From contig NZ_JAPJDC010000001.1 in NCBI RefSeq assembly GCF_026241855.1, forward strand, positions 1,302,001 to 1,366,000: a stretch of DNA of 64,000 bases, read 5' to 3'. The notes beneath the pieces are model-generated. The model did not search any database. It saw only the letters and a program-made list of their open reading frames with translations, and was not told where the DNA came from. Shown piece by piece: positions 1-64,000 of this stretch (the first letter of the stretch is position 1; each line of letters starts with the position of its first letter). This DNA is from Curtobacterium flaccumfaciens pv. betae (GTDB lineage Bacteria; Actinomycetota; Actinomycetes; Actinomycetales; Microbacteriaceae). Position numbers and translations under genes: made by a program.

Positions 1-87
1 CCGCTCTCGATCCGCGCAGCAGCACGGAGCGTCCCGGCGCAGCCGCCAGGACGGGAGTCGTACCAACCCCACCGAGCAGGAGTCATC
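1..87 (+). promoter_or_regulatory. Upstream region of the apionate operon
   Basis: No gene is visible in the first 87 bases. The stretch ends with an AGGAG ribosome-binding site (78-82) placed 5 nt before the GTG start at 88, so it is the untranslated leader of the operon that follows. The promoter and any operator probably lie at or beyond the window edge. Confidence 0.5.
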
Positions 88-1506
88 GTGGACATCCCCG
101 CCACGCGAGGCATCCCCACCTCGGTCGTCGAGAAGACGGCCATCCGCAAGATCGCGATCCGCATCGTGCCGTTCGTGGCACTGATGTTCTTCATCAACTT
201 CCTCGACCGCACCGCGATCTCCTTCGCCGCCCCCAACGGCATGGAGGCCGACCTCGGCCTGACCGCCGCCCAGTTCGGCTTCGCGTCCGGTGTGTTCTTC
301 ATCGGTTACCTCGTGCTCGAGGTGCCGTCCAACCTGGCGCTGCACAAGTTCGGCGCCCGGATCTGGCTGGCCCGCATCATGATCACGTGGGGCATCGTGT
401 CCCTGCTCTTCACGTGGGTGCAGAACTACCCGCAGCTCGTCGGCCTGCGCTTCCTGCTCGGCATCGCCGAGGCCGGCTTCTTCCCCGGCGCGATCCTGTT
501 CCTGTCGACCTGGGTCCCGGCCCGTCACCGCGGCAAGATGCTCGCGCTGTTCTACCTGGCGCAGCCGCTCACGAGCGTCATCGGTTCCCCGCTCGCCGGC
601 TGGCTGATGACCCACGAGGGGATCCTCGGCGGCCTGGCCGGATGGCGCTTCATGTTCCTCTGCGTCTCGATCCCGGCGATCATCGTCGGCGTCCTGTGCC
701 TCTTCGTCCTCAAGGACAAGCCGTCGCAGGCGAAGTGGCTCGACGAGGACGAGAAGATCTGGCTGGAGACGACGCTCGCCGCCGAGAGTGCCGCGAAGGG
801 CGGCGGAGACGGTCACGGCAAGGGCGGCCTGCGTGCGGCCTTCGGCTCCGGCCGCGTCTGGATGCTCGCCGCGGTGTACTTCGGCTTCATCTACGGCCTC
901 TACGCGCTCAGCTTCTTCCTGCCGACGATCATCGACGGCTTCCAGGAGCAGTTCGGCACCACGTTCGACCTGTTCCAGAAGGGCCTCATCACGGCCATCC
1001 CGTACGTGCCCGCCGCGGTGGTCCTGTACTTCTGGTCGCGTGACGCCTTCCGTCGTGGCGTCCGGGTCTGGCACATCGCCGTCCCGGCCCTGGTCGGTGG
1101 CCTGAGCATCCCGGTCGCGCTCTACATGAACAGCCCGGCCGCCACCGTCGCGGTCATCGCGATCACCGCGTGTGCGATCTTCGCGGCCCTGCCGAACTTC
1201 TGGACGGTCCCGACGCAGTTCCTGACCGGTGCCGCCGCAGCCGCGGGGGTCGCCCTCATCAACACCGTCGGCAACCTCGGTGGGTTCGCCGCCCCGTACA
1301 TCACGGGTGCGGTCAGCGAGTGGACCGGCGGGTACCAGGTGCCGATGTTCATCGTCGGGTTCTTCATGGTGCTGTCGAGCGTGCTCATGTTCGTGCTCGG
1401 CCGGAACACGAAGCGCAACGAAGCGGCCGCCGCGGCGTCCGCAGCCGACACCGCGGTCGCCGCCACGGACGGACCGACCGCCATCGCGAAGGAGGCCGGC
1501 GCATGA
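88..1506 (+). CDS. MFS transporter, anion:cation symporter (ACS) type, probable apionate/sugar-acid permease
   Basis: The 472-residue protein has about 12 membrane segments and the typical ACS-family N-terminal half (NFLDRTAISFA near residue 37, then a GARIWLARIMITWGIVS stretch near residue 90), as in tartrate, phthalate and galactonate permeases. A cytoplasmic loop follows segment 6. The GTG start is preceded by AGGAG at 5 nt. It is the first gene of an operon whose next start codon overlaps its stop (ATGA at 1503), so it most likely imports the substrate degraded by the downstream enzymes, inferred to be D-apionate or a related branched sugar acid. The family assignment is firm; the substrate is inferred from context only. 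Confidence 0.85.
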   Translation: MDIPATRGIPTSVVEKTAIRKIAIRIVPFVALMFFINFLDRTAISFAAPNGMEADLGLTAAQFGFASGVFFIGYLVLEVPSNLALHKFGARIWLARIMITWGIVSLLFTWVQNYPQLVGLRFLLGIAEAGFFPGAILFLSTWVPARHRGKMLALFYLAQPLTSVIGSPLAGWLMTHEGILGGLAGWRFMFLCVSIPAIIVGVLCLFVLKDKPSQAKWLDEDEKIWLETTLAAESAAKGGGDGHGKGGLRAAFGSGRVWMLAAVYFGFIYGLYALSFFLPTIIDGFQEQFGTTFDLFQKGLITAIPYVPAAVVLYFWSRDAFRRGVRVWHIAVPALVGGLSIPVALYMNSPAATVAVIAITACAIFAALPNFWTVPTQFLTGAAAAAGVALINTVGNLGGFAAPYITGAVSEWTGGYQVPMFIVGFFMVLSSVLMFVLGRNTKRNEAAAAASAADTAVAATDGPTAIAKEAGA

Positions 1507-3269
1507 CCCGCCTGTTCAACGACCCGGCGGACTTCGCCGACGAGATGGTGGACGGCTTCGTCGCCGCCAACCGCGCCCGGGTCCGCAGGGTGCACGGCGG
1601 CGTCGCCCGCTCCACCACCAGCCCCGAGGGCACCGTCGCGCTGGTCGTCGGCGGTGGCTCCGGCCACTACCCGGCCTTCGGTGGCCTCGTCGGGCACGGC
1701 CTGGCGGCCGGTGCCGCGATGGGCAACCTGTTCGCCAGCCCGAGTGCCCAGCAGGTCACCGCGGTCGCGAGGGCGTCCGAGCACGGCGGCGGCGTGCTGC
1801 TGAGCTACGGCAACTACGCGGGTGACGTCCTCAACTTCGACGCGGCGGCACGGGCACTCGAGGCACAGGGCATCGACGTCCGCACGGTCCGCGTGACCGA
1901 CGACGTCGCGTCCGCGCCCGCCGACCAGGCACACAAGCGCCGCGGCATCGCGGGGGACCTCTGCGTGTTCAAGGTGGCCGGCGCGGCCGCTGAGCGCGGC
2001 GACGACCTCGACGCGGTCACCGCGATCGCGACCAGGGCCAACGACCGCACCCGCAGCTTCGGGGTCGCGTTCTCGGGGTGCTCCCTGCCCGGCGCCGACG
2101 AGCCGCTCTTCACCGTCCCCGAGGGGCGCATGGCCATCGGCATGGGCATCCACGGCGAACGCGGCATCGCCGAGGCCGACGTCCCCACCGCGGACGGCCT
2201 GGCCGACCTGCTCGTTGACAAGCTCCTCACCGAGCGACCCGACGACACCGGCACCGGCACCACAACACACGGCACGGCACCAGACACCGCAACAGCACCC
2301 GCCGGCCCCCGCGTCGTCCCGATCCTCAACGGCCTCGGCTCGGTGAAGTACGAGGAACTCTTCGTCGTCTTCGGCGCCGTCCAGCGGAAGCTCACCGACG
2401 CCGGCATCGTCGTCGTCGAGCCCGAGGTCGGCGAACTCGTCACGAGCTTCGACATGGCGGGCGTCTCGCTCACCCTGTTCTGGCTCGACGACGAACTCGA
2501 GCAGCTCTGGGCAGCCCCCGCCGACGCCCCCGCCTACCGCAAGGGCGGCGCCGTCCCGCAGCAGCCCGTGCCGGTCGAGGTGCTCGAAGCCGGCGTGGTC
2601 GTGCCCGTGACGCCCGGCACCGAGGAGTCCCAGGCCTCGGCTGCCCGCATCGCGAGCGCGATCACCGCGATCCGCGCCACCATCGACGACCACGCCGACG
2701 AGCTCGGCCGCATCGACGCCGTCGCCGGGGACGGCGACCACGGCATCGGCATGCAGCGCGGCTCCACCGCCGCCGACCGTGCGGCACAGGACGCCGCCGC
2801 CCGTGGCGCTGGCGCCGGTTCGGTCCTCGCGATCGCCGGCGACGCGTGGTCCGACAAGGCCGGTGGGACGTCCGGTGCGATCTGGGGTGCTGCCCTGGAG
2901 GCCCTGGGTCGCGTCCTCGGGGACGAGTCCCGTCCGACACCCGCCACCGTCCAGAGCGCGGTGCACGCCGCCGCCGAAGCCGTCCTGGCCTTCGGAGCCG
3001 TCCCCGGCGACAAGACGATGGTCGACGCGCTCGTGCCGTTCGACCAGGTCTTCACCGCCCGGGTCGACGCCGGCGACGAACTCGTCGACGCCTGGTCGGC
3101 CGCCTCGGCCGCAGCACAGACCGCGGCGGACGCCACGGCCGACCTGTTGCCCCGGATGGGCCGCGCCCGCACCCACGGCGAGGACGCCGTCGGCACCCCG
3201 GACGCCGGCGCGATCTCGTTCGCGCTCATCACCGCCGCTGTCCTGACGACCATCGCCGTCCCCGCCTGA
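1503..3269 (+). CDS. lerK: Dihydroxyacetone kinase-family protein, probable L-erythrulose 1-kinase
   Basis: The 588-residue protein fuses a DhaK domain (about 1-330) to a DhaL domain (about 380-585), the single-chain ATP-dependent arrangement. His217 in GMGIHGERG matches the histidine that binds the keto group of the substrate, and GDGDHG (about 409-414) supplies the Mg-ATP aspartates of DhaL. Dihydroxyacetone kinases of this type in mycobacteria phosphorylate erythrulose (LerK, DerK). Because neighbouring genes encode LerI-like and DerI-like isomerases and an OiaC-like decarboxylase that yields L-erythrulose, L-erythrulose kinase is the best call. The start ATG overlaps the permease stop (ATGA). 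Glycerone kinase remains possible but explains the neighbours less well. Confidence 0.75.
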
Positions 3270-3294
3270 CCCCCACCACGAAAGGCACACCCGC

Positions 3295-3780
3295 ATGAGT
3301 GAGCAGCAGTTCCGCATCGTCGTCGGTTCGGACGACGCCGGCTTCGACTACAAGGAGGTCATCAAGGCCGACCTGGCGAAGGACCCCCGCGTGGCCTCCG
3401 TCGTCGACGTGGGCGTGGACGCCGACGGCCACACCGCCTACCCGCACGTCGCCGTCGACGCCGCCCGTCTGGTGGCGAACGGCGAGGCCGACCGCGCGAT
3501 CCTGATCTGCGGCACCGGCCTCGGCGTCGCGATCGCGGCGAACAAGGTCTTCGGCATCCGCGCCGTGACCGCGCACGACTCGTTCTCGGTGGAGCGCTCG
3601 ATCCTGTCGAACGACGCCCAGGTGCTCTGCATGGGCCAGCGCGTCGTCGGGGTCGAGGTCGCGCGCCGGATGGCGAAGGAGTGGCTCGGCTACACCTTCG
3701 ACCGGACGAGCGCGAGCGCCGAGAAGGTCAACGCGATCTGTGCCTACGACGGCTCCACCCCGGTCGGGACCGACGCCTGA
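3295..3780 (+). CDS. derI: RpiB/LacAB-family isomerase, probable D-erythrulose 4-phosphate isomerase
   Basis: The 161-residue protein is a full-length RpiB-fold sugar-phosphate isomerase. It has the phosphate-binding start ([12 protein letters not shown]), the catalytic-cysteine loop [14 protein letters not shown] near residue 67, and the conserved [10 protein letters not shown] segment near residue 92. In tetrose catabolism (EryI/DerI) this family converts D-erythrulose 4-phosphate to D-erythrose 4-phosphate, which enters the pentose phosphate pathway. It lies 25 nt after lerK, and its stop shares one base with the lerI start (TGATG). A ribose-5-phosphate isomerase role cannot be excluded from sequence alone, but the operon argues for a dedicated tetrose enzyme. 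Confidence 0.78.
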
Positions 3781-4601
3781 TGCCCGCGACCACGGCGGCC
3801 GCCCCGGTGACGATCGGGGTGTCGCTCAAGATGTACTTCAGCCATGCCCGGACGCTCGAGTGGGCGGCCGCCGTGGCCGACATCGCCCGGAGCCACCCGG
3901 CGGTGCGGTCCGGCGCGGTCGAGCTCTTCGTGGTGCCGACGTTCCCGTCGCTCGTCCCCGTCCGGGCGATCCTGACCGGGTCAGGCGCTCCGGTGCTGCT
4001 CGGTGCCCAGGACCTCGCCTGGGCCGACGAGGGTGCCTTCACCGGCGAGGTCTCCGGCGCCGAACTCCGTGAGATCGGGGTCGACCTCGTCGAGATCGCA
4101 CACGCCGAGCGCCGCTCCCTGTTCCACGAGACGGACGACGAGATCGCCGGCAAGGTGCACGCGGCGTACCGCAACCACCTGCGGCCCCTGGTCTGCATCG
4201 GCGAGACCGAGCGCGCTGCCGACGGCGACCCCGCGGCCGCGATCGCCGAGGTCACCGCGCAGCTCGACCGGTTCCTGGCGACCGCGACCGCCGACGGCAT
4301 CGCCGGACCGCTCATCGCCGCGTACGAGCCGGTGTGGGCGATCGGCGCCCCGCAGCCGGCGCCCGACGAGCACATCGTCGCGGTCCTGGCCGGCATCGAG
4401 CAGCACCTGGCGACCCGGCCGGAGCTCGCCGGCTCCGTCGCGATCTACGGCGGCAGTGCCGGTCCGGGCCTGCTGACCCGCGGTGCCGGACGCATCGGCG
4501 GCCTGTTCCTCGGCCGCTTCGCCCACGACCCCGAGGCGATCCGCACGATCCTCGACGAAGCCGAGGCGCTGGCCGCGACGCAGGACGGAGCACCGGCATG
4601 A
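3780..4601 (+). CDS. lerI: Triosephosphate isomerase-like protein, probable L-erythrulose 1-phosphate isomerase
   Basis: The 273-residue TIM-barrel protein keeps the three catalytic residues of triosephosphate isomerase: Lys17 (VSLKMYF), His108 (EIAHAERR) and Glu183 (AYEPVWAIG). The usual GHSERR is AHAERR here, and the glycine-rich phosphate loop near the end (YGGSAGPG) is shifted from the housekeeping pattern, so this is a paralogue rather than the glycolytic enzyme. LerI/EryH enzymes of this type convert L-erythrulose 1-phosphate to D-erythrulose 4-phosphate, the step between lerK and derI. The ATG at 3780 shares a base with the derI stop, which favours this start. Function is inferred from family and context. 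Confidence 0.77.
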   Translation: MPATTAAAPVTIGVSLKMYFSHARTLEWAAAVADIARSHPAVRSGAVELFVVPTFPSLVPVRAILTGSGAPVLLGAQDLAWADEGAFTGEVSGAELREIGVDLVEIAHAERRSLFHETDDEIAGKVHAAYRNHLRPLVCIGETERAADGDPAAAIAEVTAQLDRFLATATADGIAGPLIAAYEPVWAIGAPQPAPDEHIVAVLAGIEQHLATRPELAGSVAIYGGSAGPGLLTRGAGRIGGLFLGRFAHDPEAIRTILDEAEALAATQDGAPA

Positions 4602-5443
4602 CCTCCCTGCTCGGCCTCTCCACCTACGCCTACTTCTGGCGCATGTCCGACCGCGTCCCGTCGCCGATGTCCCTCGACGACGCCCTGCGCGACGGCGCGT
4701 CACACGACGGCGTCGACCTGTTCCAGATCTGCGACCACCTGCCGCTCGACACCGCGACCGACGAGCGCCTGGCCTCGATCCGGTCCCTGGCCACCGACCT
4801 CGGTCTCACGCTCGAGGTCGGTACCCGAGGCACCCGGCCGAAGCACCTCGCCCGGTACCTGCACGTCGCGCAGCAGCTCGGCGCAACGCTCGTGCGGAGC
4901 ATGTGGACGAGCGGCGACGACCAGCCCGACGCGGCCGAGACCGAACGACGCCTGCGGCAGACGCTCCCCGCCTACGAGCGCGCGGGCGTGACCCTCGCGC
5001 TGGAGACCTACGAGGTCGTCGCCACCGCCGACCTCGTCGCGGTCGTCCAGGCGATCGGCTCCGACAACTTCGGCATCTGCCTCGACCCGGCGAACACCGT
5101 CGCCCGGCTCGAACACCCGGGGGACGTCGTGGCGATGACCGCCCCGCACGTCGTCAACTGGCACGTCAAGGACTCCGCCTTCACCCGCTCACCGGGCTGG
5201 GTCGGTTTCCAGTACACCGGCGTCCCGATCGGCAGCGGGGTCCTCGACCACGACGCCGTCCGCGCCGCGCTCGAGCCCGACACCCGGGGGATCAACCGCG
5301 TCATCGAGTTCTGGCTGCCGTGGCAGGACGAGCACGCGGGCGCCGAACCGCTGCCGGGGGAGACCCCCGCACAGACCACCACCCGCATCGAAGCGGCGTG
5401 GACCGAACACACCATCGAGTACATCAGGAGCAAGGAATCATGA
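4598..5443 (+). CDS. oiaC: Xylose isomerase-like TIM-barrel protein, probable 3-oxo-isoapionate decarboxylase
   Basis: The 281-residue protein belongs to the sugar-phosphate isomerase/epimerase (AP endonuclease 2) TIM-barrel family, whose members bind a divalent metal through Glu/Asp/His residues; LALETYE near residue 133, CLDPANT near 162 and NWHVKDS near 187 are the likely metal-site strands. OiaC enzymes of this family decarboxylate 3-oxo-isoapionate to L-erythrulose. That step would link the downstream apnO product to the upstream lerK substrate, which is why this name is preferred over hydroxypyruvate isomerase. The start overlaps the lerI stop (ATGA at 4598) and its own stop overlaps the apnO start. 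The fold is certain; the reaction is inferred. Confidence 0.7.
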   Translation: MTSLLGLSTYAYFWRMSDRVPSPMSLDDALRDGASHDGVDLFQICDHLPLDTATDERLASIRSLATDLGLTLEVGTRGTRPKHLARYLHVAQQLGATLVRSMWTSGDDQPDAAETERRLRQTLPAYERAGVTLALETYEVVATADLVAVVQAIGSDNFGICLDPANTVARLEHPGDVVAMTAPHVVNWHVKDSAFTRSPGWVGFQYTGVPIGSGVLDHDAVRAALEPDTRGINRVIEFWLPWQDEHAGAEPLPGETPAQTTTRIEAAWTEHTIEYIRSKES

Positions 5444-6357
5444 CCGACACCGTCACCACCCCCCACACCGTCGCTGCCGGATCCGGCACGGCCGACGTCA
5501 CCGTCGCCGTGATCGGTGCCGGCGGCAAGATGGGCACCCGCGTCTCGAACAACTTCGCGAAGAGTGAGTACACCACCCTCTACAGCGAGGCCTCGCCCGC
5601 CGGCCAGGAGCGCATCCAGGCCCTCGGCCGCGAGATCACCGACAGCCTCGACGCCGCGAAGGCCGCCGACGTCGTCATCCTCGCCGTCCCGGACGTCCTG
5701 CTCGGCACCATCTCCGAGCAGCTCGTCCCCGTCATGAAGTCGGGCGCCAGCATCCTGACGCTCGACCCGGCCGCCGCCTACGCGGGTCTCCTCGCCAAGC
5801 GCGAGGACATCCACTACGCCGTGGCGCACCCGTGCCACCCGTCGGTGTTCCTCGAGCGCACCACCAAGGCCGAGTGGGACGACACCTTCGGTGGCATCGC
5901 CGCCCCGCAGGAGGTCATCGCGGCCTTCGACGCCTCGGAGTCGCTCGGCGACGAGGGCGACCGTGCCAAGGCCGTCGCCGAGGCCGTCATCACCACGATG
6001 TACGCCCCGGTCATCCAGGTGCACTGGGTCACGGTGAAGCAGCTGGCCGTGCTCGAGCCGACCCTGGTCGAGACGATCGCCTGCATGATCGGCGACTTCC
6101 TCAACGACGCCCTCGAAGAAACGGTCACCGGTGTCGGCGTGCCCCGTGAGGCCGCCCGCGCCATGCTCTACGGCCACACGTGGATCGCGCTGACCAACGG
6201 CCTGCGCGGCTCGAACCCGTTCTCCGACGCCTGCCACATCGCGATGGGCTACGGCCGCGAGAAGCTCATCAAGGAGGACTGGAAGCAGGTCTTCGACGAC
6301 AGCGAGCTCGACTCGGTCATCGCGAAGATGCTCAAGATCGACGCCGTCCGGCGCTGA
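5440..6357 (+). CDS. apnO: NAD-binding oxidoreductase with phosphogluconate dehydrogenase-type C-terminus, probable D-apionate oxidoisomerase
   Basis: The 305-residue protein has an N-terminal Rossmann motif (VAVIGAGGKMGTRV, about 24-37), a conserved VAHPCHPSVF segment near 127 and a helical C-terminal domain of the phosphogluconate dehydrogenase type. ApnO enzymes of this family oxidise D-apionate with migration of the carboxylate, giving 3-oxo-isoapionate. It is the last gene of the operon; the ATG at 5440 overlaps the oiaC stop and is preceded by AGGAGCAAGGA. A strong hairpin 50 nt beyond the stop (6407-6441) could end the transcript. Assignment rests on family recall plus the fit of all five neighbouring enzymes to one route; no search was run. 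Confidence 0.7.
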   Translation: MTDTVTTPHTVAAGSGTADVTVAVIGAGGKMGTRVSNNFAKSEYTTLYSEASPAGQERIQALGREITDSLDAAKAADVVILAVPDVLLGTISEQLVPVMKSGASILTLDPAAAYAGLLAKREDIHYAVAHPCHPSVFLERTTKAEWDDTFGGIAAPQEVIAAFDASESLGDEGDRAKAVAEAVITTMYAPVIQVHWVTVKQLAVLEPTLVETIACMIGDFLNDALEETVTGVGVPREAARAMLYGHTWIALTNGLRGSNPFSDACHIAMGYGREKLIKEDWKQVFDDSELDSVIAKMLKIDAVRR

Positions 6358-6389
6358 GCCGGACCGCCGCCGACCACCGCGCCGACCCG

Positions 6390-7985
6390 TCAGCGCGCCC
6401 GGACCGGAACGCCCCGCCGACCCCCTTCCGGCGGGGCGTTCCCCGTGCCGTCGGCGGCCACGAACCCCCGCGGCCCCCACGCCTCGGCCAGCGTGATCGA
6501 GGCCACGCCCGGCACGGTCAGCGCCCGCACCGCGTCGGCGAACCACCGCGCGGCGGCCGACGTGTGCTGCGCCGGGTCCGTCGCGTCCGGAACGGTCTCC
6601 GGGCCGTAGCCGTGCTCCACGGTCGCGTCCGCCACGACCCGGGTCGGCGCCGTCGCCACCGCGTTCCACCGTGGCCGCAGCGTCACCGGTCCGACGTGCA
6701 GCGCCCTGCCGGCGGCCAGCCTGGAGGCGCTGCTCACCACCCAGCGCTGCATCCGGATCGACTCGGTCACCTGTTCGGGCGACCGGTCGTGCATCTGCGG
6801 CGTCACGCTGCAGGTCAGGGGGCCGTCCCAACCCGAGAACACCGCGATCGAGCGGTTCAGCTCGGTGAAGTGGGCCCGGGTACCGGCGACGACCTCCAGC
6901 GCGCCGACCGCTGCCACCGCTTCGCGCAGTGCCCGCTGCAGCGCCGGCGTCGTCACGTGCGACACCGGGTCGAACGCCCCGACGCGCGCCACCGGCCCGC
7001 CCTCGAGCACCGCGTCGATCGCCGCGCGCAGCAGCACCGGGTCGTCGGTGACGAACCGGACGTCCAGGGGAGCGCCACCCGCGTCCCGGCGGGCCGACGC
7101 GAGCACCGCCTCGACGTTCGGGGCGCCGAGGGTCGGCTCGACCAGGATCGGGAACCCGCGGAGCAGGTCGGCGTCGTCCGGGCGCGCAGCGACCGGTGCC
7201 GAACCCGCGAGCAGCTGGAGCGTCGGCGGCGGCGTGACCACGGCACCGGGAGCGGGCCCGTCGAGCGCCGCCAGGTCCGGGGCGGGGGAGGCCGTGCCTG
7301 GCGACCGGGTGCCCGGACCACCTGCTGGACCGCCCGCCGTCGCACGCAGGGTGAGCCCCTGCCGGACCGTCGTCCCCGGCGTGCTCGCGACCGGGAACGG
7401 CTCGGCGAGGGGCGTCGAGTACGTCTTGAACGAGGCGTCGGTCCAGTTCCGCTGGTCCTCGGTCTCGAACACGTCGCCGGTCAGGTCGAGCGACAGCGCG
7501 ACCGGACCCGCAGCCCAGTCGAGCCCGGCGACGTCGACGGCCGGCTGGTGCGGCGCGATCCAGAACGGGAACGCCGTCGCGGTGACGCCACCGGACGGGT
7601 GCCGCACCGTCAGCGGCTGCCCGGCCAGGGTCGGCGGGTGCAGGACGACGAGCCCGATGCGGTTGCGGCGGAAGGCCCGTGTGACCGTCCCGACCGCGGC
7701 GACCCGAAGGGTGTCGTCGTCGACCGTGACCTCGAGGACGGTGCGGACGACCTCGACGCCGTCGTACCGTGCGCTGGTCTCGATGCGGATGCGCCCATCC
7801 TCACCGTCCGCCGTGCGTGTCAGCACGGTGTCGTCGGCGGTGCGCCAGTCGTGGTCGCGGACGACGAACCGGACGGCGCGCAGGACGAGCGTGCCCCGGA
7901 ACGTGACGTCGGCGAGTTCGGCTCCGCGCAGGGCCAGACGCCAGGGCCCGACGGACACGATCTCGTCGTTCGACGTCGCAGTCAT
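6390..7985 (-). CDS. apnL: Probable D-apionolactonase (ApnL family)
   Basis: The 531-residue protein lacks common hydrolase motifs but carries the signature I associate with ApnL: RFVVRDHDW near residue 38, RNRIGLVVLHP near 106 and FETEDQRNWTDASFKTYST near 173. ApnL opens D-apionolactone to D-apionate, the substrate of apnO. It is convergent with the catabolic operon, 32 nt after apnO, and divergent from the SDR gene at 8066. The ATG at 7985 is the first reasonable start. Its last 18 codons overlap a 12-bp hairpin (6407-6441), so the C-terminal tail (GGRRGVPVRAR) may be partly shaped by a terminator. At 531 residues it is somewhat shorter than the roughly 600 I recall for the family. Confidence 0.68.
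   Translation of the reverse strand: MTATSNDEIVSVGPWRLALRGAELADVTFRGTLVLRAVRFVVRDHDWRTADDTVLTRTADGEDGRIRIETSARYDGVEVVRTVLEVTVDDDTLRVAAVGTVTRAFRRNRIGLVVLHPPTLAGQPLTVRHPSGGVTATAFPFWIAPHQPAVDVAGLDWAAGPVALSLDLTGDVFETEDQRNWTDASFKTYSTPLAEPFPVASTPGTTVRQGLTLRATAGGPAGGPGTRSPGTASPAPDLAALDGPAPGAVVTPPPTLQLLAGSAPVAARPDDADLLRGFPILVEPTLGAPNVEAVLASARRDAGGAPLDVRFVTDDPVLLRAAIDAVLEGGPVARVGAFDPVSHVTTPALQRALREAVAAVGALEVVAGTRAHFTELNRSIAVFSGWDGPLTCSVTPQMHDRSPEQVTESIRMQRWVVSSASRLAAGRALHVGPVTLRPRWNAVATAPTRVVADATVEHGYGPETVPDATDPAQHTSAAARWFADAVRALTVPGVASITLAEAWGPRGFVAADGTGNAPPEGGRRGVPVRAR
6407..6441. terminator. Hairpin at the convergent apnO/apnL ends
   Basis: GAACGCCCCGCC (6407-6418) is a perfect 12-bp match to GGCGGGGCGTTC (6430-6441) with an 11-nt loop. 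It stands 50 nt beyond the apnO stop but inside the 3' coding end of apnL. There is no T tract, so it would be an atypical intrinsic terminator or an mRNA 3'-end stabiliser. Confidence 0.55.
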
Positions 7986-8005
7986 GGTGCATGCCTAGCA
8001 CCGGT

Positions 8006-8015
8006 CAACCGGTTG
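8006..8015. promoter_or_regulatory. LacI-type palindrome between apnL and the SDR gene
   Basis: CAACCGGTTG is a perfect 10-bp palindrome with a central CG, the core usually seen in LacI/GalR-family operators. It sits in the 80-bp divergent intergenic region, 21 bp from the apnL start and 51 bp from the SDR start, so one bound repressor could silence both genes. No LacI gene lies in this window. Confidence 0.45.
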
Positions 8016-8065
8016 GGCAATGATGGGTGTGACGGAGCAGCGCTGCTCCGAGGACGGAGTCCCAC

Positions 8066-8827
8066 ATGACCGCACGACTCGACGGCCGGACCGCACTCGT
8101 CACGGGAGCGGGGTCCGGCATCGGCCGCGCGATCGCCGACCGCTTCGTAGCCGAGGGGGCCACCGTCGTCTACGCCGACCGCGACGCCGATGCGGCCGCC
8201 GGTGCCGCCGCCGCAGCCGGCCCGACCGCGACCGGCCTCACGATGGACATCGCCGACGAGACGAGCGTGGCCGCGGGGTTCGCCGGACTGGCCGACCGTG
8301 GTGCGAGCCCCGACGTGGTGGTCGCGAACGCCGGTGTGCAGCTGTTCGGTCACGACGCGAAGGTCGCCGACCTGTCGCTGGAGACCTGGGACCGCACGGT
8401 CGCGGTCAACCTCACCGGCACGTTCCTGACGATCAAGCACGCCGTCCGGGTGATGCTCGCGAGCGGCACCGGCGGGTCGGTCATCGCCACGGGGTCGCCG
8501 ACCGGCCTGAACGGCGAGGGCGCCGACTTCGCGGCGTACTCCTCGACCAAGGGCGGCATCCACGCACTCGTCCGGGCGGCCGCGATGGCCTACGCACGGG
8601 ACGGCATCCGGGTGAACACGGTCGTGCCGGGCTACACCGAGACCGGCCTCGTGTCGGCGATCTCCGGTGACCCCGAGGCCCGAGCCGCGATCGTCGCCCG
8701 CACACCCCTCGGCCGCCCCGGCACCCCCGACGACGTCACCGGCATCATGGTCTACCTGGCCAGCGCGGAGTCGTCCTACGCCACCGGCGCGGAGTTCCGC
8801 GTCGACGGCGGTATGACGAGCCTCTGA
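8066..8827 (+). CDS. SDR-family NAD(P)-dependent oxidoreductase
   Basis: The 253-residue classical short-chain dehydrogenase has the cofactor motif TGAGSGIGRA near residue 12, NAG near 89, a serine at about 143 and the catalytic YSSTK near 152-156, followed by the PGYTETGL segment and a typical C-terminus (EFRVDGGMTSL). It is divergent from apnL across a region with a shared palindrome, so it probably belongs to the same pathway. It could oxidise D-apiose to apionolactone or act on a related polyol, but the known D-apiose dehydrogenase (ApsD) is of the unrelated Gfo/Idh family, so the role is a guess. GGAG stands just upstream of the ATG. Confidence 0.85.
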   Translation: MTARLDGRTALVTGAGSGIGRAIADRFVAEGATVVYADRDADAAAGAAAAAGPTATGLTMDIADETSVAAGFAGLADRGASPDVVVANAGVQLFGHDAKVADLSLETWDRTVAVNLTGTFLTIKHAVRVMLASGTGGSVIATGSPTGLNGEGADFAAYSSTKGGIHALVRAAAMAYARDGIRVNTVVPGYTETGLVSAISGDPEARAAIVARTPLGRPGTPDDVTGIMVYLASAESSYATGAEFRVDGGMTSL

Positions 8828-8853
8828 CCCGTCTCACGCCCGCCGCCGAACCC

Positions 8854-8882
8854 GCCGCACCGCCCTGGAGGCCCGGTGCGGC
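8854..8882. terminator. Hairpin between convergent genes
   Basis: GCCGCACCG (8854-8862) pairs with CGGTGCGGC (8874-8882) around an 11-nt loop, in the gap between the SDR stop (8827) and the stop of the minus-strand gene at 8887. It can serve as a bidirectional terminator, although there is no T run. Confidence 0.5.
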
Positions 8883-8886
8883 CCCG

Positions 8887-9843
8887 TCAGGCCGTCTCGC
8901 GCCCGGCGAGCAGCGCGCCCAGGGCTGCGGCACCGCCCGCAGCGTCGGGCACGGTCACCATCCGCGCCTGCCCGCCGCGGAGCCGCGCGACCAGCCCCGG
9001 CCCGGACCGCACGACGTAGGCGACGCCGCGGCCCGAGATCCGGTAGCCCCAGCCGCCCCACTGGCCCGGGGTCACCTGCTCCCACCCGCACGACTCGATG
9101 CGCTCCAGCGGGACGCGCATGAGGGGGATCCTCGTCCATGTGGACGTGAGCCGCATGCCGCGACGGTCGACGGTGAGTTCCACCCGCGCCAGCACCAGCA
9201 CGGCGATCCCCGCGATCACCATCGCCAGTCCGGAGACGACCGCCGTCGTCACCCCGGCCGATGCCGTCCAGACGGCGGTGCCGACGCCGAGGACCACGAC
9301 GACCGCCCCGATCACCGCGAACCACCGGCTGCCGACGCGTGCGCGCCAGGCGACGCGGGTGTCGGGCCCGACCGCCAGGGGAGCGACCTCGTGGGCCGGC
9401 ACGTGTGCAGCGACCCGGAACAGTGCGAGCACGGGGACGGCGGCGACCACCACGGCGACGAGCAGGAACGGGACCGTCCACCAGGGGGACAGGGTGCCGT
9501 CGCCGGCCGTGTTCGTCCACGCGAGCACGACCCAGGCCGAGCCGAGGGTCCCGGCCAGCAGGTTCGCGACGAGCAGGACCGTGGCTGCTGTCCGCCTGTC
9601 GCGCCAGCGCAGCGCGGAGAACGCGAGGACGACGGCCACCAGTGCCACCGCCAGGGTGACCCAGAAAGCCGTCCACGGTGACCCCCAACCGTCCGCGGTG
9701 CCGTCCGTCCGGAAGTGGATCGCGATCCGCGCGGGCATGGTGGACGCCGCGAGGACCGCGGTGAGCACCAGTCCCACCGCGACCAGGAGCCCTGGTGCCG
9801 TCACGGCCAGCCGTGTGCCCGTGGTCATCGGTCGAGTCGTCAT
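8887..9843 (-). CDS. DUF1648-type membrane protein
   Basis: The 318-residue protein has five or six hydrophobic segments. It begins with an N-terminal DUF1648-like segment (LAASTMPARIAIHFRTDG near residue 34) and ends with a soluble PH-like region that may bind membrane or partner proteins. The ATG at 9843 overlaps the stop of the GntR regulator (ATGA) and is preceded by AAGGGGG, which places it second in a two-gene operon. Pairing of a GntR/YtrA regulator with a DUF1648 membrane protein is common in Gram-positive bacteria; the biochemical function is not known. Confidence 0.8.
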   Translation of the reverse strand: MTTRPMTTGTRLAVTAPGLLVAVGLVLTAVLAASTMPARIAIHFRTDGTADGWGSPWTAFWVTLAVALVAVVLAFSALRWRDRRTAATVLLVANLLAGTLGSAWVVLAWTNTAGDGTLSPWWTVPFLLVAVVVAAVPVLALFRVAAHVPAHEVAPLAVGPDTRVAWRARVGSRWFAVIGAVVVVLGVGTAVWTASAGVTTAVVSGLAMVIAGIAVLVLARVELTVDRRGMRLTSTWTRIPLMRVPLERIESCGWEQVTPGQWGGWGYRISGRGVAYVVRSGPGLVARLRGGQARMVTVPDAAGGAAALGALLAGRETA

Positions 9844-10190
9844 CGTGCCCCCTTGATCATCGTGAACAGGTCGTCGAGCGAGACACCCAGGGTGTCCGCC
9901 TGGTCGCGCAGCTCGTCGACGAGCGTGCGCAACCGGTCGAACGAGGCGTTGCCCGATCGCAGGACCGTCGCGCCGCGGCCGCGCCGCAACTCGATCAGTC
10001 CGTCCTCCTGCAGCAGCGCGTAGGCGCGCAGGACGGTGTGCATGTTGACGTCGACCGAGACGGCGAGGTCCCGCGCAGCGGGCAGCCGTTCGCCGTTCCG
10101 CAGCTCGCCGCGGGCGATCGCGTGCCGGATCTGGGTGGCGACCTGTTCCGCCAGGGTCGCTCGCGCCCGCGGGTCGAGGGTGATCAACAT
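9840..10190 (-). CDS. GntR-family regulator, YtrA-like
   Basis: The 116-residue protein has an N-terminal winged helix (about 10-75; IARGELRNGERLPAARDLA, then VNMHTVLRAYALLQEDGLI) and only a short helical C-terminus, the layout of the YtrA subfamily. The ATG at 10190 has no upstream leader: a -10 hexamer TAGAAT ends 7 nt before it, and a perfect palindrome covers that hexamer (10191-10209), so the gene is probably autoregulated and leaderless. Its stop overlaps the start of the membrane protein gene. The ligand is unknown. Confidence 0.88.
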   Translation of the reverse strand: MLITLDPRARATLAEQVATQIRHAIARGELRNGERLPAARDLAVSVDVNMHTVLRAYALLQEDGLIELRRGRGATVLRSGNASFDRLRTLVDELRDQADTLGVSLDDLFTMIKGAR

Positions 10191-10209
10191 GTTCGCATTC
10201 TATGCGAAC
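10191..10209 (-). promoter_or_regulatory. GntR operator overlapping a leaderless -10 element
   Basis: GTTCGCAT and ATGCGAAC form a perfect 8-bp inverted repeat around TCT, directly abutting the GntR start codon. On the minus strand the -10 hexamer TAGAAT (10202-10197) lies within it, 6 nt from the ATG, so a bound repressor would occlude RNA polymerase. Confidence 0.7.
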
Positions 10210-10312
10210 AATCCGGCATCGCACCAGGGCTGCTCCACCTGTTCGGACCCTGTTTGGCCGCGGAACGCAGCACGTGGTTCGGCGGCTCCCGGCACGCGTA
10301 CCGTCCGTCGCG

Positions 10313-10507
10313 ATGACCGAATCACCCACCACCACTGCCCCGTCGAACTACGAGTCCGCCGACGGTGTGGACCCCCTGCACGTCACCACCTACCGACAGG
10401 TCCGCAAGGCCGCCCGCCGCGGACACGCACTGCCCGGCGACGCCGGTGAGCCGTCCCTGGCCGACCTGGTGAACGCCCGGAAGAACGGCACCGCCGAGTC
10501 CCGCTGA
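10313..10507 (+). CDS. Small hypothetical protein (64 aa)
   Basis: A short, polar, charged protein with no recognised domain (MTESPTTTAPSNY start, KNGTAESR end). The ATG at 10313 is chosen because upstream codons in the same frame look non-coding. A TACCGT hexamer at 10299-10304 may be its -10 element, although its spacing (9 nt to the start) is longer than in the leaderless genes elsewhere here. It could be a conserved small protein of Microbacteriaceae; no function is proposed. Confidence 0.5.
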   Translation: MTESPTTTAPSNYESADGVDPLHVTTYRQVRKAARRGHALPGDAGEPSLADLVNARKNGTAESR

Positions 10508-10583
10508 CGCAAGCTCACGATCCGGTCTCGACGAGGTCTCGATCGGGACACGACGACGCGAGCAGCACGAGGGTGCTGTCACG

Positions 10584-11114
10584 ATGACGTCCATGGTCTC
10601 CTTCCGGTCCGCACTGCCCCTGGTCGTCGTGAGCGCGGTCCTCGTGTCCGGCTCGCTCGCCGGCTGCTCGGCCGACGCCGACGCCGACGCAGCGGCGCGG
10701 CCGACGTCGAGCCCGACGCCGACCTCGGAGACCTCGGACGCCCAGCCCGCGGGCGGTGCGACGGACCCGATGGAGGAAGACCGGAGTGCTGCGGCGATCT
10801 GCGGCCAGATCACTGCGCTGACGACGATCTCGCTGAACGCGACTGTCGGGCGAAGCCAGGGCGATCTCTCCGAGGCGCAGTACCAGGCACTGATCGCGGC
10901 GGAACGCTTCGGCTACGAGCACCTGTCGAGCACCGACGAGGAGCTCGACGACGCGATCGACTACGCGCACGAGTACCTCGACGCGCACCCCGCACCGAAG
11001 TCCGGGCCGGCGCTCGAGATGACTCCCGAATGGGAACTCGTCGGGCGGACCCTGATCACCGCGTGCCGGGGTGCCGGGTCGAACGTCGTGGGCACCGCCC
11101 AGTACGGCGGCTGA
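10584..11114 (+). CDS. Putative lipoprotein
   Basis: The 176-residue protein has a lipoprotein signal peptide with lipobox LAGC (Cys28), then an acidic and proline/threonine-rich linker (about 29-60) and a soluble helical domain containing two cysteines (AAAICGQ and ITACRG) that could form a disulfide outside the cell. No family is recognised. It is a monocistronic gene and converges on the MocR gene 10 nt away. An alternative ATG at 10593 would shorten the N-terminus by three residues without changing the signal peptide. Confidence 0.75.
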   Translation: MTSMVSFRSALPLVVVSAVLVSGSLAGCSADADADAAARPTSSPTPTSETSDAQPAGGATDPMEEDRSAAAICGQITALTTISLNATVGRSQGDLSEAQYQALIAAERFGYEHLSSTDEELDDAIDYAHEYLDAHPAPKSGPALEMTPEWELVGRTLITACRGAGSNVVGTAQYGG

Positions 11115-11123
11115 CGACCCGGA

Positions 11124-12545
11124 TCAGGGTCCCGTGACCGCGGTCACGAGCGCGTCGAGCGCGCGGTCGAGCTCCGGCATCGTCACGGCGCCGTAGCCGA
11201 ACACGATGCCCGGCGGCGTGCTGCCCGGCGCGAGCCCGTACTCCTCGAGCGTCGCGACGAGCACCCCGGCGTCCGCCAGCCGACGCGCGATCTGCGCCCC
11301 CGTGGTCGGACCCGACCACGTGACCACCGCGTGCAGTCCGCCGTTCAGGGCACGGGCCTCCAGGCCGGCGACGTCGCCGAGCCGAGCCGCGATCCGGGCC
11401 CGGCGGTGCGTGTAGTCGCGACGCACCCGACCCAGGTGCCGCCGCAGCGCACCCGTCCGCAGCAGGTGCACGAGCGCGGCCTGCACCGGTTCGGCGACGA
11501 CCGCACCACGAGCTCGACGGGTGGCGAACACCGCCTCCGTCACCGGGGAACCCGTCGCCGCGACCGTCGGCAGCACGACGTACGCGCAGCGCAGCCGGGG
11601 GTCGAGCGTCTTCGAGAAGCCGCCGACGTGCAGCACCACGCCCTCGGCGTCGAGCGCGGCCAGCGCGGGCACGGGAGCGCCACGGTGCCGGAACTCGGAG
11701 TCGTAGTCGTCCTCCACCACCACGGTGCCGGTGGTGGCGGCCCAGGTGAGCAGCCGCCGGCGCCGGGCGACGGGCATCACCGACCCGAGCGGGTACTGGT
11801 GCGTCGGGCTGACCAGGACGGCGTCGACCGGTCCGGCGGCCTCGAGCGCGTCGAGGTCGAGGCCGTCCTCGCCGACCGGGACGCCCACCAGGGATCCACC
11901 AGCGCTCGTGACCGCACGGTGTCCGGTGCGGTAGCCGGGGTCCTCGACGGCGACGACGGGAGCGCGACCCAGCAGCCCCCGAAGCGCCTCGGTGACGAGC
12001 GACAGCGCTTCCGAGGTCCCTGCGGTCACGAGCACCCGGTCGACCGTCGCCGTGAACCCGCGGGTCAGGCCGAGCTGGGCGACGACCTGTGCCCGCAGGT
12101 CGGGGGAGCCGAGCGGGTCCGCGATCGCGTTCCGGAGCGCGGCCGATGCCGCTGCGCGCCAGGCTGCCCGCCAGTCCCGTTGCGGGATGGCGGTGACGGC
12201 GGGAATGCCGGGACGGCAGTCGATGAGCGGAGCGGACGGCGAGGCGGCCGCGACGCCGACCGCGTCGGAGCCGGAACCGGAGGTGTCCGTGCCGACGGCC
12301 GACGGCGCACCCGTGGTCCGACCGTGCAGGTCCGCCGCGACCCGCGCGAGGGCACCGTGCCGCGTCCGCAGGTACCCCTCGCCGTCGAGCTGCTCGTACG
12401 CCGCGACGACGGTGCCCCGGGCCACCCCGAGCTCCGCCGCCAGCGCCCGCGTCGACGGCAGTGGATCGCCTTCACGCAGGGTGCCGTCGTGCACCATCCC
12501 GCGCACCCGTGCCACCACACCGGACACCTTGCTCGACTGGTCCAT
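11124..12545 (-). CDS. MocR-family PLP-dependent transcriptional regulator
   Basis: The 473-residue protein joins an N-terminal GntR winged helix (about 1-70; GDPLPSTRALAAELGVARGTV) to a fold-type I aminotransferase domain (about 110-470). The PLP-binding lysine is in HVGGFSKTLDP, and the aminotransferase aspartate is in VEDDYDSEF. Such proteins (MocR/PdxR, GabR) sense pyridoxal 5'-phosphate or its aldimine. It is divergent, across 57 bp, from a pyridoxamine phosphate oxidase-fold gene, which suggests control of B6 or flavin-linked metabolism; PdxR itself normally flanks pdxST, which are absent here. The start at 12545 is the methionine just before the HTH (MDQSSK). Confidence 0.88.
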   Translation of the reverse strand: MDQSSKVSGVVARVRGMVHDGTLREGDPLPSTRALAAELGVARGTVVAAYEQLDGEGYLRTRHGALARVAADLHGRTTGAPSAVGTDTSGSGSDAVGVAAASPSAPLIDCRPGIPAVTAIPQRDWRAAWRAAASAALRNAIADPLGSPDLRAQVVAQLGLTRGFTATVDRVLVTAGTSEALSLVTEALRGLLGRAPVVAVEDPGYRTGHRAVTSAGGSLVGVPVGEDGLDLDALEAAGPVDAVLVSPTHQYPLGSVMPVARRRRLLTWAATTGTVVVEDDYDSEFRHRGAPVPALAALDAEGVVLHVGGFSKTLDPRLRCAYVVLPTVAATGSPVTEAVFATRRARGAVVAEPVQAALVHLLRTGALRRHLGRVRRDYTHRRARIAARLGDVAGLEARALNGGLHAVVTWSGPTTGAQIARRLADAGVLVATLEEYGLAPGSTPPGIVFGYGAVTMPELDRALDALVTAVTGP

Positions 12546-12561
12546 CGTGATCGCCCCGATC

Positions 12562-12596
12562 TGGTCCAGACACCGGACCACTGGTGACCCTAGCGT
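12562..12596. promoter_or_regulatory. Divergent MocR/PNPOx promoter region
   Basis: An inverted repeat, TGGTCC (12562-12567) and GGACCA (12575-12580), lies midway between the two divergent genes and is a candidate MocR site. On the plus strand TAGCGT (12591-12596) ends 7 nt before the ATG at 12603, matching a leaderless -10 element. Confidence 0.5.
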
Positions 12597-12602
12597 GACG
12601 AC

Positions 12603-13352
12603 ATGCCCACCTCGAGCCCCGAACCGGAACCGCCCACCGACGGCCCTTCGCTCCGCGTCCGCCGCCTGCGCGACCGCCAGTCCGACGACCCCGCCGTCCT
12701 GCACGCGATCCTCGCCGAGGCCCACGTCGCCCACGTCGGCATCGTCCGCGGTGGCCAGCCCGTCGTCCTGCCGTTCCTCTGCGCCGTCGGGGACCTCGGC
12801 GACGGCCCCGTCCTGCTGCTGCACGGCTCGACCGGTGGTGGGCTGTTCCTCGACGCCGGGGCCGAGGGCGTCCCGGTCGCCGCCACCATCACCCACCTGG
12901 ACGGTCTCGTCTTCGCACGCTCCACCAACGACAGCTCGGCGAACTACCGCAGCGCGATGGTCGCCGGCCGCGCCACCGTGGTGCCGACCGACCTGCGCAC
13001 CGAAGCCCTCTGGCAGGTGGCCGACCACCTCATGCCGGGTCGCCGGGCCGAGGTGCGCGAGATGACCGCGAAGGAGGTCCGCGCCACCCAGGTCCTCCAG
13101 CTGCCCCTCGACCGCGCGAGCGTCAAGGTCCGAGCCCACGGTGTCGGCGAGGACCCGGCGGACGGTGAGGACCACACCGTCTGGGCGGGCGTGCTGCCAC
13201 TCGCGGTCCGCGCCGGGGTCCCGATCCCGGGGGACATCTCGGGGGACAGCCCGGTGGACGCCTCGGTTGTCGCACTGTCGGCTCGCCTCGACCGCCTGGC
13301 GGCCGACCGGGAGGCCCGGATCGCCGCAGTCATGCGGGTCACGCCGGTCTGA
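12603..13352 (+). CDS. Pyridoxamine 5'-phosphate oxidase-fold (FMN-binding) protein
   Basis: The 249-residue protein has the split-barrel fold of the PNPOx/NimA-like family: AHVGIVRGGQPVVLPF near residue 42, LHGSTGGG near 77, then FARSTNDSSANYRSAM near 103, where substrate and FMN contacts lie. It is probably a flavin-dependent oxidoreductase rather than the canonical PdxH. It is divergent from a MocR regulator that probably controls it. The ATG at 12603 has no ribosome-binding site, but a TAGCGT -10 sits exactly 6 nt upstream, indicating a leaderless transcript. Confidence 0.85.
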   Translation: MPTSSPEPEPPTDGPSLRVRRLRDRQSDDPAVLHAILAEAHVAHVGIVRGGQPVVLPFLCAVGDLGDGPVLLLHGSTGGGLFLDAGAEGVPVAATITHLDGLVFARSTNDSSANYRSAMVAGRATVVPTDLRTEALWQVADHLMPGRRAEVREMTAKEVRATQVLQLPLDRASVKVRAHGVGEDPADGEDHTVWAGVLPLAVRAGVPIPGDISGDSPVDASVVALSARLDRLAADREARIAAVMRVTPV

Positions 13353-13425
13353 ACCCGGGTCCACCGCCGCGGGCCCGCTCCGGAACGCCCGTGCGCGCCG
13401 TCGGAGTGGCCTGCGAGCGGTGCTC

Positions 13426-13449
13426 GTTCCTGTGACCAGCCGCAGGAAC
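13426..13449. terminator. Inverted repeat downstream of the PNPOx-like gene
   Basis: GTTCCTG (13426-13432) is the exact complement of CAGGAAC (13443-13449) with a 10-nt loop. It could end the upstream transcript or act as an operator for the NlpC/P60 gene; a T tract is missing, so the role is uncertain. Confidence 0.35.
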
Positions 13450-13480
13450 ACTCCGGCGCTGCCCAGCCGCGGGCACCGTC

Positions 13481-13496
13481 GTGACCAATACGTTAC
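13481..13496 (+). promoter_or_regulatory. GTAAC/GTCAC repeat upstream of the NlpC/P60 gene
   Basis: On the minus strand GTAAC and GTCAC stand as a direct repeat 6 nt apart, resembling the GTAAC repeats reported for MtrA, a regulator of cell-wall hydrolase genes in Actinobacteria. It lies 39-54 bp before the chosen start at 13535. This is a resemblance only. Confidence 0.3.
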
Positions 13497-13534
13497 TTTC
13501 CGGACCGCCGAGTGGTCCCGACCCGGAAGGACCC

Positions 13535-14488
13535 ATGGGACGCCACACCCTGCCTGCAGCAGCCGACGACCGTCAGCCCGCGCGAACGCACACGCACCCC
13601 GCGGTCGACCCCGCGCCGCTGACGCCGGACACGCAGCAGTCCCGTCCCCGTGGTCGCCGCTCGGCCCTCGGCCCCGCGGCCGCCCGCTCCACCTTCGTCG
13701 AGCACCCGAAGCCGGCCCGGACCGTGCGGATGCAGCCGCGTCCCGCCCCCGTCGCGTCGTCGGCCGGCAGCGCGGTGCTGAGCCGGACCGCCACCCTGCG
13801 TGCCGAGCGCGCCGTCGACCCGCGGCACATCCGCCGTTCCGCCAACGCGAAGCGCGCGGCCATCCTGCTCGCCCCCGCGATCGCGGTGACCTCGAGCCTG
13901 ACGCTCGCCCTGCCCGCGAACGCCGACACCCTGCCCGCGGACACCCGTTCCGGCACGACCACGGCGCAGGACGCCCAGACCTTCACGGTGGCGCACGACG
14001 TCCAGGTCCCCGTGGTCTCCACCGACGGCATGACCACCACGACGACGATCGTGTCCTACCCGACGCTCGACCTCCGCTTCGGGGTGACGACCGCGCAGGC
14101 ACAGTCCGCGTTGTCCGCCGCACTCTCGGCCGGGGGCGACCGGGCCACGATCGTGCAGACCGCCCTGCAGTACATGGGGGACCCGTACGTCGAGGGCGGC
14201 GCGAGCCACGAGGGCATCGACTGCTCCGGGCTCACGATGGTCGCCTACCAGGCGGTGGGGATCGAGCTCGTGCACTACGTGCCGACGCAGGACGCCGTCG
14301 CCACCACGATCCCCGAGTCCGAGGCACTGCCGGGCGACCTCGTCGTGTACGACGACGAGGACCACGTCGGCCTGTACCTCGGCCAGGGGCTGGTCCTGCA
14401 GGCACCGCACCCGGGCGAGGTCGTCGACATCGTCCCGATGTACTCGGCGGCGCACCACTTCGCGCGCGTCCTGCCCGCCGGCAGCTGA
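13535..14488 (+). CDS. NlpC/P60 family cell-wall hydrolase
   Basis: The 317-residue protein has a long basic, proline-rich N-terminus, then a hydrophobic signal (KRAAILLAPAIAVTSSLTLA near residue 105) followed by an Ala-x-Ala-like site, and a C-terminal NlpC/P60 domain (about 205-315). The catalytic cysteine is in DCSGLTMVAYQ and the histidine in DHVGLYLG. It should cut peptide stems in peptidoglycan outside the cell. The ATG at 13535 with GGAAGG five bases upstream is preferred over a GTG at 13481, which overlaps a likely operator. The unusually long cytoplasmic N-terminus is also seen in related Microbacteriaceae proteins. Confidence 0.88.
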   Translation: MGRHTLPAAADDRQPARTHTHPAVDPAPLTPDTQQSRPRGRRSALGPAAARSTFVEHPKPARTVRMQPRPAPVASSAGSAVLSRTATLRAERAVDPRHIRRSANAKRAAILLAPAIAVTSSLTLALPANADTLPADTRSGTTTAQDAQTFTVAHDVQVPVVSTDGMTTTTTIVSYPTLDLRFGVTTAQAQSALSAALSAGGDRATIVQTALQYMGDPYVEGGASHEGIDCSGLTMVAYQAVGIELVHYVPTQDAVATTIPESEALPGDLVVYDDEDHVGLYLGQGLVLQAPHPGEVVDIVPMYSAAHHFARVLPAGS

Positions 14489-14569
14489 CCCGACCAGCCG
14501 TGGTGCGGCCGTGGTGGTGACCAGCAGGACCACCCGGACGGGGCGTCCCCACCGATCACGGGCCTCCCG

Positions 14570-14575
14570 TATCCT
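14570..14575 (+). promoter_or_regulatory. Leaderless -10 element of rlmN
   Basis: TATCCT ends 7 nt before the ATG at 14582, so transcription would start at the A of the start codon. Confidence 0.5.
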
Positions 14576-14581
14576 GGAGTG

Positions 14582-15814
14582 ATGGCTTCCGACACCCGCA
14601 CCCCGTTCGAACAGCAGCAGTCTGCTCGTCCGCAGGTGCGCCCGCGCACCGAGGGCTGGAAGCAGGCCACCGACACCGACGGTCGCCCGCTGCTGCAGTT
14701 CGCGTCCCCGAAGCGTGGCAAGCCGCCCGTGCACCTGGCCGACCTGACGGCCGAGGAACGCGAGGCCCGCGTGAAGGAACTCGGCCTGCCCGGGTTCCGC
14801 GCCAAGCAGCTCGCGACCCACTACTTCCAGCACTACACGTCCGACCCGGCCAAGATGACCGACCTGCCCACCGCCCAGCGGGAGCAGCTCGTCGCCGGGA
14901 TGCTGCCGCCGCTCCTCACCGAGACCCGGCGGCTGGCGACTGACAACGGCGACACGATCAAGTTCCTCTGGAAGCTGCACGACGGCGCCCTGGTCGAGTC
15001 GGTCCTCATGCGCTACCCGGGCCGCATCACCCTGTGCGTCTCGTCCCAGGCCGGGTGCGGCATGAACTGCCCGTTCTGCGCCACCGGCCAGGCGGGGCTG
15101 ACCCGCAACATGTCCACCGCCGAGATCATCGAGCAGATCGTCCGGGCCAACGCCGCGATCGCCGCCGGTGAGCTCGGGGGCGATCCGCGCAAGGGCGGCC
15201 ACGACCGCGTCGACGCCGAACGCGTGACGAACATCGTGTTCATGGGCATGGGGGAGCCGCTCGCGAACTACAAGCGGGTGATGGACGCCGTGCGGTTGAT
15301 GGTCGCACCGCAGCCGAACGGTCTCGGCATGAGTGCCCGCGGCATCACGGTGTCGACCGTCGGCCTGGTGCCGGCGATGATCAAGCTCGCGGACGAAGGG
15401 ATCCCGCTCACCTTCGCGCTGTCCCTGCACGCACCCGACGACGAGCTCCGCGACGAGCTCATCCCGGTGAACTCGCGCTGGAAGGCCGACGAGGCGATCG
15501 ACGCCGCCCACAACTACTACGTGAAGACGGGCCGTCGTGTCTCGATCGAGTACGCACTCATCAAGGACATGAACGACCACGCCTGGCGAGCCGACCTGCT
15601 CGCCGAGAAGCTCAACAAGCGCGGCAAGGGCTGGGTGCACGTCAACCCGATCCCGCTCAACCCGACGCCGGGCTCCGTGTGGACCTCGTCCGAGGTGCAC
15701 GTGCAGGACGAGTTCGTCCGCCGACTCAACGCCGCCGGCATCCCGACGACCCTGCGCGACACCCGCGGCAAGGAGATCGACGGGGCGTGCGGGCAGTTGG
15801 CAGCGGCCGAGTAG
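14582..15814 (+). CDS. rlmN: 23S rRNA (adenine(2503)-C(2))-methyltransferase
   Basis: The 410-residue radical SAM enzyme has the CxxxCxxC iron-sulfur motif at Cys159, Cys163 and Cys166 ([11 protein letters not shown]) and the resolving/methyl-carrier cysteine near the C-terminus (Cys403, DGACGQLA). It methylates C2 of A2503 in 23S rRNA and of A37 in some tRNAs, supporting translational accuracy. GFRAKQ near residue 70 and [11 protein letters not shown] near 221 are family signatures. The gene sits alone, 1.8 kb ahead of the rrn operon. ATG 14582 is favoured over the adjacent GTG 14579 because of the -10 spacing. Confidence 0.95.
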
Positions 15815-15832
15815 GTCGGTCCGGTTCGTTCG

Positions 15833-15865
15833 GGAGGCACGGTGCGGGTTCGCACCGTGCCTTCC
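15833..15865 (+). terminator. rlmN terminator hairpin
   Basis: AGGCACGGTGCG (15835-15846) pairs with CGCACCGTGCCT (15851-15862) around a GGTT tetraloop, 21 nt after the rlmN stop. The arm GGGAGGCACGGTGC (starting at 15832) recurs in the terminator at 37748. Confidence 0.75.
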
Positions 15866-16369
15866 GCCGTTCCCGGGGTCGCGCTCACCCCGTCGATCCC
15901 CGGAAACCCGGGGGACACGTGCCGTTCACCCGACTGCGACACGCCCGGGAGGGACGACGGTTGGCAGGGCCCCCGGGGCGTGTGTAAAGTAATCACTCGT
16001 TGCCGCTGAGGCGGAGAACGGAACGGCCGAGACGGTCACAGGGTGCAAGCCCTGGATGCGCAGTCCGGACGGGGTCCCGCTCAGGCAACATCCCCCCGAA
16101 GAAGTCGAAGTGATTCGACGTGTCTGACGGTGGAACAAGACGAATGCCTCTCTGGCGGAACCTGTGATGGGTCGAGCGGGGAGTGCGTCTGGTCCTTGAG
16201 AACTCAACAGCGTGCACATTGTCAATGCCAATTTATTGATTGACCTCGTGCCTGGTCGGATTGCTGACTGGGTCATGAAGCAATTCCTTTTGGATTGAAG
16301 ATTGTCAGTAGACAGTCAACAGTCAGAATCAACTCGGTCTGATGCCTTCGGGTGTTGGGTCTGTAATTT
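15866..16369 (+). promoter_or_regulatory. rrn promoter and 16S leader
   Basis: No protein gene is credible here. A promoter with -35 TTGGCA (15961-15966), an 18-nt spacer and -10 TAAAGT (15985-15990) precedes a leader of about 370 nt. The leader contains a hairpin (AGGG TGCAA GCCCT near 16040) and the antitermination/processing box TTGAGAACTCAACAG (16196-16210), which recurs in the 16S-23S spacer. A region of short repeats (CAGT/AGTC near 16300-16325) precedes the mature 5' end. Confidence 0.7.
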
Positions 16370-21446
<5,077 letters not shown>

Positions 21447-21474
21447 CACTGATTTCCGTGCACTTGTTGCACGG

Positions 21475-21487
21475 GCTCGCGTCCACT
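21475..21487 (+). other. 3' arm of the 23S processing stem
   Basis: GCTCGCGTCCACT is the perfect 13-base complement of 18229-18241, so the two flanks of 23S would form a long duplex for RNase III-type cleavage. Confidence 0.65.
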
Positions 21488-21601
21488 TTGTGGTTCCCGA
21501 CAGACGATCGGGAATCGAAACTGAATACACCGCTCTGTCTTCTTCACGGAAGATAGCAGCTGGGACAGCTTTGAGACCAAATGCATGATCTGGTCGAAAG
21601 T

Positions 21602-21721
21602 GTTCCGGTGGTCATAGCGAGAGGGAAACGCCCGGTCACATTCCGAACCCGGAAGCTAAGCCTCTCAGCGCCGATGGTACTGCAAGGGGGACCTTGTGGG
21701 AGAGTAGGACGCCGCCGGACT
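21602..21721 (+). rRNA. 5S ribosomal RNA
   Basis: About 120 nt with helix I formed by TCCGGTGG and CCGCCGGA, the CATTCCGAACCCGGAAG loop and GGGAGAGTAGGACGCCGCC near the 3' end, all diagnostic of 5S rRNA. It is the last gene of the rrn operon, 155 nt after 23S. Exact ends may differ by one or two bases. Confidence 0.95.
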
Positions 21722-21740
21722 TAACGTAGAAGAACCAGGG

Positions 21741-21770
21741 AACCCCTGACCATTCGTGGTCAGGGGTTTT
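21741..21770 (+). terminator. rrn operon terminator
   Basis: AACCCCTGACCA (21741-21752) and TGGTCAGGGGTT (21757-21768) form a perfect 12-bp stem capped by a stable TTCG tetraloop and followed by further T residues, a textbook intrinsic terminator 19 nt after 5S. Confidence 0.93.
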
Positions 21771-21847
21771 CTGCGTTCACGGCCCGTTCTGGGTCCTTTT
21801 CGACGGGGACCGGTCAGGCCGTAGGATCAGCCGACGACGGAGGAACG

Positions 21848-22978
21848 ATGACCGAAGCCTGGCCGGCCCTGCCCGACGGCTCCCGACTGGCTCTGCGGGA
21901 GATCCTCATCCACGGGGTGCTCTCCCGCGCCGAGATCGCTCGGTCACTCGGGCTCTCACGGGCGAGCCTCACGCGGGCGATGCGCATCCTCGTGTCACAG
22001 CGGCTGGTGGTCGAGGTCGGCACTGATGTGCGCGGCGCCACCGGCCGGCCGTCGGAGCTCCTGCAGGTGAGCAGCGGGCAGTGGGAGTTCCTCGGCATCA
22101 AGCTCACGAAGGACCGCCTGTACGCCGCGGTCACGGACCTGGGTGGACGGGTCCTCGCCCTGCACGAAGAAGGCATCGACGACACCGCCGCCGAGTCGCT
22201 CGCGGAGCAGATCACGGCGGTGCTCGGCCGACTCCGTGCTGCGCACCCGGCCATCTGCGCGATCGGCGTCTCGCTGCCCGGCGACGTCATGGTCCGCGCG
22301 GGGGAGTCCGTCGTCGCGGCGTCGGTGTTCCTCGGGTGGCACGAGGTGCCGTTCGCCCGGATGCTCGAGGAACGGACGGGCATCGCCACCTTCACGGCGA
22401 ACGACGTCCACGCGCTCACGGCGAAGGAGCACTGGTTCGGTGCGGGTGCCGGCCGCGGGTCAATGGTGCTCGTGACGGTCGGCGAGGGACTGGGCCTCGG
22501 GCTCATCGCGAACGGGCAGGTCTCCACCGGGGAGCACGGGCGGCTGGGGCGGATCGGCCACCTTCCCGTCCTCGGAGGCGGTCCAGACTGTGGCCTCGGT
22601 CACGCCGGGTGTGCCTCGAGCTACCTGCCCAGCCCGGTCATCGTGCGGAACGCCGGCCACGAGGGGAAGACCTACGACCAGGTGGTCGAGCTCGCCCGGG
22701 ACGGCGACGAGGCAGCCCTCGCTGCGTTCGAGGATGCGGGCCGCGCCCTCGGGGTCCTGCTCGCCACCGCGGTGCACATCGCCGACCCCGCAGCGATCGT
22801 GCTGACGGGCGACGGGCTGCCCGTGTACGACCTGGCGCGGGCGACCGTCGACGACGCGATGCGGGCCGCCCTGGCGCCGTACACCGAGCCGGTCACGGTG
22901 GAGGTACAGCCGTTCGAGTTCTCGGAGTGGGCACGAGCCGGGGCGGTGCTCGCCATCCGTCGGCTGCTGGGGGAGTGA
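21848..22978 (+). CDS. ROK-family transcriptional regulator
   Basis: The 376-residue protein has an N-terminal winged helix (about 18-65; LSRAEIARSLGLSRASLTRAM) and a C-terminal ROK sugar-kinase-like domain (about 80-370). The zinc motif is reduced: GH is followed by CGLGHAGCAS, with two cysteines instead of the usual three of CxCGxxGCxE, as often seen in regulators that bind sugar but do not phosphorylate it. It is placed directly before the glycosidase cluster, and both plus-strand promoters there carry TTAGTT half-sites like those of ROK repressors such as XylR, so it is probably the cluster repressor. GGAGG precedes the ATG; TAGGAT (21822-21827) is a possible -10. Confidence 0.9.
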   Translation: MTEAWPALPDGSRLALREILIHGVLSRAEIARSLGLSRASLTRAMRILVSQRLVVEVGTDVRGATGRPSELLQVSSGQWEFLGIKLTKDRLYAAVTDLGGRVLALHEEGIDDTAAESLAEQITAVLGRLRAAHPAICAIGVSLPGDVMVRAGESVVAASVFLGWHEVPFARMLEERTGIATFTANDVHALTAKEHWFGAGAGRGSMVLVTVGEGLGLGLIANGQVSTGEHGRLGRIGHLPVLGGGPDCGLGHAGCASSYLPSPVIVRNAGHEGKTYDQVVELARDGDEAALAAFEDAGRALGVLLATAVHIADPAAIVLTGDGLPVYDLARATVDDAMRAALAPYTEPVTVEVQPFEFSEWARAGAVLAIRRLLGE

Positions 22979-23002
22979 TCGGCCGAGAGAGCCGGTAGAG
23001 GT

Positions 23003-23036
23003 TTCGACGCGTTAGTTACACACGTTGACAAACGCG
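23003..23036 (+). promoter_or_regulatory. GH42-GH36 promoter with ROK-type operator
   Basis: A -35 like TTCGAC (23003-23008) is followed after 17 nt by TGACAA (23026-23031). The 25-bp operator 23012-23036 starts with TTAGTT and has ACAAAC toward its right end, exactly 9 nt after the -35 start. The same spacing occurs at 29914-29947. A TTGACA inside the operator (23025-23030) could also be used as a -35. Confidence 0.55.
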
Positions 23037-23083
23037 GACGCAGACGGGAGGCTTGAGCGGTCCACACCATCGAAGGAGATGCC

Positions 23084-25099
23084 GTGACCGCTGCCCCCAC
23101 CGTCCCCTGGCCGACCGACGGCCTGTCGTTCGGCGGCGACTACAGCCCCGAGCAGTGGCCCCGGGAGACCTGGCTCGAGGACGTCCGACTGATGCGCGAG
23201 GCCGGGGTGAACCTGGTCACCGTCGGGGTGTTCTCGTGGACACTGCTCGAGCGGTCGCCGGGGGACTTCACGTGGGAGTGGCTCGACGACGTGCTCGCGC
23301 TGCTGCACGAGCACGGCATCGCGGTGGACCTCGCGACGCCGACCGCTGCCCCGCCGAACTGGCTGCTGACCGCACACCCGGAGATCCTGCCCGTGGACGC
23401 GACGGAGCGGCGGGAACGACCGGGTGGGCGACTCGGGTGGTGCCCGGCCTCCGAGCTGTTCCGGGAGCACGCGCTCCGCATGGTCGACGCGCTGGCCGAG
23501 CGGTACGGCCGACATCCGGCGGTGCGGCTCTGGCACGTGAGCAACGAGCTCGGCGGCGGCAACGGCCGGTGCTACTGCGAGGAGTCGGCAGCGGACTTCC
23601 GGCACTGGCTCGTCGCGAAGTACGGCGACGTCGAGGCCGCGAACGACGCGTGGGGCGCGGCCTTCTGGGGGCACACCTACAGCTCGTTCGACGATGTCTC
23701 GCCGCCGCGCGGTGTGGGCGGAGCGCCGAACCCCGGGCTCGCGCTGGACTTCGAGCGGTACTCGTCCGACGCGCTGCTCCGCCAGTACGACGCTGAGAAA
23801 GCCGTCATCGAGCAGCACTCGGACGTGCCGGTCACGACGAACTTCATGGTGGGTGCCGGGTCGCAGGTCGTCGACTACGCCGGCTGGGCCAAGCACGTGG
23901 CGATCGTCGCGAACGACCACTACACGCTCGTCGATGACGCCCGCCGCGAGCAGGACCTCGCGCTGGCCGGTGACCGGATGCGCGGGATGTCGGCGGACCG
24001 CCGTCCCTGGCTGCTCATGGAGCACTCGACGGGTGGCCCGAGCTGGCAGCAGCGCAACCGCGCCAAGGAACCGGCCGAGCTCGTCCGGAACGCCCTGGCG
24101 CACGTCGCGCACGGGTCGGACGGGGCGCTGTTCTTCCAGTGGCGGGCCTCCACCGCGGGCGCGGAGCAGTTCCACTCGGCGATGCTCCCGCACGCCGGCA
24201 CCCGCACACGCATCTGGCGCGAGGTGCTCGCCCTCGGCCGGGCGCTGCAGGACCTCGCACCCGTGCAGGGCACCCGAGTCGAGCCGGCCCGGGTCGCGAT
24301 CGTCGTGGACGAGGCCTCCGGGTGGGCCGTGCAGTCGGGGCTCAAGCCGCACCGGGGCCTGCGCTACGGCCGGGAGCTCCGCGCCTGGCACCGCGCGTTC
24401 CACGACCGGCAGGTGCTGACGGACGTGGTCCCCGCCGACGCCGACCTGGACGGCTACGACGTGGTCGTCGTGCCGATGATGCTCATCGTCGACGATGCGA
24501 CCGCCGCGCGGTTGTCCGCCGTGGTGGACCGCGGCGCCACCCTGATCGTCACGTACCTGTCCGGCGTCGCCGACGAGACCGCGCGCATCCGCACCGGGGG
24601 CTACCCGGGAGCGTTCCGCCAGGTGCTCGGCGCCTGGAGCGAGGAGTTCACCCCGCTGCAGCGCGACGAACGCTGGACCCTCGACGACGGCGAGGTCGTC
24701 ACCGACTGGGCCGAAGCGGTCGTGCTCGAGGACGCCGAGTCCGTGCTCCGGTACACCGACGGCCCGCTCGCGGGCCGGCCCGCCGTCACGCGCCGCGCCG
24801 TCGGCGGCGGCGCCTGGTACGTGTCCGCGATGCTCGCGGACGACAGCATCCAACGGCTCGTGGACGGGGTGATCGCGGAGCGGGGGATCCTGCGGACGGT
24901 CACCGGGCCTCCCGGCCTGGAGGCGGTGCGTCGCGTCGGCGACGACGGTTCCGCCTTCCTGTTCCTCGTCAACCACCGTGCTGACGACGTCACGGTCGTC
25001 GCGTCCGGGACGGACCTGCTCGACGGGTCCGGCCACGGGCCGGACACCGTCGTGCCGGCCGGACGCGTCCGCGTGCTGCGCGAGGAGCGGGTCTCGTGA
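23084..25099 (+). CDS. Beta-galactosidase, GH42 family
   Basis: The 671-residue protein has the three GH42 domains: a TIM barrel (about 10-390), a trimerisation domain (about 395-600) and a short C-terminal beta domain. The acid/base glutamate is Glu155 (WHVSNELGG) and the nucleophile Glu313 (LLMEHSTGG). It lacks a signal peptide, so it acts in the cytoplasm on imported short galactosides. The GTG start at 23084 is preceded by AAGGAG. Its stop overlaps the start of the GH36 gene (GTGA), so both are made from one mRNA. Specificity (beta-1,4, beta-1,3 or arabinogalactan fragments) cannot be told from the sequence. Confidence 0.93.
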   Translation: MTAAPTVPWPTDGLSFGGDYSPEQWPRETWLEDVRLMREAGVNLVTVGVFSWTLLERSPGDFTWEWLDDVLALLHEHGIAVDLATPTAAPPNWLLTAHPEILPVDATERRERPGGRLGWCPASELFREHALRMVDALAERYGRHPAVRLWHVSNELGGGNGRCYCEESAADFRHWLVAKYGDVEAANDAWGAAFWGHTYSSFDDVSPPRGVGGAPNPGLALDFERYSSDALLRQYDAEKAVIEQHSDVPVTTNFMVGAGSQVVDYAGWAKHVAIVANDHYTLVDDARREQDLALAGDRMRGMSADRRPWLLMEHSTGGPSWQQRNRAKEPAELVRNALAHVAHGSDGALFFQWRASTAGAEQFHSAMLPHAGTRTRIWREVLALGRALQDLAPVQGTRVEPARVAIVVDEASGWAVQSGLKPHRGLRYGRELRAWHRAFHDRQVLTDVVPADADLDGYDVVVVPMMLIVDDATAARLSAVVDRGATLIVTYLSGVADETARIRTGGYPGAFRQVLGAWSEEFTPLQRDERWTLDDGEVVTDWAEAVVLEDAESVLRYTDGPLAGRPAVTRRAVGGGAWYVSAMLADDSIQRLVDGVIAERGILRTVTGPPGLEAVRRVGDDGSAFLFLVNHRADDVTVVASGTDLLDGSGHGPDTVVPAGRVRVLREERVS

Positions 25100-27267
25100 C
25101 CGTCGTGGAGCGCGAGTCGACAGCCGTCGGTGCAGGCGATCGACGGGTGCACGTGCTGCGATCAGCCGGGGTGTCGCTGGTGCTGGCCTCCGCGGCGGAC
25201 GGGCTGCCCGAGGTGCTGCACTGGGGTCGGGACGTCGGGCCCGTCGCGCCGGACGACACGGCCGACCTGCTGCTCGCACTCGGCCGGCCGCTCGGACCGA
25301 GTGCGCTCGACGCGCGGTGGCCCCTCACGGTGCTGCCGACCGAGCGCGACGGGTGGGAGGGTCGACCGGGGATCGCGGGGCACGTGGACGGGCTGCCGCT
25401 CGTGCCGCGGTGGCGCGACGTCGCCACGGCGGTCGTCTCCGTCGCGGACGAACAGCGGATCGTCGTGACCGCCAAGTCGGACTCGGTGGCGCTCCGGAGC
25501 GAGTTCGCGCTCGACACCGCCGGGGTGCTGCGGGTGCGGCACACGGTGACGAACACGCACGCCGAACCCGTGCACGTGCAGGCGCTCGAGGCGACGCTGC
25601 CGGTGGGGGAGCGGATCACCGAGGTGCTCGACCTGGGCGGACGGTGGACCCGTGAGCGCACCCCGCAGCGCCGGGCCGCGACCGCCGGGAGCCACGCGCG
25701 CGAGAGCCGTCGCGGGCGGACCGGCCACGACTCGCCGACGTTGCTCGTGCTCGGGACGCCCGGGTTCTCGGATGCCGAGGGCGAGCTGTGGGCGGTGCAC
25801 CTGGCCTGGAGCGCCGACTCGGTGTACCGGTACGACCAGCTCGCCGAGGCGCGACCGCTGCTCGGTGCCGGGGAACTGCTGCGCGCCGGCGAGGTCGTGC
25901 TCGGCGAGGGGGAGTCGTTCACCGCCCCCGACGCCGTGTTCGTGTGGAGCGACACCGGGATCGACGGGCTGTCCGACCGCCTGCACGACTCGTTGCGCAG
26001 TCGCCCGGGGCACCCGCGACGACCCCGGCCCGTGGTGCTGAACACGTGGGAGGCCGTCTACTACCGGCAGGAGCTCGAACCCCTGGTGGCACTGGCGGAG
26101 ACGGCGGCGGACATCGGCGTCGAGCGGTTCGTGCTCGACGACGGGTGGTTCCTCGGCCGGCGGTCGGACTCGACCTCGCTCGGGGACTGGCGCGTCGACC
26201 CGACGGTGTGGCCGGACGGGCTGGCACCGCTCGTCGACCGGGTGCGTGCGCTCGGCATGGAGTTCGGGCTGTGGTTCGAGCCCGAGATGGTCAGCCCGGT
26301 GTCCGAGCTGGCGGAGGCCCACCCCGAGTGGATGCTGCAGCGTCCCGAGGACGACGTCCGCACGTGGCGGAACCAGTACGTGCTCGACATGGCGAACCCG
26401 CTGGCCCGGCACCACGTGCTCGAGAGCATGTCCCGCGTGATCGGTGCGCACCACGTCGACTTCGTGAAGTGGGACCAGAACCGGGACATCGTGCACGCGG
26501 TGCACGCGGGTCGCGCCGGCATCGACGCGCACACCCGCGGCGTGTACGCGCTGATGGACGAGCTGCGTGCGCGGCACCCGTGGCTCGAGATCGAGGCGTG
26601 CGCGAGCGGCGGTGCCCGGATCGACCTCGGCGTACTCGAGCGGACCGACCGGGTGTGGCCGTCGGACTCGAACGACGCCTTCGAGCGACTGCCGATCCAG
26701 CGCTGGACCGAGGCGCTGCTCCCGCTCGAGCTGATCGGTTCGCACGTCGGGCCGGAGGTCTCGCACACCACGGGCCGGCACCTCGACCTGGACTTCCGGA
26801 TGGCGGTGTCGCTGTTCGGCTCGGCCGGCATCGAGACCGACATCACCAAGCTGTCACCCGAGGAGCTCGACCGGCTCCGGGCCTGGACGGCGCTGTACCG
26901 ACGGGAGCGCGGGCTGCTGCACTCCGGGCGGCTGCGGCACCTGGACCTCGGGGACCCGGGGACGGTGGCGACGTCGGTCGTGGCCACCGACCGTTCGCGG
27001 GCGCTGGTGCGGGTGGCGCGGACGGAGACGGGGCCGAGGTCGTTGCCGGTGCCGCTCCGGGTGCGCGGACTCGACCGGTCGCGGCGCTACCGGCTCGCCC
27101 CGGTGGCCGGGCTCGCCGTGCCGCACGGGCTCGACATGGTGCCGCCGGAGTGGCTCGTGCGCGGGCACCTGGAACTGACCGGCGCCGTGCTCGAGGACGT
27201 CGGCGCACGGCTCCCGCTGCTCGCCCCCGCGACCGCGATCGTGCTGGAGCTCCGCGCGCTCGACTGA
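25096..27267 (+). CDS. Alpha-galactosidase, GH36 family
   Basis: The 723-residue protein has the N-terminal beta-supersandwich (about 1-310), the catalytic barrel (about 310-640) and a C-terminal beta domain. The nucleophile is Asp460 in FVKWDQNRD and the acid/base is Asp524 in WPSDSND; LDDGWF near 350 is the substrate-binding start of the barrel. It should remove alpha-1,6-galactose from raffinose-type sugars or galactomannan oligosaccharides in the cytoplasm. Its GTG overlaps the GH42 stop. A long hairpin (27280-27325) lies just after the stop and probably ends the two-gene transcript. Confidence 0.93.
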   Translation: MTVVERESTAVGAGDRRVHVLRSAGVSLVLASAADGLPEVLHWGRDVGPVAPDDTADLLLALGRPLGPSALDARWPLTVLPTERDGWEGRPGIAGHVDGLPLVPRWRDVATAVVSVADEQRIVVTAKSDSVALRSEFALDTAGVLRVRHTVTNTHAEPVHVQALEATLPVGERITEVLDLGGRWTRERTPQRRAATAGSHARESRRGRTGHDSPTLLVLGTPGFSDAEGELWAVHLAWSADSVYRYDQLAEARPLLGAGELLRAGEVVLGEGESFTAPDAVFVWSDTGIDGLSDRLHDSLRSRPGHPRRPRPVVLNTWEAVYYRQELEPLVALAETAADIGVERFVLDDGWFLGRRSDSTSLGDWRVDPTVWPDGLAPLVDRVRALGMEFGLWFEPEMVSPVSELAEAHPEWMLQRPEDDVRTWRNQYVLDMANPLARHHVLESMSRVIGAHHVDFVKWDQNRDIVHAVHAGRAGIDAHTRGVYALMDELRARHPWLEIEACASGGARIDLGVLERTDRVWPSDSNDAFERLPIQRWTEALLPLELIGSHVGPEVSHTTGRHLDLDFRMAVSLFGSAGIETDITKLSPEELDRLRAWTALYRRERGLLHSGRLRHLDLGDPGTVATSVVATDRSRALVRVARTETGPRSLPVPLRVRGLDRSRRYRLAPVAGLAVPHGLDMVPPEWLVRGHLELTGAVLEDVGARLPLLAPATAIVLELRALD

Positions 27268-27279
27268 GCACGTTCGACC

Positions 27280-27325
27280 GACGGTTCCGGTTCGCGAACC
27301 CGGGGGATCGTGAACCGGAACCGTC
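27280..27325. repeat. 46-bp hairpin repeat, copy 1 (probable bidirectional terminator)
   Basis: GACGGTTCCGGTTC (27280-27293) is the perfect complement of GAACCGGAACCGTC (27312-27325), with an 18-nt loop ending in GGGGATCGT. It separates the convergent GH36 and GH2 genes. A near-identical element with the same loop length lies at 37838-37883. Confidence 0.8.
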
Positions 27326-27340
27326 AGCGCGACGCCCCGG

Positions 27341-29875
27341 TCAGGGCAGGAGCGAACCCGCGTGTCGGAGGACGAGCGGGTGGTCGAGCTCCTGTGCAGC
27401 GATGCCCGGCGCTCCCGTCACCGTGAAGGTCACCGACTCGCCGGGGAGCAGGGACACCAACCCGTCGTCGACGCGGGCGGCCGCATCCACGCGGTCGGGG
27501 AACAGCGAGACGTCGCGCGCGTACGCCGTCGCCGTCACGGTGACCGTCGCGCCGTCGTCCGTCGCCGACACGACCGTGGACAGGGGCGAGGGCTCGAGTG
27601 CCTGGTCGACGACCTCGGCGAAGTCGTGCACCGTGCGGGTGCCGGCTCCCGTGACGACGAGGACCTCGGAACCGGGGTCGCCCGGTACCGCGAGCGACGA
27701 CGGCAGCTGCACCCGGGCGGCATCGGCGGGGTCGGCCGCGAGCGTGAACAACGACGACTCGAGCACGGTGCCGTCGAAGGCGACGCGGGAGACCGTGACC
27801 TCGTCGGCAACCGACGCCCCGGACGCGTTGACGAGGACGACGTCGAGCCCACCCTGGCCGCCGGACGACGGCTGCACGGTGAGCAGCACGGGCTGGTAGG
27901 CCTGCCGGACGGCGTACCAGACGGGCTTCCGGATGCCGGCGTGGTCGACGAGGGCCCAGGACACCACGGGCCAGTCGTCGTTGAGCTGCCAGACGACCAT
28001 GCCGGTGTTGTCGGGCGTGCGGGAGCGGAACCACTCCATGCCGAAGCGGATCGCGTGCGCCTGGTTGAGCTGCGCGGCGAAGTGCCAGTCCTCGATGCTC
28101 GTCGGCGACGGCAGGTGCCCGCGCATGCCGTCGGCGAGCTTCCGGTTGCCCTGGTCGGCCTTCTGGTGCACGAGCATCTCGTGGCCGTCCGGGTCGAGGG
28201 GCTCGTCGTGCACCACCGCGGTCAGGGTCGACCACGCCGGCGGGCCCTGGAACCCGAACTCGGCGACGAACCGCGGCTCCCAGTCGGCGTAGGCGCGGTA
28301 GTCGAGGCGGTTCCAGACGTCCCAGATGTGCACGCTTCCGTTCCGCTGGTCGTTCGGCGTCAGGTACTCGTCGAACGAGAACGGGCTGCCCGGCGTGTAC
28401 GGCCGGGTCGGGTCCAGCTCGGCGACGACCGACGGCAGCAGGGAACGGTAGTAGCCGTTGCCCCAGGTCCGGCCGACGAGCGACGGCCGCCAGCCCCACT
28501 CGGCGTAGGCGACGAGGTTCTCGTTGTTGCCGTTCCACACCACGAGCGACGGGTGCGGGCTGAGGCGGGTGACGGCCTCGCGGACCTCGGGCTCGACCTC
28601 GTCGGCGAGCCAGGGCTCCTCGGCGTAGGCGGCACAGGCGAACAGGAAGTCCTGCCACACCAGGACGCCGAGCTCGTCGCACCGGTCGTACAGGTCGTCG
28701 GACTCGTAGATGCCGCCGCCCCAGATGCGGAGCAGGTTCATGTTCGCGTCGATCGCGTCCTGGATCCGGTCCGCGTACCGCTCGGGTGTCATCTCGGTCA
28801 GGTAGGCGTGGTCGGGGATCCAGTTCGCCCCGCGCACCATGACCGGACGGCCGTTGACGCGGAGCAGGAACGGTGCCCCGCCGGCGTCGGCAGCGGTGTC
28901 GAGCGTGACGGTGCGGAAGCCCACGCGGCCGGTCCACAGGTCGTCGCCGACCTCGACCCGGACGTCGTACAGCGGCTGGTCGCCCTCGCCGCGGGGCCAC
29001 CAGACGGCGACGTCGGGGACCTCGAGGCGGACGGTCGCCGCGCCGTCGACGACGGGGCGCGCGCCGACCACCCGGCCGGCGGTGTCGGAGCCCGGGTGCC
29101 CTGCGGACGCGGGGTGCGGGGCCAGGGTGATCCGGGCCTCCGGGCCGCTGCCCGCGGAACCGTCCGCGGACGCGACGGGCGCGCTGCCGATCGCCTGCGA
29201 GAAGGAGCCGGTGGAGCCGGCGTGCTCGACGTCGACGTGGGACGTCAGCACCCCGGTGGTGCCGTCGAGGTCGACGAGCGGGCGGACGGCCGCGATGCGG
29301 ACGCCGCTCCAGGACTCGATGCCGATCGACTTCCAGACGCCGCTCGTGGCGACGTCGACGCCCCAGTCCCACCCGAAGTTCGACGCGTTCTTGCGCAGCG
29401 CGTTGTAGGGGTGGTGGTTGACGTGGGGCAGCTCGCCGCCGTGCAGTGCGGACAGACGCTCGGCTGCGGGGACGGGCGCGTCGAACGTGACGACGAGCTC
29501 GTTCGTGCCCGGTCGGAGCAGGTGCCCGACGGGGAACCGGTACGAGCGGTGCTGGTTGGCGGTGGTCGCGACGACGATGCCGTTGAGCTCGATCGTGGCG
29601 AGGGTGTCGAGGCCCTCGGCGACGAGGTCGTGGCGGGTCTCGTCCGGCGCGGTCCACTCGAACGTGCGGCGGTAGCGCCAGACGGTGTCGCCGATCCACT
29701 GGGTGGCGGCCTCGCCGTCGCCGTCGAACGGGTCGGGGATCCGGCCGGCCCGCAGCAGGTCGGTGTGCACGCAGCCGGGGACCTGCGCCTCGACCGGTTC
29801 GCGGTGCTCCGCCGACTGCTCGGGCCCGGTCACCGCCTCGAGGGTCCACGTGCCGTCCAGGGTGGTCCGCTCCAT
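27341..29875 (-). CDS. Beta-mannosidase, GH2 family
   Basis: The 844-residue protein has the GH2 layout: sugar-binding jelly roll (about 1-190), immunoglobulin-like domain, TIM barrel (about 300-620) and C-terminal beta domains. The acid/base is Glu452 in WNGNNEN and the nucleophile Glu539 in EFGFQGPP; NASNFGWDWG near residue 162 is typical of mannosidases. It should release mannose from short beta-1,4-mannosides inside the cell. The ATG at 29875 has GAGGAG upstream. It is divergent from the ABC operon, so the operator region at 29923-29947 may control both directions. Confidence 0.93.
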   Translation of the reverse strand: MERTTLDGTWTLEAVTGPEQSAEHREPVEAQVPGCVHTDLLRAGRIPDPFDGDGEAATQWIGDTVWRYRRTFEWTAPDETRHDLVAEGLDTLATIELNGIVVATTANQHRSYRFPVGHLLRPGTNELVVTFDAPVPAAERLSALHGGELPHVNHHPYNALRKNASNFGWDWGVDVATSGVWKSIGIESWSGVRIAAVRPLVDLDGTTGVLTSHVDVEHAGSTGSFSQAIGSAPVASADGSAGSGPEARITLAPHPASAGHPGSDTAGRVVGARPVVDGAATVRLEVPDVAVWWPRGEGDQPLYDVRVEVGDDLWTGRVGFRTVTLDTAADAGGAPFLLRVNGRPVMVRGANWIPDHAYLTEMTPERYADRIQDAIDANMNLLRIWGGGIYESDDLYDRCDELGVLVWQDFLFACAAYAEEPWLADEVEPEVREAVTRLSPHPSLVVWNGNNENLVAYAEWGWRPSLVGRTWGNGYYRSLLPSVVAELDPTRPYTPGSPFSFDEYLTPNDQRNGSVHIWDVWNRLDYRAYADWEPRFVAEFGFQGPPAWSTLTAVVHDEPLDPDGHEMLVHQKADQGNRKLADGMRGHLPSPTSIEDWHFAAQLNQAHAIRFGMEWFRSRTPDNTGMVVWQLNDDWPVVSWALVDHAGIRKPVWYAVRQAYQPVLLTVQPSSGGQGGLDVVLVNASGASVADEVTVSRVAFDGTVLESSLFTLAADPADAARVQLPSSLAVPGDPGSEVLVVTGAGTRTVHDFAEVVDQALEPSPLSTVVSATDDGATVTVTATAYARDVSLFPDRVDAAARVDDGLVSLLPGESVTFTVTGAPGIAAQELDHPLVLRHAGSLLP

Positions 29876-29913
29876 TGCGTCTCCTCATCGTTACGGGGCC
29901 GTGACCCGACCCC

Positions 29914-29947
29914 TTGACCGCCTTAGTTTACGCGTGTAACAATCACG
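29914..29947 (+). promoter_or_regulatory. ABC operon promoter with ROK-type operator
   Basis: TTGACC (29914-29919), a 17-nt spacer and TAACAA (29937-29942) form a promoter. The operator 29923-29947 begins with TTAGTT and has AACAA at the same relative position as the GH42 operator. The leader to the ATG at 29992 is about 43 nt. Confidence 0.6.
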
Positions 29948-29991
29948 CTCACAACGTGGACCCTGCGACGACGCAGACCGAGAGGACAACG

Positions 29992-31677
29992 ATGTTCAAC
30001 CCAACCCGTTCACGGCTCGCCATCGGCGGCGCCGTTCTCCTCGCAGCCGGCCTCGCGCTCAGCGGCTGCAGCTCCAGCGGCACCGCCAGCACGAACGACG
30101 CCGCTGCCTCGACCCTGGTGGCGTACACCGGCCAGTCCGGCGACTACCAGATCAACTTCAACCCGTGGTCGCCGTCCAACATCGGCGGCGTCGGCACGAT
30201 CTACGAGTCGCTCTTCTTCATCACCAACGTCAACACGAAGGACCCGAAGCCGCTGCTCGGCAAGTCCTACGAGTGGAACGACGACGGCACGCAGCTCACC
30301 ATCACGCTGCGCGACGGGGCCACCTGGAGCGACGGCGAGCCCTTCACCTCGAAGGACGTCGTGTTCACGCTCGACATGCTCAAGAAGCAGAAGGCCCTGA
30401 ACTCGATCGGCTACGACGGCACCGCGAAGGCCGACGGCGACGACAAGGTGGTCGTCTCGTTCGACAAGCCGTCGTTCGTGCTCGGCCCGAACCTGCTCGG
30501 CAAGACCTGGATCGTGCCCGAGCACCTGTGGAAGGACATCGACCCGACCACCGACGTCGTGCGTGAGCCCGTCGGCACCGGCCCGTACACGCTCGGCACC
30601 TTCAAGGCGCAGGCGTTCACCCTCGAGGCGAACAAGAAGTACTGGGACGGCGCCCCGGCCGTGAAGACCATCCGCTACCTGTCGCTCTCCGGCAACACCG
30701 CCGGCGCCGACGCACTGAAGCAGGGGTCGATCGACTGGCAGACCGGCCCGGTGCCGAACATGGACGACATCCCCGCCAACTACAACGGCTACGACGGCAT
30801 CACCGTCGGCCAGAACCAGATGGCCCTGCTGACCTGCTCGAACACCGACCTGGGGTGCGCCGGCCCGCAGACCGACCCGGCGGTCCGCCACGCGATCGCC
30901 GACGCCATCAACCGCAAGCAGCTCAACTCGCTGGCGTTCGAGAACACCGCGAGCGAGATCTCGCCGACCTTCGCGCTCACCACGACGCAGAAGGACACCA
31001 TCTCGAAGGACATCGAGCCGGCCGTGATGCCGGAGACCGCCGACACCGACGCGGCCGCCTCGACCCTCGAGGACGCCGGGTGGAAGAAGGGCTCCGACGG
31101 CATCTACGCCAAGGACGGCAAGAAGCTGTCCCTGACGGTCGAGGTCGTCACCGGGTGGACCGACTACATCACCGCGATCGACACGATGACGCAGCAGCTC
31201 AAGGCCGCGGGCATCGAGCTCAAGGCGCAGCAGTCGTCGTGGAACGAGTGGACCGACAAGAAGACCAAGGGCAACTTCGAGCTCGCGATCGACTCGCTCG
31301 GCCAGGGCCCGACGGCGAACCCGTACTACCTGTACAACAACTACTTCACGACGGCCAACACCGCGAAGGTCGGTGAAGCGGCCCCGATGAACATCTCGCG
31401 GTACAGCAACCCCGACGTCGACAAGGCCATCGCGAAGCTCGCCACGATCAACCCCGAGGACACCGCGGCGACCCAGCCCGAGCTCGACACGATTCAGGAG
31501 CACATCGTCGAGGACCTGCCCTACATCCCCGTGATGACGGGCGGCACGACGAGTGAGTTCCACGCGGCGAAGTTCACCGGCTGGCCGACGAAGGACGACC
31601 TGTACGCGTTCCCGGCGGTCTGGGCGAGCCCGGACAACGCCGAGATCTTCAAGGCGCTCAAGCCGGCGAAGGGCTGA
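29992..31677 (+). CDS. ABC transporter substrate-binding lipoprotein, Opp/Dpp (family 5) type
   Basis: The 561-residue protein has a lipoprotein signal (ALSGC, Cys26) and the family 5 fold used for peptides but also for oligosaccharides. Features are the LRDGATWSDGEPFTSKDVVF segment near residue 105, EPVGTGPY near 190 and the DPAVRHAIADAINR block near 300. Surrounding glycosidases make a beta-mannan or galacto-oligosaccharide ligand more likely than a peptide. AGAGGA lies 5 nt before the ATG at 29992; an upstream in-frame ATG-like start would lack a signal peptide. It is the first gene of a run of six. Confidence 0.92.
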   Translation: MFNPTRSRLAIGGAVLLAAGLALSGCSSSGTASTNDAAASTLVAYTGQSGDYQINFNPWSPSNIGGVGTIYESLFFITNVNTKDPKPLLGKSYEWNDDGTQLTITLRDGATWSDGEPFTSKDVVFTLDMLKKQKALNSIGYDGTAKADGDDKVVVSFDKPSFVLGPNLLGKTWIVPEHLWKDIDPTTDVVREPVGTGPYTLGTFKAQAFTLEANKKYWDGAPAVKTIRYLSLSGNTAGADALKQGSIDWQTGPVPNMDDIPANYNGYDGITVGQNQMALLTCSNTDLGCAGPQTDPAVRHAIADAINRKQLNSLAFENTASEISPTFALTTTQKDTISKDIEPAVMPETADTDAAASTLEDAGWKKGSDGIYAKDGKKLSLTVEVVTGWTDYITAIDTMTQQLKAAGIELKAQQSSWNEWTDKKTKGNFELAIDSLGQGPTANPYYLYNNYFTTANTAKVGEAAPMNISRYSNPDVDKAIAKLATINPEDTAATQPELDTIQEHIVEDLPYIPVMTGGTTSEFHAAKFTGWPTKDDLYAFPAVWASPDNAEIFKALKPAKG

Positions 31678-31711
31678 CACCGATGGGATCGCGACCGAGG
31701 GGCACTCGACG

Positions 31712-32701
31712 ATGACCTACTTCCTGCGCAAGATCGGCTTCTACGTCGTCGCACTGTGGGCGGCCCTGACGCTGAACTTCATCATCCCCAGGCTCCTGCC
31801 CGGCAACCCGGTGGACATCCTGCTCGCCAAGCTCCAGCAGCGCGGCGGGCAGGTGACCCCGGCGACCCGGGAGGCGTACGAGCTGCTCCTCGGTGGCGAT
31901 TCCTCGGAGCCGCTCATCTCCCAGTACGGCCACTACCTGGTCAACGTGTTCCGCGGTGACCTCGGCGTGTCCGTCAGTTACTTCCCGGCACCCGTCACCG
32001 AGGTGATCGGCAGTTCGCTGCCGTGGACCATCGCCCTGGTCGGGATCGCCACCATCGTGGCCGCGATCATCGGCGTCGGCCTCGGGGCCTTCGTCGGGTG
32101 GCGGCCCGGCACCTGGCTCGACTCGTTCGTGCCGGCCACCACCCTGCTCGCCGCGGTGCCGTACTTCTGGCTCGCGCTGATCCTGGTGTACTTCTTCGCC
32201 ACCGGGCTCCACCTGTTCCCGGCGCAGGGCGGCTACGACGTCATCCTGACGCCCGGGTTCAACTGGGACTTCATCGTCTCGGCGGTGCAGTACGGGGTGC
32301 TGCCGGCGGTGACGATCGTGCTCGCGTCGCTCGGCGGCTGGTTGCTCGGCATGCGCAACATGATGGTGTCGACGCTGTCCGAGGACTACATCACCACCGC
32401 GCAGGCGAAGGGCCTGTCCGACGGCAAGATCCTGCGGAACTACGCCGCCCGGAACGCCGTGCTGCCGTCCGTCGCCGGGTTCGCGATCTCCCTCGGGTTC
32501 ATCGTGTCCGGCTCCGTCGTCACCGAGCAGGTGTTCTCGTACCCGGGCATCGGGTCGAAGCTGCTGTCCGCCGTGACGAACAACGACTACGCGCTCATGC
32601 AGGGCATCTTCCTGTTCATCACCCTGGCGGTCCTCGGCGCGAACCTCGTCGTCGACTTGCTGTACGGACTGATCGACCCGCGCACGCGGGCCCGGAGCTA
32701 G
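31712..32701 (+). CDS. ABC transporter permease, DppB-like
   Basis: The 329-residue membrane protein has six segments, the family N-terminal stretch (LNFIIPRLLPGNPVD near 21) and the EAA-type coupling loop (TTAQAKGLSDGKILRNYAAR near 228) followed by a PGIG motif. It forms the channel with the DppC-like partner encoded 14 nt downstream. The ATG at 31712 follows 34 nt of spacer after the binding-protein gene. Substrate is shared with that protein and is inferred to be an oligosaccharide. Confidence 0.92.
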   Translation: MTYFLRKIGFYVVALWAALTLNFIIPRLLPGNPVDILLAKLQQRGGQVTPATREAYELLLGGDSSEPLISQYGHYLVNVFRGDLGVSVSYFPAPVTEVIGSSLPWTIALVGIATIVAAIIGVGLGAFVGWRPGTWLDSFVPATTLLAAVPYFWLALILVYFFATGLHLFPAQGGYDVILTPGFNWDFIVSAVQYGVLPAVTIVLASLGGWLLGMRNMMVSTLSEDYITTAQAKGLSDGKILRNYAARNAVLPSVAGFAISLGFIVSGSVVTEQVFSYPGIGSKLLSAVTNNDYALMQGIFLFITLAVLGANLVVDLLYGLIDPRTRARS

Positions 32702-32715
32702 GGGAGGAGACGACC

Positions 32716-33756
32716 ATGACCAACATCCAGCAGGAGACCGAGCCCACCATCGGCGCGCTGACCGAGGAGGCCGACAGCACCACGTCGATCGCCACCCGGC
32801 GCGCGTCGAAGGGCGGCATCCGCAGGTTCCTCCCGACCCTCACCCCGTGGCTCGTCACGGGCATCGCGCTCGTCGCCGGCGTCACGCTGTTCGGGGTGAT
32901 CGGACCACTGCTCGTCGGCGACCCGACCACCATCCGCGACACCGGGCTGCAGGGACCGAGCGGCTCGAACGTCCTCGGCACCACCCAGACCGGTCAGGAC
33001 GTCCTGGCGCAGCTCGCCTTCGCCACCCGGGGCAGCCTGCAGATCGGGCTCATCGTCGGCGTCCTCGCCACGGTGCTGTCCGCGTTCTTCGGCATCCTCG
33101 GTGCATACCTGGGCGGGATCATGGACGAGGCGTTCTCGCTGTTCTCGAACGTGTTCCTCGTCATCCCCGGCCTGCCGCTCGTCATCGTCATCTCCGGCCT
33201 GGTGCCGCGTGAGGCCCGCGGGCTCTGGACCATCGCGGTCGTCCTGGCGATCACGTCGTGGGCCGGGTCCGCCCGGGTGCTGCGGGCGCAGACGATGTCG
33301 ATCCGCAACCGCGATTACGTGTCCGCCGCCCGGGTCGCCGGCGAACGGCCCTGGCGGGTCATCGCCGTCGAGATCCTGCCGAACCTGCTGCCGGTGCTCG
33401 CGTCGCAGTTCGTGTTCGCGGTGATCGCTGCGATCCTCGGGGAGGCGGGGCTGTCGTTCCTCGGGCTCGGGGCGTCGAACTCCTCGACGCTCGGCACGAT
33501 GCTCTTCTACGCCCAGAACGGCTTCGCGCTGGCGAACGGCGCCTGGTGGTGGTTCGTGCCGCCGGGCCTGCTCATCGCCCTGCTCGGCATGGGCCTGTCC
33601 CTGGTGAACTTCTCGATCGACGAGGTCATCAACCCGCGACTCGCGAACGTGCGTGCGCAGCGACGGCGCGACCGTCGTGCGAAGCGAGCGGCCCGCTCGG
33701 GAGGCCCGACCCGCGTCGCCACCGCCGGTCACGACACGAAGGGGGTCGCCCGATGA
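32716..33756 (+). CDS. ABC transporter permease, DppC-like
   Basis: The 346-residue protein has a cytoplasmic N-terminus of about 45 residues, six membrane segments and the coupling loop (DYVSAARVAGERPWRVI near 213). The LGTTQTGQDVLAQL motif after the first segment is a mark of OppC/DppC proteins. A basic tail of about 35 residues follows the last helix. GGGGAGGAG precedes the ATG, and the stop overlaps the start of the first ATPase gene (ATGA at 33753). Confidence 0.92.
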   Translation: MTNIQQETEPTIGALTEEADSTTSIATRRASKGGIRRFLPTLTPWLVTGIALVAGVTLFGVIGPLLVGDPTTIRDTGLQGPSGSNVLGTTQTGQDVLAQLAFATRGSLQIGLIVGVLATVLSAFFGILGAYLGGIMDEAFSLFSNVFLVIPGLPLVIVISGLVPREARGLWTIAVVLAITSWAGSARVLRAQTMSIRNRDYVSAARVAGERPWRVIAVEILPNLLPVLASQFVFAVIAAILGEAGLSFLGLGASNSSTLGTMLFYAQNGFALANGAWWWFVPPGLLIALLGMGLSLVNFSIDEVINPRLANVRAQRRRDRRAKRAARSGGPTRVATAGHDTKGVAR

Positions 33757-34709
33757 GCGCCACCGACACCGCACGACCGGTCACCTCCGACGCCACCGGC
33801 GACGGCCGCCGACCGGCCGTGCTGACCATCGACCACCTCGACGTCGTCTACGAGACCGAGCACCCCGTGCACGCCGTCAAGGACGTCTCGCTCACCCTGG
33901 CGCCCGGCGAGATCCTCGGACTCGCGGGGGAGTCGGGCTGCGGCAAGACGACCCTGGCGTACGCCATCACCCGGCTGCACCGGCCGCCGGCGAAGGTCAC
34001 GTCGGGCAGCATCACGTTCCACGACCGCGACGGCACCGACGTCGACCTGCTCGGCCTGCCGCACGAGCAGCTCCGGGCCGTGCGGTGGTCGAAGCTGTCG
34101 ATGGTGTTCCAGGGGGCGATGAACGCGCTCAACCCGGTCACCACGATCCGCGCCCAGCTCGACGACGCCCTGGTCGAACACCGCAAGGGCCTGCCCCGCA
34201 AGGAACGACGGGCCATCGCCGAGGACGCCCTGCGCCGCGTCGGCGTCGACCCGTCCCGCATCACCGCGTACCCGCACGAACTGTCGGGCGGCATGCGGCA
34301 GCGCGTGATGATCGCGATGGCGATGCTGCTCGAACCGCAGATCATGATCATGGACGAACCGACCACCGCGCTCGACGTCGTGGTGCAGCGGGAGATCCTG
34401 CGCGAGATCGTCCGACTGCGCGACGAGCTCGGGTTCGCCGTCGTGTTCATCACCCACGACCTGCCGCTGCTGCTCGAGATCAGCGACCGGATCGCGATCA
34501 TGCTCCGCGGCGAGGTCGTCGAGTGCGATCGCGCCAGCGTGATCCAGCACGACCCGCAGCACCCGTACACGCGGAAGCTGCTGCAGTCGTTCCCGAGCCT
34601 GTCCGGAGCCCGCGGCGCATTCATCCGCACCGGGGTCGAGGACGGCGCCGAACCCGAGACCGACACCCGGGCCGTCGTGGTCCAGGCAGCACAGGAGACG
34701 GACCGATGA
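33753..34709 (+). CDS. ABC transporter ATP-binding protein, DppD-like
   Basis: The 318-residue ATPase has Walker A GESGCGKTT near residue 54, the Q loop in MVFQGAMNALNP, signature LSGGMRQRV near 181, Walker B IMIMDEPTTALD near 195 and the switch His in VFITHDL. The C-terminal HPYTRKLLQSFP extension is typical of Opp/Dpp ATPases; the family's iron-sulfur cysteines are not obvious. Start and stop both overlap neighbours by 4 bp (ATGA). Confidence 0.92.
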   Translation: MSATDTARPVTSDATGDGRRPAVLTIDHLDVVYETEHPVHAVKDVSLTLAPGEILGLAGESGCGKTTLAYAITRLHRPPAKVTSGSITFHDRDGTDVDLLGLPHEQLRAVRWSKLSMVFQGAMNALNPVTTIRAQLDDALVEHRKGLPRKERRAIAEDALRRVGVDPSRITAYPHELSGGMRQRVMIAMAMLLEPQIMIMDEPTTALDVVVQREILREIVRLRDELGFAVVFITHDLPLLLEISDRIAIMLRGEVVECDRASVIQHDPQHPYTRKLLQSFPSLSGARGAFIRTGVEDGAEPETDTRAVVVQAAQETDR

Positions 34710-35599
34710 CCAGTGTGACCGTCAGCCACCTCGGCAAGGACTTCCACAGCCGCAAGGGCCTGAAGCGCACCACGCTGCGGGCCGTCGACGACGTGTCGTT
34801 CGACCTGCTGCCCGGCCGGACCGTCGCGCTCGTGGGGGAGTCCGGCTCGGGCAAGTCCACCATCGCGCGGATGCTCGCCAAGCTCGAGACCAGAACGCGT
34901 GGCTCGATCGACGTGCGGCTCGAGGACGGCACCCCCGTCGAGGGCAGCATGTACCGGCGGCACGTGCAGATGGTGTTCCAGGACCCGTTCGCCTCGCTCA
35001 ACCCGTTCCACTCGATCGAGCACCACATCGCCCGGCCGCTGCAGCTGCACCACCGGGCCCGCGGCGCCGACGAGACCGCCGACAAGGTACGGGAACTGCT
35101 CGGCCGGGTGAACCTCGACGAGGACTTCGCGTCGCGGCGGCCGCACGAGCTCTCCGGCGGACAGCGGCAGCGCGTCGCCATCGCCCGTGCACTCGCCCCC
35201 GGCGCCCAGGTGCTCATCGCCGACGAACCCGTGTCGATGCTCGACGTCTCGATCCGCCTGAGCGTGCTCAACCTGCTCGGCCGGCTGCAGCGCGAGGACG
35301 AGCTCGCCGTGCTCTACATCACGCACGACCTGGCGACCGCGCGGCACTTCTCCGACGAGATCCTCGTGCTCTACCGCGGCCGGGTCGTCGAGCGGGGTCC
35401 GTCGGACGCCGTCATCCTCGACCCGCACCACGACTACACCCGGCTGCTCGCCGAGGCCGCCCCCGACCCGGAGCGCACCGAGCGCCGGATCACCGCGGGG
35501 CCGCCGCTCGACCGGACGAAGATCGACAACACCACCTGCTACGACCACACGGTCGGGGACTGGGTGTCGAGCGAGCCCGCACCGGTCGGGGCGCGATGA
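34706..35599 (+). CDS. ABC transporter ATP-binding protein, DppF-like
   Basis: The 297-residue ATPase is the second nucleotide-binding subunit: Walker A GESGSGKST near residue 43, MVFQDPFASLNP (Q loop), LSGGQRQRV near 151, Walker B VLIADEPVSMLDV and switch His in YITHDLATA. The cysteine in the TTCYDHTVGDW tail marks an extension after the usual OppF end. The stop overlaps the start of the broken GH36 gene, tying import and hydrolysis together translationally. Confidence 0.92.
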   Translation: MTSVTVSHLGKDFHSRKGLKRTTLRAVDDVSFDLLPGRTVALVGESGSGKSTIARMLAKLETRTRGSIDVRLEDGTPVEGSMYRRHVQMVFQDPFASLNPFHSIEHHIARPLQLHHRARGADETADKVRELLGRVNLDEDFASRRPHELSGGQRQRVAIARALAPGAQVLIADEPVSMLDVSIRLSVLNLLGRLQREDELAVLYITHDLATARHFSDEILVLYRGRVVERGPSDAVILDPHHDYTRLLAEAAPDPERTERRITAGPPLDRTKIDNTTCYDHTVGDWVSSEPAPVGAR

Positions 35600-37705
35600 G
35601 CAACGGGCCGACGTTCGTCGACTGGGTCACCGACGGGTTCGTGGCACGGTTCCGGGTCCACCCCGATCAGCCTGTCGCCCTGGTGTCGTTCGTGACCGGG
35701 GGCAGAGCGCTCGCCGACGGGCCGGACGACCCGCAGCCACTCGTGGAGCTGACGACGATCGGGCACGGGCGGTTCCCGGGCGGGTTCCGGCACGTGGACT
35801 CCACGATCGGGGCGCGACTGCGCCCCGTGTCGCACCACGTGCACGACGACGGGACCGACCTGTGGTTCCGGATCGTGCAGGCGGACGCGGCCACGGGCCT
35901 CCAGGCCGAGTCGGTGTTCCGGGCGCGCGACGGCGTGCCCGTGTTCCAGACGTGGACCGAGGTGTCCGCCGAGCACGGCGAGCACGTCGTCGACTTCGTC
36001 TCGTCGTTCGCGACCGGGGCGTTCCTGGCCGACTCGGGCGCCACCGTCGACGAGCTCGCCCTCGTGCACGCCGACAACGACTGGGCAGCGGAGAGCCGTT
36101 GGCGGACCGATCCGCTACGTGACATCGGGCTCGCAGCGATCGACCGGGAGGCCCAGCACCACCCGCCCCGCAGCCGCGCCGTCGTGCAGAACCGCGGCTC
36201 GTGGTCGACCGGTGAAGCGCTGCCGATCGGGGTGCTGCGGGGGGAGGACGCTGTGTCGCTTCCGTACGCGCTCGTCTGGCAGGTCGAGCACAACGGGCCG
36301 TGGCTGTACGAGCTCGGGGAGACCCGGCGGCACGCGTACCTGCTGCTGAGCGGCCCCACCGACCAGGAACACCAGTGGACCACCGTCGTCACACCCGAGC
36401 AGCCGTTCACCTCGGTGCCGGTGTCCGTCGGCATCGCCGCGTCGATCGACGACGCCTTCGGGGTGCTCACCCGGCAGCGTCGGGCGTTCCGGCACGTGCG
36501 GGAGGCCGACCGTGCCCTGCCCCTGGTGTTCAACGACTACATGAACACCCTCATGGGCGACCCGACCACCGAGAAGCTCCTGCCGCTCATCGACGCGGCA
36601 GCCGACGCCGGAGCGGACCTGTTCTGCATCGACGCCGGCTGGTACGCCGAGGGGGCACTGGTGGGACACCGTCGGAGCGTGGGAGGAAGCGGCGTCGCGG
36701 TTCCCGACGGGGCTCGGCACCGTCATCGACCACATCCGTGCGCGCGGCATGCAGGCCGGCCTCTGGCTCGAACCCGAGGTCATCGGCATCCACTCGCCGC
36801 TGGCTTCGACCCTGCCGCCGTCCGCGTTCGTCGAGCACCACGGGGTCCGGGTCGCGGAGCACGGGCGGCACCTGCTCGACCTGCGCTCGCCGGAGGCCCG
36901 CGCGCACCTCGACGCGGTGGTCGACCGGCTCGTCGGGGAGCTCGGGGTGACGTTCTTCAAGATGGACAACAACACGATGACCGGGCCGTTCGCCGGGATG
37001 CTCGACCACCAGCGGGCGCTGCTCGACTGGCTCGACGCGGTGCAGGAGCGGTACCCGGCACTGCTCATCGAGAACTGCGCCTCGGGAGCGATGCGCGCCG
37101 ACTGGGCCGTGTTGTCCCGCCTGCACATGCAGTCGACGTCGGACCAGCAGGACCCGGTGTTGTCCGCCACGATCGCCGCCGCCGCTCCCGCCGCGATGCT
37201 GCCCGAGCAGGCGGGGAACTGGGCGTACCCGGCGCCGACGATGGACCCGGAGCTGTTCACGCTGTCGCTCGTGAACGGGGTGCTCGGGCGGATGTACCTG
37301 TCCGGGTACCTCAACGAGATGACGTCGTCGCAGCGGGCGGTGGTCGGTGACGCCATCGCGGCACACCGGCAGGTCCTCGACGTCGTCGAGGGGTCCGTCC
37401 CGGTCTGGCCCCTCGGGCTGCCCGCCTGGGAGGACCCGTGGGTCGCGCTCGGTCTGCACACCGCCTCGGGCGACCTGTACCTGTCGGTGTGGTCGCTACC
37501 CGGTGCGCCGGCGTCGGTGTCGTTGCCGCTGCCGGCGTGCGCCGGGCAGGCGGTGGTCGTCGAGCCGCTGTTCCCGACGGCACTCGGGTCGTGGTCCTTG
37601 GCGTGGGACGCCGCTTCGGGCTCGCTCGAGGTCGCGAACGGCGGATCGACCCCCACAGCGCGGGTGCTCCGCGTCCGGTTGCAGGAGGCGGACGCGGGGG
37701 CCTGA
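35596..37705 (+). pseudogene. Alpha-galactosidase, GH36-like, disrupted by a 1-nt frameshift
   Basis: The reading frame from ATG 35596 gives a GH36 N-terminal domain and the first barrel strand (DAGWYAEG near residue 346). It then goes out of frame in the run of five G at 36651-36655; removing one G restores HWWDT and joins the second reading frame, which holds the nucleophile motif FFKMDNNTM, the acid-base region QSTSDQQD and the C-terminal domain. Reconstructed length is about 702 residues. It overlaps the upstream ATPase stop (ATGA), as a functional operon member would. Either the gene is recently inactivated or the extra G is a sequencing error. It is a different GH36 subgroup from the gene at 25096. 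Confidence 0.85.
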
Positions 37706-37745
37706 GCGGGCGCGCGTCGCGATGGCAGGGCGCGCGCCGGAGCGG

Positions 37746-37783
37746 ACGGGAGGCACGGTGCGGGCAGGCACCGTGCCTCCCGT
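37746..37783 (+). terminator. Terminator of the glycosidase/ABC operon
   Basis: ACGGGAGGCACGGTGC (37746-37761) pairs perfectly over 16 bp with GCACCGTGCCTCCCGT (37768-37783), with a 6-nt loop and trailing T residues. It lies 41 nt after the GH36 stop. Confidence 0.88.
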
Positions 37784-37837
37784 TTCGTCGGTGGTCGCGT
37801 CCACGGCGCGGGGCACGCGGGTTCGTGTCCGCGCGGT

Positions 37838-37883
37838 GACGGTTCCGGTTCGGGATCCTCGGGGATCGTGAACCAGAACCGTC
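37838..37883. repeat. 46-bp hairpin repeat, copy 2
   Basis: GACGGTTCCGGTTC (37838-37851) pairs with GAACCAGAACCGTC (37870-37883) with one mismatch and an 18-nt loop ending CGGGGATCGT. It matches the element at 27280-27325 in both arms and loop length. It lies between the operon terminator and the next gene. Confidence 0.78.
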
Positions 37884-37969
37884 AGGAGCGCCGCAGGACG
37901 GGATCCCCGCTCGTGCACAGCGCCGTAGGATCAGAGCAGGGGAGTTGCGGAGAACCGGGGGAGTCGAGC

Positions 37970-38275
37970 GTGAGTGCACCGATCTGGCTGATCGCGATCG
38001 GCGGGGTGTTCGTCGTCCTCGGCGGACTGGCGTACGCCGGACTCTGGCGGTCGTGGATGCGACGCAGCACGCCGGCGATGCCCTTCGGCTTGTTCTGGCT
38101 CGGGCTGGCGCTCGCCTGCGAGGGCGTCGCGGCGTTCTGCTTCAACGGGCCTGTGGTGCTCGCCCTCGTCCTGATGGTGGCGTTCGTGCTGTGCGGCGTG
38201 CTCGGGATGTGGTTGCTGTTCGGCGGGGCTCGGTGGGCGACACCGCGGTGGTCGCGACGGGCGGCTCGCCGATGA
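37970..38275 (+). CDS. Small membrane protein (101 aa)
   Basis: Three hydrophobic segments (about 4-25, 38-58 and 62-85) with a basic C-terminus (RWSRRAARR) suggest an integral membrane protein with the tail in the cytoplasm. No family is recognised. The GTG at 37970 is chosen for its GGGGGAG ribosome-binding site. Its stop overlaps the next start (ATGA), so the two proteins are probably partners. Confidence 0.68.
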   Translation: MSAPIWLIAIGGVFVVLGGLAYAGLWRSWMRRSTPAMPFGLFWLGLALACEGVAAFCFNGPVVLALVLMVAFVLCGVLGMWLLFGGARWATPRWSRRAARR

Positions 38276-39432
38276 CCCGGCACGTGCCGTGGGACCCCTG
38301 GCCTGACGTCCGCTGGGATGCACTGGCCATCGTCGACGGTCTCGTGTTCGAGGTGCCGGAAGGGTGGACGGCCCGTCCGGTCGAACCGGGCATCCGGCTT
38401 GAGCGCGACGACCACGCGGTGTCCATCGACGTGCGGTCCTTCTCCGGTGATCCGACGGCGGAGGTCGTCCGGCGACTCCGGGACCGACCGGACGCCCTGG
38501 TCCTCGAATCCACGGACGACCGGGTCCTCGTCGCCCTGCCCGAACCGGACGACGTCGTCATCCGTGAGCTCCGGATCCTCCGCGATGTCCGGGTCCGGGT
38601 GGCGGTCGAGTGCTCGGCCCGTGACTGGCCTGGAGCCGCCGCGGTCGTCGACGGGCTGCTCGACTCGCGGTGGCGCCGTCCCCTCGACGAGCCGTCGACC
38701 GGGAACCGCGCGCTCGCCGCAGCCGCCGGCCCGGGTGCGACCCTTCCGTGGCGCACTCCCGTCGGAGTGCTCGACCAGCTGGTGCGATTCCGGGAGCGCG
38801 GCATGGTGCCGGCAGCGGCGCGACGCTCGGGGACCGGGGTCGCCGCGCGAGAGCTCGGGTTCGTCGGGCGTTTCGGTGGCCTCACCGACAAGGGCCACGA
38901 ACTCGTCGGCCCGGTGGTCGATCACGATGCGCTCCTCGTCGTCGAGTCGAGTGACCCCGCGAGCGACGCTCCGCCACTGCGCTGGGCGTGCTGGATGCAG
39001 GGCCAGAAGTGCGTCGTGCGTGCCGGCCACGAGGACGGTTCGGAGTCGCTCGGTGTCGTTCGTCCAGGATCCCTCGTGGCACACCTGCTCCGGTGGCTCG
39101 ACGTCGACCCCGTCGAATCGGTCGGCTCCGGTGAGCCGGTCACGATCACGACGGCGCAGTACGAGGACCGTTCCGGCCCCTGCCCGAGCGACGTCGCGTG
39201 GTTCCGGCGTGCCTGGACGGAACCTCGGTGGCGGTCCGTGAACGGCTGGAGCCACCAGGCCGGGAAGGGAGTCCACGGGCTGTTCGTACCGGGTGTTGGT
39301 GCGCTGACGAGGGAGAGCGGTGACGGAACGATCACCCTGCGTCCGGAGCGCACCGCGGTGGTCGTTCGGGGTGCTGTCGAGGGAGTGAACGCGTTCGTTG
39401 GTCTCACCGACGGCGCCCGGCAGCAGCGCTGA
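38272..39432 (+). CDS. Hypothetical protein (386 aa), coupled to a small membrane protein
   Basis: A soluble acidic protein without signal peptide. The N-terminal half (about 1-135) alternates beta strands and looks like a compact domain with an FEVPEGW motif. The central part contains a possible winged-helix-like stretch (RTPVGVLDQLVRFRERG near 160). The C-terminal half has a predicted beta-rich domain ending in ALTRESGDGTITLRPER. I do not recognise a family. It is translationally coupled to the membrane protein, and its stop abuts the convergent response-regulator stop with no spacing. Confidence 0.7.
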   Translation: MTRHVPWDPWPDVRWDALAIVDGLVFEVPEGWTARPVEPGIRLERDDHAVSIDVRSFSGDPTAEVVRRLRDRPDALVLESTDDRVLVALPEPDDVVIRELRILRDVRVRVAVECSARDWPGAAAVVDGLLDSRWRRPLDEPSTGNRALAAAAGPGATLPWRTPVGVLDQLVRFRERGMVPAAARRSGTGVAARELGFVGRFGGLTDKGHELVGPVVDHDALLVVESSDPASDAPPLRWACWMQGQKCVVRAGHEDGSESLGVVRPGSLVAHLLRWLDVDPVESVGSGEPVTITTAQYEDRSGPCPSDVAWFRRAWTEPRWRSVNGWSHQAGKGVHGLFVPGVGALTRESGDGTITLRPERTAVVVRGAVEGVNAFVGLTDGARQQR

Positions 39433-40065
39433 TCAGGGGAGGAGCTGGAGCTCCATCGCCCGGGTCACCGCACGGGTGCGGTCGTTCACGCCGAGCTTCT
39501 CGAAGACGTGGCCGAGGTGCGTCTTCACCGTGGCCTCGCTGAGGAACAGCGCGCGGCCGATCGCCGGGTTGCTGTTGCCCTGGGCGACGAGGCGCAGGAC
39601 GTCGAGCTCACGCGGGGTCAGCGACGGGCCGGCGGCGGCGGGGAGCGCGCCTGTCGCTCGGCGGACGAGCGCTGCGGCCGCGGAGGGCGCGAGTGCGGTC
39701 TCGCCCCGTGCGGTCGCCCGGACGCCGGCGAGGATCTCGGACTCCGGGGCGGCCTTGAGCAGGTAGCCGGTGGCGCCGGCCTCGATGGCCGCGAGGATCT
39801 GGTCGTCGGACTCGTACGTGGTCAGGATCAGGACGCGGACGCCGGGGTCGGCGGCGAGGATCTGCGCCGTCGCCGCATCGCCGTCGAGCACGGGCATCCG
39901 GAGGTCCATGAGCACGACGTCGGGGCGTTCGGCCAGTGCCACGGTCACCGCGGCGCGGCCGTCACTGGCCTGGCCGACGACCTCGACGTCGTCGGCGTCC
40001 TGCAGCAGGGCCACGATGCCCGACCGGACGATCGGGTGGTCGTCTGCGACCACGACGCGGATCAC
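39433..40065 (-). CDS. NarL/FixJ-type response regulator
   Basis: The 210-residue protein has a receiver domain (about 1-120) with phosphoacceptor Asp54 (VVLMDLRMP), the acidic pair Asp8-Asp9 and Lys104 region (LLKAAPE), and a LuxR-type HTH (about 145-207; LTPRELDVLRLVAQGNSNPAI). It should be phosphorylated by the kinase encoded just upstream and probably controls the ABC exporter genes. The GTG start at 40065, with GGAGG upstream, overlaps the kinase stop (GTGA). Confidence 0.92.
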   Translation of the reverse strand: MIRVVVADDHPIVRSGIVALLQDADDVEVVGQASDGRAAVTVALAERPDVVLMDLRMPVLDGDAATAQILAADPGVRVLILTTYESDDQILAAIEAGATGYLLKAAPESEILAGVRATARGETALAPSAAAALVRRATGALPAAAGPSLTPRELDVLRLVAQGNSNPAIGRALFLSEATVKTHLGHVFEKLGVNDRTRAVTRAMELQLLP

Positions 40066-41264
40066 CGGGTCACCTCCGCCACGGGGTGACGATCGACGGC
40101 CGGGAGGCTCGGCTCGGGTCCGGTGGGCAGGCTCGCGTCGACGACGGTGCCGCCGCCAGGGCTGCTCGTGATCGTGCAGGCACCGCCGGAGAGCGCCAAC
40201 CGTTCGTGGAGGCCCCGGAGACCGTGCCCGGCTGTCGGGACGCCGGTGTCGAACCCGACGCCGTCGTCGGTCACGCGGACGCCGACCCGTTCGGGCGCGT
40301 GCTGCAGGACGATGCGGACGGAGCCGGCGTCGGCGTGCGCACGGATGTTCGCGAGGGACTCCTGGACGACCCGGAGCAGCACGACCTGGGCGTCGCGGTC
40401 GAGCGGGCCGTCGGTCGCGTCGACGGCGACGGGCGTGCCGGTCTCGCGGGTGTAGCGCTCCGCCAGACGGTGCAGGGCCCCGGCCAGGCTGCCGCTCGTG
40501 GCACCGGCGACCCCGGCGGCGATGAGGGCGCAGGAATCCTCGAGGGCGGCACGCGCGGACTCTTCGAGGACCGCCAGTCGTTCGTCGAGCGCGGCACCGC
40601 GGTCGTTCGCCAGGTCCTTGCGGGCACGTTCGGTGAGCATGACGATGCCGGCGAGGTTCTGCGCGACGGTGTCGTGGATCTCGCGGGCCAGGCGCTCCCG
40701 TTCGCTCGCGACGCCCGCGCTGCGGTGCGCATCGGCGAGGGACTGCTGGGTGGCGCGGAGTTCGTCGAGGAGCTGGCGGCGCTCCTCGGACAGGCCGGCG
40801 ACGCTCGAGATCCACACCCCCATCGCGCAGGCACCGATGACGCTGATGCCCTCGATGAGCGCGGTGCTGACGAGGGCGTCCTGGCCGCCGGAGACCTGCA
40901 GGCCGATGCCGCTCGCGACGCCGACCGCGACCGAGAGCAGGACGGCGGTGCGGACCCGTTCGGACTGCACCCAGACGAGCGGGAACGCGATGCACTGCAC
41001 GAACGCGGTGCTCGGCACGATGGCGGGCAGCACCAGGGCGGCGACGAGGACCAGCGGCAGGAAGGCCGCGGCGGCACGGGGGCTGTCGTAGCCGCGGTGG
41101 CCGAACACGGCGTAGGCGACGACGAGCACCACGACCGCGGTGTAGGCGGGCCAGCGGATCGACAACGGGGACCACCCGAACACGGTGATCACGGCGGTGA
41201 GGAGCATCGTGGCCGCGAAGAAGACGTGCAACCACTGGTTGCGCATCCACGTCTCACCGCTCAT
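40062..41264 (-). CDS. Sensor histidine kinase, DesK/LiaS-like (HisKA_3)
   Basis: The 400-residue kinase has about five membrane segments in its first 160 residues with very short loops, so it likely senses the membrane itself. It continues with a coiled coil, a HisKA_3 domain with His197 (REIHDTVAQNL) and an HATPase (VTDDGVGF, GHGLRGLHERL). It follows the ABC permease by 29 nt and overlaps the regulator gene, as in LiaSR/BceRS-type detoxification modules. Start alternatives are 41264 (chosen) and the methionine at 41246. Confidence 0.9.
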   Translation of the reverse strand: MSGETWMRNQWLHVFFAATMLLTAVITVFGWSPLSIRWPAYTAVVVLVVAYAVFGHRGYDSPRAAAAFLPLVLVAALVLPAIVPSTAFVQCIAFPLVWVQSERVRTAVLLSVAVGVASGIGLQVSGGQDALVSTALIEGISVIGACAMGVWISSVAGLSEERRQLLDELRATQQSLADAHRSAGVASERERLAREIHDTVAQNLAGIVMLTERARKDLANDRGAALDERLAVLEESARAALEDSCALIAAGVAGATSGSLAGALHRLAERYTRETGTPVAVDATDGPLDRDAQVVLLRVVQESLANIRAHADAGSVRIVLQHAPERVGVRVTDDGVGFDTGVPTAGHGLRGLHERLALSGGACTITSSPGGGTVVDASLPTGPEPSLPAVDRHPVAEVTR

Positions 41265-41293
41265 GTGCCCAGCATCCCACCAGCGGGGCGCCA

Positions 41294-42091
41294 TCAGGCG
41301 TCCTTGCGGTTCCACCGGAACGTCAGCAGGCAGGTCACCGTGCCCAGGACCAGCCACGCTGCCAACACGAGGGCTCCGAGGGCGAGGTGCCACGCGCCTC
41401 CCGGCTCACCCGACTCGAACGCACCGGGCAGGAAGACGGACCGCATGCCGGACGCCATCCAGCGCAGGGGGAAGACGGAGGCGACGTCCTGCAACCAGGT
41501 GGGGAGCTGCGTGAAGGGCAGGTCGACGCCAGAGATGAACTGCAGCACCAGGACGATCGGGACGATGGTGGCGGTGGCGCGCCGGCCCTCGCGGGGGAGC
41601 GCCGAGACCGCGATGCCGAGGACGCAGCTGGTGGCGATGCCGAGGACCATCACCCCGGCGAAGACACCCCAGTTGCTCGCGTCGGTCGGCAGGTCGACGC
41701 CGAACACCAGGCTCGCGATCGCCAGCAGCAGGGCCGTCTGCACGAGCGTGGTGACGAGGACCATGCCGATCTTGCCGACGAAGTACGACAGGACGGGCAG
41801 CGGTGTGCCGCCGAGGCGCTTCAACGTGCCGTCGCTGCGCTCGCCGGCGATGTCGACGCCGAGCGACTGCGTGCCGGAGAGCAGGATGCCCGTCGCCACC
41901 AGGCCGGGCAGGTAGTAGGTGGCGTAGTCGACGCTGACGTCGGGGCCGGCCTGGATGTCGGCGGCACCGGAGAACGCCACCGAGAACAGCGCCAGCATGA
42001 TGATCGGGAACAGGAACGTGAAGAAGACCGCGTCGGGGGCGCGGAAGTAGGTGCGGATCTCGTACGAGATGCGGCTCGTCGCTGTCTTCAC
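41294..42091 (-). CDS. ABC-2 type transporter permease
   Basis: The 265-residue protein has six membrane segments and the ABC-2 pattern (YFRAPDAVFFTFLFPIIM near the start, then ERSDGTLKRLGGTPLP near 84), typical of exporters of drugs, antimicrobial peptides or lipids. The GTG at 42091 overlaps the ATPase stop (GTGA). The genes form an operon of ATPase, permease, kinase and regulator. The cargo is unknown. Confidence 0.9.
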   Translation of the reverse strand: MKTATSRISYEIRTYFRAPDAVFFTFLFPIIMLALFSVAFSGAADIQAGPDVSVDYATYYLPGLVATGILLSGTQSLGVDIAGERSDGTLKRLGGTPLPVLSYFVGKIGMVLVTTLVQTALLLAIASLVFGVDLPTDASNWGVFAGVMVLGIATSCVLGIAVSALPREGRRATATIVPIVLVLQFISGVDLPFTQLPTWLQDVASVFPLRWMASGMRSVFLPGAFESGEPGGAWHLALGALVLAAWLVLGTVTCLLTFRWNRKDA

Positions 42092-42927
42092 TTCTGGCCC
42101 ACCATGTCGAGGTAGACGTCCTCGAGGGACGGACGGATGACTTCGAGGTCGTGCATGGGCGAGGTGCTGCTGCGGATCAGCGCCGTCGGGTCGGTCGTGC
42201 GCTCGTCGTGGTGTCCGCCGTCGTCGTCACGCCAGCGGACCCGGGGCGTGCGGGCCTCGGCGCCGCCGATCTCGTCGATGGGTGCGAGGTCGAGGAGCTT
42301 CCCGTCGGCGATGACCGCGGCCCGGTCGGCGAGCTGGGCGGCTTCGTCGAGGTAGTGCGTGGTGAGCAGGATCGTCGTGCCCTCGTGCTGCACCCGGCGC
42401 AGGAGATCCCAGAACTGCCGGCGGGCCTCCGGGTCGAAGCCCGTGGTCGGTTCGTCGAGGAACAGGACCTCCGGGCGGCCGATGATGCCGAGGGCGACAT
42501 CGACGCGGCGGCGCTGGCCACCCGACAAGCGGCTGATGCGGGTGTTGCGCTGCGTCTCGAGCCCCGTCGCGGTCAGGAGCTCCTCGACGCTGCGGTGCTT
42601 CGGGTAGAGCGTCGCGAAGTGGTTCAGCTGCTCGGCGACGGTGACGTTCGGGGACTCCGCGCTGGTCTGCAGGACGATGCCGATGCGTGCGTTGTGGCTG
42701 CGGCTCGTCCGTGCCGGGTCGTGACCGAGGACGCGGACCTCTCCGGCGGTGCGGGAGCGGTACCCCTCGAGGATCTCGACCGTCGTGGACTTGCCGGCAC
42801 CGTTGGGGCCGAGGAGCGCGAAGGTCTCGCCCCGTTCGATCGTGAAGGAGACGTCGTCCACGGCGCGTTTGCCGGTGGCGTACTGCTTGCCGAGGTGCTG
42901 GACCTCGATGGCGGGGGACTCGGGCAT
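42088..42927 (-). CDS. ABC transporter ATP-binding protein (drug/peptide exporter type)
   Basis: The 279-residue ATPase has Walker A GPNGAGKST near residue 40, signature LSGGQRRRV near 138, Walker B VLFLDEPTTGFDP and switch His in LLTTHYLDEA. A C-terminal extension of about 60 residues includes a DDGGHHDERTTD stretch. ATG 42927 is taken as start because the frame further upstream is unlike protein. It is first in the exporter/two-component operon; about 245 bp of upstream DNA contain its promoter and nothing else recognised. Confidence 0.9.
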   Translation of the reverse strand: MPESPAIEVQHLGKQYATGKRAVDDVSFTIERGETFALLGPNGAGKSTTVEILEGYRSRTAGEVRVLGHDPARTSRSHNARIGIVLQTSAESPNVTVAEQLNHFATLYPKHRSVEELLTATGLETQRNTRISRLSGGQRRRVDVALGIIGRPEVLFLDEPTTGFDPEARRQFWDLLRRVQHEGTTILLTTHYLDEAAQLADRAAVIADGKLLDLAPIDEIGGAEARTPRVRWRDDDGGHHDERTTDPTALIRSSTSPMHDLEVIRPSLEDVYLDMVGQK

Positions 42928-43161
42928 GGGTCCAGCTTCGCCGCCGGGGCGCCGTGGGGGATCGACCGGGGCGGTGGTGTCGGCATCGTCCGATCGGGGG
43001 ATGGTGCGATGTGAGCGCTTTGTCTTGACCTTGGCCATCTCGTGTCTGCAGCTGTATCGAAACTGGCCAAGGCGTCGACGGCCACGGCTGACTTCGTTGC
43101 AGGAACCAGCAGATGCCGATCGCTCCGCTTCACCGGATCTCATTCGCATCGCAGTTGCATG

Positions 43162-43167
43162 CATAAT
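43162..43167 (+). promoter_or_regulatory. Leaderless-type -10 element of the BglII-like gene
   Basis: CATAAT, within TGCATAAT (extended -10 style TGN), ends 7 nt before the GTG at 43174. Confidence 0.45.
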
Positions 43168-43173
43168 CGAGGT

Positions 43174-43728
43174 GTGCCGTACCCCATGTGGACTTACTTC
43201 CCCCGGAACGCCAGACCCGAGGAATGGGCGCTCGGACTTGTCGAGAGCGTCGAGCGAAACCGCTCGACGCTCGATACGACCGAGGTATCGAGCGAGAGCG
43301 TCACCAAATTGACGAGTGACGCCGTTCTCGAGGTCTTGCGTCCTGCGATGGAGGAGCTCGGCTTCAAGGTCGAGTCGGGGAAATCCCGAGGTCAACGGAT
43401 TGAGCGACCCGTGCTCTTCGGAGACAACGGTCGACCCGAAGTGAAGTACGAGATTGACGCGTTTCACGATGAGCTCGGTATCGCGGTCGAAGTCGAGGCG
43501 GGGCGAGGTGCCATGAGCAACGCTGCTTACCGCGACATCATCAGGACCTCTCTGCTTCTCGATGCAAACTACTTCGTCCTGATGATGCCGATCGAGTACC
43601 GGTACCAGTCCAGCGGCCGCGTCCTGATGACTGAGGCGTTTGCGAAGACCAGAGATCAGTTGTCCGCGATCTACGCATCCCGCCGCCTGCGCCTTCCATT
43701 CGCCGCGGTCTTGCTCATCGGCTACTGA
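43174..43728 (+). CDS. Putative PD-(D/E)XK nuclease, BglII-like
   Basis: The 184-residue protein contains YEIDAFHDELGIAVEVEAGR near residue 91. A metal-binding aspartate followed by E-x-E takes the place of the usual E-x-K and resembles the D-E-x-Q site of BglII-type restriction enzymes. It continues with a helical RDIIRTSLLLDANYFVLMM. No methyltransferase lies next to it, so if active it would need protection from elsewhere or act on modified DNA. GTG 43174 is preferred to ATG 43186 because of the -10 spacing and the lack of a ribosome-binding site. Codon use is less GC-biased than in its neighbours, consistent with transfer. Confidence 0.65.
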   Translation: MPYPMWTYFPRNARPEEWALGLVESVERNRSTLDTTEVSSESVTKLTSDAVLEVLRPAMEELGFKVESGKSRGQRIERPVLFGDNGRPEVKYEIDAFHDELGIAVEVEAGRGAMSNAAYRDIIRTSLLLDANYFVLMMPIEYRYQSSGRVLMTEAFAKTRDQLSAIYASRRLRLPFAAVLLIGY

Positions 43729-43753
43729 ATCGTCCGGCCCCTGGTCGCGTCAG

Positions 43754-43768
43754 GTTGCGTCAAGCAAC
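43754..43768. promoter_or_regulatory. Inverted repeat before the MDR oxidoreductase
   Basis: GTTGC and GCAAC flank GTCAA, 20 bp before the ATG at 43788. A hexamer TAGACC (43776-43781) stands 6 nt from the start and may be its -10, so the repeat would be a repressor site just upstream. Confidence 0.35.
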
Positions 43769-43787
43769 GTGCGCGTAGACCGGGAGG

Positions 43788-44720
43788 ATGCAGGTCGTCG
43801 GAGTCGAACAGTTCGGAGGGCCCGAGGCCCTCGCCGTCCACGAGGTGCCGGAGCCGCACGCCGGTGCGGGATCCGTGCGGATCCGGGTGCAGGCGTTCGC
43901 CGTGAACCCGACCGACACGGGGGTGCGTGCCGGGCAGCGGGACAGCTCGCAGGCCTCGCCGCCGTACGTGCCGGGGATGGACGCCGCCGGCGTCATCGAC
44001 GAGGTCGGGCCCGATGTCACCGGATGGCAGGTCGGCGACGAGGTCATGGCGATGGCGCTGCCGCTCAGCGCCCACGGTGGCGCCTACGTGCAGGAGCTCG
44101 TCGCGCCGGTGGGGTCGTTCACTCGGATTCCTCGTGGGACATCGATCGAGGCCGCGGCGACCGTGCCCATGAACGGGCTGACGGCGTTGCAGATCCTGTC
44201 GCACGCCTCGCTCGCACCGGGGCAGACGCTCGCCGTGACCGGGGCCGCTGGGCTGCTCGGGAACTACGTGGTGCAGCTGGCGAAGGCCGCCGGGCTGACG
44301 GTGATCGCGGATGCTGCTCCGGCGGACGAAGCACTCGTCCGGTCGCTCGGGCCGGACCACGTGGTGCCGCGAGGAGCTTCCTTCGCCTCCGCTGTCCGTG
44401 CGCTCGTGCCGGACGGGGCCGATGCGCTCGCCGATGCTGCCGTGCAGCGCGACGAGGTCGTGGACGCCGTTCGCGACGGGGCAGTCTTCTTCGACGTGCG
44501 GGGGTGGCAGGGCAACGGGGCTCGGGGGATCGAGTTCGTGCAGATCATGGTGTTCTCGGAGTACCGGTCGTTCGACAAGCTCGAGCAGCTGCGGCACGCG
44601 GTGGAGAGTGGGACGTTGACGCCGCGGGTCGCCGAGGTGCTGCCGGCTGCGCGGGCTGTGGAGGCGCATGAGCGGTTGGAGGCTGGGGGGACGCGGGGGC
44701 GGTTCGTGCTCAGCTGGTAG
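43788..44720 (+). CDS. NADP-dependent oxidoreductase, zinc-independent MDR (quinone oxidoreductase) family
   Basis: The 310-residue protein has the GroES-like N-terminal domain (AVNPTDTGVRAGQ near 38, PYVPGMDAAGVIDEVG near 59) and a Rossmann domain with the NADP motif VTGAAGLLGNYVVQLAK near 148. Zinc-binding cysteines are absent, as in quinone/enal reductases. It is a single gene of general redox or detoxification type; the substrate is not predictable. GGGAGG abuts the ATG, too close to act as a normal ribosome-binding site, so a leaderless start from TAGACC is likely. Confidence 0.88.
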   Translation: MQVVGVEQFGGPEALAVHEVPEPHAGAGSVRIRVQAFAVNPTDTGVRAGQRDSSQASPPYVPGMDAAGVIDEVGPDVTGWQVGDEVMAMALPLSAHGGAYVQELVAPVGSFTRIPRGTSIEAAATVPMNGLTALQILSHASLAPGQTLAVTGAAGLLGNYVVQLAKAAGLTVIADAAPADEALVRSLGPDHVVPRGASFASAVRALVPDGADALADAAVQRDEVVDAVRDGAVFFDVRGWQGNGARGIEFVQIMVFSEYRSFDKLEQLRHAVESGTLTPRVAEVLPAARAVEAHERLEAGGTRGRFVLSW

Positions 44721-44801
44721 GTGCGGGTCAGGACGCTCCGGATGTCGGGCCCAGAGCGAGTCCGCGGCCTTCAACTCCGGCAGCGACCGCCAAGAGCGCG
44801 C

Positions 44802-45323
44802 TCACACGGGACGCACGCCGCGTCCGGCTTCGTACTCCCACCGCTTGCCGAGCGCGTCCGTGAAGGACATCGAAACGAGGGTCCACTTCTCGGCGACGGT
44901 GAACGGCCGCATACCGTGATCGCTGCGGACGAGTTCGGAGCAGCTCGAGAGGAGCGCCCAAGCCCGCGCCTTGTGGGGCCGGTCCTTCGGGTGGATCCAC
45001 TCCGAGTACGACTCGCCGGGCGGGCAGACCTTCGCGCTGAACTCGACCTCTTCGGATCCGTTCATGACCGCCTTCGCCCGGACGTTGTGGATCGCGGCGT
45101 CCGAGGCGTTCCGGACGACGAGCACGTTGTTCCAATGCGTACGGTCCTCAGGGTCCTGGTTGGAGAACACGAACGACACCCATGCGCTGACGCGAGCTGC
45201 CTCGCGCTCGTCGCGATCGGCGCGAGCCGTCCGATCGGCGCGCCGCGCGAGGACGAGACTGTAGACCGAGATGGCGAGTGTGATGGCGACGCCGAACCAT
45301 GCGGCGAGAGCTTCGTTGCTCAT
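44802..45323 (-). CDS. Membrane-anchored hypothetical protein (173 aa)
   Basis: One N-terminal membrane helix (about 5-27) followed by a charged coiled-coil stretch (RRADRTARADRDEREAARV) and a beta-rich domain of about 120 residues (WNNVLVVRNASDAAIHNVRA). This looks like the single-helix, immunoglobulin-like proteins common in accessory regions; no specific family is recognised. AAGGGGGA lies 6 nt before the ATG. It is convergent with the upstream oxidoreductase. Confidence 0.7.
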   Translation of the reverse strand: MSNEALAAWFGVAITLAISVYSLVLARRADRTARADRDEREAARVSAWVSFVFSNQDPEDRTHWNNVLVVRNASDAAIHNVRAKAVMNGSEEVEFSAKVCPPGESYSEWIHPKDRPHKARAWALLSSCSELVRSDHGMRPFTVAEKWTLVSMSFTDALGKRWEYEAGRGVRPV

Positions 45324-45458
45324 GGAGATCCCCCTTGTGATCTGGTGGTGCAGAGGAGCGTACCGAAGTATTACCGTTGAGTACCACCGACAGGCCAGTC
45401 GAGAGGTATCTTGCCCCTCGCCGCCGGTGCTGGATCAGTAGTGAGGACGGTGCCCTTC

Positions 45459-45965
45459 ATGGCTTCTCGGACGACTCATCGAAGCGAGGTCGTGTACCGG
45501 AGCCCAGTGGACCCTGGAGTCGCCGTCGGGACGCTGCTGATCTTCGCGCCGATCGGCGTGATGGCCCTCGCCGGGGCCGCGGTGAAGGGGGTCGACAGCG
45601 CATCGCTGATAGTCCTCGCCGTGGTGCTCGTGTCCCTTATTTCGGTGATGGTGCTCGCTTCGCGCGCTGCGGTGTTCGTGCGGTGTTGGCCGCAGTTGGT
45701 GACGGTCGGCGTCGCGCCGTTCTGGAGGTCACGACTGCTCCGTTGCGACATCGTCGATGTTGCGGTCGTCCAGGTCGATGCGTACGCAGACTACGGCGGG
45801 TGGGGCATCAAGGGCTCGGCTCGAAGCTCTCGTGGCCGGCTGTACTCGGTGGGTGGGACCGACACTGTGCAGATCGTGATGCGGGACGGGCGGAGGTACT
45901 TCGTCGCGTTCAAGGACCCCGCGACGCCTGATCGCGTTTGCGCTGCGCTTCAGAGCAGCAGCTGA
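45459..45965 (+). CDS. PH-domain-like membrane protein
   Basis: The 168-residue protein starts with a short cytoplasmic segment, then two membrane helices (about 22-45 and 50-70), and a C-terminal domain resembling bacterial PH-like domains (PFWRSRLLRCDIVDVAVVQ, then VQIVMRDGRRYFVAFKDP). Such proteins are widespread in Actinobacteria, with unclear function. The start at 45459 is one of several possible; upstream GTG and ATG codons would add up to 16 residues. It converges on the NERD gene with a 6-bp gap. Confidence 0.65.
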   Translation: MASRTTHRSEVVYRSPVDPGVAVGTLLIFAPIGVMALAGAAVKGVDSASLIVLAVVLVSLISVMVLASRAAVFVRCWPQLVTVGVAPFWRSRLLRCDIVDVAVVQVDAYADYGGWGIKGSARSSRGRLYSVGGTDTVQIVMRDGRRYFVAFKDPATPDRVCAALQSSS

Positions 45966-45971
45966 GAAAGG

Positions 45972-46619
45972 TCAGGCCGGCGTGAATCGTCGCTCGAGCA
46001 GTTGAGCCGTCGCTTCGACAGGAGTCGAACCGGCTGACTTGCGAAGGAGCGCTTCGAGCTTTCGCGGCCACAGCACGTGGATGCCATCCACAGTGAAGCT
46101 CCCGCCGAAGAGCGGCCAATCTGCGTCAACGAAACAGAGGGCGCCGAACACGGGTGCGCTGACCGTGGCACGGACGAGCTCCAACTGTCGCTGAACCCCT
46201 GCGACCAGGGTGGACTTCTTGCGCCCGCAGACAGTCAAGTGCTCGACGCGTGGCCGGAACAGCCCACCTTCCACTTGCAGCGACGGACGCCTGCCTTGGT
46301 ACCGCTTCGAGTCGATCACCCACACCCCAGCTGGGGTGACAACGAGGTGGTCGATGTTCGCGCGCGATCTGGGCACGCGGCGATCGTGGAGGACGCGCGT
46401 CGATTCGGACGCCAAGCGATCGAGACGAGCTCCCACGGTTTCCTCCCCAACCGCTCCGGATCTCCAGGCCGCGGTGCTCTGGCGCTCATCGCTGAGGGCG
46501 ACCGCGACGTTCCCGAGACGACCCCACCGATCTCTCAAGGCTGCTTCGTCCCTCGCCTTGCGTCGCTCGTGCTCGCGCCGCGCTGACGCTCCTGCACCCG
46601 CGGTCGGTGAGCCGCTCAC
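45972..46619 (-). CDS. NERD-domain (nuclease-related) protein
   Basis: The 215-residue protein carries a NERD domain (about 55-165): GAVGEETVGARLDRL, then VLHDRRVPRSRANIDHLVV and VWVIDSKRYQG, which supply the E, D and D-S-K residues of a PD-(D/E)XK-type site. The N-terminus is a basic coiled coil. NERD proteins occur mainly in DNA-processing and plasmid or defence contexts. The GTG start overlaps the stop of the 399-residue partner (GTGA at 46616), so both are cotranslated. Confidence 0.85.
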   Translation of the reverse strand: MSGSPTAGAGASARREHERRKARDEAALRDRWGRLGNVAVALSDERQSTAAWRSGAVGEETVGARLDRLASESTRVLHDRRVPRSRANIDHLVVTPAGVWVIDSKRYQGRRPSLQVEGGLFRPRVEHLTVCGRKKSTLVAGVQRQLELVRATVSAPVFGALCFVDADWPLFGGSFTVDGIHVLWPRKLEALLRKSAGSTPVEATAQLLERRFTPA

Positions 46620-47815
46620 TCCTTGTTCTTCCTCTTGAACAGTCCGGCGACGCGACCGCCGACTGCATCGGCAGCCCCGACGACGGAACCGCCGAGGTTC
46701 TTCACCGAAGTCAGCGCCTGCGGTTCGTCAGGGACTCCGTCGCCGTCGAGGTCGACACTGCGGAACGCCTTGGAGATGCTTCCCGCCGCGTTGGCCACAC
46801 CACCGCCGACAGCTCCGGCGGCGTCGCTGACCCAGGTACCGGTGGACTTCGCTGCCTCTTCCAGCGCTGCGAAGGCCCGACTTTCACTCTCGCCATCCGT
46901 GCCATCTGACTTCAGCGGCGCAGTGAGGTGATCAGGAAAGGACTCCGGTGCCTCCGGGAACGCCGTCCTCGAGGACTTGACGACGTCCCGTCCGAACACG
47001 AACCGCGCGACGCCTCCGGTGACGGCTCCGACGCCGTACTCGATCGTGGCTCGCTGCTTGCCGGTCAGGTTCTCGCGGACCGGATCGAGTTCGCCCGTCT
47101 GGATCGTTCGGATCAGGCTCTGCGCAGCACCGCCGGGGAGCGCATCGGAAAGCGTGCTCGCCCAGTGGGACCAGTCCTCTCGCCCCGACGCGATCCGTTG
47201 GCCGGTGGTGACCACGCTGTCCGATGAGATCGACGCCACGTCGCTCGCCATGGCGGCGATCTGCTGTTGTGCGACGCGTTCATTCGTGAGCCCGTACACG
47301 AGAGCTTGTGCCTGGTCCTTGTCGAGATCCATACCGTGGATGTCCGCGACTGCGAGCCCGAAGACCGCGGTGATCTCGAACTGCAACTGCTGGTCGCCAG
47401 CAGGCAGGAGCTTCGCGACCGCACCCTGGGCGCCAGTCTTTGCGGCACTCTTCGCGAGGTTCTTCGCGGCGAGCTTCGCGGCCTCCTTACCGGTCCGCTT
47501 CGCAGCCTGGGCACCGATGCTCTTCGCGCCGGCGGCAGCGGGACCGACACCGGGGATCATCGCGATCGCGATGTCCGCAGCGATCGACCCGACTGAGATC
47601 GCTGCACCGGCAGTCGTGATCGACGTCGTGTAGTGCCGTTCGAGCAGCTGGATCACTTCTGCAGGCGTGGCCTCGGGATTGCGGCTCCGCACCCACTTCA
47701 CGTACTTGCGCGCGATCGCGCGGCGACCGCTGACAGCCCGCGCGATGTCGACTGCTGCCTCGTCCGCGGGTACTTCCGCTTCGAGGGTGACTTCCGCAGT
47801 GGAGTTGTCAGTCAT
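46616..47815 (-). CDS. Unknown small-residue-rich protein with EF-hand-like loop, partner of the NERD nuclease
   Basis: The 399-residue protein has a short acidic start, then a hydrophobic alanine/glycine-rich stretch (about 63-140) containing IAIAMIPGVGPAAAG and lysine/alanine repeats (KEAAKLAAKNLAKSAAK), as in amphipathic or pore-type helices. Its middle domain contains VFGLAVADIHGMDLDKDQAQA. Near the C-terminus DLDGDGVPDE (about 355) matches a calcium-binding thrombospondin-3/dockerin-like loop, followed by a glycine-rich tail and KRKNKE. No family is recognised. It lacks a signal peptide. Its stop overlaps the NERD gene start. Confidence 0.65.
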   Translation of the reverse strand: MTDNSTAEVTLEAEVPADEAAVDIARAVSGRRAIARKYVKWVRSRNPEATPAEVIQLLERHYTTSITTAGAAISVGSIAADIAIAMIPGVGPAAAGAKSIGAQAAKRTGKEAAKLAAKNLAKSAAKTGAQGAVAKLLPAGDQQLQFEITAVFGLAVADIHGMDLDKDQAQALVYGLTNERVAQQQIAAMASDVASISSDSVVTTGQRIASGREDWSHWASTLSDALPGGAAQSLIRTIQTGELDPVRENLTGKQRATIEYGVGAVTGGVARFVFGRDVVKSSRTAFPEAPESFPDHLTAPLKSDGTDGESESRAFAALEEAAKSTGTWVSDAAGAVGGGVANAAGSISKAFRSVDLDGDGVPDEPQALTSVKNLGGSVVGAADAVGGRVAGLFKRKNKE

Positions 47816-47910
47816 GGTCCTGCTTTCGCGCGCTCACGAGCCGCGGACGCAGGGGTCTCGTACTGAGGTACCCCCGTGAGCCTGCCTGCTCTACCTCCTC
47901 CGAATCGTAG

Positions 47911-48249
47911 GGGCCGGTTGCGGCGCAGACAGCAGCCCAGAACGAGGGGTGCGGGTTCACGCACGGTCGTGCGGAATACGTCGTCCAGGACGATCGCGCC
48001 GACCTGCTGACGCGACTCAATGCGCAGATCGAGGACCACAATGCGAAGGTCGGGCCGTCGTTCCTGATGCGCGATCTCGCCGGAACCGGTCTGCACGACG
48101 TGTGGCGGTACGAGATCCTGCCGCTCCTGGCGGAGCACCACTACGGCGAAGGTGTCGACCTGGAGGCGCGGTACGGCCTGGCAACGCTGCGTCGTCGGGC
48201 GACGCGCGACGCTGCGGACGGGGCCGAAGGTGCTTCCGTCGACGATTGA
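47911..48249 (+). pseudogene. mcrB C-terminal remnant
   Basis: An open frame after the TAG at 47908 encodes RADLLTRLNAQIEDHN, VGPSFLMRD and WRYEILPLLAEHHYGEG, the end of the McrB AAA+ GTPase. The whole N-terminal and GTPase region (Walker A, NTRD) is absent, and no start codon precedes the homology until ATG 48067. It overlaps the mcrC start by 20 bp, as an intact mcrB would. The upstream boundary falls in the 95 bp before the divergent gene at 47815, so the deletion ends there. Confidence 0.75.
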
Positions 48250-49453
48250 GCTTCGGGAAGCAGACCAGCCGGTGGTGCACCGGCTGCCGCGCGCGGTGGC
48301 GGTTGGTCTTGCGTCAGCGAACATCGCAACGGTCGCGCCGACGCTCGGCGCTGACGAGTACCGCGTGAGTGGTGTCCGGAAAGTCGGCGTCGTGCGGATC
48401 GCCGGGCACACGGTGTGGCTGAAGCCGAAGACGCCGGTGCGGCGGCTGTTCGCGATGCTGGGGTGCGCCCGTGCCGGCAGTGCGGTCTGGACCGAGGACG
48501 ACTTCCGGTTCGAGGAAGACGATGACCTCGTGCCGGCGTTGGCGCACGCGTTCGTGCGGCAGGCCTCGCGGGCGTTGACCGGAGGACCGCTTCGCGGGTA
48601 CGTCACGCGCGAGGATGCGCTGCCGCTCGTGCGTGGTCGGTGGCGGATCGGAGACCAGCTGACACGGCGGGGCGGGCAGCCGCTGCCGGTCGAGGTGTCG
48701 TTCGACGACTACGTCGAGGACATCGCCGAGAACCAGGTACTGCTGACCGCAGCGACGCGGTTGTTGCGACTGCCGGGTGTGCCGGCCGATGTGCTCGGGG
48801 CGCTGCGGCGGATCGTGCGGGTGCTCGATGGAGCGTCGGTGATCCCTGTCGGGGCGCCGGTGCCGGTCGTCCGGCCGAATCGACGGAACGCGCGGTACGC
48901 GTCGGCGCTGGCCCTGGCATCGCTAGTGTTGTCTGCGTCGTCGGTCGAACAGCGCGCCGGGTCAGTCGTCGCGTCGGGATTCCTCGTCGACATGTGGTCG
49001 GTTTTCGAGGACTTCGTCTCGGCTGCTCTGCGCGAGGCGTTCAAGCCGTACGGAGGAGTGCTCGTGTCGCAGTACCAGTCGACGCTCGACGTGGAGGGGA
49101 CGGTGAAGATCGCGCCGGACCTCGTGTGGCTCGTCGACGGGGAGGTGCGGGCGTGCATCGACGTGAAGTACAAGGTCGAGAAGCACGGGCAGTACCCGAA
49201 CGCTGATCTGTACCGGATGGCGGCGTACTGCCGGAGGTTCGGGTTGGGGGAGGGGTGGCTCATGTACGCCGGAACGGGCAGCGAATACTCCTCCGCGGAG
49301 TTGACGAACGGTCCGACAGTCACGCGCAGTCCGGTCGATTTTAATCGAATCGGAGTCGAGTCCCGACTTGGCTTCTTTCAATTGAGTGCTCGCGTTGCAG
49401 GCGGGTTCCGTGCGAGCGGCCACGGCCGACATCGTGAACGATGTCGGCCGTGA
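48230..49453 (+). CDS. mcrC: McrC-family protein (McrBC restriction system)
   Basis: The 407-residue protein has the McrC layout: an N-terminal domain and a C-terminal PD-(D/E)XK nuclease whose core is KIAPDLVWLVDGEVRACIDVKYK (Asp and Asp-x-Lys, about residues 295-315), with MWSVFEDFVSAAL preceding it. McrC cuts methylated DNA only together with McrB, of which just the tail remains here, so the system should be inactive unless another McrB is present. GTG 48230 is within the mcrB remnant. The last 30 residues depart from the family and run into a terminator hairpin. Confidence 0.85.
   Translation: MLPSTIELREADQPVVHRLPRAVAVGLASANIATVAPTLGADEYRVSGVRKVGVVRIAGHTVWLKPKTPVRRLFAMLGCARAGSAVWTEDDFRFEEDDDLVPALAHAFVRQASRALTGGPLRGYVTREDALPLVRGRWRIGDQLTRRGGQPLPVEVSFDDYVEDIAENQVLLTAATRLLRLPGVPADVLGALRRIVRVLDGASVIPVGAPVPVVRPNRRNARYASALALASLVLSASSVEQRAGSVVASGFLVDMWSVFEDFVSAALREAFKPYGGVLVSQYQSTLDVEGTVKIAPDLVWLVDGEVRACIDVKYKVEKHGQYPNADLYRMAAYCRRFGLGEGWLMYAGTGSEYSSAELTNGPTVTRSPVDFNRIGVESRLGFFQLSARVAGGFRASGHGRHRERCRP
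49421..49452. terminator. Hairpin between mcrC and the Type ISP gene
   Basis: CACGGCCGACATCG (49421-49434) pairs perfectly with CGATGTCGGCCGTG (49439-49452) around TGAA. It overlaps the final mcrC codons and lies 10 nt from the stop of the convergent Type ISP gene, so it can terminate both transcripts. Confidence 0.8.
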
Positions 49454-49462
49454 CTCGGTCCA

Positions 49463-52400
49463 CTACAGGTCCGGTCCGCTGCGGTAGTCCAGAGCGGGAA
49501 GCGCCGCGACGATGCGAACCGTTTCGACGCTGACCGTCACGATGCGTTGGACCAGCTCGACGATGTAAGCCGAGTTGCCATGTTCAGCTCCCCAGTCGTT
49601 GGGATCGTTGACGATGCCGGACGCTTTGTCGGTCTTGACCTGGTACCGCTCGAGGATCCAGTCGAGTGCCGATCGAGAGCCGAGCTTGTAGTCATGCGCC
49701 TCCGCCGGGATGCCGGTGATCGTCAGGCCCGGCGCGACGGTGATCTGCGTCCGGTCGAGGTTGCCTGGTTTGCCGCCGTACTTCATCTTCGTCACCCTGA
49801 GGTCAGCAGGCACCGGGCTGCTGAACGTCATCGGATACAGCGGCGCGGCCTCGTACCCGATGTGCAGCTCGGACAGCGCCCGTCCGGCATCTGCAAATGT
49901 ACGGAAGTCGGCGGGATCGGTGAGCTCCGGGATGCGCGGGAGCATCTTTTTCAGGTCGGCGTCAAAATCGCGCCGGTAGTCCTCGGAGTGCAGCAGTCCG
50001 TAGACGGCGAAGAATACGTCGTCGGCTGTCACCCCCGCGCCGTACAGCTTTTGATACCGGGCGAGGGCGGTGTCGGTGATGTTGTCGCGCCGCTGTGGTC
50101 CGTCGAACATTGCGAACGTGCCTCCCTGCGGCTCGACATCGTACACGTACCGTGGGAAGAACTGACCGCCTTCTGACCCCCAGAAGTTGAGATCTGGGAC
50201 GAACGAGGTCGCGAGCACGGCAAACGGCTTCAGGGCTCCAGCTCCTGTCATGTAAAAGCCGTAGTTCTGCTCGTCATTCGGGAAGAACTTGGGTTGTTGA
50301 CCACGTTCGTGGTTCATGAGAGGAGCGAAGTAGACGCGTTGCTTGTTGAAGGGCCGGTACATGCCGACAGCCGTCGCGTCACTGGAGTACGCGAGCCGTT
50401 GGTTCTTCTTGAAGGCGTTGCGGAGGCTGCGTGCCCAGCTGATGCGTTCCGGGTTGGTGTCAATGAAGCCCTCGATGGGTTGTGGGCTGCCGGCTGTTGC
50501 CCAGCGGTCGAATTCGGCGTTGTACGCGTCGATCATGCGCGAGACATTGCCGCGGAGGGCTGGCTCGGACGAGTTGTAGACCCATGCGTCGCGGCCAGTT
50601 TCGAGGCCACGTGAGAACGCTCGGAAGATCGCGGACTCGGGGGTCTTGCGGTCTCCGATAGCGGTGAAGGTCTCGAAGGCGTCGTTGCGTTGGTTGATCC
50701 AGTCGCCGTGCTCGTTCGGGGTGATCTGCTGCCATGGCACGCCGTAGGAGTCGCGGTACTGGTCGAGGAGGCCGAGCTTGTCGTCTCGGGTGAGGTAGTC
50801 CCCGATGTCCCGATAGTGGATGGTGCCGGACGACGGTCGGTCCGGATTCTTCACCAGGAGCGAGATGACGATCGTGGCGCGGCTTCCAGGGCCGAAGGTC
50901 TGGCCGCCCTCTCTGAGTGCTTGGTCGCCGGAGGTGCGGGTGTTGCCGCGGAGGTTGAGGATGTAAAGCTCGGTGTATTCGTCTTGGAGGGCGAGGCGGA
51001 GGCCGGCGGCGGTGTTGCCGTCGAGGAAGCCGCCGTTGGTGACGTAGGCGACGATGCCGTGGTCCTTGATTCGGTCGGAGGCCCACCGTATGGCTCGGAT
51101 GTAGGAGTCGTAGAGGCTGTTCTTGTTCTGCCCTGTCGATCGTGCTGCGTAGGTGTTGGCGATGCGCTTGTCGAGGTAGGGGTACTTGAGGTTCTGGTTA
51201 TTGTCGTTGGCGGAGTCTTGCCCGGATGAGTAGGGCGGGTTGCCGACGACGACGCGGATGTCGAGGGCGTTCTGTTGCTTGACGCGTTCGTTGTTGTCGC
51301 CGAACACGCCTTGATCGTCGTAGGTGTCGTCGTCCTCGGCGGTCTGGAATGTGTCGGTGAGGACCACGCCGGGGAACGGCACGTATTCACCGTCCTGGAG
51401 GCCGTTGTAGGTGGCTTCGATGTTCACGGCGGCGACGTAGTACGCGAGCAGCACGATCTCGTTCGCGTGGAGCTCGTGCCGGTACTTGTGTGCCAGGTCG
51501 GCCGGGGTGATGAGGCCGGATTGAAGGAGGCGGACGATGAAGGTGCCGGTGCCGGTGAACGGGTCGAGGACGTGGACGCCGTGGTCGGTGAGGCCGGCGC
51601 CGAAGTGTTCGCGGGAGAGTCGGTCGGCGCTTCGGAGGATGAAGTCGACGATCTCGTTGGGTGTGTAGACGATGCCGAGCCGTTCGGACGTTCCCCGGAA
51701 GGCGCCCGTGAAGAACTTCTCGTACAGCCGCTTGATGATCGTCTGCCGGCCGGCGGCGTCGGTGATTCCGGCGACGGTGCGTTGCACGCCGGCGTAGAAG
51801 CCGGCGAGGTCGCTGGTTTCGGTGGTGAGGTTCTGCTCCTCCAGGGCATCGACCATGCGTTGCATGACTTGCGAGACCGGGTTGTGGTCGCTGAAGGCGT
51901 GGCCGGCGAAGAGGGCGTCGAAGACGGGCTTGGTGATGAGGTGCTGGGAGAGCATCTCGATCGCCTGCGGCTCGGTGACGCCAGGGTTGAGGTTGTCCTG
52001 CAGCCCCTTGACGAAACGGGTGAATTCGGTGCGGAGACTTTCGTTGGAGCCGTCGACGAGGCTGGTTATCCGCGCGATCTGCCGGCCAGCGATGTCGGCG
52101 ACGTCTTTGGCCCAGTTTTCCCAGTAGTCCCGTTCGCCGACCTTGTCGACGATGCGGGCGTAAATGGCGTTCTGCCAGTCCGCGCCGAGGACGCTCATGT
52201 CGAGCGGGATCTGCGACGTCTCCGGTGTCGCCGTGCCCGGTGCGGGCTCGGGGAGGTCGGCGTCGGTGTAGTTGGTCGCGATGACGGGACCGGTGTCAGT
52301 GCGGCCGTTTAGATCGATTTGTTCGATCTTCGCTTCGAAGCGTTCGTCGTGCGCACGGAGTGCGCGGAGGACGTCCCAGACGACCTTGAACTTGGTGTTG

Positions 52401-54252
52401 TCGTTGAGCGCTTGCTCGGGTGACTGTCCCGCTGGTACTGCGATAGGGAGGACGATGTAGCCGTAGTCCTTACCAGGGGCTTTGCGCATGACGCGGCCGA
52501 CGGACTGGACGACGTCGACGGGGCTGTCGCGAGAGTTGAGGAAGATGACCGCGTCCAAGCTGGGCACGTCGACGCCTTCGGAGAGACAGCGTGCGTTGGT
52601 GAGGATGCGGCAGACGTTCTCACCTGCCGTGTCGGCTTTCAACCAGTCGAGCTTCTGGTTGCGTTCGAGGATGTTCATCCCGCCGTCAACGTGGTCCGCT
52701 TCGAGGCGGAACGTCTGCTCGTCGCCGTCGGCGTTCCGGTCGATGCGGGCTCCGGCGAGGCTGTCCGCGCGGACGCCGTCGACGCCGTCGTAGCCGTTGA
52801 GGTATCCGCGGACGGTTTTCGAGTCGGCGATGGAGCGGGAGAACGCGACCGCCCGGCGGAGCGGCTTGTGCGCGTTCGGGGCGGTGGTGTCGATGCCCTG
52901 CACGCCCCGCTTGGCGAGGCCGTTGTAGATCCCACGATGCGGGCAGCGTCGGGGATGTTCAGTTCCCCGTCGGCGGCGAACGTTTCCTGGAATGCGGATC
53001 CGATGGAGTCCTCGTCGATGGTGAGGACCAGCACCCTGTAGTCGGTGAGGAGGTCCCGTTCGACGGCTTCCCCGAACCCGAGCCGGTGGAACACGGGGCC
53101 GAACACGGCTTCGTCGTCCATCGAGTACAGCGCAGCCGCGTTTTCATCCGCCTGGCTGCGGGCGGATTCGGCGTAGATCTTCGGCGTCGCGGTCATGTAG
53201 AGCCGCGCCTGCGTCTGGATCGACTCGTCCGAGTGCACGCGGAGAAACGCCGATTCTTCCGCGCCTTGCCGGATGAATCCAGCGGTGCGGTGTGCCTCGT
53301 CGCAGATCACGAGGTCGAAGTCGGCGAGACCCTCTGCTTGGGCTTTCGCGATCACGTCAATTGATTGGTACGTCGAGAAGAAGACGGTCAATCCGTCGGG
53401 CGCTGTACTCTTTGCGACCTCTGTGAGGAGCTGTTTGGTGTTGGTTGTTGCCGGGTATGCAAGGTCAGCAACGGTGAAGTCCTCCGACACACGCCCGACC
53501 TTGCTGTCGGAGCAGACCGCAAAGGCGCGAAGCGGCATGGCGCGTTCTTGGGACCATTCCCGCAAGGTCTGCGACAACAAAGCGATTGAGGGAACGAGGA
53601 ACAAGACGTTCCCTCCGCGCCCGGCGACATCCTCCGCAATCCGGAGGCTTGTGAAAGTCTTGCCTGTTCCGCAGGCCATGATCAGCTTGCCCCGCGCCGA
53701 CTCGGCAAACCCGGCCCGCACGGCGTTCAGTGCCTCCACCTGATGCTGGCGGAGCATCTTCTGTTGCGGAGCTGCTAACGAATCGGGGTGGTCGAAGGAG
53801 TACTCGGACCAGTCGATACCGGAGTGTTCAAACTCTTCAATCGGGATCTGCGCGGTGGGCAGCTGCTGATCGACGAGCGCTTCGAGCGCGTTCTTCCCGA
53901 GCGGGGCGGTGGCTACGATCAGGCGGGAAGAGAACGCCGCCTTTCCCGACGCGGTGAAGAACGAGTCGAGGTCGCCCTTCTGAACCGTGTTGCCCGCGTC
54001 GTGGAACTTGCACTGGATCGCGCACAACCCGCCACCATGACGCTCCCGTGCAACGAGATCGATGCCGGTGTCGGTCTTCCCGTTTCGGTCAGGCCAGTCT
54101 TGCCAGAGCCACACCTCGTCGAAGCGCGCCGTCCACTTCGGGTCGGTTGTCAGGTACGCACGAGTCAACCGTTCGAAGAGGCGGCCCTTGGTGCGCTTGT
54201 CCGGAGCGATGGTCGCGTAGACGTCGAGCAGATCGTGGATGGACATCGCCAT
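49463..54252 (-). pseudogene. Type ISP restriction-modification enzyme (LlaBIII/LlaGI-like), frameshifted
   Basis: The reconstructed protein is about 1,596 residues, matching the family length. Order: Mrr-like nuclease (TGIDLVARERHGGG then CAIQCKF), SF2 helicase (ACGTGKT, ICDEAHRT, MTATPK), second RecA domain (QSVGRVMRK), coupler, N6-adenine methyltransferase (DPFTGTGTFIV motif I and NPPYSSGQ motif IV) and a target-recognition region. The frame breaks at CCC 52931-52933: IVG continues out of frame, whereas one extra base (four C) gives IVGIYNGLAKRGVQG and the downstream frame. The break is between the two RecA domains, so neither fragment alone can cut; the methyltransferase fragment could survive only if internally initiated. 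Sequencing error in the short run is possible. ATG 54252 follows AAGGGGAA. Confidence 0.88.
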
Positions 54253-54310
54253 GATGCGGTTCCCCTTGAGGTGCGGCTGGCACGGAGGCCAGGTCGGAGC
54301 GAGATCGAGA

Positions 54311-55321
54311 CTAGCTGGCGAGATCGTCTGGCTGGTCCTGCGGCTCGCGGTTCACCGGCTCTTCCGTGTCAGCCGCGACGTTGGGTGGCGTCCCCTTCGC
54401 CGCGTTGACGATCCCGAAAGGGACGTGAACACTCGGTACTTCGTTGGCCGCCCCGCGCAGGTGATCCACTTGGTCGTCGAAGAAGATGTGCGGACGGAGG
54501 ACTCGCAGGATGCGCGCCTTCTCGACACCGCCGAGGAAGAACGCATCGTTCACCCGGAGGCCCCAACCCTGCAGAGTCCGAACGACTCGTTCGTGTGCCG
54601 GCGCATTCCTCGCGGTCACGATCGCGACGTGAACGCGACGGTTGTAGGTCGGATCGGTCCCAACCAAATCCTCTTCGATGTCCTGGATGCGATTGATCCC
54701 GCGCAAGAACCGTGCCATCAACCCCTCCGGCATCGCTTCGTCGGTGTGAGAGGCCTCGTTCTCATGGAAGGCCGCGAGATCGGAGGCTTGCATGATGCGC
54801 TCGGAGGAGTCGTCCGTCAGCACACCGTCGAAGTCGAACGCGATGCGTAAGTCAGTGCCGGTCGGATCCTCTGCCGGCGTGCCGACAACGCGACCGGCAG
54901 GCAGGCCGCGGTCGATCGCAGCTCGGACGTCGTCGTCATTGGCGGAGAGGAACAACGACATGTTGAGCGCCTCCATGTATTCGTGCGACGACCGGCCCTG
55001 CATGAAGATCGCCCGCGAGATTGCGAGGTCGTGCGCTTCGAGTGACCGCATCACTCGTAGTCCCGTCTCCGGGTCGTTCCGGGAGAGGATGATCACTTCG
55101 ACCAACTGCCCACCGTCCGGGCGCAGGTCGTTGAGAGACAGCAAGCGGCGGATGAACGGGAATGCGACGCCCGGGAGAAGTGTGTCGTCGAGGTGCTCTT
55201 CCTGGTGCTTCCGGTACTCGTCCTCCCCGTACTCGCGGAAGATCTTGTCCGAATCGGACAGGTCGAACAGTGCGCTCGAGGCGACACCGACGACCAACAT
55301 GTCGTCTAGAGCGAAAGGCAT
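54311..55321 (-). CDS. Cytosolic 5'-nucleotidase family protein (PF06189-like)
   Basis: The 336-residue protein begins ALDDMLVVGVASSALFDL and contains VEVIILSRNDPETGLRVM near 76, LNMSLFLSANDDDVR near 119 and the HAD-like IAFDFDGVLTDDSSERI near 160, as in NT5C1-type nucleotidases that dephosphorylate nucleoside monophosphates. It precedes the Type ISP gene by 58 nt on the same strand and is probably cotranscribed. ATG 55321 has AAGGAA upstream and is preferred; ATG 55345 would add eight residues. Confidence 0.8.
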   Translation of the reverse strand: MPFALDDMLVVGVASSALFDLSDSDKIFREYGEDEYRKHQEEHLDDTLLPGVAFPFIRRLLSLNDLRPDGGQLVEVIILSRNDPETGLRVMRSLEAHDLAISRAIFMQGRSSHEYMEALNMSLFLSANDDDVRAAIDRGLPAGRVVGTPAEDPTGTDLRIAFDFDGVLTDDSSERIMQASDLAAFHENEASHTDEAMPEGLMARFLRGINRIQDIEEDLVGTDPTYNRRVHVAIVTARNAPAHERVVRTLQGWGLRVNDAFFLGGVEKARILRVLRPHIFFDDQVDHLRGAANEVPSVHVPFGIVNAAKGTPPNVAADTEEPVNREPQDQPDDLAS

Positions 55322-55417
55322 CTCTGTTCCTTGTTTGGTGCTCATGTTGAGCGAGTCGAGGTGTGTTGTGAGGAAGGAGAATCAGCGGCAGCACTAGATG
55401 TGCCGAAGTTGTCATCG

Positions 55418-55679
55418 TCAGTAAGCGTGCGTCGCCACCCAGAGCCCGTCGCGCGCCCGTGTCATACCCACGGACGACTGCCGCCGCTCGAGTTCCCGGC
55501 GCTCCCGCTCGGCCTCGCTCATCAACTCATGGGTGTTGAGCGGTCTCGGCCTCGGTGCCCTCGGTGGTCTCGTAGCGTCCCGCCTGCTGTTCAGCTTCGT
55601 CCGCCTGCCGCCGGTGTTCGTCGGCGCGGCTGCGGAGTCGTCGAGCTTCTGCCCCTGCAGAGGTTCCGGCGATGGTCAT
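55418..55679 (-). pseudogene. Remnant of a NERD/UvrD-type helicase gene
   Basis: Two fragments lie end to end on the minus strand. The first (55679-55527, 50 codons, GGGGAG before the ATG) encodes a coiled-coil head (AGAEARRLRSRADEHRRQAD) like that of NERD-helicase proteins. The second (about 55526-55418) encodes ERERRELERR and VGMTRARDGLW, the motif VI tail of UvrD-type helicases. The central helicase body, more than 1 kb, is missing, so this looks like a gene gutted by internal deletion. Confidence 0.6.
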
Positions 55680-55854
55680 GGTGGTGCTCCCCGAGGAGTG
55701 TCCTGATCACACCGGCGTCCCCCTCGAACCCTCCGGTACTGCAACATCCTCTCTCGTGAGCAACTGTCAAGGGAGCTCCCCGTTCTGGGGGCTGCTCAGC
55801 GTTCGAGCAGCTCGTCGGTCGTCGCCTAGCGTTTCCATAACGAGGGGAATGGAA

Positions 55855-56793
55855 ATGGTCTGGGACATCCCGATCGGCACGAGCATTGGACGGCGCGAGC
55901 TGCACAGCCGTCTCGGCGGTGGCAGCTGGCAGGACGGCATCACGCGTGTCGTGAAGACGAACGAGATGCTCGTCTTCACGAACGACGGCGGCGGGGAACA
56001 TGGCTACGGCGTGCACGAGGGCCTCCGCGGTGACGGCCTGTTCCGCTACAGCGGGCAAGGACAGAACGGCGACCAGACGCTGACCGGCAACAACAAGGCG
56101 CTGGCGGATTCCGAGGCAATCGGTCGCCCCATCCGCGTGTTCCGGGGTCAGGGGACCGTGACCTACGTCGGGAGCTTCGCGCTCGCTGATCCTCCCTACA
56201 ACTGGGAGCGCTTCCCCGGGACCGGCTCGTCTCCTGAGCGGGACGGACTGGTGTTCAACCTCGTTGCCGTCGACGCGGACACGTCGCTCTTGCCTGCCCT
56301 CGTCGACGAGGCCGGCGACCCTTCCGGCCGCGCGTCAGCGATCGGTGCCTCTTCAGCCACGTCCGCCTGGCAACCGCTCGACTTCAGCGAGTACCAGGTG
56401 CGGCGGGTCGACGAAGGCGAGTCGATGCGATCCGTCTCCCGTCGTGAGTTCGAGCTGCAGACCCGCTTCGGCGAATGGCTCCTCGCTCGGGGTGAGGACG
56501 TGCAGGTGCTGCGTCTCACGGACGACGGTGTGACGATCGTGCCCGATCTCTACGTCCCGACGATCGGCCAGGTCGTCGAGGCGAAGAAGTCGACCGCGCG
56601 GGCGTACGTCCGAACCGCGATCGGGCAGGCGCTCGACTACGCGGCGGTCGCGAGACGTCACGGTCTGGCGGTGACCCCGGCGGTCCTCCTGCCTTCCGAG
56701 CCCCAACCCTCGATGTTGGAGCTGTGCACCTCGATCAGGATCACCGTGTGGTGGCCGATCTCGAGCGGTGACTTCCGGGAGGTCAGGCCGTAG
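55855..56793 (+). CDS. Putative modified-DNA-dependent restriction endonuclease (SRA-like plus PD-(D/E)XK)
   Basis: The 312-residue protein has an N-terminal SRA/base-reader-like domain (about 1-150) with YGVHEGLRGDGLFRYSGQGQ near 47 followed by GDQTLTGNNKAL, a pattern I associate with ScoMcrA-type and similar modified-base readers. The C-terminal nuclease domain (about 190-300) has EFELQTRFGEWL, then VPDLYVPTIGQVVEAKKS, giving the D and E-x-K residues. It may cut DNA with modified bases, a Type IV role. ATG 55855 has AGGGG at 7 nt; the ATG at 55849 abuts that site and is less likely. It overlaps the convergent Vsr gene by 11 bp. Confidence 0.7.
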   Translation: MVWDIPIGTSIGRRELHSRLGGGSWQDGITRVVKTNEMLVFTNDGGGEHGYGVHEGLRGDGLFRYSGQGQNGDQTLTGNNKALADSEAIGRPIRVFRGQGTVTYVGSFALADPPYNWERFPGTGSSPERDGLVFNLVAVDADTSLLPALVDEAGDPSGRASAIGASSATSAWQPLDFSEYQVRRVDEGESMRSVSRREFELQTRFGEWLLARGEDVQVLRLTDDGVTIVPDLYVPTIGQVVEAKKSTARAYVRTAIGQALDYAAVARRHGLAVTPAVLLPSEPQPSMLELCTSIRITVWWPISSGDFREVRP

Positions 56794-57637
56794 CCGCGGC
56801 GCTGCTCAGAATCTTCACTGTGGGCAGATCTGGCTTGGCCCAACCGAGCGAGCCGAGTTCGACGGGGAGCACCCAGCGCAACTCGTCGTGGTCCGTGCTC
56901 GACGTCGGTCCGTCCACGGTCCAGGCGACTCGGTAGGTGGCGAGGTCGATGTCGACGTTGCCAACACGCGTGATGGAGCGGTCGATCGGTTCGCCAACGA
57001 CGACGTCCAGACCGAGCTCTTCGCGGAGCTCGCGTCGCAGGGCTTCCGCAGCGGGCTCTCCTGGCTCGACCTTCCCTCCGGGAAACTCCCATTGGCCCGC
57101 CGCTGGTCGACCAGGTGCCCTTCGACATGTGAGTACGCGACCGTCAGGCCGAGTGAGTACGCCGGCGACGACCTCGATCATGCGTTCCATCCTGCCTGAG
57201 AAGCTCGGCGCGGTACGAGCGATTGCACTCCATTGATCCAGGGCGTGCTCGACGGAGGCGGCTGCATCCTCGGGACGTTCGTGCTCCCAGAACCGGAACA
57301 CCCGCCAGCCTTCCGACACCAAGATCGCGTGGTTCTGTGCGTCCCGCTGACGATTGGCGAGCAACTTCCGACGCCACAGCTCGGCGTTCGCCTTCGGCAA
57401 CTGGGCGTGCTCCTCGCAGAAGTGCCAGAAGCACCCGTCGACGAAGACAGCGATCCGTGCACGTGGGAACACGAGGTCGGGTCGAACGCGGCACCGACTG
57501 CTCACTGGCCGGTCGACGAAGAACCGTCGTCCTCGGCGGTGCAGCTCACGACGCAGCGCGGGTTCAGGCGCGGTGTCTCGTCGACCGAAGCGAGCCATGT
57601 GCCGCCGACGAGCGTCGTCTGCTTCCCAGGTGTCCAT
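56783..57637 (-). CDS. Vsr endonuclease fused to a NUDIX (MutT-like) hydrolase
   Basis: A single 284-codon frame encodes two domains. Residues 1-140 are a very-short-patch-repair endonuclease with the E. coli-like residues Glu25, Asp54 (VRPDLVF) and His72 (GCFWHF), plus GWRVFRFWE. Residues 153-284 are a NUDIX hydrolase whose box GKVEPGEPAAEALRRELREE (from 188) fits GX5EX7REUXEEXGU exactly. Vsr nicks at T:G mismatches; the NUDIX part would hydrolyse damaged or excess (d)NTPs. No stop separates them. Internal methionines at 150 and 153 could also let the NUDIX part be made alone. No cytosine methyltransferase gene is adjacent. Confidence 0.85.
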   Translation of the reverse strand: MDTWEADDARRRHMARFGRRDTAPEPALRRELHRRGRRFFVDRPVSSRCRVRPDLVFPRARIAVFVDGCFWHFCEEHAQLPKANAELWRRKLLANRQRDAQNHAILVSEGWRVFRFWEHERPEDAAASVEHALDQWSAIARTAPSFSGRMERMIEVVAGVLTRPDGRVLTCRRAPGRPAAGQWEFPGGKVEPGEPAAEALRRELREELGLDVVVGEPIDRSITRVGNVDIDLATYRVAWTVDGPTSSTDHDELRWVLPVELGSLGWAKPDLPTVKILSSAAATA

Positions 57638-57731
57638 GCACCGACCCTCGCCTGACGACCGTTCGTGTGAGGATCGGAGCGATGGTCTGTGAACCGATCG
57701 GCGGTGGATCGCGATGTGGAGGAACGGGCGA

Positions 57732-59243
57732 TCAGCGCAAGTCGGCCGCGGTCGCTCCGACCGGCGTGACCGACACGTCCAGCGGCGCATCCGGAGCGAC
57801 GGGGTCGCCGGACGGCGCAGACGACTGCGCCTCGAGGTCAGCCCGCACCGACGCGGACACCCCGAACAACAACGTCGCCACGAACCCCACGACGTACGCC
57901 ACGACGAGTCCCGACCCGTACCCGAGCAACGCCCACCCGTAGCCGGACGACCCGTTCAGCAGCGGGATGAGCGACAGGTCCGAGGCCCCGATTGCGATCG
58001 CCCCGACGGAGTGCCCGAGCTGGTCGAACAGCCCGACGACCCCGCTGCCGAAGGCCCCACCGATGCATGCGGTGATGAACGGCCGACCCAGGGGGAGCGT
58101 CACGCCGTAGATCAGGGGCTCGCCGACACCGAGGAACCCGGCCGGCAGCGCACCCCGAATGGTCCGCACGAGCGAGGCGTTCGACCGGAACCGCACCCAC
58201 AGCGCGATGCACGCACCGATCTGCCCGGCGCCACCCATCGCCAGGACGGGCAGCAGCACGGTCCACCCGGTCTGGTCGATCAGGGTGGTGTGGATCGGGA
58301 TGAGCCCCTGGTGCATCCCGGTCATGACGAGCGGCAGGAAGAGGCCTCCGAGCACGAAGCCGGCGAAGGCCCCACCGTTCGCGAGCAGCCAGGTCGCCGC
58401 GGTCCCGATCGCGACCGAGACGACACCGGCGACGGACATGAGCACGCCGAGGGTGATCGACCCGGCGACGAGCACGGTGACGGTCGGCACGACGATGAGC
58501 GCGATGACGTCCGGCGTGACCCGGCGCATGAAGCGCTCGACGTACGCGGCGAGGATGCCGCCGGCCAGAGCACCGAGCACACCGCCCTGTCCGGGAGCCA
58601 GGGTCTCGCCGAACACCGTGACGTTCGCGACGCCGGCCGCGACGATGATGCCGCCGACCGCGGCGCCGAGGATGGGCGTGCCGCCGAACTCCTTCGCGGC
58701 GTTCATCCCGACGAACACGGCGAGCAGTGACAGGAAACCGGACGAGAGCACACCGAGGAACGGCGTCACGCCGGGCACCCACCCCAGGTTCGTCAGGATG
58801 CCGTTGATCCCGGCGATGAGCCCGCAGGCGATCAGCGCGGGGATGAGCGGGATGAAGATCGCGGAGATCTTCCGGATCGCGCGCATGGTGCGGCCGTCGG
58901 AACGGGACCGCGCGGTCGCCTTGATGGACGCTCCGCGAGCCGCGAGCTCCTCAGGCGACGCACCAGGCTCACCAACCGTCGCCGGCGGGGCGGCCGCGCG
59001 CAGGGCCTCCAGGCCGTCGGCCACGCGGTCGACGAGACCCGGGCCGAGCACGATCTGCAGGTTCGAGCCGGCCGCGATGGCGGCCATGACGCCGTCGGTG
59101 GCCTTGAGGTCCTCGAGCGCGACGGAGGAGTCGGACACGACCTCGATCCGCAGGCGGGTCATGCAGTTCTCGACGTCGGCGATGTTCGCGGAACCGCCGA
59201 CGGCGTCGAGGATCTGCTGGGCGAGTTGCTGGGCATCGGGCAT
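57732..59243 (-). CDS. murP: PTS transporter EIIBC, probable N-acetylmuramic acid specific
   Basis: The 503-residue protein has an N-terminal EIIB domain with phospho-cysteine Cys27 (DVENCMTRLRI) and an EIIC membrane domain of about 10 segments, with GVGEPLIYGVTLPLGRPF near residue 405. No EIIA domain is attached, as in MurP-type permeases that borrow EIIA-Glc. The next genes are murQ and an RpiR regulator, so MurNAc is the likely substrate. GAGGAG precedes the ATG at 59243. Confidence 0.87.
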   Translation of the reverse strand: MPDAQQLAQQILDAVGGSANIADVENCMTRLRIEVVSDSSVALEDLKATDGVMAAIAAGSNLQIVLGPGLVDRVADGLEALRAAAPPATVGEPGASPEELAARGASIKATARSRSDGRTMRAIRKISAIFIPLIPALIACGLIAGINGILTNLGWVPGVTPFLGVLSSGFLSLLAVFVGMNAAKEFGGTPILGAAVGGIIVAAGVANVTVFGETLAPGQGGVLGALAGGILAAYVERFMRRVTPDVIALIVVPTVTVLVAGSITLGVLMSVAGVVSVAIGTAATWLLANGGAFAGFVLGGLFLPLVMTGMHQGLIPIHTTLIDQTGWTVLLPVLAMGGAGQIGACIALWVRFRSNASLVRTIRGALPAGFLGVGEPLIYGVTLPLGRPFITACIGGAFGSGVVGLFDQLGHSVGAIAIGASDLSLIPLLNGSSGYGWALLGYGSGLVVAYVVGFVATLLFGVSASVRADLEAQSSAPSGDPVAPDAPLDVSVTPVGATAADLR

Positions 59244-59286
59244 GGCGTGCTCCTCGGGGGAAAGGAAACGAACGGGGAAACGGGGT

Positions 59287-60210
59287 CTACAGCACGGCGC
59301 GCAACGAGCCGGCAGCAGCATCGAGGCGCTCGCGGGCATCGGCAGCGGAGGCGCCGGTCAGGATCACGGCGATGGCGGTCTTCACCTCGCCGTCCGAGGC
59401 ATCGAGCGCCGCCTGGACCTCGGCGGGGGGAGCGCCGGTGACGTCCTGCACGAGCGAGAACGCCCGCGCGACGAGCTTCGCGTTCGTCGCCCGCACGTCG
59501 ACCATGCGGTTGCCGTACGTCTTGTGGCTGCGCACCATCGCGAGCGTGGTGAGCATGTTCAGGACGAGCTTCTGCGCGGTGCCCGCCTTCAGGCGGGTCG
59601 ACCCGGCGATGAACTCGGGGCCGACGACGACGTCGATGGCGATGTCGGCCTCCCGCCCCGCGGCCGAGGCGGGGTTGCACGCGACGGAGACCGACAGGGC
59701 GGAGCGGCGCCGGGCCTCCAGGATGGCCGCGATGACGTAGGGCGTCCTGCCGGACGCACTGATCCCGACGACCACGTCGTCGGCCGTCAGGCCGAGCGCG
59801 TCGAGGTCGCGGACGGCGGCTGCTTCGTCGTCCTCCGCGCCCTCCACCGCGGTGGTCAGAGCGGGGTCGCCGCCGGCGATCACGCCGACCACCTGGCTCG
59901 GGTCTGTACCGAAGGTGGGCGGGCACTCGCTGGCGTCGAGGACGCCGAGCCGGCCCGGCGTGCCGGCGCCGACGTAGACGAGTCGGCCACCACGCGCGAA
60001 GGCTGCGGCGATCGAGTCTGCCGCCAGGGCGATGGCCGGGAGGCACGGCTCCAGTGCCGCAGGCACGCTGCGGTCGCCGGCGTTCATGCGCTGGGCAGCT
60101 TCCAGTGTGGAGATCGTGTCGATGTCGTCCAGCGAGTGGTCGGTCGCCTCGGTGGTGAGGGCGGCGAGTTCGTCGCGGAGGGCGTCGTGGGTTTCGTGCG
60201 TCTGGTTCAT
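59287..60210 (-). CDS. murQ: N-acetylmuramic acid 6-phosphate etherase
   Basis: The 307-residue SIS-fold protein has the diagnostic GAGTPGRLGVLDASECPPTF (about 81-100) with the catalytic glutamate, and a second conserved stretch AGTAQKLVLNMLTT near 218. It cleaves the lactyl ether of MurNAc 6-phosphate to GlcNAc 6-phosphate and D-lactate. The gene lies between the PTS gene and the RpiR regulator, 8 nt after the latter, forming murR-murQ-murP. Confidence 0.95.
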   Translation of the reverse strand: MNQTHETHDALRDELAALTTEATDHSLDDIDTISTLEAAQRMNAGDRSVPAALEPCLPAIALAADSIAAAFARGGRLVYVGAGTPGRLGVLDASECPPTFGTDPSQVVGVIAGGDPALTTAVEGAEDDEAAAVRDLDALGLTADDVVVGISASGRTPYVIAAILEARRRSALSVSVACNPASAAGREADIAIDVVVGPEFIAGSTRLKAGTAQKLVLNMLTTLAMVRSHKTYGNRMVDVRATNAKLVARAFSLVQDVTGAPPAEVQAALDASDGEVKTAIAVILTGASAADARERLDAAAGSLRAVL

Positions 60211-60218
60211 GGTGGTGC

Positions 60219-61106
60219 TCAGTTCCGGTGGTGGGTGCGGACGGCGTCGCGGCTGCGGGCGAGGAGTGGCTGGGAGCGCTCGTCGGTGCGCTGCGCGACG
60301 ACGATGAACAGGGTGTCGACGATGGCGAGCTGGCTCATCCGGCTGCCCATGGCCGCGGGGCGCAGGGCACTCTCGGCACCGGCGACACCGAGCAGGACGT
60401 GGTCGGCGGTGGTGGCGAGCGGGGCGGAGGCGTGGCCGGTGATCGCGATGATCGTGGCGTGCTGGGCTCGGGCGGCGTGGGCGACCTCGAGGGTCTCGAC
60501 GGTGGAGCCCGAGTGGCTGACGAGCACCAGGACGTCGCGCTCGTCGATCACGCTCGCCAGGGTCAGGGCGTTGTGCGGGTCGTCGGCGATGGAGCTCACG
60601 ATGCCGATGCGTTCGAGCTTGAGGTGCAGGTCGCGGGCGACGATGCCGCTCGCTCCCACGCCGTACAGGACGACTCGGCGGGCGTCGCTCACGGCTGCTG
60701 CCGCTGCTTCGAGCGCGTGCGGGTCGAGTGCGGCGCGGGTGTCGGCCATCACCGCGCGGACGTCCTCGGTGACCTTCGCGATGACGGTGGCGACGTCGTC
60801 GTCGACCGCGACCCCGGCGTGGATCTCGGTGGACTCACGTTCGTGGATCCCGCGTTCGACGGCCCGGGTCATGCTGCGCTGCAGGGCGGCGAAGTTCGCG
60901 AAACCCAGGTGCTGGGCGAATCGGGAGACGGTGGCGGGGGACACCCCGGCGCGGCTGGCGAGGTCGGCGGCGTTCGTGGAGGCCGCGGCTGCCGGGTCGT
61001 CGAGGACGGCGTCGGCGATGGCGCGCATGCTCGACGGCATGCTCGCCGACTGGGTGCGGACGAGGGCGAAGGCGTCGGCGCGTTCGGACCGCTCGGTGAT
61101 CGTCAT
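60219..61106 (-). CDS. RpiR-family regulator, MurR-like
   Basis: The 295-residue protein has an N-terminal RpiR HTH (about 15-85; AADLASRAGVSPATVSRFAQ) and a C-terminal SIS domain (about 130-265; YGVGASGIVARDL and VSHSGSTVETL) that would bind MurNAc 6-phosphate or a related sugar phosphate. It is the first gene of the operon and probably its repressor. A GAAAG/CTTTC palindrome lies 9 bp upstream of the ATG. Confidence 0.92.
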   Translation of the reverse strand: MTITERSERADAFALVRTQSASMPSSMRAIADAVLDDPAAAASTNAADLASRAGVSPATVSRFAQHLGFANFAALQRSMTRAVERGIHERESTEIHAGVAVDDDVATVIAKVTEDVRAVMADTRAALDPHALEAAAAAVSDARRVVLYGVGASGIVARDLHLKLERIGIVSSIADDPHNALTLASVIDERDVLVLVSHSGSTVETLEVAHAARAQHATIIAITGHASAPLATTADHVLLGVAGAESALRPAAMGSRMSQLAIVDTLFIVVAQRTDERSQPLLARSRDAVRTHHRN

Positions 61107-61114
61107 CCCGCCAT

Positions 61115-61127
61115 GAAAGCGTCTTTC
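61115..61127. promoter_or_regulatory. Candidate MurR operator
   Basis: GAAAG-CGT-CTTTC is a perfect palindrome 9 bp before the regulator start. A second half-site TGAAAG (61146-61151) lies about 30 bp further up. Confidence 0.5.
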
Positions 61128-61206
61128 GTTAGCGAGCGCCAGTGCTGAAAGTAAATTGCGTGTTACGTGGTGTGGGTGGTGCGGGTGGTGCGGGCGGTCG
61201 TGCTCG

Positions 61207-61794
61207 TCAGGCCTGCGGGGTCGGGGATGCCACGACGGTCGACGCCTGCAGGTATCGTCGCGGTCGACGTACCGCTCGCAGCAGGATCGGCGTCATCATC
61301 AGTGCGGTGATGAGCAGTGCCGCGCAGAGGAACCGGGCGAACGCCGAGCCGAAGACGTCGTCGTCCGCGAGCCTCGGGAACTGGATGCCGGCGATGCCGA
61401 TGTAGAGCAGCAGGAACTGGGCGAGGGCGAGCGGCTGGTAGGTGGAGAGCAGTCGTGCGTGCTCGCGTGCTCGGAGGGCGAGGTCGGACTCGCGCGGTTG
61501 GATCGGACTGCCGGTCTTGATCGCTTGCGTCACCATGCGCTTGCCGGCAGGGGAGAGTCCCGCCGTCGTGGCCTGCATCGCGGTCGACATCCCGATCGTC
61601 GTTGCGAGGATCGAGAAGGTGCCGGCCAGGCCACCGACGGACGCGCCGAAGCCGACGACGGTGAGGACTGCGACGGCGCCCGACTCGGTCGTCGCCAGCT
61701 GCCAGCCGATGACGGCGCCCACGACGGCTCCGATCAGCGCGAGTAAGGTCGTCCGTCGCCAGGCGCGCCGTGCTGTCAGTTCGAGTTCCCCCAT
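61207..61794 (-). CDS. Hypothetical membrane protein (195 aa)
   Basis: Four hydrophobic segments are predicted (about 15-32, 40-65, 120-140 and 148-168), with a basic cytoplasmic linker between the second pair. No family is recognised. The start at 61794 has a TAGGGT -10 (61801-61806) exactly 6 nt upstream, so it should be leaderless even though GGGGG precedes the ATG. It lies 100 bp beyond the MurR gene in the same orientation but with its own promoter. Confidence 0.7.
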   Translation of the reverse strand: MGELELTARRAWRRTTLLALIGAVVGAVIGWQLATTESGAVAVLTVVGFGASVGGLAGTFSILATTIGMSTAMQATTAGLSPAGKRMVTQAIKTGSPIQPRESDLALRAREHARLLSTYQPLALAQFLLLYIGIAGIQFPRLADDDVFGSAFARFLCAALLITALMMTPILLRAVRRPRRYLQASTVVASPTPQA

Positions 61795-61800
61795 GCCCCC

Positions 61801-61806
61801 ACCCTA
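61801..61806 (-). promoter_or_regulatory. Leaderless -10 element
   Basis: TAGGGT on the minus strand, 6 nt before the ATG at 61794. Confidence 0.45.
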
Positions 61807-62033
61807 CGAGCGGATCGCCCGACGGTGATGCCGGCCCAGACGGCAGGGCGATCGTGAACGACTTGTCGTGGGGAAGCCTTCGCCGCCACAAGACCAAAGT
61901 CACCTCGAACCGTGGAATCGCGCGGCGCGAGGAGATTTTGGTTGTTCGCAGGGCGGTGGGCGCGACCGAATTCGCGGCGCGGGCGGCGCGGGCGGCGGGG
62001 CGGAGGCGAGGCGGGCCTCCAGGCTGGACGCCG

Positions 62034-62513
62034 TCAGGCGACGCCGCGTCGCGGACGGAAGACGCCCGCCCGGACCAGCCACACGTAGAGCAGGCAGCCG
62101 ATGCAGACGTCGAAGACGGCGTTGAGGAACGCGGCGACCAGGGCGACCGCGGCTCCGATCGGGGCGGCGTACGGCACGCCGAGCAGTGCGAGGAGCAGGG
62201 CGACCGCGGTCACGAACAGGCCGACCTGCTGAGCGAAGGTCGGGGGTTCCGGGGCCTCGAGTTCGGCGGGCGGGGCAAGGCGTGGGCGGACGACCCGTCG
62301 GAAGAGTGCGCCGTAGGGGTGGCGGCGGATGCCGGCTATGCCTCCGACGGCGAACAGCACGACGATGACCGCGAGCAGCACGATGCCGGCGACCCACGTC
62401 TCGGGGATCAGCGTGAGGACGATCGTCGCGGCGAGGAGCCCCGTGGTGATGGCGGCGCCGAAGCGGGGGGAGCGCGGGTCGACGCCGCGTTCGGTGTCGG
62501 TGGTGGTGGTCAT
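62034..62513 (-). CDS. DUF4395-type membrane protein
   Basis: The 159-residue protein has four membrane segments, with RFGAAITTGLLAATIVL near residue 17 and a conserved cysteine pattern at FDVCIGCLLYVWLVR near the end, as in DUF4395 proteins. It is encoded after and coupled to the thioredoxin-like gene (ATGA at 62510). DUF4395/thioredoxin pairs are common in Actinobacteria and may handle thiol oxidation at the membrane. The two cysteines close to the membrane could exchange disulfides with the partner. Confidence 0.85.
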   Translation of the reverse strand: MTTTTDTERGVDPRSPRFGAAITTGLLAATIVLTLIPETWVAGIVLLAVIVVLFAVGGIAGIRRHPYGALFRRVVRPRLAPPAELEAPEPPTFAQQVGLFVTAVALLLALLGVPYAAPIGAAVALVAAFLNAVFDVCIGCLLYVWLVRAGVFRPRRGVA

Positions 62514-63025
62514 CGGGACTCCTGGGTGCCGGTGGTGCCTGAGGTGCCTGTGCTGCGTGTGGTGCCTGTGCTGCGTGTGGTGTCCGTGCTGCCTGCGGTC
62601 AGGACGGCGTCGAGGGCTGCGGCGAGCTCGGGTGGGCGGGGTAGGCCTCCGAAGCGGGTGTGGACCGCGCGGTCGGCGTCGAGCAGCAGGACCGTCGGCG
62701 TCTGCATCACGTCGAAGCGGCGAGCAAGTTCGGGGTGCTCGGCGAGGTCGATCTCGATGCGTCGAACGCCCTCGTGTTGGTCTGCGACAGAGGCGAGCTG
62801 ACGCCGGGTGGCCGGGCACCGCGCACAAGTCGGCGTGGAGAACTGGACGAACGTGGCGGCGGTGCCGTAATCGGTGTCGAGCGCGAGGCCGTCTCCGTTC
62901 TGCCTCGTCGACGCGGCGCTGCCCGCCGACCGGGCTCGACCGGTCCGGTGGCGGAGCAGGAGACCGAGGACCGTCGCGAGCGCGAGGACCCCCACGAGCA
63001 CGGCCACTGCGGTTCCGACGGTCAC
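62510..63025 (-). CDS. Membrane-anchored thioredoxin-like protein
   Basis: The 171-residue protein has one N-terminal membrane helix (about 4-24) and a thioredoxin fold with Cys67-Ala-Arg-Cys70 (FSTPTCARCPATRRQL) and the cis-proline (MQTPTVLLLD). The C-terminal 25 residues are a Thr/Ser/Gly repeat (TTRSTG twice) encoded by an 18-bp tandem repeat. The GTG start has TACCGT (63032-63037) 6 nt upstream, a leaderless layout. Coupled to the DUF4395 gene. Confidence 0.86.
   Translation of the reverse strand: MTVGTAVAVLVGVLALATVLGLLLRHRTGRARSAGSAASTRQNGDGLALDTDYGTAATFVQFSTPTCARCPATRRQLASVADQHEGVRRIEIDLAEHPELARRFDVMQTPTVLLLDADRAVHTRFGGLPRPPELAAALDAVLTAGSTDTTRSTGTTRSTGTSGTTGTQESR
62546..62581. repeat. 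18-bp tandem repeat in the thioredoxin C-terminal tail
   Basis: Two perfect copies of GCCTGTGCTGCGTGTGGT (62546-62563, 62564-62581) are followed by a partial third. The unit is six codons, so copy-number change keeps the frame. Confidence 0.85.
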
Positions 63026-63031
63026 ACGGCG

Positions 63032-63037
63032 ACGGTA
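63032..63037 (-). promoter_or_regulatory. Leaderless -10 element of the thioredoxin gene
   Basis: TACCGT on the minus strand ends 7 nt before the GTG start at 63025. Confidence 0.5.
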
Positions 63038-63116
63038 CGCGCAACCGACGAACTGCTGTCGAACGTGACCGGATGTGACGCCGAGCTGTGCACGTCGCGC
63101 CGGGCTCGGCGGGGGC

Positions 63117-63869
63117 TCAGTCCTCGGGGAGCGTGCGGACCCACTGCTCGAACGCGGCGGCGTCGTCGTCGCTGAAGACGGCGGAAGGCCGCGACTCGTC
63201 CTTCGCCGAGTGCAGGAACAGCGTGCCGTCGGCCATCCCCGGCGTCGCGTCGTCGAGGATGGACGACTTCGCAGCGACGCCCTTCCTGGTGAGGAACGTC
63301 AGCTGTTCACCGTTCGCCGATTCTGCGATCGCCGCTTCACCGTCGAAGAACGAGGCGAGCTCCATCACCAGGAACGCGGTGGCCCCGTCCTGCGTGGTGA
63401 GGGCGACGGCCGGCTTCGTCCGACCCTTGCCGAAGGGGCGCACGACGGCCGTGGCCCTGACTCCCGAGCCGGTCCATGGTCGCACCTCGGTCAGGGGGAG
63501 CCTGGCGGCGACCCGCGCCGCGGGTCGTTTCGGCGGGAGGGCGGCCTGGAACAGCAACGTCCCGATCACGACCGCGAGGAACCAGGCGTACGGCGAGAAC
63601 GTCTTCGTCGCGATGAGGACGAGGAAGCCACCGAGGAATCCCGCCGCGACCAGATTCGGCCACCACCTCGACTCCTGACGCAGGCCGAGCGGCCACACCA
63701 CGGCGCCGTACACGAGTCCGACGACCGTGGGGACCCAGAAGGCCGAGGGGCGGATGACGCCGGCGTGGAAGTGCAGCCAGACGTCCACCCCCGCCATGAC
63801 GACCGCCATGACGACGAAGAAGACACGCTGTGCGCGACGGTCCCGCTCGCGCGTGCTCAATGTGGTCAT
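63117..63869 (-). CDS. Hypothetical membrane protein (250 aa)
   Basis: About four membrane segments lie in the first 115 residues (VFFVVMAVVMAGVDVWL, then VPTVVGLVYGAVVWPLG and GFLGGFLVLIATKTF), followed by a soluble beta-rich domain of about 130 residues (GATAFLVMELASFFDG). No family is recognised. ATG 63869 with GGGGGAA upstream is preferred to the frame start at 63911, which would add 14 polar residues. Confidence 0.7.
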   Translation of the reverse strand: MTTLSTRERDRRAQRVFFVVMAVVMAGVDVWLHFHAGVIRPSAFWVPTVVGLVYGAVVWPLGLRQESRWWPNLVAAGFLGGFLVLIATKTFSPYAWFLAVVIGTLLFQAALPPKRPAARVAARLPLTEVRPWTGSGVRATAVVRPFGKGRTKPAVALTTQDGATAFLVMELASFFDGEAAIAESANGEQLTFLTRKGVAAKSSILDDATPGMADGTLFLHSAKDESRPSAVFSDDDAAAFEQWVRTLPED

Positions 63870-63960
63870 GTCGTTCCCCCGTGGTGCTCGTTCCCCATGC
63901 TGCTCAGTCAAGCAGAACGCGCGGTCATGGTCCCACCGCTCGGGCCGTACCCTCGGTCGG

Positions 63961-64000
63961 GTGACTGACGACGTGACCGCGGGCCGCTACCGGCACTTCA
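63961..64000 (+). CDS. Start of a DUF1653-like gene, cut by the window edge
   Basis: From the GTG at 63961 the frame reads MTDDVTAGRYRHF. The GRYRHF motif resembles the start of DUF1653 proteins, whose members continue with a lysine-glycine turn. TACCCT (63948-63953) is a possible -10 just upstream. Only 13 codons are visible. Confidence 0.4.
   Translation, partial: MTDDVTAGRYRHF

What the first reader, a model, noticed from the sequence alone, without database searches (positions are those of the whole stretch)
88..8827. Complete D-apionate catabolic locus in a presumed plant-associated actinobacterium
Seen: six genes with 1-4 bp overlaps or 25-nt spacing encode an ACS-type permease, a DhaK-DhaL kinase, an RpiB isomerase, a TIM-like isomerase, an AP-endonuclease-2-fold protein and a Rossmann/PGDH-type dehydrogenase; next to them is an ApnL-like lactonase. 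Known: ApnL, ApnO and OiaC convert D-apionolactone via D-apionate and 3-oxo-isoapionate to L-erythrulose, and LerK, LerI and DerI carry that to D-erythrose 4-phosphate. Inferred: all steps from lactone to a central metabolite are present in one 8-kb block, so this cell probably lives on apiose from plant pectin or glycosides.
Basis: partly seen in the sequence, partly recalled or inferred. Interest (0 to 1): 0.7.

Follow-up and report, generated by a model that had tools for sequence, protein, structure and literature searches.

The report
Plant-sugar apiose degradation gene cluster
A plant-associated bacterium of the genus Curtobacterium carries genes of a known pathway for the plant-derived sugar acid D-apionate, plus a lactonase and a short-chain dehydrogenase that travel together and probably let it start from apiose itself, apparently under one shared DNA control sequence.

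Summary
The six genes at 88-6357 match, at 43-69% identity, an Erwinia/Pantoea plasmid gene set of the same order (RpiB divergent). The PGDH_C protein's 38-40% relatives lie in clusters with NCBIfam-named oiaK, oiaX and apnL, so it is ApnO by family and context. The lactonase is a divergent ApnL homologue (167.8 bits, cut-off 750).

I propose it is the actinobacterial D-apiose dehydrogenase, in place of the unrelated Gfo/Idh/MocA enzyme ApsD. In 66 congeners the 23 genomes with an SDR hit all have ApnL, and the 25 with ApnL all have ApnO. In 63 ApnL loci of other genera, 51 have the SDR beside ApnL on the same strand; none has an ApsD hit above 29%.

A palindrome, consensus TGGTCAACCGGTTGACCA, marks the set. 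Its 12-mer GTCAACCGGTTG occurs three times in the genome, all in this locus: by the divergent FCD-GntR regulator, the core operon and between ApnL and SDR. Of 110 exact cores in 99 loci, 107 lie upstream of pathway or regulator genes.

No activity, growth or binding was tested. The pathway is known; the SDR entry step and operator are my additions.

The parts
88..1506 (+). MFS permease, anion:cation-symporter type (apionate/apionolactone uptake, inferred)
   Evidence: PF07690 1.8e-48; best NCBIfam TIGR00893 D-galactonate transporter, 276.7 bits, below cut-off 395; 66-69% identical to the permease of the Erwinia/Pantoea sets
1503..3269 (+). DhaK-DhaL kinase, LerK-like (L-erythrulose kinase, inferred)
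   Evidence: PF02733, PF02734; NF011049 above cut-off, 726.4 vs 492; 59-60% identical in Erwinia/Pantoea; HGE and DGDHG motifs present (motif meaning recalled)
3295..3780 (+). RpiB-type isomerase, DerI-like (D-erythrulose-4-P isomerase, inferred)
   Evidence: PF02502; TIGR02133 202.9 bits (cut-off 168.2) and NF051858 DerI 141 bits (cut-off 240); one of three PF02502 matches in the genome
3780..4601 (+). TIM-like isomerase, LerI-like (L-erythrulose-phosphate isomerase, inferred)
   Evidence: PF00121 7.8e-48; one of three TIM matches in the genome; LKMY, HAERR and YEPVWAIG motifs present (meaning recalled)
4598..5443 (+). Xylose-isomerase-like TIM barrel, OiaC-like (3-oxo-isoapionate decarboxylase, inferred)
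   Evidence: PF01261; E136, D163, H189, E237 invariant in 12 aligned homologues from Actinomycetota and Erwiniaceae; 46-48% identical to Erwinia/Pantoea
5440..6357 (+). PGDH_C Rossmann protein, ApnO (D-apionate oxidoisomerase)
   Evidence: PF16896 3.6e-54; 61-62% identical to Erwiniaceae homologues, 38-40% to three homologues in oiaK/oiaX/apnL clusters
6390..7985 (-). Divergent ApnL homologue (D-apionolactone hydrolase, inferred)
   Evidence: NF049900 ApnL 3.6e-49, 167.8 bits vs cut-off 750; 60 columns invariant with three proteobacterial ApnL proteins in an 8-row alignment
8002..8019 (.). Operator-like palindrome CGGTCAACCGGTTGGGCA between the divergent ApnL and SDR genes
   Evidence: GTCAACCGGTTG occurs at three places in the genome, all in this locus; a core with at most 1 mismatch lies upstream of SDR/ApnL in 22 of 23 genus loci holding both
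8066..8827 (+). SDR dehydrogenase, proposed D-apiose 1-dehydrogenase
   Evidence: PF13561/PF00106; orthologue beside ApnL in 51 of 63 loci of other genera; YxxxK and VANAGVQLFG conserved in 15 aligned homologues

Best explanation
The locus is a D-apiose/D-apionate catabolic regulon. Core operon (known pathway, xylose-isomerase-family decarboxylase branch): the permease brings in apionate or its lactone; ApnO converts D-apionate to 3-oxo-isoapionate; OiaC decarboxylates it to L-erythrulose; LerK, LerI and DerI carry that to D-erythrose 4-phosphate. Entry module (my addition): the SDR at 8066-8827 oxidises D-apiose (as its furanose) to D-apionolactone, probably with NAD+, and the divergent ApnL homologue opens the lactone. 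The SDR would be the actinobacterial, non-orthologous counterpart of the Gfo/Idh/MocA enzyme ApsD. A divergent FCD-type GntR regulator would control its own gene, the core operon and the ApnL/SDR promoter through TGGTCAACCGGTTGACCA-like sites. Shown here: gene content, homology, co-occurrence, gene order and placement of the palindrome. Inferred: every substrate, the cofactor, and that this regulator binds these sites.
For: Same gene set (RpiB divergent) on Erwinia and Pantoea plasmids. ApnO relatives in clusters with oiaK/oiaX, ApnL and a Gfo/Idh/MocA gene. Congeners: ApnO 36 of 66, ApnL 25 of 66 (all with ApnO), SDR 23 of 66 (all with ApnL); the two ApnL genomes without an SDR hit are a 65%-complete assembly whose SDR is split over two frames, and a contig that ends inside ApnL (Fisher p 6e-10 and 9e-16, not corrected for relatedness). 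Other genera: SDR within 550 bp of ApnL on the same strand in 51 of 63 loci; only 2 of 63 hold any hit to the two presumed ApsD, at 25% and 29%. Of the remaining 12 loci, L128 has the SDR right after ApnO, and 5 genomes have an orthologue elsewhere, one of them beside a second ApnL. Of four fetched stretches with a distant SDR, two (L180, L183) have it next to a PF13204/DUF5060 gene; L183 also has the palindrome at the head of that operon. Palindrome: three exact 12-mers in the genome, all in the locus; 110 exact cores in 99 loci, 107 within 450 bp upstream of a panel gene, none inside one; nine control palindromes of the same composition 0-5 each. PF13204 genes near ApnL in at least 13 of 63 other-genus loci against about 0.3 expected.
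Against: No activity, growth or binding data. The ApnL homologue scores far below the NCBIfam cut-off; two of three proteobacterial comparators pass it (818.2, 770.4), one does not (672.3), and four other actinobacterial homologues score 176-207. Pairwise BLAST is significant only for residues 6-209 (second half E 2.6). OiaC has only generic family matches; the RpiB protein passes a ribose-5-phosphate isomerase cut-off, not the DerI one. Six of the 63 loci (L147, L150, L151, L152, L153, L158) are in genomes without an SDR orthologue at E 1e-40; some are MAGs or drafts. The window's genome has no PF13204 gene, and an anion-type permease suits apionate better than apiose. 11 of the 51 pairs neither have a core with at most 1 mismatch upstream nor sit in the ApnO operon; such a core lies upstream of ApnL/SDR in 27 of 63 loci against about 7% of random double 400-bp stretches. 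Looser matches are not specific: 14-mer with up to 2 mismatches 24 places in the genome (reversed control 10), 18-mer with up to 3 mismatches 8 places (control 4), two in the locus. L180 has no palindrome within 4 mismatches. PF13204 is no proof of apiosidase activity, and 9 of the 13 loci are Microbacterium.
Confidence: 0.76

Rival explanations
1. The core and ApnL are apionate genes as described, but the SDR does something else in the same regulon, for example acting on apiitol, a glycoside or a keto intermediate, while apiose is oxidised by a Gfo/Idh/MocA enzyme elsewhere in the genome.
For: SDR substrate cannot be read from sequence; its family models are generic and below cut-off and the closest solved structures are assorted SDRs; the genome holds 13 matches to a presumed ApsD at E 1e-5; six ApnL genomes lack the SDR.
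Against: Those 13 matches are 21-30% identical (best 4.7e-17) while the two presumed ApsD share 62%; only 2 of 63 other-genus loci hold any such hit, at most 29%; SDR and ApnL move together, as the Gfo/Idh/MocA and lactonase genes are adjacent in the three proteobacterial clusters.
Confidence: 0.18
2. The lactonase homologue has diverged to another lactone or ester, so the locus handles apionate only and its ApnL/SDR pair handles a different sugar that shares the regulator.
For: Score 167.8 against a cut-off of 750; significant pairwise similarity only in the N-terminal 40%.
Against: 60 columns invariant with three proteobacterial ApnL, 18 of them beyond residue 300; same palindrome, and in many genera the same operon as ApnO; apiosidase-like genes nearby in 13 loci.
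Confidence: 0.1
3. The six-gene operon serves another four-carbon route (erythritol/threitol/erythrulose) and the PGDH_C and TIM-barrel proteins have non-apionate functions.
For: Kinase and both isomerases are those of tetritol pathways (recalled); RpiB passes a generic family cut-off.
Against: No tetritol dehydrogenase in the operon; the PGDH_C relatives lie with oiaK/oiaX/apnL; the ApnL homologue was not found without ApnO in 66 congeners.
Confidence: 0.05

Closest known systems
D-apionate degradation via D-apionate oxidoisomerase and a xylose-isomerase-family decarboxylase (ApnO, OiaC, then LerK/LerI/DerI); names recalled from Carter et al. 2018 and Huang et al. 2015, neither read (Carter not held)
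   Same: Same protein families in one operon; ApnO context confirmed by neighbouring named oiaK/oiaX.
   Different: Here an SDR rather than a Gfo/Idh/MocA protein partners the lactonase; FCD-GntR regulator with a conserved palindrome; MFS permease.
Apiose clusters of Shinella, Paraburkholderia and Paracoccus (L009-L011), and of Rhodobacteraceae strain LCG007, which grows on D-apiose (PMC11747546, passages seen)
   Same: D-apionate oxidoisomerase and lactonase genes; lactonase directly after a dehydrogenase gene in L009-L011.
   Different: L009-L011 have a Gfo/Idh/MocA dehydrogenase, a kinase and a RuBisCO-like decarboxylase and ribose-type ABC transporters; LCG007 is described with the kinase and the 4-phosphate decarboxylase; no exact core palindrome in L007-L011.
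Erwinia sp. E602 and Pantoea sp. At-9b plasmid gene sets (L007, L008)
   Same: Permease-kinase-TIM-OiaC-ApnO order; 43-69% identity gene by gene.
   Different: RpiB divergent, annotated 'sugar-binding transcriptional regulator' instead of FCD-GntR, no ApnL or SDR among the annotated genes within 10 kb (that gene table is incomplete).
Sugar oxidation by SDR aldose 1-dehydrogenase plus lactonase (L-rhamnose, D-xylose types; recalled)
   Same: Works like it: an SDR oxidises the cyclic sugar, a lactonase opens the lactone.
   Different: Membership of this SDR in the named NCBIfam SDR families shown was tested and not met (all 25 listed below cut-off).

Membership tests
D-apionate catabolic operon (ApnO/OiaC type) | ApnO-family PGDH_C oxidoreductase, relatives linked to apionate genes | tested here: met
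D-apionate catabolic operon (ApnO/OiaC type) | Xylose-isomerase-like protein adjacent to ApnO with intact metal-site residues | tested here: met
   OiaC in 34 of 35 fetched genus ApnO loci and in 43 of 43 other-genus loci with ApnO, and in Erwiniaceae; E/D/H/E invariant in 12 sequences; activity not tested
D-apionate catabolic operon (ApnO/OiaC type) | L-erythrulose kinase and two isomerases | tested here: inconclusive
   Right folds and gene order; no specific model above cut-off, DerI model 141 of 240 bits
D-apionate catabolic operon (ApnO/OiaC type) | Conversion of D-apionate to L-erythrulose | not testable with these tools
   Needs enzyme assay
ApnL D-apionate lactonase (NF049900) | Score above curated cut-off of 750 bits | tested here: not met
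   167.8 bits; comparators Shinella 818.2, Paraburkholderia 770.4, Paracoccus 672.3
ApnL D-apionate lactonase (NF049900) | Homology along the whole protein | tested here: inconclusive
   60 invariant columns in both halves and two hmmscan stretches, but pairwise BLAST significant only for residues 6-209
ApsD D-apiose dehydrogenase (Gfo/Idh/MocA) | Orthologue in the locus or genome | tested here: not met
   13 genome matches at 21-30%; two presumed ApsD share 62%
SDR-type D-apiose dehydrogenase (proposed) | Linkage to ApnL and the regulon | tested here: met
SDR-type D-apiose dehydrogenase (proposed) | NAD+-dependent oxidation of D-apiose | not testable with these tools
   Needs enzyme assay
FCD-GntR (FadR-type) regulon | GntR plus FCD regulator next to conserved palindromes | tested here: met
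   PF00392 and PF07729; at least one exact core between regulator and permease in 31 of 31 genus loci holding both
FCD-GntR (FadR-type) regulon | Regulator binds the palindrome | not testable with these tools
   Needs gel shift or footprint

The most novel reading that the evidence does not exclude
A family of SDR enzymes across Actinomycetota is the D-apiose 1-dehydrogenase, an independent replacement of ApsD, and an FCD-GntR regulator with the operator TGGTCAACCGGTTGACCA controls an apiose regulon in those bacteria: SDR, ApnL, ApnO, OiaC, the erythrulose genes and, in some genera, apiosidase-like glycosidases and sugar ABC transporters.
Probability: 0.68. Interest if true: 0.55.

Novelty: new variant of a known kind. 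Interest (0 to 1): 0.5.

Why it matters
Apiose occurs in the plant wall pectin rhamnogalacturonan II and in many plant glycosides (passages of PMC11747546). If right, the route by which many leaf and soil actinobacteria use it becomes testable: one new dehydrogenase family, one divergent lactonase branch, and one palindrome that can be scanned for further members such as DUF5060/DUF5605 glycosidases, a nucleoside-hydrolase-like protein and sugar transporters. In the held library the phrase 'apiose dehydrogenase' was not found, but PMC11747546 names that enzyme with a misspelling, so the phrase search is weak; no paper held both apiose and Curtobacterium, or GntR, operator and the palindrome. 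A wider term search returned 427 papers, the 20 listed being about other things. Most subscription journals are not held.

Tried and rejected
Looked for ApsD in the genome and in the loci: matches of 21-30% rejected as orthologues. Looked for an apiosidase in the window's genome (PF13204): none. Considered DUF6807 and the methyltransferase upstream of the regulator as parts: DUF6807 was hit in 6 of 36 genus stretches, some of which end too early to tell; left out. Considered the tetritol route: no matching dehydrogenase in the operon. Looked for a solved relative of ApnL: none up to E 10. Looked for the SDR on plasmids: none at E 1e-50. Structure prediction of ApnL was asked for five times and never ran, so no fold evidence is claimed. 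A 14-base search in the window alone with up to 3 mismatches was not significant (6 matches, 4.19 expected).

Limits of the counts. In one search only 40 first-look SDR candidates per genome were scored (of 42-99), and at most 22, so an absence there is less sure than a presence. The 80 loci are the best 80 of 441 relatives; 17 are Curtobacterium, 63 are not, and two of the 63 (L114, L124) lie on one contig. The palindrome counts come from loci chosen for holding ApnO or ApnL, so related promoters are not independent. PF13204: the tblastn hit 14 of the 80 loci; I then submitted 41 of the 63 other-genus loci, including all 14 hit loci; 40 were searched (L154 not held), 42 matches in 27 genomes, and by hand 13 of them fall in the fetched stretches. 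L154 has DUF5060/DUF5605 but not PF13204. The expected 0.3 uses 42 matches per 172 Mb over the 1.23 Mb of 63 loci. In alignments A1, A2 and A4 most rows were cut to the BLAST match, so I do not claim that other actinobacterial ApnL lack a C-terminal end: mechanical gene calls give 571-680 aa for several, while the window's protein is 531 aa. The ApsD and OiaT labels rest on position and neighbouring NCBIfam names, not on a specific model.

Full report
What is there. The window (G000:C1:1302001-1366000) begins just inside a divergent promoter. Six overlapping or closely spaced genes run from 88 to 6357, followed by a minus-strand gene (6390-7985) and a plus-strand gene (8066-8827). Pfam gives MFS, Dak1+Dak2, LacAB_rpiB, TIM, AP_endonuc_2, PGDH_C and SDR folds; the minus-strand protein has no Pfam match but matches NCBIfam's D-apionate lactonase at 3.6e-49, 167.8 bits against a cut-off of 750. 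Just left of the window lies a divergent GntR-FCD regulator. The genus is Curtobacterium: a genome called same-species (G007) has, at this locus, a contig of the same length as one titled Curtobacterium flaccumfaciens LMG 3645.

Is it an apionate pathway? The PGDH_C protein is 61-62% identical to proteins on an Erwinia and a Pantoea plasmid and about 37-41% to the other records listed, mostly rhizobia and relatives. In Erwinia and Pantoea it ends a row of permease, DhaKL kinase, TIM, TIM barrel and PGDH_C, with rpiB divergent (identities 43-69%). In Shinella, Paraburkholderia and Paracoccus the PGDH_C gene lies in a cluster with genes annotated as 3-oxo-isoapionate kinase OiaK or decarboxylase OiaX, a Gfo/Idh/MocA dehydrogenase and, directly after that, a lactonase annotated hypothetical. 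NCBIfam confirms, above cut-off, ApnL in Shinella and Paraburkholderia, OiaX in Shinella and OiaK in Paraburkholderia; the Paracoccus lactonase reaches 672.3 of 750 bits. A Rhodobacteraceae strain, LCG007, with lactonase, dehydrogenase, oxidoisomerase, kinase and decarboxylase genes grows on D-apiose (PMC11747546, passages seen). So the PGDH_C protein is ApnO by family and context. The operon here has neither OiaK nor OiaX but the TIM barrel; its E136, D163, H189, E237 are invariant in 12 homologues, the metal-site pattern of the xylose-isomerase-like fold (recalled). The kinase and isomerases have intact signature motifs, and the genome has two further matches each to TIM and RpiB families, so these look pathway-specific. 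No specific family model confirms OiaC, LerI or DerI.

The lactonase. In an alignment with four other Curtobacterium-genus rows and three proteobacterial ApnL, 60 columns are invariant, 42 in the first 200 residues and 18 beyond residue 300, including a GDVFE-EDQR-W-D-S-KTY block. Against that, pairwise BLAST with the Shinella protein is significant only for residues 6-209, and five actinobacterial homologues scanned, the window's included, score 168-207 bits. It is a divergent branch of the ApnL family and not a formal member by the NCBIfam cut-off. The window's protein (531 aa) is shorter than the Shinella one (630 aa).

The SDR and co-occurrence. In 66 genomes of the genus ApnO is found in 36, ApnL in 25 and the SDR in 23. 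Every genome with ApnL has ApnO and every genome with an SDR hit has ApnL; the two ApnL genomes without an SDR hit are a 65%-complete assembly whose SDR is split over two frames, and a contig that ends inside ApnL. Not all first-look candidates were scored. Fisher tests give 6e-10 for ApnL with ApnO and 9e-16 for SDR with ApnL, not corrected for relatedness. In two congeners the pair sits elsewhere relative to the operon but stays together and is co-directional, SDR first (L086, L075).

Beyond the genus. A scan of GTDB genomes with an ApnL alignment found 441 relatives; the best 80 were kept, 63 of them not Curtobacterium. In 51 of the 63 an SDR of 58-73% identity lies within 550 bp of ApnL on the same strand. 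In L128 it follows ApnO while ApnL is apart. Of the 12 loci without an adjacent SDR, 6 genomes have an orthologue at 60-77% identity (L128's own among them, and for L114 the one beside a second ApnL, L124), and 6 have none at E 1e-40. Two of the 63 loci hold a hit to the presumed ApsD proteins, at 25% and 29%, and the window's genome has 13 matches of 21-30%, while the two presumed ApsD share 62%. SDR plus lactonase, with apionate genes, is best read as sugar 1-dehydrogenase plus lactonase. This is inference: SDR family models and solved relatives are unspecific.

Independent pointers to apiose. Genes with the Pfam Apiosidase domain lie in at least 13 of the 63 other-genus loci, against about 0.3 expected from 42 matches in 172 Mb of 40 genomes. 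The 40 were chosen with all the hit loci among them, 9 of the 13 are Microbacterium, and the domain is not proof of activity. Four stretches around distant SDR genes were fetched: in L180 and L183 the SDR is directly next to an apiosidase-like gene, in L182 it follows a nucleoside-hydrolase-like gene behind a palindrome, and in L181 I found no such partner. In L183 the order is palindrome, sugar ABC transporter, apiosidase-like gene, SDR. In L107 a palindrome lies in front of a DUF2291/RbsA-type transporter operon, like the DUF2291 transporters next to apiose genes in L009-L011.

The palindrome. GTCAACCGGTTG occurs three times in the 3.78-Mb genome: before the regulator, before the core operon, and between ApnL and the SDR at window 8004. 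With mismatches it is less specific: the 14-mer with up to 2 mismatches has 24 places (reversed control 10), the 18-mer with up to 3 has 8 (control 4), two of them here. In 36 genus loci and 63 other-genus loci there are 110 exact CAACCGGTTG palindromes; 107 lie within 450 bp upstream of a gene of the query panel (pathway or regulator) and none inside one; nine control palindromes of equal composition occur 0-5 times each. One of the other three is upstream of the apiosidase-like gene of L136, one upstream of the L107 transporter, and one (L128) falls in or near an unrelated gene. Within the genus a core with at most 1 mismatch lies upstream of ApnL/SDR in 22 of 23 loci holding both, and an exact core lies between regulator and permease in 31 of 31. 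In other genera 40 of 51 SDR-ApnL pairs either carry such a core or sit within 250 bp behind ApnO; 11 show neither, though one of these (L136) has the palindrome before the preceding apiosidase-like gene. Counting the core alone, 27 of 63 loci have it upstream of ApnL/SDR against about 7% of random double 400-bp stretches. The five proteobacterial loci have no exact core. That the FCD-GntR protein binds it is inferred from position and conservation.

How it most likely works. Apiose is oxidised by the SDR to the lactone; ApnL opens it; apionate, made so or taken up by the anion-type permease, is rearranged by ApnO to 3-oxo-isoapionate; OiaC removes CO2; LerK phosphorylates L-erythrulose; LerI and DerI lead to D-erythrose 4-phosphate. 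The 11 congeners with ApnO but no ApnL hit would use apionate but not apiose by this route: a testable prediction.

Known versus new. The core pathway is known (names recalled from Carter et al. 2018, not held); passages of PMC13001218 describe the transketolase-type apiose pathway in E. coli, and passages of PMC11747546 an oxidative one in an alphaproteobacterium. The SDR entry enzyme, its distribution and the palindrome are my additions; the library searches listed nothing on either, but most subscription journals are not held and only two of the listed papers were looked into.

Noticed in passing
window 16370-21720: A complete 16S-23S-5S rRNA operon on the + strand; ARAGORN found no tRNA gene in the whole window.
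   Followed up: partly
window -2594 to -1785 (L006:11406-12215): A DUF6807 gene upstream of the regulator; hit near the locus in 6 of 36 genus stretches. Its link to the pathway is unclear.
   Followed up: partly
L182:9580-10566: In Frondihabitans sp. PhB188 a nucleoside-hydrolase-like gene (PF01156) precedes the SDR behind a palindrome: possibly a hydrolase of an apiofuranoside.
   Followed up: partly
L151:6131-7396 and L163:11713-12978: MGH1/GH63/trehalase-like glycosidase genes in two ApnL loci that lack an adjacent SDR.
   Followed up: no
L136:18556-21062: An OiaK-like (33%) and a RuBisCO-like (45%) gene lie in the same Arthrobacter locus as the OiaC-type pathway, suggesting two apionate branches in one genome.
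   Followed up: no
L082-L085 near the SDR; window -4896 to -3083: Another SDR gene and an AraC-type gene that lie 3-5 kb left of the window sit directly beside the pathway SDR in four congeners.
   Followed up: no
L138:8834-9745: An SMP-30/gluconolactonase gene lies divergently beside ApnL in Frondihabitans sp. PhB188, a possible second lactonase.
   Followed up: no
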